In this document: piece by piece, positions 1 to 47,384 of the stretch | Position numbering within the stretch: the stretch's first letter is position 1 | Layout: every line of letters starts with the position of its first letter | Assembly (NCBI GenBank): GCA_019634385.1 | Contig: JAHQVK010000008.1 | Coordinates: forward strand, 1 to 47,384 | Length of the DNA: 47,384 nt | Direction: 5' to 3' | Source of the DNA: Myxococcales bacterium | GTDB taxonomy: Bacteria > Myxococcota > Kuafuiibacteriia > Kuafuiibacteriales > Kuafuiibacteriaceae | The notes under the pieces: generated by a model | Told to the model about the DNA's origin: nothing | Databases searched by the model: none | Seen by the model: only the letters and a program-made list of their open reading frames with translations | Position numbers and translations under genes: made by a program

Positions 1-139
1 AGGCTTTTCGTGAAACGTTCTGACGACGAGGCGAGCGTACCTGGCGGTACGCGACCGAGGAGAGACTTCTTGTGGTCAGGATGTTTCACGGAAAGACCGG
101 CCGATAGATGCCTGCAGGGCTAGATCAACAGGCTGCTAG
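1..139 (-). repeat. Family 1 palindromic repeat (MITE-like), copy cut by window start
   Basis: This is a partial copy of a repeat seen complete at 45946-46130, here in the opposite orientation. Its reverse complement begins CTAGCAGCCTGTTGATC and matches the 46 kb copy almost base for base, until the window starts and removes about 46 bases of the other arm. It contains the internal inverted pair GTGAAACGTTCTGAC / GTCAGGATGTTTCAC and a small hairpin with stems CGTACC and GGTACG around base 45. It ends in CTAG at 136-139. No ORF inside looks real. Confidence 0.85.
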
Positions 140-149
140 TTCAGCTGAG

Positions 150-264
150 TACAGCAAAGACCACTTGATTTGATTCTGGAAAAATCAACAAGGGGTCGCG
201 CAGCCGCGGCATTGCCCCGAGGAGAAGCTGGAACTTGGGTTCTACTCAAGTTCTTGCTGCTGTA
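150..264. repeat. Family 3 TA-flanked repeat, copy A
   Basis: A 115-base unit that starts TACAGCAAAGACC and ends TTGCTGCTGTA, so its ends are inverted (TACAGCA/TGCTGTA) and flanked by TA on both sides. It shares most of its length with the copy at 4839-4952, including the internal dyad TTGATTC/AATCAA and the stretch AAGGGGTCGCGCAG. It looks like a nonautonomous mobile element of the TA-target (IS630/Tc1) kind. Bases 265-340, up to the next gene end, hold nothing I recognise. Confidence 0.8.
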
Positions 265-340
265 TTATGTACCCTCTTCATCAAAACATTCCACGGACAG
301 CCTTCGGAAACTATGGCCACTCAGCTCAATCAACTGGCGG

Positions 341-1318
341 CTAAGCTTTGAGCACTAGTTTTCCGAGAAAATGCCCTTCCTCCATCACCTGGTGGGCAGT
401 AGAAGCATCACCAAGGTCCCATGTATCATAGATATGTGGCTTTGCCCGACCGTCTGCAAGAAGCGGCCACAACTCTTCCTGCACCATCAATCGCAAGCGC
501 CCCTTTTCTTCCAAAGACCGAGAACGAAGATAAGAGCCAGTAAGATAGATTTGCTTGGCCATTATCTTATGAATGGGAAGTTCGGCCCTCATACCTCGAA
601 GAAAGGCGATACTGACATGACGTCCCCGAAACCCAAGTACATCCAGATTTCGAGGAAGATAGTCTCCGCCAACCATATCCAATACTACGTCGACGCCACG
701 AGCTCCGGTCACGTCTTTACATCTCACTACAAAGTCTTCTGTCCGATAATTTATGGCGGTATCCACTCCTAAGCTTCGGCAGAAAGCCGCTTTATCATCA
801 CGTCCTGAGGTTGTTATCACCCGCGCTCCACGAGCCTTCGCCAGCTGAATGGCTGCATGCCCGATACCACTCGATCCTCCATGTACCAATAAAGTCTCTC
901 CTTCGGTCAGTGCCCCAAGCTCAAAAACATTAGCCCAGACTGTAAACCATGTCTCTGGCACCGCCGCCGCTTCCAGAAAAGATACCCCCTCGGGTATTGG
1001 GAGACACTGCTCTTCGGGAACAACGCACAACTCAGCATACCCTCCTCCAGACAACAAGGCTGCAACTCGGTCCCCAACTCGAAAGCGAGTACATGCAACA
1101 CCAACGGCATCCACCTCACCGGCAACTTCCAACCCAGGAACCAAAGACGCCCCCGGCGGGGGTAAATATAGGCCTTTGCGCTGAAGAATATCCGGTCTAT
1201 TCACGCCAGCAGCCACCACCCGAATCCGAATTTCGTCATCTACTGGCACCGGATCCGGGTGCTCACTAAGTTTAAGAACCTCAGGCCCCCCAGGCTTACT
1301 AATTTCAACAACCTTCAC
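341..1318 (-). CDS. NAD(P)H:quinone oxidoreductase, PIG3 (TP53I3) type
   Basis: Medium-chain dehydrogenase/reductase of the zinc-free quinone-oxidoreductase branch, expected to reduce quinones with NADPH in the cytosol. The N-terminal GroES-like half carries AGVNRPDILQRKGLY near residues 37-51, a hallmark of the PIG3 group. The Rossmann half has the nucleotide loop GGSSGIG at about 147-153 and a late GSYLRSRS segment also typical of PIG3. I place the start at the GTG at 1318, because the protein then opens VKVVEISKPGG like its relatives. The 28 codons upstream (to 1402) are read from a repeat element at 1361-1417 and are unlike the family. Length of about 325 residues is normal. It stands alone, convergent with nothing, and its substrate cannot be told from sequence. 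Confidence 0.93.
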   Translation of the reverse strand: MKVVEISKPGGPEVLKLSEHPDPVPVDDEIRIRVVAAGVNRPDILQRKGLYLPPPGASLVPGLEVAGEVDAVGVACTRFRVGDRVAALLSGGGYAELCVVPEEQCLPIPEGVSFLEAAAVPETWFTVWANVFELGALTEGETLLVHGGSSGIGHAAIQLAKARGARVITTSGRDDKAAFCRSLGVDTAINYRTEDFVVRCKDVTGARGVDVVLDMVGGDYLPRNLDVLGFRGRHVSIAFLRGMRAELPIHKIMAKQIYLTGSYLRSRSLEEKGRLRLMVQEELWPLLADGRAKPHIYDTWDLGDASTAHQVMEEGHFLGKLVLKA

Positions 1319-1360
1319 TAGAGAGCTACCATCCCTCATGTGGAAACGAATCGAAACACC

Positions 1361-1417
1361 TACAGCAAAGACCACTTGAATTGATTCTGGATGAATCAAC
1401 AAGGCGTCTTTGCAGTA
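1361..1417. repeat. Family 3 repeat, 57-base internally deleted copy B
   Basis: A minimal derivative of the TACAGCA repeat: left end TACAGCAAAGACC, right end GTCTTTGCAGTA, and between them the dyad TTGATTC-tgga-tGAATCAA. The ends pair (TAC[A/T]GCAAAGAC), so the whole unit can fold into one hairpin. It lies just upstream of the quinone oxidoreductase and supplies an open reading frame that fuses in frame to its 5' end. Bases 1418-1618, to the next gene, contain no recognisable gene or repeat. Confidence 0.75.
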
Positions 1418-1618
1418 TCACAGGGTAGGGTAGTCAGGGATATCTGGGACCGATCATTGCTTACAGATACATCCTAGCGGGTCACTTTGTTCGAGTGAAT
1501 AAAGAGACCATTTAGGTGGGGGGATTATAGAACTGAAGAGCTAACAAACACGCTCCAGCATGAGTGTGGTAAAGTAGAACTTAGAAGGGAATAGACACAC
1601 CTGGATAGCCCGCAGACT

Positions 1619-2002
1619 TCAGACCTTCTTCTTCAAACTATCGATCCCTTTCCAGAGCTTTGCTTCATCTCTGGCGGCCTCCAGACCCAGTACCTTAAGA
1701 AGTTTTTGGAGCGATGCCTTGCGCTGAGCCATGTCTGAGTTACCCACCACTTCCTCGAAAAAGAAACGCGTTCGATCCTTCATTTCTTTCTCTTCGGAGT
1801 CGAATTTTTTCTTCACGTGACAGGCCGTACACTTAACCCCAATCCCCTTGGTGAGAGCCTTCATTGATTTTTTAAAACTAGAGCCGGTGTGTTCGAGGAC
1901 CTTCATATTTTTGTGCTCGTCGTCCGCACGCGCATCGGCGGCTGTACACACAACAAAAGCAAACACAGAGGCACCCAAAATACGTACAGTGAATTGATAC
2001 AT
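1619..2002 (-). CDS. Periplasmic monoheme c-type cytochrome
   Basis: A 127-residue exported electron-transfer protein. Residues 1-26 form a signal peptide (hydrophobic core VRILGASVFAFVV, cleavage site ARA/DD). The single heme-binding motif is C58-T-A-C61-H62, within KGIGVKCTACHVKKKF. The rest is lysine- and glutamate-rich helix. The motif context (a methionine-containing MKVLEHTG segment about 20 residues before CxxCH) recalls the small cytochromes related to the reaction-centre cytochrome c subunit family, but this is a loose resemblance. The ATG at 2002 is chosen over one 10 codons upstream because AGGAGAG lies about 10 bases before it. Redox partner unknown; the neighbouring genes give no clue. 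Confidence 0.85.
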   Translation of the reverse strand: MYQFTVRILGASVFAFVVCTAADARADDEHKNMKVLEHTGSSFKKSMKALTKGIGVKCTACHVKKKFDSEEKEMKDRTRFFFEEVVGNSDMAQRKASLQKLLKVLGLEAARDEAKLWKGIDSLKKKV

Positions 2003-2069
2003 GGTTTCAAACTCTCCTGAAAAAACAAACAAGCGAATTAACGCTGTTCGCTAGTTCTAAATGCGACTC

Positions 2070-2146
2070 AGGAACCGACAACCGGTCCGTTCTAACCACT
2101 ACGTCACAGCCTCGGTCTAGCACTACATAGTACAAGGCCGGTTCCT
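2070..2146. other. 77-base segment bounded by inverted repeat, tRNA-sized, function unknown
   Basis: AGGAACCG at 2070-2077 and CGGTTCCT at 2139-2146 are perfect inverted repeats that would close a 77-base structure, the size of a tRNA acceptor-stem pair. On the minus strand the interior holds two related D-arm-like stretches, GTAGTGCTAGAC and GTAGTGGTTAGAAC. There is no T-arm (no GGTTCGA-type loop) and no anticodon arm with T33, so it is not a functional tRNA. It lies between the RNase Z-like stop codon and the cytochrome start, where a terminator or leader structure would also fit. Confidence 0.3.
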
Positions 2147-2173
2147 TAGGAGCATCCTATCTATGCTCGGCCG

Positions 2174-2959
2174 CTAATCAGCAAGAATGTACGTACGTAG
2201 GTCGCTAAGGGCTGTCACTCGTCCATGAATCGCCTGAGCTTCTTCTAAGAACGGGCGATTACCCGGATATCGTTGTGAAAAGTGAGTGAGCATCAGATGT
2301 TTGACGCCAGCCTCCACAGCTAATTCAGCCGCGTGAGCGGCGGTCATATGTCCCCGTTCTTCCGCTTCTTTGGCTTCAGAGCTCAAATACGTACATTCAG
2401 ATATTAGAACGTCTGCTCCCTCGGCGAGAAGCCGAGCCCCAGCGCAGCGGCGAGTGTCCATCGCAAAGGCCAAGACAAAAGGGTTACTGCTGCTTTTCTG
2501 TTGGATCTCCACGCGATACCCTATGGTAGGAACGCCATGCGACAGTTTCTGAGCATAAATTCGTAGTTCTGGGCACGCCATCTGCAGACCCAAAGCCCGA
2601 ACTGGACGCGGCTCGAACTTGGCTTGAAGATCGTATATGCAGGCGCATATCGCCCGTTCGTAGTAGCGCAAACCACTCACCGGGAAGTGGAACTCCACGA
2701 CATTACCAACATTCGCCGCATTGATAAGCTGTAGAACGCCAGCGAGCCCCAGGCAGTGATCTCCATGGAAGTGCGTCAACAGTACTCGCCGGAGACGCTC
2801 AACGCCCACCCGAGCACGGGCCATCTGAAGCTGCGTGCCTTCCCCGGGGTCAAAGAGAAAATCTTCGCGATCCAGTCGCAAAAGGTAACCATTGTGATTC
2901 CGGTAACGCGTAGGCACCTGACTGGATGTACCCAGCGCCACTAGCTCAATGCGACTCAA
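2174..2959 (-). CDS. rnz: RNase Z-like metallo-beta-lactamase-fold hydrolase (ElaC family), lacking the exosite arm
   Basis: Zinc-dependent phosphodiesterase fold of the family that trims tRNA 3' trailers. Residues 1-60 give the family opening (ALGTSSQVPT, FDPGEGTQ), H63-F-H65-G-D67-H68 is the zinc motif, and the later blocks DTRRC, SECTYL, GHMTAAHAAELA and LMLTHFSQRY match RNase Z. At 261 residues it is about 40 shorter than standard enzymes: after GYRVEIQ it runs straight to FAMDTR, so the flexible GP-rich arm that clamps tRNA is missing. The start is a TTG (TTG-AGT-CGC) whose TTGA overlaps the trpF stop, with GGGAGA 7 bases upstream, suggesting translational coupling. True tRNA processing is therefore plausible but not certain; a related hydrolase role is possible. 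Confidence 0.82.
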   Translation of the reverse strand: MSRIELVALGTSSQVPTRYRNHNGYLLRLDREDFLFDPGEGTQLQMARARVGVERLRRVLLTHFHGDHCLGLAGVLQLINAANVGNVVEFHFPVSGLRYYERAICACIYDLQAKFEPRPVRALGLQMACPELRIYAQKLSHGVPTIGYRVEIQQKSSSNPFVLAFAMDTRRCAGARLLAEGADVLISECTYLSSEAKEAEERGHMTAAHAAELAVEAGVKHLMLTHFSQRYPGNRPFLEEAQAIHGRVTALSDLRTYILAD

Positions 2960-3612
2960 GCAGATTCTCCCAAAGTAGATTCAAGGTTACGGACGGCCTG
3001 CACAAAGGCGTGCATGCGCCGGTGGCTTTTTATTCCCGGTGCTTCTTCCACACCCGAGGACACATCAACTGCGTGAGGCTGAACCAGCCGAACCGCTTCC
3101 GCGAGATTTTCCACCCGCAAACCACCGGACAGAATGACCGCACCCCCTCGAGCAATTCGCGCAACCCGAAACCAATCCGCCTTAGCACCTGTGCCTCCAC
3201 CACCAGCGCCATCAACATTAATTGCTCCTTGAAGCGATCCAGAACTGGATCGTGTTGACGGGTTGGCCAGCCGCCAAGCTTGTACTCGACTCTCCACATC
3301 AAGACTGTCGAAAAATGCGGGTACAATGTAACGAAGTCCCGCGGTCTCCAACGCCTCTGAGGCTACAGCTTGCACAAAATCAAACCCCAGCGCCCGAATT
3401 CGTCGACAAGTAGGCACATCTGCCTCACCGACAACCGCGACCCGCTCGATATCCGCTTCCTGCGCTTTGTCTAGTAGAATCCGGGCTTCTGACTCCGAAA
3501 CTCGGCAGGTACCTCGATCAAACACCACACCAATAGCATCCACACCCGCGGCAATTGCCGCTTGCACATCTGCTGGTCGGGTCAACCCGCAAACTTTAAC
3601 GGCGATACGCAT
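2956..3612 (-). CDS. trpF: Phosphoribosylanthranilate isomerase (divergent)
   Basis: TIM-barrel enzyme of tryptophan synthesis that isomerises N-(5-phosphoribosyl)anthranilate. KVCGLT near the N-terminus supplies the catalytic Cys8. D134 in INVDGAGGGGTGAK is the likely catalytic acid. ILSGGL and VDVSSGVE-x-APG-IKS form the phosphate-binding C-terminal strands. The length of 218 is slightly long, with a Ser/Gly-rich insertion (STRSSSGS) before strand 5. Unusually, the normally conserved VQLHG block reads FVQAVAS. No other trp gene is in the window; the gene overlaps the downstream RNase Z-like gene by four bases and is divergent from ribD across 56 bases. Active-site residues are intact, so I expect a working isomerase. 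Confidence 0.9.
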   Translation of the reverse strand: MRIAVKVCGLTRPADVQAAIAAGVDAIGVVFDRGTCRVSESEARILLDKAQEADIERVAVVGEADVPTCRRIRALGFDFVQAVASEALETAGLRYIVPAFFDSLDVESRVQAWRLANPSTRSSSGSLQGAINVDGAGGGGTGAKADWFRVARIARGGAVILSGGLRVENLAEAVRLVQPHAVDVSSGVEEAPGIKSHRRMHAFVQAVRNLESTLGESA

Positions 3613-3668
3613 GTAGGGTTACCGTTCCTCGTGTTTATCGGATACGCAAGTGCCAGGAAATAGCATCT

Positions 3669-4463
3669 ATGAACGAGCACTTCATGAGGAAGGCTCTAGA
3701 CCTCGCGCGCCAAGGCCTCGGACGAGTATGGCCAAATCCCTCTGTTGGCTGCGTGTTGGTCCAAAGCACAACCATTGTTGGTGAAGGTGCCACTCAGCCC
3801 GGAGGAAGACCACACGCTGAGGTTGTTGCCATCCACCAGGCCGGACCCATGACCGAGGGCGCCACGGCTTACGTTTCTCTAGAACCCTGCGCCCACTACG
3901 GTCGAACGCCACCCTGCGCTCTTGCTCTGATTCGAGCCGGGGTGACCGAGTGCCACATTGCGATCACTGACCCTGATCCTCGGGTAAACGGGAAGGGGGT
4001 ACGCATGCTCAAGGACGCGGGGATTTCGGTAGCCCTCGGTCTTCTTAAACCCGACGCTCAGGAACTCAATGCGGGTTTTTTTCTAAGGGTGCAAACCGGG
4101 CGCCCCCTGGTCACCGCAGTCACCCCTCCATATTTCAATCAGGAGCAGTATTACCATGACGCCCACTTAGAAACTGCCTTCGGCGGCCTCGGCGTTTGGG
4201 CCAATGTTCGAGGTACTGGCGTAGCTCCAGTACGCTGGTGGTTGGGAGGAGACCTACCCCTAGGAGGCTATGCCTGGCGGCAATTTGAGTGCACGATGAA
4301 CGATGAGGGTATCGATGTCCAAGCCATGCTCGGACAGCTTGGCGCCCATGGTCTCACCCGAGTGCTAGTACCATCTGACGATCCTCTTACCACGCGACTG
4401 CACCAGCTAGGCTTGGTCGACCGGAAACTTGGATTCGAGAGCCAGTCGCGCACCGCCCGTTGA
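3669..4463 (+). CDS. ribD: RibD-like pyrimidine deaminase with degenerate reductase domain
   Basis: The N-terminal half (about residues 1-140) is a complete riboflavin-pathway deaminase: NPSVGCVLV, the zinc ligands in H49-A-E51, and C74 and C83 in EPCAHYGRTPPC. It should deaminate 2,5-diamino-6-ribosylamino-4(3H)-pyrimidinone 5'-phosphate. RibD normally continues with a reductase of about 220 residues. Here only about 120 remain, and the usual LKLAMSLDG opening reads VTAVTPPYF. The NADPH-binding VEGG motif is replaced by VPSDD, although the following LHQLGLVD still matches the family's last strand. Total length of 264 versus about 360 agrees. The reductase step must come from elsewhere or be lost. 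No other rib genes are visible nearby. Confidence 0.85.
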   Translation: MNEHFMRKALDLARQGLGRVWPNPSVGCVLVQSTTIVGEGATQPGGRPHAEVVAIHQAGPMTEGATAYVSLEPCAHYGRTPPCALALIRAGVTECHIAITDPDPRVNGKGVRMLKDAGISVALGLLKPDAQELNAGFFLRVQTGRPLVTAVTPPYFNQEQYYHDAHLETAFGGLGVWANVRGTGVAPVRWWLGGDLPLGGYAWRQFECTMNDEGIDVQAMLGQLGAHGLTRVLVPSDDPLTTRLHQLGLVDRKLGFESQSRTAR

Positions 4464-4472
4464 TCCCGGTAT

Positions 4473-4739
4473 CTATGCCTTCGTTTCGTCATCGGGCCAG
4501 AGATCGTACAAACCGGACTCCACCCGGTTCAAGCGTTGTGCCGCCACACCAAAGTCATCTGATTTGCTCGTGAGCGATACCGGTACTACGAGCACTGCTC
4601 TTTTTGGTACTTCCGAAATACGCTCAACCACTGCCCGAAATCCGTGAGTCATTCGGTCTCTACATGGCGTAGCCTCAAGATCTTCTCCGGTCGCAAAAGG
4701 GATTGATAGTCGTGGGGATGAGGTTCCTGCTGTGGACAT
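4473..4739 (-). CDS. Small hypothetical protein, uncertain
   Basis: An 88-residue reading frame convergent with the ribD-like gene and ending 10 bases from it. Its codon choice looks coding-like, and the segment RAVVERISEVPKRAVLVVPV reads as a helix followed by a beta strand. It matches no family I know. No clear ribosome binding site precedes the ATG at 4739; an internal ATG at 4652 would give a 59-residue product. It could equally be a chance frame. The rest of the interval to 4838 has no other signal. Confidence 0.4.
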   Translation of the reverse strand: MSTAGTSSPRLSIPFATGEDLEATPCRDRMTHGFRAVVERISEVPKRAVLVVPVSLTSKSDDFGVAAQRLNRVESGLYDLWPDDETKA

Positions 4740-4838
4740 AGTTCTAGACTATCGACCCATATGAGAGCCAATGTCGACGATATTATTGTCTAGCACTGAA
4801 GATGCGGATCATCCCTATCCAATTTACACGGTGTTATA

Positions 4839-4952
4839 TACAGCGGAGACCACTTGCATTGATTCTGTTAGAATCAACAAGGGGTCGCGCAGCGGGGCAT
4901 AGCCACGCGTAGAAGCAGGATCTTGGGTTCTAGCCAAGCTCTTGCTGCTGTA
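4839..4952. repeat. Family 3 TA-flanked repeat, copy C
   Basis: A second long copy of the TACAGC...GCTGTA repeat, 114 bases, in the same orientation as the copy at 150-264. Shared blocks are GAGACCACTTG, the dyad TTGATTCTG/AGAATCAA, CAAGGGGTCGCGCAGC, TCTTGGGTTCTA and CTTGCTGCTGTA. The left end lies in TATATACAGC and the right end in GCTGTATACG, so TA borders both ends. The two copies differ by scattered substitutions, so neither insertion looks recent. Confidence 0.8.
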
Positions 4953-4960
4953 TACGTAAC

Positions 4961-5011
4961 TGAGTGGTTACTCATACTGAATAGTTACTCATACTGAATA
5001 GTTACTCATTC
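4961..5011. repeat. Three tandem 17-base repeats spanning a stop codon
   Basis: Three head-to-tail units (4961-4977, 4978-4994, 4995-5011) with consensus TGAATAGTTACTCATAC; the first unit has GG for AA/TA changes and the last ends TTC. Each unit is nearly self-complementary over TGAATAGTTACTCA. The last unit contains the stop codon (5002-5004) and final two codons of the TPR lipoprotein gene, so the array is a tandem expansion of that gene's 3' end. It could be replication slippage or a set of sites for a dyad-recognising protein. Confidence 0.85.
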
Positions 5012-6183
5012 AGGTAGGCTGCTGACATCCGCTTCAAAGCCTTCTCCGTACGCTCTACCCACTCGTTGTGTACGCCTACCCGATTGGCCATCGCTTGGTT
5101 CATTCGGTAAACTTGCGTCGCTTTTCGAACCAGAACCGCAATTCGTTCACGCAACTCTTCCTGATAGATCTCCACCACATCCGGTGCAAGTTCAGGAGGC
5201 ACCGGTACTGCTAAAAGTTCATCAAACAATCGCTCATACATTGAGCCTACTCGATACCCCGCAGCGGTTGCCCACCCCTGATGCCCTACACGAACCGCAC
5301 GAATAAACTGGTTCTGTGCTCGAAGTAAGTGCTCACATTTCGTTTCCAATCGAGCCGCCACACGGGTGGTCCACAGCGTATTATCCGGAGGGGTTGTAGA
5401 GTTGTCCACGGCCATTGACGAGGTAGATATGGGTACCGCCGCTGCTAACTCCTCCGGCGTCACCAAAACAACCGCTTCAAACAAACTAGCCTCTGATTCT
5501 CCGAGATAGAACCGGGCTTGGGCAATAAAGTATTCTACCGGAAGATCTTCTTTCTCAGTCTGTTTATCATAATAGCGAAGCGCAGCTAGAAATGTGTGTT
5601 CAGCCTCAGAGACATCCCCGAGCATAAATTGCCCCACCCCAAGCCCCACCCTGGACTCAATCTCTTCCATCGGAAGAAGCACCCCATGAAAAGCCGTCCG
5701 TAACTGAGTAAACGCATCTATGACGGCTTTCCAGTTCTTTACTTTGGCTTGGGCAGTAGCGATTCGAAAATACGAGTCTTTATGTAGATCTCGAAACTGA
5801 TAGTCACGAATGATTGCCTGATAATGGCCAACCGCTTCTACCCACGCTTCCAACTGCTCATAGGCGAGCCCCGCGTTATAATGGGCCAAAGGTGCAAAAG
5901 ATGAATTGGGAAACTCAGTAATCAGTCGAGCATACGCCTTAACAGCCTGGTCGTAGGCCCCGATTTGAAATTGACCTTGCCCCTGCTCCAGAAGTGTTGA
6001 CGCGTCATAGCTCGCAAGATCCTCGAAACCATTGGGTGCCCCCAAGATCTCCATCCGCTCCATAGCAATAACATGAGGGGGGACACCGCTCGTCTCCGGT
6101 ACGAAGAAACTAGCGTACGCCGCACACCCTCCTAAGCCTATAGAACCAGCAAGAAGCGAAAAATAACCTATGCTATGCTGCAC
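5002..6183 (-). CDS. TPR-repeat outer-membrane lipoprotein
   Basis: A 393-residue predicted lipoprotein. The signal peptide ends in the lipobox LGGC with the lipidated cysteine at position 20. Residues about 65-215 are tetratricopeptide-like helices (LEQGQGQFQIGAYDQAVKAY, then LAHYNAGLAYEQLEAW, SYFRIATAQAK), of the BamD/YbgF scaffold kind. The C-terminal 180 residues are helical without a recognisable domain. The start is a GTG (GTG-CAG-CAT) with AAGGAG about 7 bases upstream. It follows the ArsA-like pair by 86 bases on the same strand and may be the last gene of that array. A role as an envelope-complex scaffold is inferred from architecture only. Confidence 0.85.
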   Translation of the reverse strand: MQHSIGYFSLLAGSIGLGGCAAYASFFVPETSGVPPHVIAMERMEILGAPNGFEDLASYDASTLLEQGQGQFQIGAYDQAVKAYARLITEFPNSSFAPLAHYNAGLAYEQLEAWVEAVGHYQAIIRDYQFRDLHKDSYFRIATAQAKVKNWKAVIDAFTQLRTAFHGVLLPMEEIESRVGLGVGQFMLGDVSEAEHTFLAALRYYDKQTEKEDLPVEYFIAQARFYLGESEASLFEAVVLVTPEELAAAVPISTSSMAVDNSTTPPDNTLWTTRVAARLETKCEHLLRAQNQFIRAVRVGHQGWATAAGYRVGSMYERLFDELLAVPVPPELAPDVVEIYQEELRERIAVLVRKATQVYRMNQAMANRVGVHNEWVERTEKALKRMSAAYLNE

Positions 6184-6269
6184 TCGGAGTCTCCTTCCTG
6201 TACATGCCTTGATGATACGAGAAACAACAAGGGGCTTGAAACTGTACTATCGACATCGCGCACGAAGTA

Positions 6270-7421
6270 TCATTGTGAAACAATCTTACCCTCTCCTGAT
6301 TCGAAGAGCGCACTCCGAAGATACTCCAGCCCGCGCAGATCATGAACATCCTCACTAAGCTCTGGAACAATATATGTGGATAGTAGGACATCCGAAAAAT
6401 GCGCCTTCATCTGTCGCACCTGAATGGACTCTTCCCTGAACTGGTCAGCCAGTGCGGACGTTGCGCCCAACAGATCCTCCACTGCTTCATAAGGCATACC
6501 TTCTATCTCCGCCCAAGCTCGGAGGGCATCCGGTGAGCTTGGCAAAAGCTCCATAGGCCTCGGAGTCGCTCGATTTAGGATCACCGCTGATACCCGCGCC
6601 TGCTTATCTAGAAGATGCCTCGTAAACGTCTGAGCATCTCGCACACCACCTTTTGAGGGGCGCCCGATCACACAAAAATGGGTCGAAGTATCCCCCAAGA
6701 GATCCGAGACTGCCCGGGCTCTCACCGTAAAACCATCAAACATTGTTGAGAAAGCTCTGAGGAGCTCCGCGAGATCCTCCAGCAATTCGGATCCCGTAAA
6801 TCGAGCAATCGTGCGGAAAAAAAGGCCACTGCTACCAAAAAGTCGCCCCGGCGATGCTGGTTCGAGTAACCAACGCGTAGCATCGTTACTCAGCACATCC
6901 ATCAACCGATGAGGGGCATCTAGGAAATCTAGTGCGTGGCGGGCAGGAGGGGTGTCGAGCACGATCAAATCAAGCGGATCCACCTTTCGATGGGCTAGCT
7001 GATATAGTTTCTCCATAGCCATATACTCTTGCGAGCCGGCCAATGCGGTCGATAGTGCGTGATAGAGGCGGTTGTTCATCAATCGATCCCGGTCAGCAAG
7101 ACGCGGGTGGTAGCGTTGAATGACGTCATCCCAAGCCTCCTTAATATCCAACATCATCGCCGTTAAAGGGGCCGCAGGCGGAACCATTCCCATCACTTCA
7201 AAGGCTTCCGGTTGAATGCGGGTTTCTTGACTACCTACCTCCGAAATACCTAGTGCGTTGGCCAGTCGTCGAGCGGGATCAATGGTCAACACCACCGTCC
7301 TTCGCCCTAAGCGAGCGCCCTCAATGGCCAACGCCGCCGATACGGAGGTTTTCCCCACTCCTCCTGGGCCGGCGACAACCAAGCAACGAGCCTCGGTGAC
7401 CATCCGGGCCAGTGAACTCAT
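6270..7421 (-). CDS. ArsA/Get3-like ATPase, subunit with intact P-loop lysine
   Basis: SIMIBI-class ATPase of the ArsA/Get3 family. Near the N-terminus the loop reads GPGGVGKTS: the Walker A lysine (K24) is present, but the family's intersubunit signature lysine, which should precede GG, is a proline (P19). TIDPARRLANAL is the switch I-type segment and LIVLDTPPARHALDFL the switch II/A-loop block. I use the ATG at 7421, because its ATGA overlaps the stop of the upstream ATPase gene. The longer frame to 7520 lies wholly inside that gene. The pair layout matches the tandem ArsA-like genes known in Actinobacteria and myxobacteria (for example the mycobacterial Rv3679/Rv3680 type). Client unknown; no arsenic genes are nearby. 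Confidence 0.92.
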   Translation of the reverse strand: MSSLARMVTEARCLVVAGPGGVGKTSVSAALAIEGARLGRRTVVLTIDPARRLANALGISEVGSQETRIQPEAFEVMGMVPPAAPLTAMMLDIKEAWDDVIQRYHPRLADRDRLMNNRLYHALSTALAGSQEYMAMEKLYQLAHRKVDPLDLIVLDTPPARHALDFLDAPHRLMDVLSNDATRWLLEPASPGRLFGSSGLFFRTIARFTGSELLEDLAELLRAFSTMFDGFTVRARAVSDLLGDTSTHFCVIGRPSKGGVRDAQTFTRHLLDKQARVSAVILNRATPRPMELLPSSPDALRAWAEIEGMPYEAVEDLLGATSALADQFREESIQVRQMKAHFSDVLLSTYIVPELSEDVHDLRGLEYLRSALFESGEGKIVSQ

Positions 7422-8437
7422 CCCCCACCTCGAGTAAGTGCCTGGTCTAACGTAAGCGCCACTCGTTGAATACGCTCCCGCTCCGATTTCATCCGAGGGA
7501 CTTCGGGCACCATCAGCCACGGTCTCGCGGACGCAGTTATAAACCGCTCATAATGAGCCCGCTCTCGGACCGCGCGTTGCCTTAGCCTTTGGGCCACCCA
7601 AGCATACGGCGCCAACGAGGAAGGACCACACCCCAACTTTTCGTCCCAAAAGGAAGTCCCGCTATAGATCACTGGAGGATGAACCCGGTTGATAATGGCA
7701 AGGCCAGGGCGAATCTTCAGACGGGAGGGGATCGCGGACAATAGCTCCAATCCCTCATTCACCGGCATTTCTTCAGGCACAGCCACTACGTGAAGCACCG
7801 CCCTTTCCACCATCTGCGCCATTTGCTCAGCCTGGGATTTCATAATTCCCGGTGGAGAAACATCAGCTACTACCCGAGCCACCGACAGAAACGTGATCGC
7901 ATGTCCGGTAGCTGGAGCATCCAGGATAATACGCTCATATTTCAGCGCACCATCCGGTCGACGATCTTGCGTCGCGTGCCACCACATTTTACCAAGCATA
8001 GTGAACTCGGCGAGGGCCGGAATCGAGCGGAGTAAGTACCTAACCAGTTGGTTCTCAAACACCAGTCGGTACAAAATTTGGTACTTGAGTACCTGAAGTG
8101 CATACTCCTGCAAGGCAGCTTGCGGAGTCATACAGCAGACCCATAACCGATTTTCCACTTCTCTCGGATGAGCGCTCGCTGAATAAGTACCGAGCATCCG
8201 GGTAGCTGACTCAGGAGGATCTACCTCCAACAACAGTGTACGTGCACCATCCTGCGCTGACCTCAAGGCTAACCCTAGGGCGAGGGTCGTACGCCCAGCT
8301 CCCCCTTTACCCGCTACCACCTGAACGGGCTGCCTCAAAAGCTCCCGAGCATCCAATACGTCTCTCTCCCCCGGTACTTCCTGGGTTGTCCGTAGAGCCA
8401 TGCGGCTCTGCTCGGCTGTGCCTCGCTCCATGACCAC
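7418..8437 (-). CDS. ArsA/Get3-like ATPase, subunit with substituted P-loop lysine
   Basis: First gene of the overlapping pair. Its loop is GKGGAGRTT: the signature lysine is kept (K44), but the P-loop lysine is arginine (R49; codon CGT read on the minus strand at 8291-8293). LLLEVDPPESATRML and IILDAPATGHAITFL are the switch I and II regions. A long middle helical part (LKYQILYRLVFENQLVRYLL) resembles the hydrophobic-groove or helical domain of the family. Together with the next subunit, the lysines complement each other, so this subunit probably activates its partner rather than hydrolysing ATP itself. The start is uncertain: GTG at 8437, ATG at 8431 or ATG at 8401 are possible, none with a strong ribosome site. 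Confidence 0.9.
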   Translation of the reverse strand: MVMERGTAEQSRMALRTTQEVPGERDVLDARELLRQPVQVVAGKGGAGRTTLALGLALRSAQDGARTLLLEVDPPESATRMLGTYSASAHPREVENRLWVCCMTPQAALQEYALQVLKYQILYRLVFENQLVRYLLRSIPALAEFTMLGKMWWHATQDRRPDGALKYERIILDAPATGHAITFLSVARVVADVSPPGIMKSQAEQMAQMVERAVLHVVAVPEEMPVNEGLELLSAIPSRLKIRPGLAIINRVHPPVIYSGTSFWDEKLGCGPSSLAPYAWVAQRLRQRAVRERAHYERFITASARPWLMVPEVPRMKSERERIQRVALTLDQALTRGGG

Positions 8438-8522
8438 TACAAAACTTTTTGGGGTTTGGGATCCTCAAAGCAAATCATCTTTGAGGTCCACGACTACCGA
8501 GCACAACAAACCATCTTATTCA

Positions 8523-9500
8523 TCATGGCGAGGCTACCCACTCTGGCTCAGCCGTTTCTACCGCATCAAAAATATCTTGGCTCCGCCGGACCACCTGAAT
8601 GTCCTCACCGAGTGCTTTAACAACCTCCTCACAGACTGCCCGGTTGGTGAGCAAAGCGAAATGACCAACATGCTCCACAATCACATCTCGCCCCACCGGT
8701 TCCACTTGCGCGCTCTCTGGCGGAATCACGCAAAAGTCGTGAGTACTACTGATCGAGACCAACTGTCCTGGAGGTGGCACCGGAAGGCTAACCAGCACCT
8801 TCGAGCCAGGACGCATATCCCGGGCAACCGCCCCCGGCACCATATGAGCCATTTGGCTGCCGGCATGAGGTGTGCCTAAAGTCACCAGCCGACGAATACG
8901 TGGATTTCGGCGCCCTACTTCCGCCAATCGGGCCACCAAACCTCCACTGGAGTGGGCAACCACATCCACCTGCTTTGACCCCGTTGCTCGGCAGATCAGA
9001 TCAATTCGCTCCGACAATCGACCAGCATGTTCACGCAGGTCACCATTCAACGTAGGCAGGTTTATAGTATACAGTGGCCCTAGTCCGTATCCAGCCAAAC
9101 GAGATCCCAACATCACAAAGTTAGATCTTGCCTGCATAAAACCATGCACCAGCAAGATGGGTCGTCCTGACTGAAGAAAACACGAAGCTGGCGGTGCCGG
9201 GTCGAACATCCCCAGGGGATGAAGCGCTACAAACGATCCAGCAGACAGAAACTCAGAGACAAATGTGGAACACAGCGCATCTAGGTGAGGACGACTCGGG
9301 GCCTCCGGCTCTATCCCCCGGAGACGACGTTCCACGATCCAATGAGTAAACGTGATGAAGGCGTAGATAGCACCCAAAAGGTAGGCAACTACCAGCCCCC
9401 CAACAACTGTGGCCCCTACGGCCATCGCAAAGAGACTGACCGGATGGTCGAACACGCTAAGCCTCGGCCTCAAAATCTGCCCGTTGATGGTTATGGTCAA
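8523..9500 (-). CDS. Membrane-anchored alpha/beta hydrolase, triacylglycerol lipase-like
   Basis: 325 residues. One or two hydrophobic helices at about 22-55 (VSLFAMAVGATVVGGLVVAYLL-like segment) anchor a lipase domain. The oxyanion region is VHGFMQARSNF near 118-128. The nucleophile is Ser184 in AHSSGG, a variant of the GHSxGG elbow, and LVTLGTPHAGS follows as in secreted lipases. The candidate acid and histidine lie in THDFCVIP and VEHVGHFALL. The likely substrate is a lipid or ester at the membrane. The only start I see is the TTG at 9500, since an in-frame stop lies just upstream; a later start at Met26 is possible. It sits 60 bases after the GreA/B-like gene in the same direction. Confidence 0.85.
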   Translation of the reverse strand: MTITINGQILRPRLSVFDHPVSLFAMAVGATVVGGLVVAYLLGAIYAFITFTHWIVERRLRGIEPEAPSRPHLDALCSTFVSEFLSAGSFVALHPLGMFDPAPPASCFLQSGRPILLVHGFMQARSNFVMLGSRLAGYGLGPLYTINLPTLNGDLREHAGRLSERIDLICRATGSKQVDVVAHSSGGLVARLAEVGRRNPRIRRLVTLGTPHAGSQMAHMVPGAVARDMRPGSKVLVSLPVPPPGQLVSISSTHDFCVIPPESAQVEPVGRDVIVEHVGHFALLTNRAVCEEVVKALGEDIQVVRRSQDIFDAVETAEPEWVASP

Positions 9501-9560
9501 CCATGGCTTTCATGAGCCATCAAGGAGCCCGCTAGTTAGGGAGTTATGCACCTAAATTCG

Positions 9561-10040
9561 CTAATAAACTTTGTAAACCTCAAATTCTGCGCTTTTGCCC
9601 CGGACAACGTGCTCAAAACTGTCGCCTATCATACACCCGACTAACTTCTTTCCAAGCGGCGAATTCGGAGTAAGAACTGTCCAGCAGCACCCATCCACAA
9701 CGAGTTTACTGCCTCCTCCCACTGAAGCTATATAGTAACACCTTTCCATCTCACCATCATCAACGATGACACAGGCACCCACTGCAACTCTGTCGTTCTC
9801 GCTCAGTTGAGGTAGGATCATCCCTTCCAGCGAAGCTATAGCCATGGCGAGATGCTCCACACGTGCTGTTTGAGCTCCCGCCAAATAGGATTGCTCGAGA
9901 GCTCGGGTATCGTACTCATTTTCGGGTTTAGCCTCTTCGTGCGTGGCCCCTTCACGAGCCGCCAATGCCGACGCTCGAAGCTGCTCCAGCTGAACATGAA
10001 GCTCAGCGTGAAGTGCTGCGTGTATCGCCTCCTTGTTCAT
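9561..10040 (-). CDS. GreA/GreB-family C-terminal-domain protein
   Basis: A 159-residue protein. The first 75 residues are alpha-helical and charged, with NEYDTRALEQSYLAGAQ resembling helices seen in other stand-alone GreAB-type proteins. The C-terminal part holds the transcript-cleavage-factor core TVLTPNSPLGKKLVGCMIGD followed by two beta strands. It lacks the complete Gre coiled coil with its acidic tip, so it may bind RNA polymerase or a Gre-like pocket without acting as a cleavage factor. AGGGTG precedes the ATG closely. It follows the TPR-cNMP gene by 18 bases, so the two are likely cotranscribed. Confidence 0.8.
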   Translation of the reverse strand: MNKEAIHAALHAELHVQLEQLRASALAAREGATHEEAKPENEYDTRALEQSYLAGAQTARVEHLAMAIASLEGMILPQLSENDRVAVGACVIVDDGEMERCYYIASVGGGSKLVVDGCCWTVLTPNSPLGKKLVGCMIGDSFEHVVRGKSAEFEVYKVY

Positions 10041-10058
10041 TCCGTCACCCTACACGAA

Positions 10059-11354
10059 TCACACCATTACGCTGGCGTCGTCGGTGACGCCGCCCTTCGG
10101 AGCCACCGCCAAACGCCCTTCCGACATGACATTGAGAGTCTCTACCATTTTCGGGTATCTCACCAAAACCTCGCGAAAGTCAGCTTGAGGTAGAAACAAC
10201 AACTCTCCAAGCTCCATAGTTTGCACGGTCGCCATTGTGGGCACATCATACAGCAGACTCATCTCGCCAAAAACATCTCCGCTGCGCAATACCGCTAGCT
10301 CCGTAGGTCGGTTATTTCCTTCTGTGACTACGCGCATCTGTCCGGATAGTACGAGATACAAGCCCCGTGCTTTTTCACCTTGTTCAATGATAATATCACC
10401 AGGGAATACGCGCTGGGCACGAAACATCGCCAATAGACTGCGCTGATCCGATAAAGACAGATGGGCAAACAACGGACTAGTTGCTGCTAAGTTAGCCAGA
10501 AAACGACCCCGTGTGAACTTTCTTAGCGCTTCTCGCACACTCTCGAGTTGTCCTGCATACTCTTCCAAGTCTCCCCGGGTAAGTTCAAGCGCTTCGATTT
10601 CACCAGTCGCTCGCACCGTTGCTACCCGAGCCGCACGACTGACTAAAGCCATCTCACCAAATACCGCACCTCGGCCTAAACGAGCCAATAATACTTCGTC
10701 CCGGCCGCCATTCCTCCAAATAGAAACCTCGCCATCCACGAGGATATAAAACGAGTGCCCAGCATCACCTTCCTGAATGACAACATCACCGTCAGCGTAG
10801 CGACGTAGTCGAAGGCTCTGCAGCACCGCCAAAAACGGTGTAGCCCCTAAGTGGGAAAACAATGGAATGCGAGGCAAGGTCTGAGGCGCTTCATCAATTC
10901 CAGCCACTTCTGCAGCAGCCCTAACCGCCGCCTGAATCAACTCTTCCCCAAGCTCCGAAACTGGCGCCAGTACCGCATCTTCGGACAACGGGGGAAGATT
11001 CGGGACCGCAACATCACTGGTACGATCAGAATCGGCGGAGTACATTTCCGCCAATACTACCAAGATGTCTTCCAAGTGGGGATCTAAGGCTAGAACCATC
11101 TTTGCGGCAACAATTCCAAGCAACGGACGGCCTCCACGAATATGATCCCAAGCCAAGTCCCTATAAATCTTCTTAGCGTGATCAGCGTATCCCAGATTCA
11201 GAAGCGTATCTGCCATCCTAAAGCGGGCTTTGGCGAAACGCGGCTCAGTCCGAACAATGCTCAGATAGCGCGTCAGCGCTTCCTCCCACTTCCCCTGAGA
11301 AAATGCGTCTTCTGCTTGACGCAACTGGTCGCTAAGTCCGGGTAATGCCTCCAT
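10059..11354 (-). CDS. TPR protein with two cyclic-nucleotide-binding domains
   Basis: 431 residues. Residues about 5-110 are TPR-like (LRQAEDAFSQGKWEEALTRY, FRMADTLLNLGYADHAKKIY). Two Crp-type cyclic-nucleotide-binding beta barrels follow at about 165-275 and 285-405, each with the phosphate-binding cassette: GEMALVSRAARVATV in the first and GEMSLLYDVPTMATV in the second. There is no DNA-binding helix-turn-helix or kinase domain, so it is a nucleotide-responsive adaptor rather than a transcription factor. The cassettes are close to consensus (R in the first, T in the second at the arginine position), so the second barrel may not bind nucleotide. Upstream and downstream genes are 1 and 18 bases away. 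Confidence 0.88.
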   Translation of the reverse strand: MEALPGLSDQLRQAEDAFSQGKWEEALTRYLSIVRTEPRFAKARFRMADTLLNLGYADHAKKIYRDLAWDHIRGGRPLLGIVAAKMVLALDPHLEDILVVLAEMYSADSDRTSDVAVPNLPPLSEDAVLAPVSELGEELIQAAVRAAAEVAGIDEAPQTLPRIPLFSHLGATPFLAVLQSLRLRRYADGDVVIQEGDAGHSFYILVDGEVSIWRNGGRDEVLLARLGRGAVFGEMALVSRAARVATVRATGEIEALELTRGDLEEYAGQLESVREALRKFTRGRFLANLAATSPLFAHLSLSDQRSLLAMFRAQRVFPGDIIIEQGEKARGLYLVLSGQMRVVTEGNNRPTELAVLRSGDVFGEMSLLYDVPTMATVQTMELGELLFLPQADFREVLVRYPKMVETLNVMSEGRLAVAPKGGVTDDASVMV

Positions 11355-11355
11355 G

Positions 11356-11997
11356 TCAGGAGGCTAAACCGTATACTCTCTCAAGCAACTCTTCGAGCAG
11401 ATCTGCTTCGATCATATGCGGATTTATTGGCCGCTCCAGCGCTTCCATTACGGCACGCAATTTAGGAACCGAGAGGTCTGACATGGCCACAAATGCGGTG
11501 TCTTCGTTCACAAACAGACATACCGCGCCTTCCTGCCTAGCCACTTCCTCCGGAAGCTCTCGTGCCGCTTGAGGCACCAGGTTGCATCTAGCAAAGTCCG
11601 CGGACGCAGCCCGCTCAAACGCAGTTTCCGGGCCCTCTCGAACCGCTAGAGGATCTTCCCCGAGTGAGCTCATCTGCTCTTCGATTTGTGCCAGCTGCAA
11701 GAGCAAGCGGGGTACATCTGAGCGACTAGGATTCGGTCTGAACACACCCTCTTTAACCAGTGAGTGAGTCTGCCCTTTGCTTCCTCCTAAAAGTCTGAGC
11801 GACCCGGCCTCCAGAACGGCTTGCGGAGCGAGAGCAACGGTTTCACCGCGAGATATCTGGTCCCCGATTCTCAGCTCCTGGGCTTCGTTCGTGTCTTCAG
11901 AAATACGCCACGCAATGCCCTCTAGACGGGCAATACAGAGAGGCGAAGATGAAGTACGGTGCAAGTTAACAATGGTTGTATCCGGTAGTGTAGGCAT
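11356..11997 (-). CDS. FecR-like plus MshEN (GspE N-terminal) domain protein
   Basis: 213 residues of two parts. Residues about 20-75 (ARLEGIAWRISED ... LRIGDQISRGETVALAPQAVLEAG) resemble the FecR-type beta domain found in many deltaproteobacterial proteins. Residues about 130-210 (CNLVPQAARELPEEVARQEG, then DTAFVAMSDLSVPKLRAVME and LEELLERVYG) match the MshEN/GspE N-terminal domain that usually precedes PilB or GspE ATPases. Here no ATPase follows, so the domain stands alone. GAGG lies 5 bases before the ATG. It sits 6 bases from the HEAT-repeat gene and 1 base from the TPR-cNMP gene, in a tight operon. The role is inferred to be signalling or assembly. Confidence 0.7.
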   Translation of the reverse strand: MPTLPDTTIVNLHRTSSSPLCIARLEGIAWRISEDTNEAQELRIGDQISRGETVALAPQAVLEAGSLRLLGGSKGQTHSLVKEGVFRPNPSRSDVPRLLLQLAQIEEQMSSLGEDPLAVREGPETAFERAASADFARCNLVPQAARELPEEVARQEGAVCLFVNEDTAFVAMSDLSVPKLRAVMEALERPINPHMIEADLLEELLERVYGLAS

Positions 11998-12003
11998 GCA
12001 ACC

Positions 12004-13641
12004 TCAGTCGACCCAACCCATAGTTCTTAGCTTCTGATGCGCTTTCTTTCCAAGGGGTTTCCCTTCGAAGCGCTCTGCCAAACCCATGAGCACGTCGCCC
12101 CCTAGACCTCGTACCGCGTCCGACTTGTCCTCGGCCAGCGAGAAGCCTAGATAGTACAGATCGGTTGGCTCCAGATCGAGCTCTGCAGCCAATCGCTCTA
12201 CAGTGGGAAACTTCGGATGCTTGAGTAACCTACGAAAATGAGACACCGCTGGATCATGGCTGGCACCTCGTCCAAGAGTTTTCTTCGACAGCTTAAGCTC
12301 GCAGACCCCCAATAAAAACATAGCTTCCGGATGACCATCACTCGCGATGCGCCGAAATAAATCAGCCGCTTCGGACCACTGACCAGCCGCTTTGAGTTCT
12401 TCACCTCGTTCGACCAGGTTCCCGGAGCCTCCCCGTCCACGGAGAATCCGCATAACGTGTTCTGCAACTTCAGGAGGCGCTTCCACCACTGCGTCTTCCA
12501 AAGCATCAAGTATCGACTTCGTCAGATCGTCAGTGTGTGCCTCAAGAGCAGACGCGATAGCTCGAGCTTGTTCACCGTCGGTGATCCCCACTAAGGTCTT
12601 AGCAAGTGCACGACGCCCATGGAGGGTGGAAGAGGCCGCTTCCACCGCAATCATTCGATCCGATGAGTCCCCGGCCAAAACAACCAAGGCAAGAGCCCGG
12701 GCCGCGGGTGCTGCATCTAGCGCCCCCAGTGCTCGAATAGCCCATCGACGGACCGGCGTTTGCTCCGCCTTCGTCAATGCTCTTACCCTAGGTTCGAGCG
12801 CGATGGGTAAATCCATACCCGCAAGGGTATCGCTAGCCACAGACAGTAAGGCAGGTGGGGTACCCGGCATCTCGAGCACATTCACCAACGTCTTAAACAC
12901 ATGTTCCTGTGCCCCCCGATGACCACGGGAGGCTCGCCAAAGCACCTCCACGGCGCTTATACGGACGTCGGCCGGTGCTGGTGCCTCAACAATTCGGGAC
13001 AAAACACCGGTCACCGCACCGTGGTCGACGCCTGCCAACAGAGCAACAAGAGTTGACGCACACCGCTCCAGGCCGCCGTCTTCAAGCTCACCGACAAATG
13101 CATCCACATCGTGCAGAAAGGTCGGCACTTCATCCTGGGATAACCCCGCAACCTCTGGCGCCAAAGCTTCCAGAACCGACTCCTGGACTTTGGCACTTCC
13201 ACTTCCCAACTGCATAATGAGCATCTTCCGGGCTTCACCACCGCCGCGTGCACCAAGCACAGCAATAGCCCCCATCCGTTGCTTCTCATCTTTGGCTTCA
13301 AGCATCTGCACCAGCTCTTCGAGCTGGACCCCAGGCCCCTCCGCCAAAACGATCTTCGCTGCATCTCGCACCAACGAGTCCCCATCCTTGAGAAGCGGCC
13401 GAAGATCACGAACCAGCGTTTTCGGTGCAATGAGCCCCAGGGCAATCGCAGCCGCACTCCGAACACTCGGCTCCGAGTCGCCGAGGGCTCGGCGGAGTCC
13501 ACTCAAAACGTCCTCCTCACCAATCTGGAGAGCACCCAGCACCACCGCAGCCGAACAACGATGCTCAACCGGCGTGTCAGTGAGCAATCCGACCAGACGG
13601 TCATGAAGCGGGTCTTCGTGATTTGCAGTGCTTCGGGTCAT
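12004..13641 (-). CDS. HEAT-repeat protein with C-terminal TPR/Sel1-like region
   Basis: About 545 residues. Roughly the first 390 are HEAT repeats; typical units are VGLLTDTPVEHRCSAAVVLG, PSVRSAAAIALGLIAP and TPVRRWAIRALGALDAAPA, with the Pro and paired helices of the repeat. The last 140 residues hold TPR/Sel1-like helices (AADLFRRIASDGHPEAMFLLG). There is no catalytic motif; it is a protein-interaction solenoid. GGAGG precedes the gene: a GTG at 13653 would touch it, so I prefer the ATG at 13641 with about 12 bases of spacing. It is the first gene of the five-gene operon reading toward 8523. Confidence 0.85.
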   Translation of the reverse strand: MTRSTANHEDPLHDRLVGLLTDTPVEHRCSAAVVLGALQIGEEDVLSGLRRALGDSEPSVRSAAAIALGLIAPKTLVRDLRPLLKDGDSLVRDAAKIVLAEGPGVQLEELVQMLEAKDEKQRMGAIAVLGARGGGEARKMLIMQLGSGSAKVQESVLEALAPEVAGLSQDEVPTFLHDVDAFVGELEDGGLERCASTLVALLAGVDHGAVTGVLSRIVEAPAPADVRISAVEVLWRASRGHRGAQEHVFKTLVNVLEMPGTPPALLSVASDTLAGMDLPIALEPRVRALTKAEQTPVRRWAIRALGALDAAPAARALALVVLAGDSSDRMIAVEAASSTLHGRRALAKTLVGITDGEQARAIASALEAHTDDLTKSILDALEDAVVEAPPEVAEHVMRILRGRGGSGNLVERGEELKAAGQWSEAADLFRRIASDGHPEAMFLLGVCELKLSKKTLGRGASHDPAVSHFRRLLKHPKFPTVERLAAELDLEPTDLYYLGFSLAEDKSDAVRGLGGDVLMGLAERFEGKPLGKKAHQKLRTMGWVD

Positions 13642-14312
13642 CGGTGTTTTCACCCTCCAAACAAAGATTCATCTAAACCAAACCACGTTGGCTTGAATCA
13701 CATTGAACCTGAACTCACTTCGTTGAGCCAAAACTCACTTCATCTCGCAGCGCCTTGGTAAGGTGGCAGTGATGGCTCCCGTGCACCGCAGAACTCCTAC
13801 TGTGCGAATATTATGCTACCTACCGCGCGAATATCGCGGGTTTACGAGGTCAGAGCTAGGTCTGCCTGCTCGTCGGGTTCTTACTAGCAGTATACCACCG
13901 TCAACTCAACCATTCGGGGACATAGTGCAATAAACCTCATCAGCACCCGTCGGAGTTCGGCAGTACTTCCTCGAATAGCAACGCATGACACCTGCTTATG
14001 GATAGGAGAACGCATTATCGTCGCCAACAGGCCGCCAACCTTAGCCTAGTTAGCGTCAATCATTTAGCAGGCACTCAACATTTTGTTGAGGAGCGTACGT
14101 CACATCCACACATTGGAAAGCTATTTATTCACGCTAGCGTGAAGTGGCTCATTTCAACCTACTTTCGCCCACGACTGGCAACAACTTTTATCAAGAAGCG
14201 CCTCAAACTTGAAACAATCATTGAACAAACCCAACCGTTATTCATAGGGTTATCCGGCGATAGTAACTACCACGTTCACCGTCGCTTTGCCGCGACTTCC
14301 TCGCAACTACGC
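13642..14312. other. Intergenic control region between divergent genes
   Basis: About 670 bases separate the HEAT-repeat operon from the large DUF4388 gene. Visible signals are a direct repeat AACTCACTT at 13712-13720 and 13732-13740, exactly 20 bases apart (two helical turns), and a hairpin with stems CCGCG/CGCGG around GAATAT near 13821-13840, preceded by a similar TGCGAATATT. An open frame runs from 13998 into the downstream gene, but its composition does not look coding. No repeat of the window's three families is present. Confidence 0.4.
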
Positions 14313-16769
14313 ATGAAGACAAACGACAAACTACCAGTATCAAGCCCGAACCCTGAGGATCAACAAGTCTTAGATAGCGAACTGATCGCTTATCTCGGCG
14401 ATCAGTCTGAGTCCCCTGAGGAAACGCCCAACAGCGCAAAACCGTCATTATCTACCCAACGAGGACGAACCCTTCACACGGATCGGGCTAAGGATAAGAC
14501 TGAAACTCTTATCCAGTCCCATCCTGTAGGCAAGCAGCGCTTACTTTCCCCCTCACTAAAGCCCCATCCTAACGGTCTTCCTCCTCACGAAAACCCGTCC
14601 GGTGGGCCCCCTACCCTCAAAGACCTCCCTCCATGTGGTCTGCCCCGGTTGAGTGCTGACGGCATCATACGTCTGGTATCTGCCAGACAATTGTTGGGAT
14701 ACTGGTTGTCCAGCCTCCACGAAGGCTTTCTCACTTTGCTGTGTGATCCGAGCCAGCATCCTCATGCGACGATAACCATCACCCTGATAGTGGCAGATAC
14801 CCAACACACAGACACCACTCAGGTCGTGGGGCGCTCTGGTCCTTGGGTTACCGTGCGATGGCCTAACCTGGTCCCTCTGAGATCCATAGTAAGTGCCACC
14901 GCGCAAAGCTGGTCCGATCACGTTCAATCTCTCAGTGTAGGGACACCCACTGCTTCTCTCGCTTCGGACACAAGCCCAAGACGCATCTTCGACAACAAGT
15001 GCCCCCCTGAACCCACTCGTACCAGTGCCTCTTCACAGGCCCTTCCTCCCAAAGAGACTCTGGACCTCACTCGCAAGCAAAAATCATCAGCCACGGCGAG
15101 TACATCTAGTCCCAGCCTCATCCATCCTTCCCCTGCTCCTCCTCCTTCCACTTCAGCCTCCAATGCATGCTCGGTAACAACCAGTAATACCCCCCGGACT
15201 CTGCCAAAACTTGATGGCAATCTTGTCCTTTTTGCGGATCAGGACACCCTGCGCAACGAGATCAACACTCATCTAACGAACGGGGGGTTGTTCGTTAGCT
15301 CTTCCCCACTCCCCCTTCGCACACAACAAAGTCTCAGTCTCGTGGTCCACAACACTCCGCTGCCTATTACCCTCGAGGCTGAAGTTGTCTACGCAGACAA
15401 TCATACGGTAGGATTTTCGATCAATCACGCCCAAGAGATATGTCGAGCGATTCAGCAGTGGCTGGCTGGTTCTCAGGCCGTTTCTCCGCCATCTGGTGGT
15501 TCCCTCACTGAACCCCCATCGTTAAACACTCTCCTTAAGTTCACCCACCATCACCCAACCAACCCGGACACTTCATCTAACCAGAGTGTGTTCAAACTAT
15601 TTTATGGTCTCGCAAACAGTCATTTTGCTGGTGCGCTCCAACTACAGGCTCCCCCAGTACACGGATCCATCTACTTCCACGAGGGCAATATAACTTTCGT
15701 AGAGATGTCGCCGTTCGACCTCAGCACATCACTTGGACGTATGTTGATCCAACAACGTAAACTCTCCGAATCAGCGCTACAGACAAGCCTGAGCGAGGTA
15801 CAACAAACCTCCCGCCGTCTCGGAGAAGTCTTAGTAGCTCGCAGACTGGTACCTCAAGAGAGTGTCGTGGCCGCGCTTCGAGAACAAACTCGCGCTCGCG
15901 TTGGTCAATTGCTGTCACTTCGTTCCGGCAAGTTTGTTGTTGAAGCTCAACAGACACCACCGGGCCAGCAAACGCTTGTGCTCACGAGAAGCTTCAATAT
16001 CCTAGCCCAGCATCTGCGCAACCAGTTGGAACAACTCAACTCAAATGAATTTGAACATCACCTAAGACCCAGATATTCGGCTCAACTACTAGGCACCCCA
16101 AAGCTGAACAACAACGTGTCATGGTTCGGATGGACGCCAAAAGAACGACGATTTGTCCAAAGCATAGCCAAAGGTCCTACCACTCTCGCTGAAACATTAA
16201 GAAGAAGTCCCTTATCAACTACCGGTGCCTTGCGCCTCATCTCGCTAGGACTCGTACTAGGAATCCTGCAGTTGCAGGAAGATAAAGAGTCACACCCAGC
16301 CACTTCAGATTGGACAAAGCAGAACCTCGATTTAACCGCTCAACACCAGCTCATGCTTACCCAAAACCATTTCGAGAAAATAGGAACTCACTGGTCTACC
16401 CACCATAAACGCCTCAAAAAGGCCTACGAACAAACCAAAGCCGAATTCTCCCTCAAGCAATCCAAATACCAAGGAGCCCCCGATAACGTGGTTCGACTGC
16501 TCAAATCGATAACAAAAACTATCGAACAATCGTATGCGCTCTTATCAAATACTGAAAAGCGCATTGCATACCGGCAAGAGCTGTTCAATCACATCGATCT
16601 TGAGTATGCCGCGAACATGTTGAGGGAGAAGGGCGAGGTGGCACTCCTCAGAGGCGACCATACAGCGGCCATTGAAGACTTCGAAATTGCGATGGAGTTA
16701 TGTCCAAGCAAACGCTCACAAAGACTATTAGAAAGCGCCCATCAGCATTCTCGTCCTTCTCCGAGCTAA
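14313..16769 (+). CDS. PilZ-like, DUF4388 (PATAN), J-like and TPR multidomain protein
   Basis: About 818 residues. Bases 14313-15200 encode a Ser/Pro/Thr-rich, probably disordered region. At about 15230-15460 is a PilZ-like barrel (THLTNGGLFVSSSPLPL, VVYADNHTVGFSI). At about 15590-16070 is a DUF4388/PATAN domain (FAGALQLQAPPVHGSIYFHEG). Within it, SLGRMLIQQRKLSESALQ and RLGEVLVARRLVPQESVVAAL form a tandem pair like the c-di-GMP-binding helices of MshEN. Around 16360-16590 lies a DnaJ-like helical region (FEKIGTHW ... YALLSNTEKRIAYR) without the HPD loop. A final TPR (GEVALLRGDHTAAIEDFEIAMEL) ends the protein. This set is typical of myxobacterial regulators. The ATG at 14313 is preferred because the preceding 105 codons look non-coding, but no ribosome site marks it. 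Confidence 0.82.
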   Translation: MKTNDKLPVSSPNPEDQQVLDSELIAYLGDQSESPEETPNSAKPSLSTQRGRTLHTDRAKDKTETLIQSHPVGKQRLLSPSLKPHPNGLPPHENPSGGPPTLKDLPPCGLPRLSADGIIRLVSARQLLGYWLSSLHEGFLTLLCDPSQHPHATITITLIVADTQHTDTTQVVGRSGPWVTVRWPNLVPLRSIVSATAQSWSDHVQSLSVGTPTASLASDTSPRRIFDNKCPPEPTRTSASSQALPPKETLDLTRKQKSSATASTSSPSLIHPSPAPPPSTSASNACSVTTSNTPRTLPKLDGNLVLFADQDTLRNEINTHLTNGGLFVSSSPLPLRTQQSLSLVVHNTPLPITLEAEVVYADNHTVGFSINHAQEICRAIQQWLAGSQAVSPPSGGSLTEPPSLNTLLKFTHHHPTNPDTSSNQSVFKLFYGLANSHFAGALQLQAPPVHGSIYFHEGNITFVEMSPFDLSTSLGRMLIQQRKLSESALQTSLSEVQQTSRRLGEVLVARRLVPQESVVAALREQTRARVGQLLSLRSGKFVVEAQQTPPGQQTLVLTRSFNILAQHLRNQLEQLNSNEFEHHLRPRYSAQLLGTPKLNNNVSWFGWTPKERRFVQSIAKGPTTLAETLRRSPLSTTGALRLISLGLVLGILQLQEDKESHPATSDWTKQNLDLTAQHQLMLTQNHFEKIGTHWSTHHKRLKKAYEQTKAEFSLKQSKYQGAPDNVVRLLKSITKTIEQSYALLSNTEKRIAYRQELFNHIDLEYAANMLREKGEVALLRGDHTAAIEDFEIAMELCPSKRSQRLLESAHQHSRPSPS

Positions 16770-16824
16770 AGACCGGCCCCACTACCAGACCGAAGCAAAA
16801 GCTTCTCTTTGACCTTCAACGCCC

Positions 16825-17583
16825 CTACGTCACCACCCCCGCCTCTAAGGCAAGCTCAGACAATTCTCCCGCATCCACCAATTGCTCGAGTTTGTCGCGA
16901 ATATGCCAATCACGAATATCTTCGAACATGCGAACGTTTGCTTGTTGCTGTTCACGGAGATTCTCACCCTCTCTGGACATCATGAGAAAAGACTCCAGCA
17001 CGCCTTCAGCGTTATACAATTCCACGCGAATCCAGCGGAGAAGCGGCGCTTCTACAACTTCTTCCAGTCGAATATCCCGAACGTGACTGCGGGGAACCGT
17101 CACTGTGGTGTCCTCCATACGCAGCTCCAAACGGTCAGAAAACAGCCCAAAAAAACCCACATTTTCGTCGGTCTCTACCCGTGGTGGGAATAGCTTGGCC
17201 GCTAGGCGATTTTGGCTTCCACGGCACAAACCGACAAAAGTCCAGGGCCCATTTTCCGGCAGCTGAATCGTGCTACGGAGTCGCGCAGCTAGATCACGAT
17301 TACCAAACAGGCCCCACGCATTTGCCAACCAACTCACTGACGCCAGACCAAGCCCCAGCAACGTGAGCCCCCACAGTGGACCAACAGCGACACTCGAGAT
17401 CGCCGCAGATCCCAGGGCAGCCACAAAGATTGTTCCGGCCATAAGGTTCACAAGAATGCCCTCACGACGCTGATAACTCGCAAATAGTGAACCCCGAGGC
17501 GCAACTGGCACGAGCTCATGCTTCAAAGTTGGATGCTGGCGATTCCCTACCGGAAGGAGCGCACGCTTGCCACGGCTAACCAC
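16825..17583 (-). CDS. Two-helix inner-membrane protein of unknown function
   Basis: 252 residues. Two transmembrane helices lie at about residues 45-65 (VNLMAGTIFVAALGSAAI) and 68-90 (VGPLWGLTLLGLGLASVSWL). After them comes a beta-rich soluble domain (FGLFSDRLELRMEDTTVTVP, VRDIRLEEVVEAPLLRWIRVEL) with a helical tail. The soluble part looks like the bPH/PH-fold regions seen in many small membrane proteins, but I cannot assign it. The start is a GTG at 17583. It converges on the DUF4388 gene with a gap of 55 bases. Confidence 0.7.
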   Translation of the reverse strand: MVSRGKRALLPVGNRQHPTLKHELVPVAPRGSLFASYQRREGILVNLMAGTIFVAALGSAAISSVAVGPLWGLTLLGLGLASVSWLANAWGLFGNRDLAARLRSTIQLPENGPWTFVGLCRGSQNRLAAKLFPPRVETDENVGFFGLFSDRLELRMEDTTVTVPRSHVRDIRLEEVVEAPLLRWIRVELYNAEGVLESFLMMSREGENLREQQQANVRMFEDIRDWHIRDKLEQLVDAGELSELALEAGVVT

Positions 17584-17690
17584 GTCATGAAAATGCCATC
17601 ATCCGCGGTTCGGTGAAAAGCCTTTGGCAACAGTCGACGCACAGATTCTGTATAGCCCAATCGTCGAAACACCACACGACCTTCCGTCCG

Positions 17691-18413
17691 TTACCGACTG
17701 GGGACCCGAATTCGCCACTGAGCCACTTTTTTCTTAGCTAAGGAAATCTGCGCTGCCGTAGGCTGCCCTCTAAGGACATCCTCCCACGCCTCCAACTTGG
17801 TTTGGGCAGCAATTCTATCTATTTTTTCAACACTTTCCGCTTCTCTCACTAATTGGTGTTGCAGGGCAGCTATCCGCTGACTTGCGGCCCGGCCCTCACG
17901 GCTTTCAGGGGCCCATAGCTGCACGGAACGCCAAACCTGGATGCGATCAACCTTTGGTCGACCACTCGATTCCACCTCTTCAGCGGCTTGGACCAAGCGC
18001 CGAGTTTCCACTTTTTGCCAATAAACAAGGCGGCTTCGAGCCTCAGCTACCGCTTCTGACCGCGGGTACTTCTCTAAGATAACCTGCCACTGGGAAATAC
18101 GTTGTCGTGGTTCAATCGCGGGGTCTCGATCAGCGGCCCGAGCAGCTTCCAACCATCGTATACGATCCGCATCTCTCCAATGGGCCGCTGCTTTCTCCGC
18201 ATAACTCAGCTGTTTTTGTGTGCGACGGATAAAGCTATTCCAGGACTCTACCTTCACCTCGTCCGGAACCGTCGGGTCTTGCTCAAGTTGTAACAGTCCC
18301 TGGAATGACCTCACCATACCCTTAGGCGGCTTCGTAGCTGAGGAAGGCTCAGCAGCCAAAGCCCCCCATTCGCACCCAAATACAAAAGCCAACCACCACC
18401 AATGCTTCATCAT
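17691..18413 (-). CDS. Periplasmic helical-repeat protein of unknown function
   Basis: 240 residues with a short signal peptide (WWWLAFVFGCEWGALAAE, cleavage near LAA/EP). The mature part is almost all helix and shows three to four copies of a repeat of about 60 residues built on a W-x(3-4)-L/I core followed by A-x-x-R/K and W: VESWNSFIRRTQKQ, ISQWQVILEKYPRS, IQVWRSVQLWAPES, LEAWEDVLRGQPTA. Each is followed by an A/R/L-rich helix ending in a W or Q. This is a TPR-like solenoid, probably in the periplasm. GGAG lies about 12 bases before the ATG. No catalytic motif is visible. Confidence 0.7.
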   Translation of the reverse strand: MMKHWWWLAFVFGCEWGALAAEPSSATKPPKGMVRSFQGLLQLEQDPTVPDEVKVESWNSFIRRTQKQLSYAEKAAAHWRDADRIRWLEAARAADRDPAIEPRQRISQWQVILEKYPRSEAVAEARSRLVYWQKVETRRLVQAAEEVESSGRPKVDRIQVWRSVQLWAPESREGRAASQRIAALQHQLVREAESVEKIDRIAAQTKLEAWEDVLRGQPTAAQISLAKKKVAQWRIRVPSR

Positions 18414-18689
18414 TGATGGCTATTACTCCAAAAACCAACGCAGGTCCCCAGTCTGGTGGAACTTAGCTCTACTCAAAAGTTGGATTCGCAGCCATAATTT
18501 ACGGTTGTCTGGCCGGTTCATGGTGCCACGCTCAACATTGGGCAATGAACAACTCTGAGCTTGGGCAGCGTTACTTTTGCACTACTCCTCTTAATAAGCG
18601 AAAAACTTGCTTCGGAGTGCAATGCTATTTGCAGATGTACCTCCAACTTAGCCCCTAAGTCAGACTCTAGCCGCCACGTATGAGCAACG
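18414..18689. other. Unassigned intergenic stretch
   Basis: About 276 bases between two minus-strand genes. I see no ORF with coding character, no copy of the window's repeat families and no strong hairpin with a T-run. It would hold the promoter of the helical-repeat gene. Confidence 0.4.
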
Positions 18690-18977
18690 CTATCGAGACA
18701 GAATCAGCCCGGTTGCCTCATAGTTAACTCTGATTCGAGCACTACCATCCGCATTGGGTGTCTTACCTATATATTGAAACACACATCGATCAATCTGCAG
18801 TGCCGAATTTTCAATAACATCAACTAAACGTGAATCTATGGACTTCCGCAATAGTAACATGCGCTCGAGAGCCCCACCCTCTGATCGGACGATTACCTCT
18901 CGAATCGAAGGAGCAGAGGGTTGCATTTCCGCCTGCATCCACAGAAACCCGAAGACTAAAGCTGTTCCATTGAACAC
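18690..18977 (-). CDS. Small exported protein with AgmX/TonB C-terminal-like pattern
   Basis: 95 residues opening with a hydrophobic stretch (FNGTALVFGFLW) that could be a signal peptide or anchor. The rest matches the pattern of the C-terminal domain common in AgmX/PglI-type myxobacterial proteins: a helix (DSRLVDVIENSALQIDRC), then GKTPNADGSARIRVNYEATG, with one cysteine before the G-x-A-R-I-x-V strand. Such domains usually sit at the end of longer proteins, so a stand-alone copy is unusual. The GTG at 18977 has AGGTGAG about 6 bases upstream, which supports a real gene. Confidence 0.6.
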   Translation of the reverse strand: MFNGTALVFGFLWMQAEMQPSAPSIREVIVRSEGGALERMLLLRKSIDSRLVDVIENSALQIDRCVFQYIGKTPNADGSARIRVNYEATGLILSR

Positions 18978-19048
18978 GGCAGTCTCACCTGACCTAGCCC
19001 TAATAGAGGACCACTGTCGAGCCCCCTAGCATCACAAATGGAGAAGTA

Positions 19049-19945
19049 TCACAAGTGCGCGGAGAGTGTCCTCTCTAGATAGATAAGCATGTCCGCCGGC
19101 GCATCTGCCGATAATACATAGCCATACCCATCCACACTTGGCACCTGCAATTCGACTGCATGGAGAAGAGGTCTACTCAAATGAACAACAGCACCATCCA
19201 CTCGTATAGCCTGAACGGCGCCATACAGGGTATCGCCCAAAATAGGGCACCCTGCATGCGCGAGGTGAACCCGTATCTGGTGCGTTCGTCCAGTCACAGG
19301 CTCGGCCTCCACCCAGGCCCAGTCATCAGCTCGGCCGCGAAGTGTTACCTTGGTTAGCGCCGATTGACCGTGACTCGTCACCGCCCGAGCTCTCGGCCGG
19401 CGACGATCGCGGGCTATTGCACCATCAAGCAATCCCTCAACGCCAGGCCCTTCCACAACCGCCCAATATCGTTTGCTCACCCGACGTTCTGCAAATGCAC
19501 GAGAAAAAAAAGCCGCATTTTCTGGTCCCTTAGCCAGAAGCATGATGCCCGTTGTATCTCTGTCCAAGCGGTGCACAACATGAGCTCCACGGTCAGCAAA
19601 ATACTCCACAATTGTGGTCTCCGCCGCCGTTTCGGTCGCATTGACCGACCAACCCGCGGGTTTGTTGATCGCTAGGCAGTGCTCATTTTCAAAGACTACG
19701 AGCGGCGGATCGCGGGTGGGACGCTCCATAGCTGGGTGGAGCAGTATCCGAGCCCCTGCCGGGAGCCGCCGGCCAGTCACCCGACACCGGCGTCCATCAA
19801 CAAACACTCGCCCATCGTCAATTGCTAGCCGTGCGCCCCGACGCCCCACATCAAGGAAGACTTCCGCCAGAAACACATCCAAGCGTATTCCTGCTTGGCC
19901 TGAACTCACCAGTTGGCGACGCACATGCGAGAAGCTCTCGACCAT
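19049..19945 (-). CDS. RluA-family pseudouridine synthase
   Basis: Converts uridine to pseudouridine in rRNA or tRNA. An N-terminal S4 RNA-binding domain (RLDVFLAEVF ... RVFVDGRRCRVTGRRL) precedes the catalytic domain. Motif I is HRLDRDTTGIMLL, with the catalytic Asp of LDRD, and later blocks are SKRYWAVVEG and VTGRTHQIRVHLAH. Length of about 298 is normal; the S4 domain places it nearer RluC/RluD than RluA. A TTG at 19960 overlaps the upstream stop, but the ATG at 19945 has GAGG 9 bases before it and is preferred. The exact target base cannot be deduced. Confidence 0.92.
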   Translation of the reverse strand: MVESFSHVRRQLVSSGQAGIRLDVFLAEVFLDVGRRGARLAIDDGRVFVDGRRCRVTGRRLPAGARILLHPAMERPTRDPPLVVFENEHCLAINKPAGWSVNATETAAETTIVEYFADRGAHVVHRLDRDTTGIMLLAKGPENAAFFSRAFAERRVSKRYWAVVEGPGVEGLLDGAIARDRRRPRARAVTSHGQSALTKVTLRGRADDWAWVEAEPVTGRTHQIRVHLAHAGCPILGDTLYGAVQAIRVDGAVVHLSRPLLHAVELQVPSVDGYGYVLSADAPADMLIYLERTLSAHL

Positions 19946-19956
19946 ATTTGTTGTCC

Positions 19957-20703
19957 TCAAGACTCGTCAAAGGGGCGAGATTTGGTCATCCGCGAAACCA
20001 ATTGCCCCTTCTTACCCAGCAAAAATTCCTGTTTAAGTTCCGGATCGAAAGACTCATAATTAGGTCGAATAGATACTTCCAGCGATACCAGAGTCTTGGC
20101 CGCATGCCGTTTGATTCGCCCTGAATGCAACTCACTTCCACACACTCGGGCAAGGACCGTCCCCACCTCTTTTGGCGACAATCGCTCCAGAGCTTCAATC
20201 ACACTGGCCTGAACATCGTCATGATGATCATCGATATACGGAACAAGAACTTCAGCTTCACCCGGAGTCAAAAGATCCCCTAGCGCGTCCACCAGCGCGA
20301 CCTTCGCCTGAGTAATTCGGTGATCAAGAGGCTCATACTGCTGAAGAGCACTCACAAGCATGGCTTTTGCCTCATCTTGCGAACGAATGCGTAGGAGAGC
20401 TCGAATCGGAAACGTGAGCGCCTTCTTTTCTGAGCGAATAAAGCGCTCGATAGATGGTACCGCCGCCTCACCAACCCCTACCAGCTCGTCAACCAGATCC
20501 TTCTTCTCTTGCTCATCTGCAATTTGTCCGTTTGCATTGACTGTGAAACGACGTAACAAAGCATCATAGGCCTCCGTGGAGCCTATTTCGAGAAGCTTCT
20601 CCATGGCTGTACGCCGGTAGTCAGGTTGCGCATATACTTCCCGTACCTGCTGCGCTGCTTTCTCCAGCGCGGATTTCGGCTTAATGAAGTCCAGAATACC
20701 CAC
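19957..20703 (-). CDS. HEAT-repeat protein
   Basis: 248 residues built of helical HEAT-type repeats: RTAMEKLLEIGSTEAYDALLRR, KDLVDELVGVGEAAVPSIERF, VALVDALGDLLTPGEAEVLVPY and VQASVIEALERLSPKEVGTVL. There is no enzymatic motif. Many Myxococcota genomes carry a similar protein beginning MG-L-D-F next to a MinD-like ATPase, and here it lies 56 bases after one. The start is a GTG at 20703. Its stop codon overlaps the pseudouridine synthase's possible TTG start. It probably acts as a cytoplasmic scaffold. Confidence 0.85.
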   Translation of the reverse strand: MGILDFIKPKSALEKAAQQVREVYAQPDYRRTAMEKLLEIGSTEAYDALLRRFTVNANGQIADEQEKKDLVDELVGVGEAAVPSIERFIRSEKKALTFPIRALLRIRSQDEAKAMLVSALQQYEPLDHRITQAKVALVDALGDLLTPGEAEVLVPYIDDHHDDVQASVIEALERLSPKEVGTVLARVCGSELHSGRIKRHAAKTLVSLEVSIRPNYESFDPELKQEFLLGKKGQLVSRMTKSRPFDES

Positions 20704-20759
20704 CGCGAGGACGCGTTATGGGTATAGTACGGATTCGGTCAACCGAGAGTTGCGCTTCG

Positions 20760-21563
20760 CTACGCAGCAAGTTCACGCCTACGCCTAAGTAAGCGAGTAA
20801 TAAAGCTCACCTTCTGGGGCTCACAGGGGGGCATGCCGGACACATGTCCTGCTAACTCCACAAAATCACGCGTTGCTCCGCTTCGCTTGTCGTAAACCGT
20901 TACCGGCTGCCGGCGGCGATTTGATCGTACCACTGCCTCATCTCGACGAATACATCCGGCATAGCGAACCCGCTCCTGCAGAAAATCCTGCACAATTGTA
21001 TGAAGCTTCGTGAACAACACCTTTGCCTCGTCTGGCGCAGCAACATTGTTCACCACACAACTGACCTGAGCACCGGGTTTCATTTGGAACAACAATTTGG
21101 CACTCGCGTAAGCATCCATCATGGAGCTTGGATCCGGCGTAAACACCAACATGGTTTCATCCGCTGCCGCACTCACACTAAGTACCGGTGGAGCCAAACC
21201 CGCCGCATTATCCAAAATCAGAAAATCAAAGTGAGCCTCCAACTCATCAAAGCCTAACGCCAACTCACTCAGTTTGTCGTAATCTAAGGAGGCCAACGCA
21301 GGAATACCACTACATCCCGCAAGGACCTGTACTCCTCCTGGACCAGGCGTGAGAGCGTCCGCTACGGAACATGGCCCTTCAACCACATCCCGAAGAGTTC
21401 GCTTCGGCTCCAGGCCCATATTTAGGGCCAAGTTGGCTAGGCCAAAATCGCAGTCAAGGAGAGCGGTTCGCCACCCTCGCTCTGACAGTTTTATCCCTAG
21501 GTTTGCGGAAATCGCCGTTTTTCCGACGCCACCTTTGCCGCTGGTGATGGAAATAATTCGCAT
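20760..21563 (-). CDS. MinD/FlhG-like ATPase
   Basis: ParA/MinD-family ATPase of 267 residues. The deviant Walker A motif SGKGGVGKT is complete, with signature K10 and P-loop K15; DCDFGLANLAL is the A' motif and FLILDNAAG the Walker B strand. The early residues RTALLDCDFGLANLALNMGL are close to FlhG and other polar-localisation ATPases. The C-terminus (LLRRRRELAA) is basic rather than a clear MinD amphipathic helix. No flagellar or min genes are nearby. The upstream neighbour has an MshEN domain, which suggests a role in placing a pilus or motility complex. It starts 8 bases after the preceding stop. Confidence 0.9.
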   Translation of the reverse strand: MRIISITSGKGGVGKTAISANLGIKLSERGWRTALLDCDFGLANLALNMGLEPKRTLRDVVEGPCSVADALTPGPGGVQVLAGCSGIPALASLDYDKLSELALGFDELEAHFDFLILDNAAGLAPPVLSVSAAADETMLVFTPDPSSMMDAYASAKLLFQMKPGAQVSCVVNNVAAPDEAKVLFTKLHTIVQDFLQERVRYAGCIRRDEAVVRSNRRRQPVTVYDKRSGATRDFVELAGHVSGMPPCEPQKVSFITRLLRRRRELAA

Positions 21564-21571
21564 CCTTCGAC

Positions 21572-22909
21572 CTATCTATTCATCAACCAACGCGAGACCC
21601 GGCCGACAAGACTTGGTCGTGCGTGTTGGTAATCATCGGAAATGGCTAGAAGCAACGCATCCAGGTCTACCCCTTGTGCGGGTCCATAGGCCGCATCTAA
21701 CGCCGCAACTACATCTGCTTGTGAAGACTCTATAACAACAACTCGTCGCTCAAGAGATGAGGATAATCGCCCAAGACGCTCCGGATCGTAGTCACTCGGA
21801 GCTATACAACACAAGGCACCATCAGTCTCAACCCGAATCGGTGCCGCCATAGCTTGATATGCCAATCGTTTGGGCACAATTGCCACCGCTTGAGGTTGAG
21901 GCCTCACCGGTAAGTGAGCTTGGCTAGCGAGCTTTTCGAGAGGTTCATAGTTGTCTTTCTCATGATAGATGCCCTCATGAGGGACAGATGAGTCATCAAC
22001 TACGTCTTCGTCGTCGGATGACTTCTCTTTTTTTGTTGCCCGTGCTACATCTGAGCGCTCGGTAAGAACATCTTGCGTCGCCACCGAGATCTCGTCTTCA
22101 TACGGGGACGTGTCAAGCGGGCGGATAACATCCTCCGCGTTAGGTCCCAAGGCCCCGGGCCGACCAAGAATATCTTCTCGCCACGGATTCTCGCTTAGAG
22201 ATTTACGATCTCTATCAGGCCCCCCATCAACTTCCGTTAACATAGGTGGGTCGAAGGGAATTTCTATTCCTGCATGAGGATCATCAAAGACCTCTTTATC
22301 ACTGAGCACCTGATAATGTTCGAGCATCTCCAAATCTGCCGACGATGGCTCAGCTCCACCCTCATTAACAACCAAATTCTGCTCGGAAGATGAACTCAGT
22401 GCAGTTCCCGATGGACTTGCCTCTTCCGTAGAACTCAGTTCTTCAGCCCCTAGTAGTTCCGTGCCTTCCGATGTTCCCACTTCCTCATCCTCCGCCTGGA
22501 TATCCTCGGATGGGGTCGATAATATATCAACCAAGTCATCCTGTGGTACAGCCGTTGAGAGCCCTCGGGGAATAGTTGACCAGTCGGTGTGAACCCGTTC
22601 TCCCATAGTTCCTCTACCAATCAGTCCTCCGTTAATCATCGCTTCCAACACATCTACATGTGATGGCACGGTCAAAGTAATTTCATGATCAGACGGGGGA
22701 TAACTATTATTTCCCATTCCCTCCGAAGAGCGTTCTGTATGCAGAATTAGTGTATCTCCAAGTCTTTGAAGATAGTTCTTAAGTTGCTTGCTTCTCTGAT
22801 CACTTCGCACCGCGATCAGAGATGTTAAACGCTCGATACGAGTAGCCAAGTCCTGGTAAGCATCAACATTCTCCGTCTGGTGCTTACTCATTTTCTCAGA
22901 GATCTCCAT
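21572..22909 (-). CDS. Acidic, largely disordered protein with C-terminal MshEN-like domain
   Basis: About 445 residues. The first 70 are helical (LATRIERLTSLIAVRSDQRS). Residues about 100-310 are strongly acidic, Ser-rich and low-complexity (for example SSTEEASPSGTALSSSSEQN). The last 110 hold a GspE N-terminal/MshEN-like fold: VPKRLAYQAMAAPIRVETDG, LCCIAPSDYDPERLGRL, then VVALDAAYGPAQGVDL. No ATPase follows. The ATG at 22909 is chosen because it overlaps the upstream gene by 14 bases and has GGTAGGG before it; the 22 extra codons to 22975 belong to the upstream frame. It directly precedes the MinD-like gene. Confidence 0.75.
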   Translation of the reverse strand: MEISEKMSKHQTENVDAYQDLATRIERLTSLIAVRSDQRSKQLKNYLQRLGDTLILHTERSSEGMGNNSYPPSDHEITLTVPSHVDVLEAMINGGLIGRGTMGERVHTDWSTIPRGLSTAVPQDDLVDILSTPSEDIQAEDEEVGTSEGTELLGAEELSSTEEASPSGTALSSSSEQNLVVNEGGAEPSSADLEMLEHYQVLSDKEVFDDPHAGIEIPFDPPMLTEVDGGPDRDRKSLSENPWREDILGRPGALGPNAEDVIRPLDTSPYEDEISVATQDVLTERSDVARATKKEKSSDDEDVVDDSSVPHEGIYHEKDNYEPLEKLASQAHLPVRPQPQAVAIVPKRLAYQAMAAPIRVETDGALCCIAPSDYDPERLGRLSSSLERRVVVIESSQADVVAALDAAYGPAQGVDLDALLLAISDDYQHARPSLVGRVSRWLMNR

Positions 22910-23684
22910 GATCGTCCCTACCTGAGGCTGGTGCCGGACAGGCGTGTACAAGCGCCTGCATTCGCTCACAAGCACTATCTATAGTCTTTCGTAGCACTTG
23001 ATTTTCTTCAGTTAGGGAAGCCACCTCCGAACTGAGTCGCTCCGCGGTTCCTTGCAGATCATCCATCTTTTGGGGCGCAACATTTACCGTATTGTCATCA
23101 TTTTGCGATTCCACCGATGGTAACTCACTCAATCCGGCTCCCATTGAGTCGTCCGATAGTGCTTGGTCAGGAGCTTCTCCTACCCCATCTACCAAAGTCT
23201 TTATTTCTTCCACCACTTCACTGTAGTGGGATTCGAGCTCTACCTTGTCCAACTGCCATTGCTCTGCTAGCTCAACAGCCTCCTCCAAGCCCGTTTGAAT
23301 CTCTTGAGACCGCCCCAGCACTTCCGCATTATCTCGCCTTACGCCTACAAGACGTTCTCCCAAGGAGGTCTCAACTCGACCCAAAGCTTCTCGTTCTTCT
23401 TCGAGCCTCGTCACTTTCTCTGACAACCGCTCCGTCGCGCAGCGTAGCGTTGCCTGCGCTTGTTCCGCCTGTTCACAACGCTGCCTAAGTTCATCATGCT
23501 CTTGTGCCATTTCAGCGTTTTCAACGGCCAAAGTCTCAATCCGAGAGGTCAAGATATTAGCTTGCCTCACGAGTTCATCCCAGTCGTTGATCGCGGATGG
23601 CTCCTCAAAACGATCCTGGTAGAACGTTTCTAATTGCTCGATCAGACGATGCAGCGTCGCCTCTGGTCCGGACATTTGATTCAT
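22896..23684 (-). CDS. Coiled-coil protein
   Basis: 262 residues, mostly heptad-repeat coiled coil. Residues about 35-170 (for example ILTSRIETLAVENAEMAQEH, EKVTRLEEEREALGRVETSL) and about 205-245 (AERLSSEVASLTEENQVLRK) are joined by a short acidic Ser/Asp linker. There is no signal peptide or membrane segment, so it is cytoplasmic. It is first in the operon with the MshEN-like and MinD-like genes, and a coiled coil fits a scaffold for polar or division-site localisation. Starts at 23684 or 23675 are both possible. Confidence 0.75.
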   Translation of the reverse strand: MNQMSGPEATLHRLIEQLETFYQDRFEEPSAINDWDELVRQANILTSRIETLAVENAEMAQEHDELRQRCEQAEQAQATLRCATERLSEKVTRLEEEREALGRVETSLGERLVGVRRDNAEVLGRSQEIQTGLEEAVELAEQWQLDKVELESHYSEVVEEIKTLVDGVGEAPDQALSDDSMGAGLSELPSVESQNDDNTVNVAPQKMDDLQGTAERLSSEVASLTEENQVLRKTIDSACERMQALVHACPAPASGRDDHGDL

Positions 23685-23984
23685 GCTCGCCCCAACCGGC
23701 TCAAGATAAGTCGGTCGTACCGGTCATCGACGCCTTCATTTCAAACTTTAGGCCCCTACTTCAAAAATTATGACTTTCGGACAACTACACTATCCAGCAA
23801 AAGCGGCTTGAATGACTGGAACATCGTGGTGGGCAAACGTTGGAAAGCTGGTGCCACCCCAAACGTCATCAACGCGCAACCCTCAGGCAACACCTCCCTG
23901 ATCGTCTCTTTAAAGTCAGCGTGGATCTAATGCAAACACCTGGCTTAACCGAATTTTCAGACTCGGAGAGAGTCTAGCCATAGA
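23685..23984. other. Upstream region of the coiled-coil operon
   Basis: Three hundred bases before the repeat block at 23985. A plus-strand open frame crosses it, but its composition is not convincing as a gene. No repeat family copy or strong hairpin lies here, so it likely holds the operon's promoter. Confidence 0.35.
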
Positions 23985-24164
23985 CTAGGGCGTTCCTTCA
24001 GACGCCGGACCGCGTTCTGACTTGTTTCCCACATCTGTGAGGGGTCGGTGGCTTCGCCACCCTTGCCGGCCCCTCGGCCCGGTACCCTCCCCCTCCGGGC
24101 CGCCTCCTCACAAACACGGGATACGGCATCATCTCCGAAGCCGGAGTGTAAAGACACGCCTTAG
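23985..24164. repeat. Family 2 palindromic repeat, copy 2a
   Basis: A 180-base unit from CTAGGGCGTTCC to GACACGCCTTAG. It shares most of its length with the copy at 46127-46319 (blocks GACCGCGTTCT, CTTGTTTCCCA, CGGTGGCTTCG, CCCCTCGG, CCGGTAC, AAGCCGGAG or its variant, and GTAAAGA). The ends are inverted, and the interior holds hairpins GGTGGC-TTC-GCCACC and GGCCCGG/CCGGGCC. It is followed after about 70 bases by a family 1 copy. It is probably a nonautonomous mobile element. Confidence 0.85.
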
Positions 24165-24236
24165 TAAATCACCCGATATTCAGCCTAATCAAAGACAAGT
24201 CATACATAGACCCGGGCCCTACGTTAACAGTACCCC

Positions 24237-24347
24237 CTAGCAGCCTGTTGATCTAGCCCTGCAGGCATCTATCGGCCGTTCTTTTCGTGAAACATCCTGA
24301 CCACGCGGCCCATAGATGCGTGCTGGGCTAGATCAACAGGCTGCTAG
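24237..24347. repeat. Family 1 palindromic repeat, short copy 1b
   Basis: 111 bases, CTAGCAGCCTGTTGATC to GATCAACAGGCTGCTAG, with near-perfect inverted ends of about 26 bases (including CTAGCCCTGC / GCTGGGCTAG). It keeps the GTGAAACATCCTGACCAC left arm but lacks the loop and right inner arm of the 185-base form, so it is an internal-deletion derivative. Its right border CTAG at 24344-24347 contains the stop codon of the PilZ gene. Confidence 0.9.
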
Positions 24348-24775
24348 GGCAGCATCATCTGACCAGCAAAACTCTCTGAAGTTGCACGAATAGCAAGAAG
24401 AGACTCCTCCACGTACCGAAATATCGGAAGAAAGACCAGTTCATCAGCCTCTAGAAAACAAGCACCAGCTCGCTGATTCCCCTCCGTACTTTGAGTCACG
24501 TGCCTCAACTCGGCACTGACCAGATATTCTTCCCAGCCGTCTGGTAGTTGAAAACGTACCAAGATTCGATCTCCCACTGCCAACGGGGGACAGAATCTAT
24601 CGACCTTAAAACCCACCCCACCCATAGATATATCTCCATGCCCTACAGGAAGCTCCATCCCAACGAGCTGTGAGGACCGATCACGTGCCGAATCACAGGC
24701 AGCTTTTGTCACTTCTACGGACAAGCGTGCGAGCCCAACTCGGGCACCGTTTCGCAATTCACGGTGATGACGCAT
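24344..24775 (-). CDS. PilZ-domain protein
   Basis: 143 residues. The N-terminus MRHHRELRNGARVGLARLSV supplies the basic RxxxR-type region of PilZ, and HGDISMGGVGFKV the D-x-S-x-x-G loop, so both c-di-GMP contact blocks are recognisable. Beta strands follow (ILVRFQLPDGWEEYLVSAEL) and a C-terminal helix. It is probably a c-di-GMP receptor in the cytosol. The ATG at 24775 fits the PilZ opening better than the frame's first ATG at 24835. Its TAG stop is formed by the border of the repeat at 24237-24347. Confidence 0.85.
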   Translation of the reverse strand: MRHHRELRNGARVGLARLSVEVTKAACDSARDRSSQLVGMELPVGHGDISMGGVGFKVDRFCPPLAVGDRILVRFQLPDGWEEYLVSAELRHVTQSTEGNQRAGACFLEADELVFLPIFRYVEESLLAIRATSESFAGQMMLP

Positions 24776-24969
24776 GTTAACTTCTCTTAAGCACCAAAAA
24801 CGCACATCCCAATGAATTGTGCATTCCCAACGCACTAAGCATAGCCATCACCTTCATCACACTCCAGACAGAATTGTAGATAATCATGACTTATGGCACA
24901 AAATGCAAACAAACCATATCAAACATCTCAGAAAATAAAAACATTGAATCACAAACGATGAACACCCTC

Positions 24970-27900
24970 TCAGAATGGACCAACCGAAAAGTGAAGTGTC
25001 CAGTTGCTCACCCCTGGATCCCTTCGAGAACGTAACGGCACCCCCAAATCGATAGCCAGCGGCCCTACTGGCGTTGCGAGACGAATACCCACTCCTACTC
25101 CCTGCGCCAGGGCTCGGGTGACCTGTCTCGGATTGTCTGCGTCACCCACTTGGCACACTGTCACCAAAGAGAATTGGCCGTTGCCACACCCACTCTGCCC
25201 TTCTAGGCGCCACAAGTCGCCAACATCGTAAAAACCAGCCAAGGATAGAGGCTCGAACAGAACAACCCTAAGTTCAGCTTTCAAAGCCAGATAGAGCAAC
25301 CCACCTGATGAGATATTGGTTGTTGGTACGCCTTGTTCATCTAATAAAGCATCTTGGGGTAGAAGCGTCTTTTCTGGATAACCGCGTATGGTTGAACGAC
25401 CCCCAGCAAAAAAGCGCCTGTTGACAGGAATTTCCGTATCCTCGGTTGTCGGAAATATGCGTCCCCCGCGAATTGAAGTAACTAGGGTTGTTCGCGATGA
25501 CATCGCTGTATAGAAGTTTACCCGTCCTTCAACCCTCGCATATGAAGGACTCTGATCGTCCCAGCCTTGTGCTAGTTCACCTTCGAGCTCAACATAGGCT
25601 CCTGAACGAGGCTGTACCGGATTGTCACGAAAATCCCAACTTATTCGAGGCCTAATGCTTAGGTAGCGATTCTCACCGGCCAATCTTATTGGCGTTGTTA
25701 GGTCGATCTCTTCTCCGGTGGAACATAGATCCTGTCGATCGTTGAGGGAAGCATTGCACTCCAAATGGGACCTTTCAAAGCTGAGTCGTAGTTGGTACGT
25801 CATTGGCCTTCTTTGCCCCCACAAACGAGGACGAAGTCCCTCATAGGAGGCTATGAATGTGGCCCTTTGGTTTTCCTCCGCAAACGCGGGGTCATAATCC
25901 CGAAGTACAATAAAATCTAATCCGAGCGAAAATCCATCCGGCAATAGGAGAATACGCGGGTAGGATACTCCAACAGCCAACTCATACTCCAATAAAACAA
26001 TAGGCTGGCCTTCGCCTTTGAGAATACTTTCCGGTCTATAGAACGGTTCAATTTGATTTTGTAGTTGCGTATCGTAGACTGACAGCAATGGCTCCAACCA
26101 CAAATTGACTTTAGCATTAGCTTGGAATCGCAGAGCTTGACCCAAGAGATTACGATCAGTAAACGAGCTAAACAACCGAAAACCTTCTTCTGTGGATGCT
26201 CCTCCTCCGATCTCAAAAATGATGTTGTTGCGCGGCACAAGCTCAACAACAACATCTTTCACATCACTGGGTTGATCTTCTTCCTCCGTCCGAACCACTA
26301 CTCGCTCAAAAACGCCTAAACGAATAAGGTTATTGCGGGTCTCGGCCAACTTTGTCGTCGATAAATAGTCACCAGTACGAAACCGGTACTCCCCCTCCAC
26401 AACCGACCGACGGGTAGTGCGCAAGCCTTGGATACGAATCTGCCCAACCCGAACTCTCGGCCCCGGACGAATATGATACCTCACTTCAACCGGACACGTT
26501 AGTTGACTCAGCTCTTTGGCGGAACCACATATCCCAGATAAGGGACGTCGAATCGCGTCAAACGCCCCCCCTATAGGTACCTTTTCCGACAACGAACGGA
26601 GTTCTTCCGAAACCGAAGCAAACGCGTACCCCATGTCTTGATACCACTGAAGGATAGCCCTCCGCCCACTTTCTACCTCCTCAAAAACAAGCGGTGTCAG
26701 TTCTTCATCAGATAAGCGCAAACCAGAAATATCGAGCACATCCTGTGCCAGTACATCGGTATGCCCAGTAAAAGCCACCGAACCGAGAATCCACCTGGGA
26801 CCCTCATCTATATGGAAAAAGACGTCCAGCAGTTCTGGCGTTCGGTACTGAAGCTTAGGCCCCTGAACTTTTACCATCTGAAAGCCCGCTGACCGATACA
26901 CATCCGCTATTGTATCAACCGCTGCTCTATATGCTCTCGGAATATATACCCGCTCTAGGTTAGTAAAAGATGTTGAGGGCTGCTTACGACGAGTATCAGG
27001 CAAAGATCCCCTTACCCCTCGGTCTACAACAGTGGGATCCACCCCCGAGTCGAGCTGGTTCGCTTCAAGGAATCGGGCCACAGTCTCCCGTACCTGTCCT
27101 CGAAGCTGCTTTACGTTGAAGCTTTTAGCTCCCGGAAACTGAAGGGACACCACTCGGCTTCCTGGTCCCTCTTTGATACGATACAAGACCTCCCGACGTC
27201 GCCCATCGGAAGAAGTCCGCCCGGATACATCAATATGCGCTCGGTAGTAGCCTAAACGCTCATAGCGAGCGAGCATGCGATCCCGGGCCTCCAAAATCGC
27301 CTCAGAGTCACTGCCCAGCTCAGAAAGCACCCGGACATCTTCCCGCAACCTTCGAGCGGATACCCGGTGATTACCATCAATACGGACTTCTACTTTGGCA
27401 CCAGCGCGGACATCCACCAATACATCTGCGATCGTGGCACTCTCTGTCTGTGGAATAACCGTGGGCGGCGCAACCCTAGCATCCCAGTAGCCACGTCGCC
27501 GTAAATTCGCCTCCAGTCGGGTAAGGGCTGACTCAATAACACCCAGATCAAGAAGGTCTCCTGGCTTAATTCCCACATCTAATTCCCAAAGGGGGAAAGG
27601 CACCCAGCCTCGAAGCCGAATTTGGCCCAGTCGGGTCCGCTCACCGGAGTTAATATCCACAAATAGGTCCACAGCACCCAAGGCATCTGGTGCGGACAAG
27701 CCCAGTGTCACTCGAGCCATCCGCCAGCCTTGACGGGCTAAGGAACGGGCTACCCGGGCTTCAAGAGCCTGTAGATCACGATTCTCCAGCTCATCACCCG
27801 AAGATAGATCTATAATTTCAAGAACTTGGCCTTCGCCCACGCCCTCTGCCCCTGAAATTCTCACCTCACGCAGTACACGCTTTGGTTCCAAAACCAAAAG

Positions 27901-28215
27901 GACACCTACTTGATCCGTCCCTATCGGCCAGGCCCATGCAGTCACCCGGCGAAACTTACGAAGGCCGTAGAGGCGTTCAACAGTCGTACGCACACTATCA
28001 CCGCTGAGCGGTTCTCCCTCAGGCAGTTTAATCAATCGTTCCAGTTCCCCAAGCGGGGTTTGGGTGGAGTCTTTGACCCGAACCTCCGCAATGAGACGCC
28101 CCTCCAATGCGGGCAACCCCCCCGCTAATTCGGCTCGTGCCTCATTTGGCCCAAAAGAACCGAGTACCAGCGCCATTCCGACAAGGACGGACAATAACCA
28201 ATGGACGATGCCCAT
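24970..28215 (-). CDS. Omp85-family outer-membrane protein, TamA/BamA-like
   Basis: About 1081 residues. A signal peptide (HWLLSVLVGMALVLGSF, cleavage near ARA/EL) precedes multiple POTRA repeats covering roughly residues 30-670, recognisable by strands such as LREVRISGAEGVGEGQVLEI, AKVEVRIDGNHRVSARRL, ILGSVAFTGHTDV and RVGQIRIQGLRTTRRSV. The last 380 residues are the 16-strand barrel, with the conserved loop-6 motif as STIRGYPEKTL and a terminal phenylalanine in LHFSVGPF. The POTRA region is longer than in E. coli BamA. With the TamB-like gene on the same strand about 4 kb away, a TamA role in outer-membrane assembly or lipid transport is likely; BamA cannot be excluded. The start at 28215 is chosen for the signal peptide. 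Confidence 0.92.
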   Translation of the reverse strand: MGIVHWLLSVLVGMALVLGSFGPNEARAELAGGLPALEGRLIAEVRVKDSTQTPLGELERLIKLPEGEPLSGDSVRTTVERLYGLRKFRRVTAWAWPIGTDQVGVLLVLEPKRVLREVRISGAEGVGEGQVLEIIDLSSGDELENRDLQALEARVARSLARQGWRMARVTLGLSAPDALGAVDLFVDINSGERTRLGQIRLRGWVPFPLWELDVGIKPGDLLDLGVIESALTRLEANLRRRGYWDARVAPPTVIPQTESATIADVLVDVRAGAKVEVRIDGNHRVSARRLREDVRVLSELGSDSEAILEARDRMLARYERLGYYRAHIDVSGRTSSDGRRREVLYRIKEGPGSRVVSLQFPGAKSFNVKQLRGQVRETVARFLEANQLDSGVDPTVVDRGVRGSLPDTRRKQPSTSFTNLERVYIPRAYRAAVDTIADVYRSAGFQMVKVQGPKLQYRTPELLDVFFHIDEGPRWILGSVAFTGHTDVLAQDVLDISGLRLSDEELTPLVFEEVESGRRAILQWYQDMGYAFASVSEELRSLSEKVPIGGAFDAIRRPLSGICGSAKELSQLTCPVEVRYHIRPGPRVRVGQIRIQGLRTTRRSVVEGEYRFRTGDYLSTTKLAETRNNLIRLGVFERVVVRTEEEDQPSDVKDVVVELVPRNNIIFEIGGGASTEEGFRLFSSFTDRNLLGQALRFQANAKVNLWLEPLLSVYDTQLQNQIEPFYRPESILKGEGQPIVLLEYELAVGVSYPRILLLPDGFSLGLDFIVLRDYDPAFAEENQRATFIASYEGLRPRLWGQRRPMTYQLRLSFERSHLECNASLNDRQDLCSTGEEIDLTTPIRLAGENRYLSIRPRISWDFRDNPVQPRSGAYVELEGELAQGWDDQSPSYARVEGRVNFYTAMSSRTTLVTSIRGGRIFPTTEDTEIPVNRRFFAGGRSTIRGYPEKTLLPQDALLDEQGVPTTNISSGGLLYLALKAELRVVLFEPLSLAGFYDVGDLWRLEGQSGCGNGQFSLVTVCQVGDADNPRQVTRALAQGVGVGIRLATPVGPLAIDLGVPLRSRRDPGVSNWTLHFSVGPF

Positions 28216-28260
28216 ATCTACTGCGCCAACCACACAACGAGCAACCACCCACACACACAT

Positions 28261-28512
28261 TCAGAGTAAGATAAAGCTTACCTGATTAACACATGCCTCA
28301 TGATGTGGTTGCTCGACAATGTCCAGTCCATCATGATGATCATATCTAAGGGTGCACGTCTGTCGCCCTTCACTCTTCATGCCTGAACGCACATCTCCGC
28401 CATCTTCCGAGCAGACCACGTCACCCACCGCATCTGGTTCGCGCAGCTCTCCGGAACTCTGGGCAGAATACATGGCTTTATCGACCATTCGTCTCGCCAT
28501 TTCGCTACCCAT
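28261..28512 (-). CDS. Small hypothetical protein, uncertain
   Basis: 83 residues ending 45 bases before the chosen Omp85 start. Codon use looks coding-like and the content is acidic (AVGDVVCSEDGGDVRSGMKS), with paired histidines (YDHHDGLD, EQPHHEAC). No family is recognised. Its ATG overlaps the start region of the plus-strand PhaE-PhaC-like gene, so the two cannot both use these starts with normal promoters; one prediction is wrong or the starts are further in. Confidence 0.35.
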   Translation of the reverse strand: MGSEMARRMVDKAMYSAQSSGELREPDAVGDVVCSEDGGDVRSGMKSEGRQTCTLRYDHHDGLDIVEQPHHEACVNQVSFILL

Positions 28513-28513
28513 G

Positions 28514-30208
28514 ATGCCGTCTGGTAAAGACCTTAGCGAACGGATACTCTTTAGCCAACAGTTAGCCTTTGAAATGATTCACGTGGTGGCATCCACGCCA
28601 ACGCATGATATAGGAACATCACTAGAGTCTAGCGACAGTCTTTTCGACCCCGTCCCTCTTGAAGATAGTCCTTCGACACTGGACGACCCGCTTGGCCCCT
28701 TACATCGGGCCGCAGCCGAGCCATTGGTCCGTGCCGCCTCTGAAATCGAACAACGCTATCGAGAGGTAGAAAACAACTTCAAACGCGCACTCACCCAAGC
28801 CTGGCTGACCATCTTCGAACGAATTTCCGATTTGCTAAGCGATCGCGCATCTTCGGACTCTGCATTTGAGCATCCACGAGATATAGTAGACTTATGGGCC
28901 CAAATTGGCGACAGCGTTTTCCAAGAACTCGCCCTAGATCAAGTTTTTGTTCTCCTGAAACATCAGTGGATCAATGCCGCACACCACGCTCGTAAAGCCA
29001 GAAATCAACTAAGCGAATCGACACTACATACTCACAACATTCCAACATCAGCAGAGTTTCGCGAGGTACATCGAAGCTTATATATGCTTCGCAAGGATGT
29101 TCGGGCGTCCGCTACAGCTTCTACGGCAGAATACAACCAACTGCTATCATTGCCAACAGACGCTACAACAACACACACATCTAAGTCTGCACGACATACA
29201 TCTATCCCAGAGTTGGAGGCCATACGGTCATCACCAACCTCACCGCATCCATCCCCTCGTCATCTGTCTCTTGCCGTCGACCACATGCGCTTATTTACCT
29301 ATCAAGCTCCCCACCCAGTGGTCGACGCTAAGGCTGTTCTTATATGTTCAAGTCCACTGTTTAATTCAGATATTCTCGATCTCTGCGAACAGTGCTCCAT
29401 GATCAGAGAACTCCTCTCCGCCGGCATAACAGTGCATCTCCTCGCTTGGATATCTGCACGGTACGCCGATCAGTGGGTCGCTTTGGATGACTACGTCGCG
29501 GAGCATCTCCACGCAGCGATTCAACACATACGCCGAACAACAAAAGAAGAACCCTTACATGTTCTGGGGGTGGAGCATGGTGGAACTCTCGCAACCATCT
29601 ATACCGCACTCTATCCAGAGCATATACGCAGCTTAATCCTGGTTTCCTCCCCTATAGACTTTGCCTTGCATCATCCCCATGGAACGTATCCTCTCCATGA
29701 CTACCTATCTAAGCTGAACGTAAACCTCCTAGCCGAGGCCATGGACATCATTCCCATCCATCTACTAGATTGCTGCTTTGCGTTATACTCTCCTTTTCAA
29801 CGCGGGATTCAGAAATATCTCGAGATCGCTGATCAAGTAGTGAACCCTAGCGAACTACAATCTAGCACGCAAATTGAGCAGTGGCGCACCCAACCTCTAG
29901 CTCTACCCAGTCCGTTCGTTCTCAAACTAGTGAGAGCCTTATATCAAGAGAACCAACTGTTGCGAGGTGAACTAGGCATTTACGGACAGACGGTCAGCCC
30001 TAGCAAAATTGTTCATCCTGTCCTTCATATATTTGGCCCATCTGATAAGCGTATACCCGCAGCATCTGCCCTGCCCCTCACGCACTCTATCGGTAACTCA
30101 GAACCAGAGATTATGCGCTTTTCCGGTGATTGCCTAGACATGCTCACCTCCCCTAGTAGACGCCGACTCGTTGTCGCCAAAGTCGCTGGATGGTTGAAAT
30201 ACCACTGA
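28514..30208 (+). CDS. PhaE-PhaC-like fusion (class III PHA synthase relative) lacking catalytic residues
   Basis: About 564 residues. The N-terminal part (bases about 28700-29110) matches the PhaE subunit: helices with [21 protein letters not shown] and the diagnostic end [22 protein letters not shown]-like block. After a Thr/Ser linker, the C-terminal part (29290-30200) has the PhaC alpha/beta-hydrolase layout: [43 protein letters not shown]. In working synthases the nucleophile lies in G-x-C-x-G-G; here the codon at 29573-29575 is GAG (Glu). The catalytic His region (usually GGHIGVYV) reads [10 protein letters not shown], so His is also gone; only the Asp of GPSD remains. It is not expected to polymerise hydroxyacyl-CoA. 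A regulatory or granule-binding role is possible. The frame opens upstream at 28352, but that part has a non-coding look; the start is uncertain. Confidence 0.78.
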
Positions 30209-30228
30209 GAATGACAAATAGTCACGAA

Positions 30229-32163
30229 ATGAACGAAATATACCCGGTACCCGAGGAAATCGCTGCCTCAACAACCATTAGCCGAGCCACCTATACGAAG
30301 ATGTACGAAGCATCACTCACAGACCCTGATGGATTCTGGAGGGAGCAAGCGGAACGAATTAGCTGGTTTAGAAAGCCCACAAAGATTAAGAATGTCAGCT
30401 TTAAGGGAGATGTCAGCATCAACTGGTACGAGGATGGTATTTTAAATGTATGCTATAACTGCATTGATCGGCATCTACCCGCACGAGCCAATCAGACTGC
30501 GATCATCTTCGAGGGCGATGACCCATCCGTAAGTAAACATATCAGCTATCAGACCCTTCACGACGAAGTCTGCCGTCTTGCTCACCTTCTCAAGAACGCA
30601 GGTGTACAGAAAGGGGATCGAGTCATGTTGTACATGCCGATGATTCCCGAGGCGACCTATGCAATGCTGGCGTGCGCTCGCATCGGCGCGGTTCACTCTG
30701 TCGTCTTCGGGGGGTTTTCTCCAGAGGCTCTCGCTGACCGTATTAAAGATGCGGATGCAAAAGTAATAATTACTGCTGATGCTGGTGTTCGAGGAGGGAA
30801 AACGATTAGACTCAAGGCCAATGTTGATGCCGCTCTTCAGAAGTGCCAAGGGAGTGAGTTCCGTGTTCTAGTCTTCAAGCATACGAATGAACCTATTCAA
30901 TGGGTAGAAAACCAAGACCTTGATGCTCGTCTACTCATGAATCAGGCGCCCACCAATATTGAGCCTGAACCTATGAATGCGGAGGATCCTCTCTTCATTC
31001 TATATACCTCCGGCTCTACCGGAAAACCCAAGGGTGTCTTGCACACGACCGGAGGCTATCTCGTATACGTATCTCTCACCTACGAGTATATCTTTGACTA
31101 CAGAGAGGGTGATATTTATTGGTGCACCGCAGATGTTGGTTGGGTGACCGGGCATAGCTACATCGTGTACGGGCCGTTAGCCAACGGAGCAACCACTCTC
31201 GTATTTGAAGGTATCCCTACCTATCCGAATGCATCCCGCTTTTGGGATGTTGTAGATAAGCATCAGGTAAACATCTTCTACACCGCCCCCACCGCCATCC
31301 GCGCTCTCATGCGGGCTGGAGACGAATTTGTCACGAACACCAGTCGAGCCTCCCTGCGAATACTCGGTTCAGTCGGGGAGCCTATTAATCCTGAAGCTTG
31401 GCGGTGGTACCATAGAGTCGTTGGCGAAAGTCGGTGCCCTATTGTAGATACTTGGTGGCAAACCGAAACCGGTGGTGCCCTCATATCCCCACTACCGGGC
31501 GCAACCGCCCTCAAGCCGGGCTCCGCCACACTGCCTTTATTCGGCGTACAGCCAGAGCTACGCAATGCGCAAGGGGATATTATCGAAGGGCCCGCCGAAG
31601 GGAGTTTGTGCCTTAAAGATAGTTGGCCGGGACAAATGCGCACCATTTTCCGGGACCACGAACGGTTCAAAAACACATACTTCACCACCTACGAAGGTCG
31701 GTACTTCACCGGAGATGGCGCCCGACGCGATGAGGACGGCTACTACTGGATTACCGGCCGTGTCGACGATGTCATCAATGTATCGGGACACCGTCTGGGC
31801 ACCGCAGAGATCGAAAGCGCGCTTGTGGGTCACTCAGCCGTAGCAGAAGCGGCAGTAGTAGGATATCCAGATGACATTAAAGGCCAGGGTATCTACTGCT
31901 ATGTGACGGTCAAGAGTCATATCGAAGAATCCGACACTCTGCGAGACGAGTTGGTTCAATGGGTACGTCAAGAAATTGGTCCATTCGCCAAACCAGACTT
32001 TATCCAGTGGGCTGGTGGACTTCCTAAGACTCGCTCCGGGAAGATCATGCGACGCATCTTGCGTAAGATTGCGGCAAACGAATACGAAGCATTAGGTGAT
32101 ACTTCTACACTCGCGGACCCCACCGTGGTTGATGACCTTATCCACCACCGCAAAGATATGTAG
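30229..32163 (+). CDS. acs: Acetyl-CoA synthetase
   Basis: AMP-forming ligase that makes acetyl-CoA from acetate, ATP and CoA in the cytosol. About 644 residues, the usual length. The adenylation motif is [13 protein letters not shown], the acetate/AMP block [10 protein letters not shown], the hinge [15 protein letters not shown]-like region reads [14 protein letters not shown], and the C-terminal acetylation-site lysine lies in [12 protein letters not shown]. Met at 30229 ([12 protein letters not shown]) matches family starts; the ATG at 30211, three bases after the preceding stop codon, is an alternative. No clear ribosome site is visible at either. Spacing suggests cotranscription with the PhaE-PhaC-like gene. 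Confidence 0.97.
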
Positions 32164-32177
32164 GTAAGCCACACCCT

Positions 32178-35100
32178 TCACCACTCCCATGACCGCTTAA
32201 GATCCAAGCCCCAGTCCCCCATGGGCACATCTTCTGAGGAAGTCCAACCAAGCTGTAGACTTAGTAGAGGAGTCAATCGTATGCGGAACGCAGCACGCTG
32301 GTCTTCACTACTCAGCAACGAGGTTGAATATTCAAGCCGAGCTGGTCGGTCGAGTAGAGAAAGATCCTTTGCAACTAATACCCGTGGCTCGTATGCTCGA
32401 GCGCGGGAACTGAACTCTGTTGTCACATCTATCTGATCAAGAGGTAGAACACGTTTTACCTGCCTATCAACCCCTGATAGTTTCAAAAGAGCGGATCCGG
32501 CAAAAGAAAACACATCTTGATCAAGATTCTGATCTTTTATCCCCCGCACTAGGCAGCTCACAATATCACTCTGGTTCATCTCAGGATTTGAACTATAGCT
32601 TGTACTGACCGACTCCAAACTTCCGGTCAAACTGAGTTGAATAGTCGCATCACATGCTTTTGAAGATACAGATAAATCGTAGCGGGTGGATAAGCGGTAT
32701 CGTTCACGCATCTCAATCAGTCCACCCTCCGTAAAATACTCCCGTCCAATAAATGTTACCCGACCACCGCGTTCTAAGGATAGCGAGCCAAGCAATCCCA
32801 TCCGCTCATTCGTTCCCGTAAGTCGTACGCCTCCAGTAAAAACGACATCGACATCATCATTTCGAACTCTTAGAGGATCAACCAATGGGAGAGCTATATC
32901 GAGCTTAATTACTTCTACGCTAGGATCGTAAGCAGCTGCGAGAGGTCGCGAACCAACAATCTGGGATATATGTGTGCGAGGAATAGCTCGAGCCTGTCGA
33001 ACATCTAGCGCACCCCGAGCCCTAAGCCTTGGCCAAGAGCCATCTATGGTGATGGTACCATCCAGGCGTCCAACCAAATCAGACCACGCTAGTGCCCACC
33101 TAGGACGGGCATTCTCAAGTGCAAGGACAAGATCCAAACGAGGATAAAGAATTTTCTCGAGGCTCAGGGAGCCAGATAGATGCACGTTTCCTTTAGCCCA
33201 CCGCCCTGATAGGCCTTCCAATAATAAGGAAGACTGAGTGAACGTTAGGTCTCCTCTAAGTCCGGTTAGCCGACTTGGAAATCCTCGCCACTCCAGCAAA
33301 CCATCGTCTAGCCGGCCCACACCCACTAGCTCCCAACCGCCTGATCGACGACGAAAACCACCATTAAAATGCAATAACCCGCCAGATTGCTCCACTGAAC
33401 TTATCCAGCGGGGCAACAGACTCAGATCTAATCGCCCTTGAAGATCAACCGAGGCATCGTGAAGCCCAGCAACTCCAGTAGCGCTCAGATGAAGATGTCG
33501 ACCCCTGAGTCGTAGGTCGTTAAAGAGAATATTACCGGCTTTAATCTGCCAAGTAGCTGGCACTTGTAAATCAAACTTTGTTCCGCCAGTTTTCACTCGG
33601 AATTGTTTGATTCGAAGCTCCCCGTCGGGCTCAAAACCTTCACTCATCCGCCCTTGGAGCTGTGCCGACAGAGTCGCCATACCAGAAGCATCTACCCCCA
33701 GTAATGTCCCCACGACGTTGGGTACAGGAGCTCGACTCAGATCAAGCGAAGCAGTATATTCTCTGCTACCACGTAGTCCAAATTTTCCTGTAAATTGGGT
33801 ACCCACCTCGGGCAGATGTCCCTCCAGTAGAGCCAACTGATTCTCAAAATCAGCCCGGATACGGCCGCTGCCAAATGTCAACCCTGCCGCGGCTAAACGC
33901 AAAATCCCTACCTCTACATATCCGTTCGGATGATACATCGAGCCAAAGAGATGACTATCCAGGCGAAGCTCACCACCAAGTCTTGGCCATTTTTCTGACA
34001 TGAAGGCAAATTTCGGCATCGTTAGTGGTTCACTACTAACCTTTATATCCAAGGTCTTAGTGCGTGGCAGGATCCATCCCTCAGCCTGTATCTTACCGTC
34101 GCCGGCATCCAGTTCTGCGCGCTCAAATTCCACTCGACCTTCGACCATCTCCGCATCAAAGCGACCAGAAACAAAGTTCTGCCCAGCTATTTCAATGTCC
34201 GTGCCACCAAAGCGAAGAGGGCCTCGCCAATGAGATATAGGCCCTCGGAGATTGAAGCTACCCGTTACATCACCACCAAAATGCTCAGTCTGGGCAACGG
34301 ACAATCCCAAAGGCACCAGAAGATCACCTAAGCGACCACGACTTACCCTCCCTTGAACCTGAATGGGCATTGCCTCGTCAAACCGGACGCCTACTCGTCC
34401 GTGCCAACGCGAGCTCCTCAGCCTCCCTTTTATATTCTCAAGCTTAAGCGCCTTCTTACCATCCCAATTGACTTCAGCAGAAGCTGCTCCCAAAGGAACG
34501 CCTGCGATAGAAACAGCACTCAGATCGGCCTTGCCCTCACCGGACAATTTGGCGAACAAACCCTCAATTTTACCGGACATTTTACCCTCGCCGGTTAAAC
34601 GTGTACCACCCACTGGCCCAAGGTCTGCAAAACTAAAGTGGCCAAAATCTGCCTTCACCGATACCGACCCCGGTGCTTGATGACGGATTTTAGCTAAACC
34701 CCATCCCCGACTTCGTTCAGAGACCAAGCGAGCGTTCTGGATGAACACCTCACTTCTGGTAAATTGCCATCTGCCAGAGATACGCAGGGGCACGACATCA
34801 AGCATTTGGCGATGAACACTGGGCACACGCTGCGCAGCAGATAAATCCCAGCGGCGATTCCACACTCGCACCCCGTCGACATTGAAGTCGAATGGACCAG
34901 AAAGAGAAATCGGCCGTAATGTCCCCTTGAGGCGCGTTGGCCCGTTGACTGCGAAATCGACCCAAACCCCCTCCTCTCCCAAAGCATCCATGGACCGAGC
35001 AAAGGATAGATGTCTGGATCGACAATCAAGATTGAGACTGAGGTGTTGGTCAAACATCAGAGACCCTTTAGCTCTCATGTCACCACCACCCATAAAGAGT

Positions 35101-36128
35101 CTAAGATTGTTGAATTGAACTCCAGTCTTATCTATCTGCGCAGATATGGACAACTTATCCCCAAGCTTTCGCGGTCCAATACGGCCGTTTCGCCATTCAA
35201 TGTTCGTCTTTGCTCTCGGCGAACTCCGATCACCCTCCAAAGAAAGACTCATCAGCACCTGACCGGCCATATCCGGCCATGCACCATGCAACTTAGGAAG
35301 CAGAGACATATCACCCGCGGCTTGAATATTGGCGGTATAAACCAAACCCAGAAAATCCAATCGTCCCTGAGCATCCAGCTGCAAGCCGCCTATAGATGCC
35401 TGTAATTGATCCAACCGTATCGCACGAGGAGCAAAAAGCGGTCCTTCAACATGACCTTCAAGCTCCAGATGCTTAATCGGCACCTCTGCAAATAACACTG
35501 GCTCAGACGTGGCTAGTGTTTGGGTGATGATAGTACCTGAGCTTAGCCCAAAGGTAACTTGAGAGCCGCCTACCGGTCCCGGCCAAAATGTCGCGTGCAC
35601 CCCGTAAAGAGAGGCCCGTGTGGTATCAATGCTAAGATCCACGGTTCCATCCTCAATCTCGATCACGCTCACTCCCAACGGGGACCGTGAACGACGCAAG
35701 GATTTCCGAGAAGTCACGCAAGTGGGCAACCCCATTAGCTGACCATGCTCAATAGCAACCGTTACCTTCGGCTGCTTGAGTGTGATCTCAGATACTTGTA
35801 CACGCCCACGCAACAGTGACAGCATGCTGAGATCCGCTGATGCCTCTTGAACCCGAAGACGTTCTCGACCTGAACTATCTCGGAGAGAGAGACCTGATAT
35901 CCGTAGGGCGGCCCGAAGCGGTTCGATCTCAAATTCAGAAAATCGCAGCTGTAGATTGCAGGCAGCCTTGAGTTCAGCAGCCAGCTGTAGCTCAACAAAA
36001 TCTGCGGCTTGACCGGTCCGTAGAGCCCAAAGTCCACCAGCCACCACTGCGAACAACAGTCCACCGAGGCTGGTGCTTACAATCTCGAGCCAGCGCTGCC
36101 AACGAGAGGTTTGAATTAACGGCTTCAA
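32178..36128 (-). CDS. TamB/AsmA-like envelope protein (DUF490 C-terminus)
   Basis: 1316 residues. One N-terminal transmembrane helix (IVSTSLGGLLFAVVAGGLWAL) anchors it in the inner membrane. The long middle is repetitive beta sheet of AsmA/TamB type, with recurring pieces such as DGTVDLSIDTTRASLYG and LRLSGLSLRD-like strands (written here as LRISGLSLRD). The C-terminal 250 residues match the TamB domain: ARAIPRTHISQIVGS, RVRNDDVDVVFTGGVRLTGT, GRVTFIGREYFTEGGLIEM. Such bridge proteins span the periplasm and move phospholipids or help outer-membrane insertion together with TamA. The start is a TTG at 36128. It lies downstream of nothing and converges on acs, with 14 bases between the stops. 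Confidence 0.9.
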   Translation of the reverse strand: MKPLIQTSRWQRWLEIVSTSLGGLLFAVVAGGLWALRTGQAADFVELQLAAELKAACNLQLRFSEFEIEPLRAALRISGLSLRDSSGRERLRVQEASADLSMLSLLRGRVQVSEITLKQPKVTVAIEHGQLMGLPTCVTSRKSLRRSRSPLGVSVIEIEDGTVDLSIDTTRASLYGVHATFWPGPVGGSQVTFGLSSGTIITQTLATSEPVLFAEVPIKHLELEGHVEGPLFAPRAIRLDQLQASIGGLQLDAQGRLDFLGLVYTANIQAAGDMSLLPKLHGAWPDMAGQVLMSLSLEGDRSSPRAKTNIEWRNGRIGPRKLGDKLSISAQIDKTGVQFNNLRLFMGGGDMRAKGSLMFDQHLSLNLDCRSRHLSFARSMDALGEEGVWVDFAVNGPTRLKGTLRPISLSGPFDFNVDGVRVWNRRWDLSAAQRVPSVHRQMLDVVPLRISGRWQFTRSEVFIQNARLVSERSRGWGLAKIRHQAPGSVSVKADFGHFSFADLGPVGGTRLTGEGKMSGKIEGLFAKLSGEGKADLSAVSIAGVPLGAASAEVNWDGKKALKLENIKGRLRSSRWHGRVGVRFDEAMPIQVQGRVSRGRLGDLLVPLGLSVAQTEHFGGDVTGSFNLRGPISHWRGPLRFGGTDIEIAGQNFVSGRFDAEMVEGRVEFERAELDAGDGKIQAEGWILPRTKTLDIKVSSEPLTMPKFAFMSEKWPRLGGELRLDSHLFGSMYHPNGYVEVGILRLAAAGLTFGSGRIRADFENQLALLEGHLPEVGTQFTGKFGLRGSREYTASLDLSRAPVPNVVGTLLGVDASGMATLSAQLQGRMSEGFEPDGELRIKQFRVKTGGTKFDLQVPATWQIKAGNILFNDLRLRGRHLHLSATGVAGLHDASVDLQGRLDLSLLPRWISSVEQSGGLLHFNGGFRRRSGGWELVGVGRLDDGLLEWRGFPSRLTGLRGDLTFTQSSLLLEGLSGRWAKGNVHLSGSLSLEKILYPRLDLVLALENARPRWALAWSDLVGRLDGTITIDGSWPRLRARGALDVRQARAIPRTHISQIVGSRPLAAAYDPSVEVIKLDIALPLVDPLRVRNDDVDVVFTGGVRLTGTNERMGLLGSLSLERGGRVTFIGREYFTEGGLIEMRERYRLSTRYDLSVSSKACDATIQLSLTGSLESVSTSYSSNPEMNQSDIVSCLVRGIKDQNLDQDVFSFAGSALLKLSGVDRQVKRVLPLDQIDVTTEFSSRARAYEPRVLVAKDLSLLDRPARLEYSTSLLSSEDQRAAFRIRLTPLLSLQLGWTSSEDVPMGDWGLDLKRSWEW

Positions 36129-36271
36129 GGCGAACTCAAGATTCTACAAGCCAGCCATCTGGAGATAGTTAGGTTTGTAACAATCCATGCCAAAGGCTTC
36201 TTCCACATCTACCCTGTATGGTCATGATATCCCGTTATCTACTCGGTCATCCGCTCGCTGCTAACACAACT

Positions 36272-36646
36272 TTACTTGAAGTCTCTGAGAAAAGGCTGCA
36301 GGGTAAGGGCTACTAGCCGCAAATGTTCCCCTCCAAGGTCACGCCGAACAAAGGTCACCATAAAAAACGTGGCACATAGAACGTGGATAATAAATGCCAT
36401 GATTCCCCAGGGAAACATCCAGATGATTGTGGCAAACTCGTCCGGAAAACCGCGCCGCAATGGTGGCGCTCGATCGGAGATCTCCTTTTCAAATGGGTTT
36501 ATGCCCATCCATGACAGGGTAAACAGCTTAAAACCGTAGGGTATACCCGCGAGAGACAAGCAGAGTACGATTCCTGCTAACGTATAGAGCAACCACAGCG
36601 TCCACCCACCAAAAACAAACCAAATAAGCGAACGCCATGAGTCCAC
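36272..36646 (-). CDS. yccF: YccF-family inner-membrane protein
   Basis: 124 residues. Two copies of the YccF (DUF307) motif: LIWFVFGGWTLWLLYTLAGI followed by LAGIPYGFKLFTLSWMGINP, and FATIIWMFPWGIMAFIIHVL. Four hydrophobic helices in all. The length is slightly below E. coli YccF. The second copy has lost the usual G-I-P-F-G block. Function is unknown in the family. It is divergent from the PspA-like gene, whose family also acts at the inner membrane, so a shared envelope-stress role is possible. Confidence 0.85.
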   Translation of the reverse strand: MDSWRSLIWFVFGGWTLWLLYTLAGIVLCLSLAGIPYGFKLFTLSWMGINPFEKEISDRAPPLRRGFPDEFATIIWMFPWGIMAFIIHVLCATFFMVTFVRRDLGGEHLRLVALTLQPFLRDFK

Positions 36647-36802
36647 ATCCGGTTCATAACGCGACCGTTCTCACGCCTAAAGAAGGAATTGCCTCAAACA
36701 ACACCGACCAAAGGCACCCGCGCGTTGACGCCGGAGCGGTTTCAGCATGACATGGGGAAGGAGCGACTGCGGAGGTCAAACACCTGCGCAAATGTAATAG
36801 GT

Positions 36803-37669
36803 ATGGGCCTCTTTCACCGAATCGGAGACATTCTCAGGTCAAATATCAATGACCTAATTGCTCGAGCTGAAGATCCCGAGCGAATGCTCAATGCCGCCAT
36901 CGAGGACATGAAGCGACAGGTAGCAGAAGCCAAAAGCAGGGTTGCCAGCTCCATAGCTGACCAGAGTCGACTCGTTACCCAACAGGAACGAGAACAAAAG
37001 AAAACAAGCAGTTGGGAAGAAAAGGCCATGGTTGCCGTTAGAGCCGGCCGAGATGACCTCGCCATGGAAGCTCTAACCAAAAAACGGGAGCACCAAGCAG
37101 CCGCCGACTTGTACTCAGCTCAACTCGACACGCAGCGAACGGCGGTCGACGAACTAAAACGAGCCCTCAGTGAGCTTGTCACTCAACTGGAAGAAACCAA
37201 ACGCCGTCGTAACCTGCTGATCGCACGGGCCAAGCGGGCTGAGGCGCAGCGACATCTCGCAGTTACCCTAAATGCGGCTCAAGAAAACTCCGCGGCTGAG
37301 CGGCTGGAGCGCCTGGAAGCCCATGTTGAACGTCAAGAGGCAGAAGCGGAAGCAACTTGGGAACTCGCCGCATCAACATCTACCGGTTATGACGATGATC
37401 TATCCACAGAGATAGCCAGGCTGGAGGCAGGCAGTCCCAAGGACGAACTCTCCGCTCTCAAGACAAAAATGCAGGGTCTTGAGAGCGGGATCAAACCGAA
37501 AGCCCTATCTGATGGATCTGAGCGTCGTTCAGAGGCTGATCTGGCTGATGAAATCTCCAATCTCAGGGCGAAAGTTAATACGGAGGCAACAGCACCAACG
37601 AAGCAGCCGGAGGCTGCCACGACTCAACCCCTCAACAAACAAGCGGAAAAAGCCGAACCCAAACCCTAA
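36803..37669 (+). CDS. pspA: PspA/IM30 (Vipp1)-family membrane-stress protein
   Basis: 288 residues. The opening MGLFHRIGDILRSNINDLI is the amphipathic membrane-binding helix of PspA/Vipp1, followed by AEDPERMLNAAIEDMKRQV and long coiled coils (LVTQQEREQKKTSSWEEKAM; LEETKRRRNLLIARAKRAEA). ESCRT-III-like proteins of this kind coat and repair the inner membrane. The last 60 residues are a Thr/Pro/Lys-rich tail not present in E. coli PspA. The ATG at 36803 is preferred to the frame's first at 36689, because the family begins MG-L-F. Divergent from yccF and convergent with the next gene (13-base gap). Confidence 0.92.
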   Translation: MGLFHRIGDILRSNINDLIARAEDPERMLNAAIEDMKRQVAEAKSRVASSIADQSRLVTQQEREQKKTSSWEEKAMVAVRAGRDDLAMEALTKKREHQAAADLYSAQLDTQRTAVDELKRALSELVTQLEETKRRRNLLIARAKRAEAQRHLAVTLNAAQENSAAERLERLEAHVERQEAEAEATWELAASTSTGYDDDLSTEIARLEAGSPKDELSALKTKMQGLESGIKPKALSDGSERRSEADLADEISNLRAKVNTEATAPTKQPEAATTQPLNKQAEKAEPKP

Positions 37670-37682
37670 AATCCGCCTATTC

Positions 37683-38756
37683 TCAAAGGGAGATTGGCAA
37701 CCAACTCAGGTTCAAGCTGACATCACCAAAGGCATCATCGGCAATTGTGCCCACTCGCACCCGCATACCAATTTCTGCCCCACTAATTCTCGACAGTGAC
37801 CACATGAGGCCGAAGGACCCTGCGGCTCGCATTACGTCTAACTCGATGGGGTTATTGAGTCTATTAAGCCGAACCCACCCGACTTCACCCCCCACCCGAA
37901 ACCCAACGTCGTCACCGACTCGGTAACCAAGGCCTACCTGCCCAACCAACCCAATAGCAAAATCGGGCTGCCACGTAAGACTAGGTCCGAGCCGGATATG
38001 TAGCCTGGGATCGGCTCTAATCTCAAACGGGACCCCAATATCCCAGGCTGGGCGCACCTCTCCCGTCACTGCTCCTCCCCCCGAAACCTCGATACCAACT
38101 CGATTATTTGTCTCGGAGTTAATTCCATCACAATATCCGAGTGTTACCGGCTCAGTGGTTCGCGTGGAACCATCTCGGAGAAACACCTTCGCTCTTACCT
38201 CTACCGAAGTGCGGCTATGCCCTTCGGTTCGCCGAAATAGTACGTGATCCCGCTCTTCATGAAGCTTCACTGCCGCTTCCTTCGGGGACCATTCCACCTC
38301 CACCGCGTCATATCGTGCCAGACGAATAACTCTGCCCACATCAGAATGAAAGCGCACCGCCAGCGTGCAATAACCAGTACCAGGGGCCGAATACCGTGCG
38401 CGACTCTCTAGCGAGGCTCGTACCCCAATTTCTCGGACAAAATCCTGCTCAAACAGTAGGTATGGCCTACGGATGATCACAAGATATGTACGGCGGTCGA
38501 GTCGTTGCACGGAGAAAGCGTCAGGTGGATCTAGATACAATCGCAGCCTCTCGCCCGAATCCATTTCACCGACGTACTGAATCTTGAACCGCTGGCCGGA
38601 CAAACGGTCAGGCCGAAGCTTTAGGGTCTGAAAGGCTTTCCAAAACTCATCCAAACCGGCCAACTGACGAACCACCGGTACCGCCCACGCACGTGGAGAG
38701 TACATTGTCGTCCCAAGAGTCGCAAAAAATGCCATAAGAGATACAAGGGTGCGCAT
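37683..38756 (-). CDS. Exported beta-rich protein, probable outer-membrane barrel
   Basis: 357 residues. The signal peptide (LVSLMAFFATLGTTM, cleavage near AWA/VP) follows the ATG at 38756, which has GGAG 6 bases upstream; the frame's first start at 38801 is therefore not needed. Residues about 30-215 form a beta-sandwich-like region (FKIQYVGEMDSGERLRLYLD). The last 140 residues alternate polar and hydrophobic residues as transmembrane strands would (PAWDIGVPFEIRA, LVGQVGLGYRVGDDVGFRVG, MRVRVGTIADDAFGDVSL). The protein ends LSWLPISL rather than with an aromatic. No known family recognised. Confidence 0.7.
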   Translation of the reverse strand: MRTLVSLMAFFATLGTTMYSPRAWAVPVVRQLAGLDEFWKAFQTLKLRPDRLSGQRFKIQYVGEMDSGERLRLYLDPPDAFSVQRLDRRTYLVIIRRPYLLFEQDFVREIGVRASLESRARYSAPGTGYCTLAVRFHSDVGRVIRLARYDAVEVEWSPKEAAVKLHEERDHVLFRRTEGHSRTSVEVRAKVFLRDGSTRTTEPVTLGYCDGINSETNNRVGIEVSGGGAVTGEVRPAWDIGVPFEIRADPRLHIRLGPSLTWQPDFAIGLVGQVGLGYRVGDDVGFRVGGEVGWVRLNRLNNPIELDVMRAAGSFGLMWSLSRISGAEIGMRVRVGTIADDAFGDVSLNLSWLPISL

Positions 38757-38910
38757 CAGGAGCTCCACTCCCCTATTAGTGAGGGTCGGCCATCTTTTCA
38801 AATAAACCGCTCAGCAATTGCGCCCAAACCAGAAAGATCGCTTACAATGGACTCATCCTCCCGGAATGCAGTAGACCTGGTCAGTGCTAACCGATATGCG
38901 ATGAGCCATC

Positions 38911-39699
38911 ATGGGGAAGATCGTGGCCTACCTCGGTCCACCAACTTTCGTGTCCCAAGTTGTGGAGGGCGGTGCAAATAGCCTTGCCCATCAACAAGTA
39001 ACAGACTCTTCCTCGGGTTACGGATTGGGTTGGTATCCCACCTCGCCCAACACTATCTACCCTAACGACATCAGCAGCCCAGTGCGTATTTTTAGCTCAT
39101 ATGCAGTTAAGGCGGACCTTCAACCCCTGGAGGTACCTAGAGCCTACCAAAGTCATTGTATTCTTGCTACGTCCTGGAACTGCGACACTTACAATCGGAA
39201 TGCAGCTAGTCATCAACCGCTTCGCAGTGACTCCATTCTCCTCGCTATGGAAGCCCAAATTGAAGGGTTTCAGGACGTGTTTCTGCGTCCACTCACCAAA
39301 GAATTATCCGATGAGGCCTTCGGCTGGATGCAAGGACAAAGTCCGTCAGAGCTCTGCCTAGCCCTTCTTCATGATTCCCTAGAAAGTAACGACCCCGATG
39401 CTATGGCCTCCGCTCTTGAATCGGTGATCACTCGGATTCAAACGATCGCAACCACACACGACCTTCCTACATCACTGGCCGTTGTTGTCACCGACGGCAG
39501 AGCACTTATTGCGGTGAGAACCGCAACCCACGGTGCACCTCCTCCGCTGTACACAACCTTAGCTGATGACTATTCTCCGATCCCCTCTTCAGGACGGGTA
39601 GTCGCTTCTGAACCTACTTACCCCGGCGCTTGGCAGGCCATAGATGCTCATGCTCTCACTATTTTCGTTGTAGAGCCCACCGATGAAAGTAGCCTGTAG
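38911..39699 (+). CDS. EgtC-like class II glutamine amidotransferase fold, catalytic Cys lost
   Basis: 262 residues. The opening MGKIVAYLGPP aligns with MCRHLAYLGPP-type EgtC (gamma-glutamyl hercynylcysteine sulfoxide hydrolase) and related Ntn amidohydrolases, and SGYGLGWYP continues the match. In the family Cys2 is the nucleophile; here codon 2 is GGG (Gly), and a stop just upstream in frame rules out a longer start. The usual R-x-A-T...N-x-H-P-F block reads TSWNCDTYNRNAASHQP, and the H-N-G motif reads MEAQI. It should therefore not hydrolyse glutamine or ergothioneine precursors. A structural or binding role is inferred. No egtB or egtD is in the window. Its TAG stop sits on the left border of the repeat at 39696-39784. 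Confidence 0.8.
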   Translation: MGKIVAYLGPPTFVSQVVEGGANSLAHQQVTDSSSGYGLGWYPTSPNTIYPNDISSPVRIFSSYAVKADLQPLEVPRAYQSHCILATSWNCDTYNRNAASHQPLRSDSILLAMEAQIEGFQDVFLRPLTKELSDEAFGWMQGQSPSELCLALLHDSLESNDPDAMASALESVITRIQTIATTHDLPTSLAVVVTDGRALIAVRTATHGAPPPLYTTLADDYSPIPSSGRVVASEPTYPGAWQAIDAHALTIFVVEPTDESSL

Positions 39700-39784
39700 G
39701 GCATGTCTTTAACCTCCGAACCCTCACACACCCGAGATAGGGCGTCAGCTCCACCGCCGGAGGGTAAAGACACGCCCTGGCTAG
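39696..39784. repeat. Family 2 palindromic repeat, short copy 2b between convergent genes
   Basis: An 88-base copy from TAGGGCATGTCTTTAACC to GGTAAAGACACGCCCTGGCTAG. The ends are inverted (GGGC-x-TGTCTTTA / TAAAGACACGCCC) and CCTCCG/CGGAGG pairs inside. It has lost about 100 bases relative to copies at 23985 and 46127. The TAG stop of the EgtC-like gene (39697-39699) and the TAG stop of the FHA gene (39783-39781, minus strand) both lie on its borders. It could fold as a bidirectional terminator-like hairpin. Confidence 0.88.
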
Positions 39785-41343
39785 GGCTGTACTTCCCGCA
39801 GTCGGGGTACTGATAGTATCCGATAGATATTGGTGGGAGGGTTCGTATAAGAGATCGTCTTAAATAACAAGTACGCCTCCGCTGTGCGATCGGGCCACAT
39901 GCTCATCGCCTTCTCGTACATCTGAGGCGTTTGTTGAATAATCTTTTGGATCCCCTTTGTTGCCCCAGTATGACCGGGGTGTACAGTAAGAGCTTTCATA
40001 AAGGATTCATGCGCCCGTGCATGGTCTTGAGCTACTAATGCGACCTGTCCTTGCTGGTACATGCCCTCAACGAGAAAAGACTGTAGATGAATCCGAAGAC
40101 CTTTCTCTTCACCTACTATCAGATAGTTTAACCGCAGCGCTTCGCGTGCCCACTTTTGTAAATTTTGTCCATCACCTCGTTGATACGCCCGCCTCAGGTG
40201 AGTTAATATATCTTCCATACGAGCCAAATACTCAACAAGCCGCTCAGATCCCTGAGGGTGATGAGCTTCTACCCACGACTTCGCCGCCAGGACCTCAGTT
40301 CGTTTGTACATTTTTAGCGGCTGGCCGCTAAGAGAAGGAAGCGCGAGTTGATCAATTGCAGCAGAAGGTTCGTGGGTATCAAACCAACAGTGCCTACGAA
40401 AGGCATCGTCCGCATATACACTTTCTGGTGGGATGGACCGTAATAGGCGCCTAGCCTCAACCCTCGCCCCGTCAGCAAACAATCGTTCGGCTCTCCGAAG
40501 CCGGTCCCAGTTTTTGAGCTCAGCATCTACATAAGCTTGGTAAGCAGAGAGGCGAGGATGGTCCGCCTTCAACTGCACAAGGGTTTGTAGTACTCGCCAG
40601 GCGTCGCCAAAACGCTCTATCTTGACTAATGCAACTGCCTGGAGGAACCGACGGTTGACCTCCCTCGCCCTTCCCTGAACGACCTTCGGTGAACGGGGAT
40701 TGCGACCAAAAAGAAGTAAGAGGCTAACCGTAAGCCCTAGTAATAGGACCACACGCCCTAGGGTGAGCAACAAGTATCGTGGACGAGAACTAAGGATGGA
40801 ACACTCCAGCGCCTTCAGGGGCCAAATACTGGCTTTTGTAGGTACGCCCTTCGGACTATCTATGTCAGCATTCTCCAACCGAATAAATCGGAAGGTTCGC
40901 TCACCGATCTCAAACTCATCACCGGAAGATAGTGGTGTCCTCTGGCGTAGCAACTTGCCATTGAGCCTCGTCCCGTTGTTCGAAGCAAGATCTTCGATGT
41001 TGTAGGTATTGTCTTGATCTAGCTCGATTCGCGCGTGCCTACGTGAAACAGCTATATCCACCAACGGCAAGTTACACCCTGGATCTCGTCCGAGGCATAC
41101 GCTTGATTCTCGGAAGTTCCAACCAACTCCTTGATCTGGTCCTACCACCACAACCAACCGAAAACCCTCATTCGGAGAATGTTTTATGTCTTCCCGCGCC
41201 GCCAAGATCCCAAGAAACTCTCCCTCATCATAATCAGCGGTAGGTTGATACAAACCCACTGACTCGTTCTCCCCATTAGCTACGCCCCGCAAGCGTTCAT
41301 CAAACTCACCACCGGCATCCAAAGGCAACGAAGGTTTGTCCAC
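39781..41343 (-). CDS. FHA-domain, transmembrane, TPR protein
   Basis: 520 residues. An FHA phosphothreonine-binding domain lies at about residues 70-150 (SVCLGRDPGCNLPLVD, VSRRHARIEL, LASNNGTRLNG), all four signature blocks present. A transmembrane helix follows (YLLLTLGRVVLLLGLTVSLLL), then about 300 residues of TPR-like helices (FLQAVALVKIERFGDAWRVL; QVALVAQDHARAHESFMKAL). The FHA side would be cytoplasmic and the TPRs on the other side of the membrane. Such FHA-TM-TPR proteins are frequent in Myxococcota near type VI or kinase systems, but neither is here. The start is a GTG at 41343; the gene follows the metallophosphoesterase by 23 bases. Confidence 0.88.
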   Translation of the reverse strand: MDKPSLPLDAGGEFDERLRGVANGENESVGLYQPTADYDEGEFLGILAAREDIKHSPNEGFRLVVVVGPDQGVGWNFRESSVCLGRDPGCNLPLVDIAVSRRHARIELDQDNTYNIEDLASNNGTRLNGKLLRQRTPLSSGDEFEIGERTFRFIRLENADIDSPKGVPTKASIWPLKALECSILSSRPRYLLLTLGRVVLLLGLTVSLLLLFGRNPRSPKVVQGRAREVNRRFLQAVALVKIERFGDAWRVLQTLVQLKADHPRLSAYQAYVDAELKNWDRLRRAERLFADGARVEARRLLRSIPPESVYADDAFRRHCWFDTHEPSAAIDQLALPSLSGQPLKMYKRTEVLAAKSWVEAHHPQGSERLVEYLARMEDILTHLRRAYQRGDGQNLQKWAREALRLNYLIVGEEKGLRIHLQSFLVEGMYQQGQVALVAQDHARAHESFMKALTVHPGHTGATKGIQKIIQQTPQMYEKAMSMWPDRTAEAYLLFKTISYTNPPTNIYRILSVPRLREVQP

Positions 41344-41366
41344 AATAGGTCTTTAAACCTGAGCGC

Positions 41367-43019
41367 TCAACGTAACAACGGCCAGTAAATACGCAACAAA
41401 GTTCGGGCTGGACAGCCCCTCTTTTTGAGGCAAACTCGACCCGGCCCACTGACTGGCTCCAACCAAGCGGGTTGCTCCAAGCCAGTCCCAAGATCGGTCT
41501 GACTAGCAAACGCTTCGGAAGCCTCATCACCGAGCCCTTCCAGCATCAACACTACTTCTTCCGCTCGATAGCGATTCATAAGGGCCACAGAAGCAAACGG
41601 AGCGGAGCGCACGCCAAGGCACCGGCGCCCTTCTTCCAATGTCCGCGGAATACCCGCTGCCACCGCGTAGGCGGTGTGCTGATCAAAAGACAAGGCAACA
41701 TCAGCCGGTAGTACCAACTTCTTAGCCAACCCCTCCACCCAGACTTCAGCACCGTCAAGCCCTTCGAGCGTCTCTACATAACGGCTAGGTCGAGTATTGG
41801 TTGAGGGTCGTACCCTTACTCGCCTAACACATCGAGAGTCCCAGCGGCGCCCCTCAGCGCGAACTGATGGCTCTAGCCAAAAGTGAGCTTGGTTAGATTC
41901 CAGAATCGGTTCGGCTATCTCTTCAACTACCGATGGCAGCGGCTCCGTATACCAACAAGCCCCCTCTCGGCGGGCTTGAACCAACGGGCGACACACAACA
42001 TGACCGGCCGACGTCCCTTTCCATCCAAAAGAGACCATCTGCACCAAAAGCCGATCTGCGTCTATTTCAACCCAATTAAATGATGGCCACAACCGAGCTG
42101 TATTATTGGTACCGGTTGGTCGCCATGGTTGGGCGATACCACAGCTTCCCGCAGAGACCAGCATGACATCTCCCTGTTCTCTACCAGTACCTTTTAATAG
42201 ACGCGCAGTGGCATAGTGTTTGTGCCCATGCAAGACCAGAACCGCCCGCTGTAAGCTGTGAAGCGTGGAAAGAGCAGTGCCAGCCCCCAATGCGGTCATG
42301 GTCAACTCTTCGCGGTCAGCATTCGCTACCAGTGAGGGGAGCACATGCTGAATAATCCACCGCATGGCTGCTGGGCGGTGAGAAGCCTCAATGTGCCCAA
42401 CATCTGTGAGAGGAGTCGGGACTAGATGATGATGTTGGAGAAACAGTACAGGCCAGTCCGTTGGAGTGTGAGCAATACGGGAGGCGGCATGTAAAAGATC
42501 TTCCTGTCGCAAAACCCCCCCAGCGCTGACTAACCCCCGCGGTAAATACGTAGAGTCATAGGCAATGACAGACATCGGTTGTCTGTGAAGCACCGGAGGA
42601 ACCACCGCGGATAGAAACGGCGTCTCAGTCCCATGCACATACACTCTACCCCGAAGAGCTTTAGCTAGATGCTCAAATAAGTCATCGCGATGTGGACCTA
42701 GTAAGCCCATCCGTCGCCGATCATGGTTGCCGGGCACAATGATCGTGGGCGCCGGTCCTCCGAGTGCCTGATCAAGCCGGTCCAACAATGAAACGAGCGC
42801 AGCTTCCACCCGATAAGGGTCAGCGCTTACGGTATCCACGACGTCGCCAGTGATCGCGAGAACATCACATTGTCGTCCCGTACGAGCTCTCGTCTTAGCC
42901 AGCGCTTCAACCAAGCCATCAAAAATGGGCGCCTGCTCCTGAACTGCACCCAAAAGATGGATGTCCGACAATTGGACAATAGTGGACACAACAGGCGCAC
43001 CATCCACGACTCGGAGCAA
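41367..43019 (-). CDS. Calcineurin-like metallophosphoesterase with extra C-terminal domain
   Basis: 550 residues. The phosphoesterase metal motifs are complete: QLSDIHLLG, AITGDVVDT, PGNHDRR and LVLHGHKH. This is the cyclic-nucleotide phosphodiesterase (CpdA/DUF-type) branch, with a possible substrate of cAMP or another phosphodiester. The last 240 residues (from about residue 310) form an additional domain rich in arginine and beta strands (WVEIDADRLLVQMVSFGWKG), which CpdA lacks. The start is a TTG at 43019, weakly supported. It is the first gene of the pair with FHA-TPR, so phosphorylation-state or nucleotide signalling is a natural guess. No cyclase is visible. Confidence 0.85.
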   Translation of the reverse strand: MLRVVDGAPVVSTIVQLSDIHLLGAVQEQAPIFDGLVEALAKTRARTGRQCDVLAITGDVVDTVSADPYRVEAALVSLLDRLDQALGGPAPTIIVPGNHDRRRMGLLGPHRDDLFEHLAKALRGRVYVHGTETPFLSAVVPPVLHRQPMSVIAYDSTYLPRGLVSAGGVLRQEDLLHAASRIAHTPTDWPVLFLQHHHLVPTPLTDVGHIEASHRPAAMRWIIQHVLPSLVANADREELTMTALGAGTALSTLHSLQRAVLVLHGHKHYATARLLKGTGREQGDVMLVSAGSCGIAQPWRPTGTNNTARLWPSFNWVEIDADRLLVQMVSFGWKGTSAGHVVCRPLVQARREGACWYTEPLPSVVEEIAEPILESNQAHFWLEPSVRAEGRRWDSRCVRRVRVRPSTNTRPSRYVETLEGLDGAEVWVEGLAKKLVLPADVALSFDQHTAYAVAAGIPRTLEEGRRCLGVRSAPFASVALMNRYRAEEVVLMLEGLGDEASEAFASQTDLGTGLEQPAWLEPVSGPGRVCLKKRGCPARTLLRIYWPLLR

Positions 43020-43162
43020 AGTCCAAACCCAAGATCCCCATCACAAACCGGTTTGGCACCCTCTTGGTGCACAATTGTCACAAAAACCAGCTTCCGAAGA
43101 AGATCTCGGTGCGATCTAGCCAATGGTTGAGAGACCGGCGCCAGCATGATGAACTCAAATCC

Positions 43163-43606
43163 ATGTCGACGCTGGTAGAAACCATTAAAGCTCAAATCAA
43201 GGTGGCTATGAAAGCCAAGGATGACCTCACCAAAAACATCCTGCGCGTAGCCCTAGGCGAAATTCAGAAGGCGGAATATACCGGTGACGGAGACATCACA
43301 GACGAAGCTGGCCACAAGATCATTCGAAAAATTATAGCCTCCAACGAGGCCACCATCGAGGCCTCACCTTCCGATGAGACCAAAGCTGACTTAGCGAAAG
43401 AGAATGTAGTGTTATTGGCCCTCGTACCCACGCAGCTGAGCGTCTCCCAGATTGCCGAAGCCCTAGTGCCAATACAAGAGGCTCTCAAGAGTGCTCCCTC
43501 AGACGGTCCTGCGATGGGTATGGCCATGAAGCACCTCAAATCCGTCGGCGCAGCCGTTGATGGAGACTCCGTACGCGCCGCGCTATCACAAATTCGGAGC
43601 AAGTAG
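43163..43606 (+). CDS. GatB/YqeY-domain protein
   Basis: 147 residues, the usual YqeY length. MSTLVETIKAQIKVAMKAKD opens the helical bundle, LRVALGEIQKAEYTGDGD continues, and the C-terminal tail-domain motif PAMGMAMKHLKSVGAAVDGD matches the family. YqeY domains resemble the tRNA-binding tail of GatB but act in unknown ways. The frame's earlier ATG at 43064 adds 33 unrelated residues, so the start is set at 43163. The next gene begins two bases after its stop, which links it to the ABC transporter operon. Confidence 0.85.
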   Translation: MSTLVETIKAQIKVAMKAKDDLTKNILRVALGEIQKAEYTGDGDITDEAGHKIIRKIIASNEATIEASPSDETKADLAKENVVLLALVPTQLSVSQIAEALVPIQEALKSAPSDGPAMGMAMKHLKSVGAAVDGDSVRAALSQIRSK

Positions 43607-43608
43607 CT

Positions 43609-44340
43609 TTGATCGAACTCATTGAGGTCACTAAAACCTATATCGGGCCCAACCAAACAAACATCCGCGCCGTTGATAGTGTCAGTTTGCAGGTGGAAGA
43701 CGGTCAAACTTTGTGCCTCATCGGAACCAGCGGCTCGGGCAAGACAACAGCAATGAAGCTAGTCAATCGGTTGATCGAACCCACTTCGGGCACCATTCGA
43801 GTCAATGGCCGCGACGTCCGAGAACATGACCTCATTCAACTTCGGCGACAGATCGGGTATGTCCTTCAGTTCGGTGGACTTTTCCCCCATCAAACCGTAG
43901 CGGAAAACATTGGTCTATTGTGCCAAATGGATGGATGGACCAAGCAACAAACGCTAGAACGGGTACGGAGCCTACTACACATGGTTAATCTCCCATACGA
44001 GTCATATGGTTCAAGATATCCGGTCGAGCTTTCCGGCGGCCAGCGACAGCGGGTCGGTGTGGCTAGAGCGCTATCCCTCGACCCACAGTATTTGCTGATG
44101 GACGAACCCTTCGGTGCCTTAGACCCGATAACTAGGCATCAACTCCATGACGAATTTCTTGAGATCAAACAAAAGGTTCAAAAAACCACTATCCTCGTGA
44201 CCCACGATATCAAAGAGGCATTCATCCTGGGTGACCTCATCGGTGTCATGGATCAGGGTCGGTTAGTCCAAATAGGTTCAACAGAAGATATTCAGGCCAG
44301 TACAGACCCTTTTATTCAATCCTTGTTACACAATGTATAA
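43609..44340 (+). CDS. Osmoprotectant/glycine betaine ABC transporter ATPase (OpuCA/ProV-like)
   Basis: 243 residues. Walker A GTSGSGKTTAM, Q-loop LQFGGLFPH, signature LSGGQRQRVGVARAL and Walker B YLLMDEPFGALD are all present, and LVTHDIKEAFILGD is the switch histidine. This is the ATPase of a quaternary-amine uptake system. The C-terminal CBS pair present in OpuCA/ProV is absent, as in OsmV-like short forms of this type. The start is a TTG at 43609, with GGAG about 10 bases upstream. It overlaps the next gene by 8 bases. Confidence 0.92.
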   Translation: MIELIEVTKTYIGPNQTNIRAVDSVSLQVEDGQTLCLIGTSGSGKTTAMKLVNRLIEPTSGTIRVNGRDVREHDLIQLRRQIGYVLQFGGLFPHQTVAENIGLLCQMDGWTKQQTLERVRSLLHMVNLPYESYGSRYPVELSGGQRQRVGVARALSLDPQYLLMDEPFGALDPITRHQLHDEFLEIKQKVQKTTILVTHDIKEAFILGDLIGVMDQGRLVQIGSTEDIQASTDPFIQSLLHNV

Positions 44341-45949
44341 CCCACTCATATATATACCATCATACACAGCACGAGCCGTGTGGGTCGGACTACTTAGTAT
44401 ATGCGGTATACACGTTGGGTTGCCAGCGGCCGCACAAGAAATCTCTCGACCGTTGGTCGTCGCTAGCAAAAATTTTACCGAATCTCGTATTTTAGGCGAA
44501 ATTATTGCGCAACATATAGAGCAAAACTCTACTTACAAAGTTGTTCGCAAACATGGATTGGGAGGCACGCTGCTATGCTTTTCTGCTCTGCAGCACGGCG
44601 GTGTTGACATCTATGTCGAGTATACCGGGACTGGTTGGGCCACAATCCTCAAGAATTCTCAAAAAATCACCGACCCGCTTCAAACGTTTTTACTCGTCCA
44701 GCGCCAATTTAGAGAGCAGTACGCAATTGAGTGGCTTGCACCGTTTGGACATAACAACAGCTATGGAATTGCTATGCTTGAGTCAAAAGCAAAAGCAATG
44801 GGCATCCGCAACTTATCAGACCTCGCGAAGCATGCTCCCAACCTCAAATTAGGAGTGAGCCTAGAGTTTCTTCACCGAGCAGATGGATATCCAGGTCTTC
44901 AGCAGTTTTACGGACTTAACTTTGCTCAAGTGCGTGGTATGGAACATAGTCTCGCGTATCCTGCTCTTCAATCCGAAGAGGTTGATGTCACCGATGTCTA
45001 CACAACAGATGGTAATCTCAAACGCTACGCCTTAGTTGCACTTACGGATGATCAGCTCTTCTTCCCGCCATACACAGCGGCACCTATCGCCCGCATCCAA
45101 ACCCTCAGAGAATATCCAAAATTACGAAAACTACTCCAACAACTAGCTTTTCGTTTATCTGAGGAACGGATGCAGACACTCAACTTTGCCGTAGAAGATC
45201 AAGGACTCGACTTTGCGGTTGTGGCCAAACATTTCATCCAAGAAGAAAATCTCATCCCAAGAAACCGGGGAGTTTCTTCTCAAATCACTCCTGAACCAGA
45301 TCCTGCCACCTCAATACTACAGGTGCAGAACGACCAAATTCTCAACCTTATTGTAGAACACCTCACCCTCACCGGCATCGCTGTCGGACTCGCTATCATC
45401 TTTGCACTTCCGTTAGGAATTATTGTCGCCCGGTATAAATCAATCGGTCCGATCGCGCTCGGTATTGCTGGGGTCATTCAGACCATACCTAGTTTGGCCC
45501 TGTTAGCCCTCATGATTCCCATTCCTGGTCTGGGCCTCGGGTACAATGCGGCCATTGCTGCCCTATTTCTTTATGCTATCCTTCCAATTCTTCGGAATAC
45601 TTACACCGGAATAGCAGGAGTAGATGCCCAACTTATCGAGGCTGCACGGGGATTGGGACTGACTGAACGTCAGATACTATGGCACGTCCAGCTTCCTCTT
45701 GCTGTACCCACGATTATGGCCGGCATTCGAACATCAACCGTGATCAGCATCGGAGTCGCAACCCTAGCTGCGTTCATAGGTGCTGGCGGCTTGGGTGAGT
45801 TAATTATTACCGGACTGCAACTCAATGATCACACTCTTGTACTAACCGGGGCAATCCCCGCCGCCCTCCTCGCTCTGCTGGTTGATAGTTCTTTAGGACT
45901 CACGGAGCGTTGGGCTACGCCTCGTGGCCTTTCATCCCCGGCGCCCTAG
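44333..45949 (+). CDS. Osmoprotectant ABC transporter, substrate-binding protein fused to permease
   Basis: 538 residues. A signal-like hydrophobic start is followed at about residues 40-310 by an OpuCC/OsmF-type binding protein (LVVASKNFTESRILGEIIAQ; VDIYVEYTGTGW; EEVDVTDVYTTDG). The C-terminal 210 residues are an ABC permease (LTLTGIAVGLAIIFALPLGI; EAARGLGLTERQILWHVQLP with the EAA loop; TLAAFIGAGGLGELIITG). Natural fusions of binding protein and permease occur in this family, usually permease first; here the order is binding protein then permease. Together with the preceding ATPase it forms a complete importer. Its TAG stop (45947-45949) is created by the border of a family 1 repeat. Confidence 0.93.
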   Translation: MYNPLIYIPSYTARAVWVGLLSICGIHVGLPAAAQEISRPLVVASKNFTESRILGEIIAQHIEQNSTYKVVRKHGLGGTLLCFSALQHGGVDIYVEYTGTGWATILKNSQKITDPLQTFLLVQRQFREQYAIEWLAPFGHNNSYGIAMLESKAKAMGIRNLSDLAKHAPNLKLGVSLEFLHRADGYPGLQQFYGLNFAQVRGMEHSLAYPALQSEEVDVTDVYTTDGNLKRYALVALTDDQLFFPPYTAAPIARIQTLREYPKLRKLLQQLAFRLSEERMQTLNFAVEDQGLDFAVVAKHFIQEENLIPRNRGVSSQITPEPDPATSILQVQNDQILNLIVEHLTLTGIAVGLAIIFALPLGIIVARYKSIGPIALGIAGVIQTIPSLALLALMIPIPGLGLGYNAAIAALFLYAILPILRNTYTGIAGVDAQLIEAARGLGLTERQILWHVQLPLAVPTIMAGIRTSTVISIGVATLAAFIGAGGLGELIITGLQLNDHTLVLTGAIPAALLALLVDSSLGLTERWATPRGLSSPAP

Positions 45950-46130
45950 CAGCCTGTTGATCTAGCCCTGCACACATCTATCGGCCGGTCTTTCCGTTAA
46001 ACGTCCTGACCACTAAAAGTCTCTCCTCGGTCACGTACCGCCAGGTACGCTCGCCTCGTCGTCAGAGCGTTTCACGAAAAGCCTGGCTCGATAGCCAGCT
46101 ACACACATGGCTAAATCAACAGGCTGCTAG
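45946..46130. repeat. Family 1 palindromic repeat, full-length copy 1c
   Basis: 185 bases, CTAGCAGCCTGTTGATC to AAATCAACAGGCTGCTAG. It can fold along its whole length: outer arms GCAGCCTGTTGAT/ATCAACAGGCTGC, inner arms GTTAAACGTCCTGAC / GTCAGAGCGTTTCAC, and an apical hairpin CGTACC-GCCA-GGTACG-type (CGTACCGCCAGGTACG). It carries no ORF. The TA inside each terminal CTAG would be the duplicated target if the inserted unit is GCAGCC...GGCTGC. Its left border supplies the ABC gene's stop codon. Confidence 0.92.
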
Positions 46131-46319
46131 GGCCTGTCTTTGACGTCTAGACCGCGTTCTAACTTGTTTCCCATAATGTATGAGGACTCGGTGGCTTCGC
46201 ACCCTTGCGGGCCCCTCGGACCGGTACATCCAGTACCCTCCCTCCGGGTCAGAACCTTCACACACACTGGATATGGCGTCAGCTCCGCAGCCGGAGGGTA
46301 AAGATACGCCCTGGTGTAG
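46127..46319. repeat. Family 2 palindromic repeat, long copy 2c, abutting family 1
   Basis: 193 bases from CTAGGGCCTGTCTTTGAC to GTAAAGATACGCCCTGGTGTAG. It shares its left CTAG with the right border of the family 1 copy, so one element inserted exactly into the end of the other. Blocks shared with the copy at 23985 include GACCGCGTTCT, CTTGTTTCCCA, CGGTGGCTTCG and GTAAAGA. The right border lies 3 bases from the stop codon of the minus-strand glycosyltransferase. Confidence 0.88.
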
Positions 46320-46321
46320 GC

Positions 46322-47384
46322 CTATTGGCTATTCCGTGCTTCAAGGACCTCTATAAGCCGCACGGCCGTATGCTTCCAACTCACCAAACCTTGAGCTTTC
46401 GCGATAGCTGATGGAGGTAAGGGACCGTTTTCTTTCTCGGTCGATAACGCCGCCATTAGGGCCTCGGCCAAAGCTTCCGGCGTGCGTTCCTTCACGATAA
46501 AGGCAACCTGATGCTCAGGATATAAGGTCGTCAAGCGCTCTACCCCTTGTACGTTAAAGGTCACAAAACGTCGACCGACCGACGCATATTCAAGCGTTTT
46601 CATCCCTGGGATCCCCTCCCGCACATTTACACATATATCGGCAGCACGCAGGACATCTATGGCCTTCTCGTGAGAAGTTGCGCCCAACCATACAATTCCC
46701 TTATCTCCGGTTCTCGACTCAAAGAACAATCGCTGAGGACCATCACCAGCGACCACCAGCAGCGGCTTCTGCGATAGTCGAAGAAGAGCCGCTTCGAGAA
46801 GATCAAATCGTAACTCCATCGCCAGCGTTCCGGCGAAGCCGATTATCAATCCGTCCGCAGGAAGGCCTAGGCGCTCCCGTGCCAGCACTCTATCCCCTGC
46901 AATGGCAACATCTATGTCTGCGCCATTTTCAACAACCAGAGTCTGACTAGCTCCCAGTTGTTCCCGCCCATGTTGCTCAGTGTTCGTATCCACCGCCACC
47001 AATAAACCATCCCTGAGTATCTCTTGTTGTACTCGTTGAACAGCCCGAACCTGCCACTCCTTGCGTCCACGGTGACGTAGCTCGTCAAGCAAGCAACCAT
47101 TAAGTTCAAAGACCAGCGGCAAACGTAAGCCCCTCAATGTCCATGGTACCATCGAGGAACTGGCTGAGAGCCGAACATAGCCAACCTGAGGCCGAAACTG
47201 TACATACGCATACACCGACAAGGAGGCTAAAACCGCCTCCAATCGCATGCCAGGGCGAATCCACGAAGGTGGCTTTATCTGCATTACTCCCGGGATCCGG
47301 TCTATATTCCCACCAGCAACAAGACATACTTCATGTCCCATCTGCGACCATTCTTTGACTATCGCGAGGACATGACGAGCACCA
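46322..47384 (-). CDS. Glycosyltransferase family 4 protein (5' end outside window)
   Basis: A GT-B glycosyltransferase missing its first residues; the frame is open through the end of the window, and upstream of the ATG at 47341 the codons read GARHVLAIVKEWSQ, the usual N-terminal G-x-x-R-H helix. At least 353 residues are visible. The C-terminal donor-binding half shows IIGFAGTLAMELRFDL, VVAGDGPQRLFFES, GIVWLGATSHEKAIDVLRAAD and the nucleotide-sugar motif EGIPGMKTLEYASVGRR (the E-x7-E pair). It should transfer a sugar from a nucleotide donor, for surface polysaccharide or glycolipid. No other polysaccharide gene is in view. Confidence 0.9.
   Translation of the reverse strand, partial: GARHVLAIVKEWSQMGHEVCLVAGGNIDRIPGVMQIKPPSWIRPGMRLEAVLASLSVYAYVQFRPQVGYVRLSASSSMVPWTLRGLRLPLVFELNGCLLDELRHRGRKEWQVRAVQRVQQEILRDGLLVAVDTNTEQHGREQLGASQTLVVENGADIDVAIAGDRVLARERLGLPADGLIIGFAGTLAMELRFDLLEAALLRLSQKPLLVVAGDGPQRLFFESRTGDKGIVWLGATSHEKAIDVLRAADICVNVREGIPGMKTLEYASVGRRFVTFNVQGVERLTTLYPEHQVAFIVKERTPEALAEALMAALSTEKENGPLPPSAIAKAQGLVSWKHTAVRLIEVLEARNSQ

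Follow-up and report, generated by a model that had tools for sequence, protein, structure and literature searches.

A BagA/BagB-type pair of Get3-like ATPase subunits from a Myxococcales bacterium with one predicted hydrolytic site

The window analysed here, a stretch of 47,384 nucleotides from a Myxococcales bacterium, carries two adjacent genes for ArsA/Get3-like ATPases, called A and B in the following, each of which has replaced a different one of the two key lysines of the family. The locus raises the question whether the two proteins form a heterodimer in which only one of the two composite ATP sites is complete, and whether the two replacements belong together. In the Get3 dimer the ATP bound by one subunit is reached by the signature lysine of the other, the canonical lysine holds the phosphates within its own subunit and the switch-I aspartate (D57 in yeast) positions the water (PMC10248533, PMC6633398). 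When this aspartate is changed to asparagine (D57N) hydrolysis is lost and nucleotide is still bound (PMC6633398). The first-pass annotation of the locus had started from a signature lysine acting on partner-bound ATP, and this is indeed the Get3 mechanism (PMC10248533).

Both reading frames and their motifs were present as this annotation had described them, and so was the overlap of the stop codon of A with the start codon of B. The relevant features are the following:

7418–8437, minus strand: subunit A (BagA/Rv3679-like), 339 aa; Pfam ArsA_ATPase (PF02374) 1.3e-19; best PDB sequence match 6bs3_A
6270–7421, minus strand: subunit B (BagB/Rv3680-like), 383 aa; PF02374 4.7e-24; best PDB match 6bs3_B
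8285–8311, minus strand: P-loop of A, GKGGAGRTT
7344–7370, minus strand: P-loop of B, GPGGVGKTS
8219–8221, minus strand: switch-I Asp73 of A (position of Get3 Asp57); Asp in 18/172 A sequences
7278–7280, minus strand: switch-I Asp48 of B (equivalent of Get3 Asp57); Asp in 164/164 readable B sequences
7418–7421, minus strand: ATGA overlap formed by the stop TGA of A and the start ATG of B, with a GAGG-type ribosome-binding sequence just upstream

Translation of A starts with the GTG at 8437 or alternatively with the ATG at 8431, and that of B with the ATG at 7421 (all minus strand); the GTG at 7520 in the ORF listing belongs to an in-frame upstream extension of B. In A the signature lysine is retained as Lys44 (codon 8306–8308, minus strand) and the P-loop position is Arg49 (codon 8291–8293, minus strand, CGT). 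In B the signature position is occupied by Pro19 (codon 7365–7367, minus strand) and the P-loop lysine is retained as Lys24 (codon 7350–7352, minus strand). An alignment with relatives shows that the window A keeps Asp73, the Mg-binding threonine and the switch-II sequence DAPATGH. No CXXC motif is found in the protein sequence of A or B.

A comparison with the sequences of the PDB gave 6bs3_A (Rv3679) as the best match of A (5.6e-16) and 6bs3_B (Rv3680) as the best match of B (8.1e-54); both are chains of an entry entitled 'ADP-bound bacterial Get3-like A and B in Mycobacterium tuberculosis'. The M. tuberculosis A protein scored 161 bits against our A profile and 60 bits against the B profile, the M. 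tuberculosis B protein 350 bits against the B profile and 84 bits against the A profile. AlphaFold models were built from four sequences and reached a mean pLDDT of 68 (A) and 71 (B), which makes them adequate for the fold and too coarse for side chains. With the B model Foldseek returned 6bs3_B at the top (2.2e-22), and with the A model 3zq6 and 6bs3_A were among the top four; against Get3 (e.g., PDB 3ZQ6) the values were 3.4e-12 for A and 5.7e-14 for B.

The genes of the M. tuberculosis pair BagA/BagB (Rv3679/Rv3680, PDB 6BS3/6BS4/6BS5) are adjacent as in the window. The M. tuberculosis B motif GAGGVGKTT resembles the window B in having no signature lysine together with a P-loop lysine and a switch-I aspartate. 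In the M. tuberculosis A protein (GKGGTGKST) the P-loop lysine is kept and a glutamate stands at the switch-I position, whereas the window A has arginine and aspartate at these places. With the corresponding M. tuberculosis chain as the match of each subunit, A upstream of B and the motif pattern of B, the window pair is on sequence grounds a pair of BagA/BagB-type (bacterial Get3-like) ATPase subunits. The names BagA and BagB and a role in tolerance to glycerol and nitric oxide have been reported (PMC10597346). A literature search on Get3 pairs of Myxococcota yielded nothing useful. For the window alone the finding amounts to a variant of a known complex; little is known about what the bacterial Get3-like A/B complexes do and how they cycle.

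We now turn to the conservation of the two composite sites among relatives. A first set collected by homology contained 116 A-type sequences, one of them an unrelated Get3-like ORF; 109 had both lysines and seven an arginine in the P-loop. All readable B proteins of this set (122/122) were without the signature lysine and had the P-loop lysine. A pattern search for GKGG(V/A)GR brought up many further Arg-type A proteins, mostly of a second A type. In the full set, drawn from Myxococcota and other phyla, there are 172 sequences of A and 164 readable ones of B. Since a CGN-specific DNA pattern for GKGG(V/A)GR contributed part of it, this set is enriched for Arg-type A, and the 137 lysines and 35 arginines counted at the P-loop position of A have to be read accordingly; only these two residues occur there (172/172).

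On the side of B the P-loop lysine and the switch-I aspartate are each present in 164/164 readable sequences, without any exchange of the P-loop lysine for arginine, and the signature lysine is present in none (0/164), its place being taken by Ser (65), Ala (59), Pro (28), Thr (9) or Gly (3). The signature lysine of A is found in 171/172 sequences. At the switch-I position of A an aspartate is seen in 18/172 sequences only; the commonest residue is asparagine (57/172), the very residue of the Get3 D57N mutant. A was located immediately upstream of B at every pair found: 114 of 116 cases were scored so, and the two exceptions are a stop-to-stop ORF artefact and the unrelated Get3-like ORF. The single A protein lacking the signature lysine (L210, 996–1913, plus strand, GTGGVGKT) may have undergone a recent change or contain a sequence error; its nearest relative, L202, has the lysine.

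To put it in terms of the two sites, the B-centred site, consisting of the P-loop lysine and the switch-I aspartate of B and the signature lysine of A, is conserved almost without exception, and the residues serving only the A-centred site are lost, weakened or replaced across the family. This is the pattern to be expected if ATP hydrolysis is confined to the B-centred site.

Two natural fusions of A and B were also found. The one from Myxococcota (L240, 1677–3785, plus strand, G134:C83) is 703 aa long and has GKGGVGRS followed by GAGGVGKT, so that one polypeptide shows exactly the combination of the window: its A half has the arginine and its B half is without the signature lysine. The one from outside the phylum (L243, of L153/L243, G321:C120) is 796 aa long and has GKGGVGKS followed by GSGGVGKT. 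The occurrence of A and B in a single chain in two cases argues that they act together. The first-pass annotation had proposed an asymmetric A:B heterodimer in which one composite site is complete. This is strongly backed by the conservation, and also by the two fusions and the solved A/B complex of M. tuberculosis. The pattern and the two fusions show how a symmetric ATPase dimer can turn one-sided.

The same annotation had understood the two replacements as a coupled loss, to be checked by aligning A and B across Myxococcota and Actinobacteria. In our sequences from Myxococcota and other phyla the substitutions vary separately: most A proteins have both lysines (GKGGVGK) and are paired with a B that has no signature lysine, an outcome which the annotation itself had named as refuting its reading. 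In the class of the window the arginine is found in A of all four sampled genera, encoded by CGT, CGC, CGG and CGA in proteins of about 50% identity, and Arg49 is therefore neither a sequencing error nor a chance event. A first tree of 91 A sequences requires four K/R changes, at least three of them forced by starred (well-supported) branches; a wider tree of 146 A sequences requires eight such changes, of which at least six are forced in this way. Within genus g53 the genomes G084 and G085 have arginine and G083 has lysine, and the second pair of the window genome (contig C37) shows the common lysine state with GKGGVGKTT and GAGGVGKTT. As the loss in B is universal and the exchange in A is sporadic and recurrent, we consider the two substitutions separate events and not coupled ones.

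Two narrower explanations of the exchange were rejected. A restriction to the class of the window is ruled out by G005, G006 and G284 and by a large clade of the second type. A link of Pro or Ala, and not Ser, in B with arginine in A was seen in the first seven R-bearing pairs only and is ruled out by L174/L175 with arginine in A and serine in B.

Judged from the aligned families, it is well supported that the one-site asymmetric heterodimer would be a feature of the whole family which was not created by the exchange of lysine for arginine. The exchange in the window A is best described as a lineage-specific later addition to this general design.

It had further been assumed that the arginine in the P-loop means a loss, and this assumption does not hold. 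NosGet3d, the Get3d protein of Nostoc, has like the window A an arginine at the canonical Walker A lysine with the signature lysine retained, and in addition a glutamate at switch I, and yet is an ATPase with a kcat of 0.28 per min compared with 1.10 per min for the Arabidopsis protein (PMC10248533). The Nostoc protein is a homodimer with a C-terminal alpha-crystallin domain and without an asymmetric partner, whereas the window holds an A/B pair. Given the activity of NosGet3d, the site of A cannot be called dead from Arg49 alone; it would be crippled mainly because B is without the trans lysine in every relative. That only arginine ever replaces the lysine suggests that the site of A still holds nucleotide, and Arg49 is probably a conservative change at a nucleotide-binding and probably non-hydrolysing site.

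The best overall explanation, and in our judgement a rather likely one, is a BagA/BagB-type heterodimer with hydrolysis at the B-centred site and no turnover at the A-centred site. A and B, both of the ArsA/Get3 fold, would associate face to face. ATP bound to the P-loop of B (Lys24, with Asp48 and switch II) would be hydrolysed with the help of Lys44 of A. The A-centred site would receive no trans lysine because of the proline at the signature position of B. It would have drifted family-wide, the switch-I aspartate being mostly lost and the P-loop lysine having changed to arginine several times, and would probably bind nucleotide in a structural or sensory role and not turn it over. The machine might handle a hydrophobic client, and at a guess it could be tied to the adjacent TPR lipoprotein. 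Which site hydrolyses we infer from the chemistry of Get3, and the M. tuberculosis complex and the natural fusions suggest that the window pair itself forms the heterodimer. The conservation pattern predicts which residues do the work, and this prediction is testable. The retained Asp73 of the window A speaks against the one-site reading. Whitaker is said to have found in 2020 that function in M. tuberculosis depends on the ATP-binding motif being intact in Rv3679 as well as in Rv3680, in which case the site of A would matter there.

A possibility which fits these residues is that both sites turn over ATP, the arginine of A working like a lysine and some other residue replacing the trans lysine of B. 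The activity of NosGet3d with its Lys-to-Arg exchange (PMC10248533), the set of Asp73, Mg-binding threonine and DAPATGH in the window A and the restriction of the P-loop position to lysine or arginine in all A sequences (172/172) would all be in keeping with this. However, the signature position of B holds Ser, Pro, Ala, Thr or Gly and never lysine or arginine, and the loss of the switch-I aspartate in most A relatives is not expected of a site that turns over; we therefore regard turnover at both sites as unlikely. Still less probable is a neutral decay, in which the window pair would be redundant with the second A/B pair on contig C37 and the arginine would be drift under relaxed selection. 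The canonical second pair does exist in this genome, but the arginine is fixed in four genera with four different codons, the ORFs are intact at about 50% identity, the changes at the P-loop position of A lead only to arginine and the other K-to-R lineages likewise have an intact B next to A.

Get3 itself is homodimeric, and A and B could in principle be separate homodimers that are neighbours by accident. A homodimer of B, which is everywhere without the signature lysine, would however have no complete site, and the two fusions, the strict order of A before B and the co-crystallisation of the M. tuberculosis orthologues (6BS3) make this the least credible of the alternatives. Returning to the heterodimer with B-centred hydrolysis, we can extend it tentatively, and with more doubt than conviction, to all bacteria: there would be one hydrolytic site throughout, and the A site would have become repeatedly, even in fusions, a nucleotide-binding sensor marked by the change of lysine to arginine, resulting in a one-stroke Get3 whose hydrolysis at B would be gated by binding at A.

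The comparison with other known systems places the pair further. With the eukaryotic and archaeal Get3/TRC40 proteins A and B have the fold, the intradimeric Walker A motif, switch I and switch II and the asparagine of the adenine site in common. Each subunit of the symmetric Get3 homodimer has both lysines, whereas the window A is without the P-loop lysine and B without the signature lysine. The CXXC zinc motif at the Get3/TRC40 dimer interface is absent from A and B, as it is from some Get3 proteins (PMC10248533). Get3/TRC40 binds tail-anchored clients. The arsenite pump ATPase ArsA joins two ArsA-fold halves in one chain, an arrangement mimicked by the two A-B fusions, and has GKGGVGKT in both halves, whereas the window has two separate genes with one altered lysine each. 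We rejected membership in ArsA on account of the separate genes, the altered lysines and the absence of ars genes among the scanned neighbours. The SRP54/FtsY GTPase heterodimer, a SIMIBI pseudo-homodimer, hydrolyses at a single one of its two composite sites (PMC9599734); this is an analogy only, as these proteins are of another family and use GTP and arginine fingers.

A and B are part of a same-strand run of genes for a HEAT repeat protein, an MshEN domain protein, a cyclic-nucleotide-binding/TPR protein, a GreA-like protein, an alpha/beta hydrolase, A, B and a TPR lipoprotein. No arsenic resistance gene was found among the six neighbours scanned with Pfam (5002–13653). The genes flanking the pair, whose conservation was scored by tblastn, are:

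8523–9500, minus strand: alpha/beta hydrolase, upstream of A (Pfam, tblastn)
5002–6183, minus strand: TPR protein with a lipoprotein-like signal, downstream of B (Pfam, tblastn)

All four members of the class (4/4) and 26 other loci of Myxococcota have a gene for the TPR lipoprotein no more than about 3 kb downstream of B. The product of this gene is a possible functional partner of A/B; a connection with the biology of the envelope or of lipoproteins is no more than a lead. The hydrolase is found just upstream of A at eight other loci (L080, L082, L083, L088, L136, L141, L155 and L157), some of which come from the same genomes. Farther upstream, 10059–11354 of the window encodes two cyclic-nucleotide-binding domains and TPR beside the MshEN and HEAT genes, and this block is conserved in the window's class.

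Many Myxococcota have two or more A/B pairs. The second pair of the window genome (G000:C37; L078, about 6530–8600, minus strand) is canonical and of another subtype. A third, divergent A/B type on a long branch was seen at L169, L178 and L185 (G051, G103 and G134) with the A motif RVLFVLGKGGVGRST; its B proteins have GGGG or GAGG. One 4-kb locus with an A/B pair also encodes an ordinary Get3/ArsA-like protein of a single chain (L134, 296–2605, minus strand), which has an apparent C-terminal domain of the small-heat-shock type.

What the first reader, a model, noticed from the sequence alone, without database searches (positions are those of the whole stretch)
24237..24347. Element borders rebuild TAG stop codons of host genes
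Four host stop codons lie exactly on borders of families 1 and 2: the PilZ gene (24344-24346), the ABC fusion (45947-45949), the EgtC-like gene (39697-39699) and the FHA gene (39781-39783). If insertion targets the TA of CTAG and the element starts with G, then duplicated TA plus G always restores TAG in frame. Insertion at a TAG stop codon is thus neutral, which may explain the enrichment at gene ends.
Basis: partly seen in the sequence, partly recalled or inferred. Interest (0 to 1): 0.75.

Follow-up and report, generated by a model that had tools for sequence, protein, structure and literature searches.

The report
Small transposons landing in stop codons
Two families of tiny, very abundant transposons in this bacterium insert at YTAR or TA sites, which include many TAG/TAA stop codons, and their target duplication leaves the stop codon working, so such insertions are harmless and survive about as often as other insertions outside genes.

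Summary
The coincidence is real, but its mechanism differs from the proposal and the claimed enrichment is weak. Three of the four named stops sit exactly on a border; the FHA stop lies 3 nt outside one.

Both families are high-copy MITEs (715 and 937 ends genome-wide).

Family 1 duplicates a 4-bp target, YTAR (CTAG most often). The G belongs to the target, not the element, so any TAG or TAA stop is simply kept: 11 TAG and 4 TAA cases.

It keeps TAG, turns TAA into TAG (5 cases) and can turn a Tyr codon into TAG (2 cases).

In-frame stops spike at the border (19 family-1 and 22 family-2 borders, against 0-4 at each nearby offset). But stops are about 7% of all non-coding YTAR sites. Against YTAR sites just downstream of genes the odds ratio is 1.1-1.6, not significant once decayed borders are counted. 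Stop sites are occupied like intergenic sites and about 160 times more than coding sites. This supports neutrality and gives little support to targeting. Close precedents exist: pneumococcal BOX elements that encode gene stops, and the 4-bp CTAG/YTAA duplication of MITEPsy1.

The parts
24241..24343 (.). Family 1 MITE, internally shortened copy (103 bp; usual length 173), CAGCCTGTTGAT...ATCAACAGGCTG, near-perfect hairpin
   Evidence: RNA fold -79.4 kcal/mol, z -12.4
24237..24240 (.). Left 4-bp target duplication CTAG of the family 1 copy
24344..24347 (.). Right 4-bp target duplication CTAG; its CTA (24344-24346) is the TAG stop of the minus-strand PilZ gene
24344..24835 (-). PilZ-domain gene whose stop lies in the duplication
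   Evidence: Pfam PF07238, E 2.3e-07; ORF
45950..46126 (.). Family 1 MITE, full-length copy, flanked by CTAG 45946-45949 and CTAG 46127-46130
44333..45949 (+). ABC transporter fusion (OpuAC + BPD_transp_1); TAG stop 45947-45949 inside the left CTAG
   Evidence: Pfam; four full-length relatives' proteins (L227-L230) end within about 7 residues of this position, a fifth (L231) about 14 residues further on
46130..46311 (.). Family 2 MITE inserted in the TA of the family 1 copy's right CTAG (nested/adjacent)
39699..39777 (.). Family 2 MITE, shortened copy (79 bp), GGGCATGTCTTTA...TAAAGACACGCCC; left duplication TA (39697-39698), right TG (probably TA mutated)
38911..39699 (+).
39781..41343 (-). 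FHA-domain gene; TAG stop (39781-39783) is 3 nt outside the family 2 border, not on it
   Evidence: Pfam PF00498; sequence
72..135 (.). Part of a family 1 copy cut by the contig start, CTAG at 136-139
23987..24160 (.). Family 2 copy, diverged (approximate limits), CTAGGGCGT...ACGCCTTAG

Best explanation
Families 1 and 2 are two unrelated, very abundant MITEs with strict target choice. Family 1 is inserted at YTAR and duplicates all four bases, like IS5-group elements. Family 2 is inserted at TA (mostly inside YTAR) and duplicates TA; it is a derivative of an IS5-family (IS5_3/IS427-like) element whose degraded transposase copies remain in the genome. YTAR reads the same on both strands and contains TAG/TAA, so a stop codon preceded by a pyrimidine is a target on either strand. 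After insertion the upstream gene keeps its frame up to the end of the duplication: family 1 leaves the TAG or TAA intact, family 2 writes TA+G = TAG. Such insertions do not change the protein and survive, while insertions in coding sequence are removed by selection. Shown: duplication lengths, target letters, intact or edited stops, near-absence in coding sequence. Inferred: selection as the filter, and which transposase moved each family.
For: 4-bp duplication in family 1 (60 of 107 identical against 31.6 expected) and TA only in family 2. Before/after stops for 31 border cases: family 1 TAG to TAG 11, TAA to TAA 4; family 2 TAG to TAG 7, TAA to TAG 5, TAC to TAG 2; 2 unclear, one in each family. 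One family 2 copy (L143) sits in a TTAA shared by the stops of two convergent genes, and both now end in TAG. Occupancy per YTAR site: stop 5.2%, intergenic 2.6%, coding 0.03%. ABC-fusion homologues end near the same place in relatives that lack the element. The same family 1 ends occur in a dolphin-mouth MAG, where 7 of 32 borders sit exactly on stops, including dnaE. IS5_3-type transposase remnant with an 837-bp element, ends GGGCCTTTCGTCA/GGGCCTGTCTTCA and flanking TA.
Against: About 12-15 family 1 copies have YTAG/CTAR flank pairs (TTAG...CTAG, CTAG...CTAA) that fit a TA duplication better, so family 1 may not always duplicate four bases. No transposase with family 1 ends was found. Stop-site occupancy is twice intergenic occupancy in the simplest count (P=0.01), so a small true preference is possible.
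Confidence: 0.85

Rival explanations
1. The elements actively prefer stop codons or gene 3-prime ends (e.g. through transcription-linked DNA structure or a host factor), beyond their YTAR need.
For: Most nulls lean above 1: 35 stop borders against 23.6 expected; family 1 per-interval 11 against 7.25, P=0.03; dolphin-mouth MAG 7 of 31 non-coding borders against about 10% per border, P=0.03.
Against: The effect shrinks to odds ratio 1.12-1.31 (not significant) when decayed borders are counted, because a stop under selection keeps its TAR while other borders decay. Family 2 per-interval: 5 against 7.34. No excess in convergent or tandem gaps.
Confidence: 0.12
2. The element supplies a new, earlier stop: genes are truncated at an in-frame TAN by the G end of the element.
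For: Two family 2 cases where the codon before insertion was TAC and the frame would run on 7 or 28 residues.
Against: Not possible for family 1 with a 4-bp duplication, which copies the host's own codon; 12 of 14 resolvable family 2 cases already had TAG or TAA. ABC-fusion homologues end near the same place.
Confidence: 0.05
3. The elements are kept at gene ends because they work as transcription terminators or mRNA 3-prime stabilisers.
For: The 24237-24347 copy forms a 111-nt near-perfect hairpin (-79.4 kcal/mol, z -12.4) directly after the PilZ stop.
Against: Any MITE with long inverted ends folds this way; insertions are as frequent in divergent gaps, which have no gene 3-prime end, as elsewhere.
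Confidence: 0.1

Closest known systems
MITEPsy1 of Pseudomonas syringae (IS5-related MITE; PMC3189936)
   Same: About 100-nt non-autonomous element, 18-nt inverted ends, 4-nt duplication of CTAG or YTAA: the same target rule as family 1
   Different: Different inverted-repeat sequence; few copies (6 in strain 1448A); stop-codon use not discussed in the passages read
BOX elements of Streptococcus pneumoniae (PMC3049150)
   Same: 36 genes end in the repeat, which encodes the stop codon, without strong evidence of truncation against orthologues
   Different: Different repeat structure and host; there the stop lies in the repeat, here wholly in the duplication (family 1) or shared (family 2)
IS427 group of the IS5 family (PMC3281130)
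   Same: Elements of about 832-865 bp, mostly with 2-bp duplications; the family 2 relative here is 837 bp with TA duplication and an IS5-family transposase remnant
   Different: Family 2 itself is about 180 bp and codes for nothing
QMITE1/QMITE2 of Coxiella burnetii (PMC5896051)
   Same: Insertions in functional genes lie at their 3-prime ends, reason stated as unknown
   Different: Their borders overlap the last 1-50 bp of the gene; not an exact stop-codon target

Membership tests
MITE (non-autonomous inverted-repeat element) | Short, no coding capacity, terminal inverted repeats, target duplication, many copies | tested here: met
   173 and about 180 bp, 715 and 937 ends, 4-bp and TA duplications
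IS5 family, IS5-type 4-bp duplication (family 1) | 4-bp duplication of CTAR/YTAA type | tested here: met
   YTAR, 60 of 107 identical against 31.6; compare IS5 C(A/T)A(G/A) in PMC11677980 and MITEPsy1 in PMC3189936
IS5 family, IS5-type 4-bp duplication (family 1) | Inverted repeats shared with an autonomous IS5 element | tested here: not met
   No DDE_Tnp_1 or DDE_5 locus found in the genome is bounded by family 1 ends, so family 1 is not filed as an IS5 member, only as working like one
IS5 family, IS427-like (family 2) | Ends like those of a resident IS5-family transposase element | tested here: met
   L214 837-bp element with PF01609 match, GGGCCTGTCTTCA end and TA on both sides; L212 transposase matches NF033580 transpos_IS5_3 at 132 bits (cut-off 110) and has the same kind of right end
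IS5 family, IS427-like (family 2) | 2-bp duplication | tested here: met
   TA; outer letters independent
IS630/Tc1-mariner | TA duplication and an IS630-type (DDE_3) transposase with matching ends | tested here: not met
   TA duplication fits, but the intact DDE_3 gene (L207) has no family 1 or 2 ends around it
IS701 | 4-bp duplication and a DDE_5 transposase with matching ends | tested here: not met
   One degraded DDE_5 match (L278); no pair of family 1 ends bounds it; IS701 end consensus ---YACT differs

The most novel reading that the evidence does not exclude
A TA-duplicating element with a G end acts as a one-way stop-codon editor: wherever it enters a TAA stop (or an in-frame TAY codon) it leaves a TAG, and together with a YTAR-duplicating family it has used stop codons as a regular safe harbour, slightly preferred over other non-coding DNA.
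Probability: 0.2. Interest if true: 0.5.

Novelty: new member of a known kind. Interest (0 to 1): 0.33.

Why it matters
It gives a simple, testable rule: any transposon whose duplicated target contains TAR can enter a stop codon on either strand without harm, and one that duplicates only TA and starts with G converts TAA to TAG. This explains part of the often noted presence of small repeats exactly at gene 3-prime ends without special targeting or function, and is a caution when such repeats are read as terminators or as truncating insertions.

Tried and rejected
Empty sites in relatives: no same-genus genome is held, and no family 1 match was found in the 28 relatives searched or in the other 194 genomes of the phylum search, so protein ends were compared instead. 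IS630 (DDE_3), IS701 (DDE_5) and IS5 (DDE_Tnp_1) transposases were tested as source of family 1: none is bounded by its ends. A site-level null over all non-coding YTAR sites suggested about twofold enrichment; stricter local nulls reduced it. The border match at window 340 is a weak 4-mismatch hit and was dropped by the stricter pattern. A second protein query was typed by hand from L214 and is not used as evidence.

Full report
The window is contig C56 of a 257-contig draft genome of 5.39 Mb. Two short inverted-repeat families fill its intergenic DNA. The family 1 end pattern (CTAGCAGCCTGTTGATYTAGCC, up to 3 mismatches) occurs 715 times in the genome, and the reversed control pattern never. 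The family 2 end (TAGGGCRTGTCTTTR, up to 2 mismatches) occurs 937 times, and the control 27 times. Both are MITE-sized: family 1 is mostly 173 bp, family 2 about 180 bp.

The four named stops. PilZ, the ABC fusion and the EgtC-like gene end exactly at a border; the FHA gene ends 3 nt outside one (GCCC-TGG-CTAG). Pfam supports PilZ, OpuAC+BPD_transp_1 and FHA; the EgtC-like gene has no Pfam match.

What is duplicated. To read the bases around the border without bias, ends were anchored on their inner part. In family 1 the four flanking bases are Y-T-A-R with the last base variable (G 77%, A 22%), so G is not part of the element. Left and right tetranucleotides agree in 60 of 107 copies, against 31.6 expected for independent sides, and longer matches do not occur; CTAA/CTAA and TTAA/TTAA pairs show that the base next to the element comes from the target. 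A minority (about 12-15) shows TTAG...CTAG or CTAG...CTAA, which fits a TA duplication better and is unexplained.

What happens to stops. Rebuilding the site before insertion for 31 border cases gave: family 1, TAG kept 11, TAA kept 4, one unclear; family 2, TAG kept 7, TAA changed to TAG 5, Tyr TAC changed to TAG 2, one unclear. One family 2 copy (L143) lies in a TTAA in which two convergent genes both end; both now end in TAG. Homologues of the ABC fusion in five relatives, about 41-51% identical, end near the same place: four within about 7 residues, one about 14 residues further on; no family 1 element was found in these genomes.

Is it more than expected? I wrote a hexamer-based gene caller, removed 229 complete elements in silico from 2.0 Mb, and called genes on the restored sequence. 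Positionally the spike is unmistakable: 19 and 22 in-frame stops exactly at the border, 0-4 at each offset around it. But stop codons are themselves dense YTAR sites: 346 of about 5,000 non-coding YTAR sites. Against all non-coding YTAR sites family 1 has 11 against 4.6 expected and family 2 has 7 against 5.0. Within the same intergenic gap it is 11 against 7.25 (P=0.03) and 5 against 7.34. Against YTAR sites 1-300 bp downstream of a gene it is 17 against 11.7 and 18 against 11.9: odds ratio 1.59, P=0.03 together. That count keeps only intact YTAR borders, which favours stops, because a stop is held by selection while other borders decay. With decayed borders included the ratio is 1.31 (P=0.14) or 1.12 (P=0.55). 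By interval type the insertions follow the sites: convergent 14/10.7, tandem 22/30.2, divergent 18/13.1 for family 1, and 9/11.0, 34/31.3, 13/13.6 for family 2 (observed/expected). A strong preference for gene ends is not seen.

Neutrality is supported directly. YTAR sites inside genes are occupied at 0.03% (4 of about 12,250), intergenic ones at 2.6%, stop-codon ones at 5.2%. This assumes that the genes called are real and that elements in coding sequence were lost rather than never inserted; the second point is inference.

Other genomes. The family 1 end is absent from the other 194 genomes of the phylum that were searched but occurs in a dolphin-mouth MAG, DOLZORAL124_67_5.8. There 32 borders were examined: 7 sit exactly on stops, among them dnaE and a 581-residue protein. 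In that GC-rich genome 16 of 79 non-coding YTAR sites are stops, so about 10% per border is expected; 7 of 31 non-coding borders gives P=0.03 in a small sample.

Source elements. The genome keeps a few degraded IS5-family transposase genes. One (L214) lies in an 837-bp element with ends GGGCCTTTCGTCA/GGGCCTGTCTTCA and TA on both sides; another (L212) matches NCBIfam transpos_IS5_3 above its cut-off and has the end GGGCTTGTCTTCG followed by TA. These ends resemble family 2 (GGGCRTGTCTTTA), and the length and 2-bp duplication fit the IS427 group (PMC3281130). No source was found for family 1; its 4-bp rule is that of IS5 (PMC11677980) and of MITEPsy1 (PMC3189936).

Known precedents. In the pneumococcus 36 genes end inside BOX elements, which encode the stop, without strong sign of truncation (PMC3049150). 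Coxiella QMITEs in functional genes lie at 3-prime ends for a reason stated as unknown (PMC5896051). So the phenomenon is a clear, quantified member of a known kind; the TAA-to-TAG conversion by family 2 is the least familiar part.

Limits: 37% of the genome analysed, home-made gene calls, no sister strain, no experiment.

Noticed in passing
window 147-266, 1361-1415, 4836-4954: A third short repeat family, TACAGCAAAGACCACTTG...CAAGTTCTTGCTGCTGTA, three places in the window, also with inverted ends.
   Followed up: no
window 46127-46314 and many loci: Family 2 copies are sometimes inserted in the CTAG duplication of a family 1 copy (nested or adjacent pairs): the elements create their own targets. 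108 borders in 2 Mb abut another element.
   Followed up: partly
contig starts, e.g. window 1-139: Many contigs of the draft begin or end inside a family 1 copy, so the repeats break the assembly and the copy number from contigs is a lower bound.
   Followed up: no
genome-wide (1.73 Mb sample): TAG is used for about a third of stops (366 of 1062), which seems high for a bacterium; family 2 conversions explain only a small part.
   Followed up: no
L247 4389-7911, L246 126-1872: A dolphin-mouth MAG (DOLZORAL124_67_5.8, about 65% GC) shares the family 1 ends but with a different interior, which suggests transfer of, or a common, transposase.
   Followed up: partly
L143 1944-2120: One family 2 insertion in a TTAA shared by the stop codons of two convergent genes; both stops are now TAG.
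   Followed up: yes
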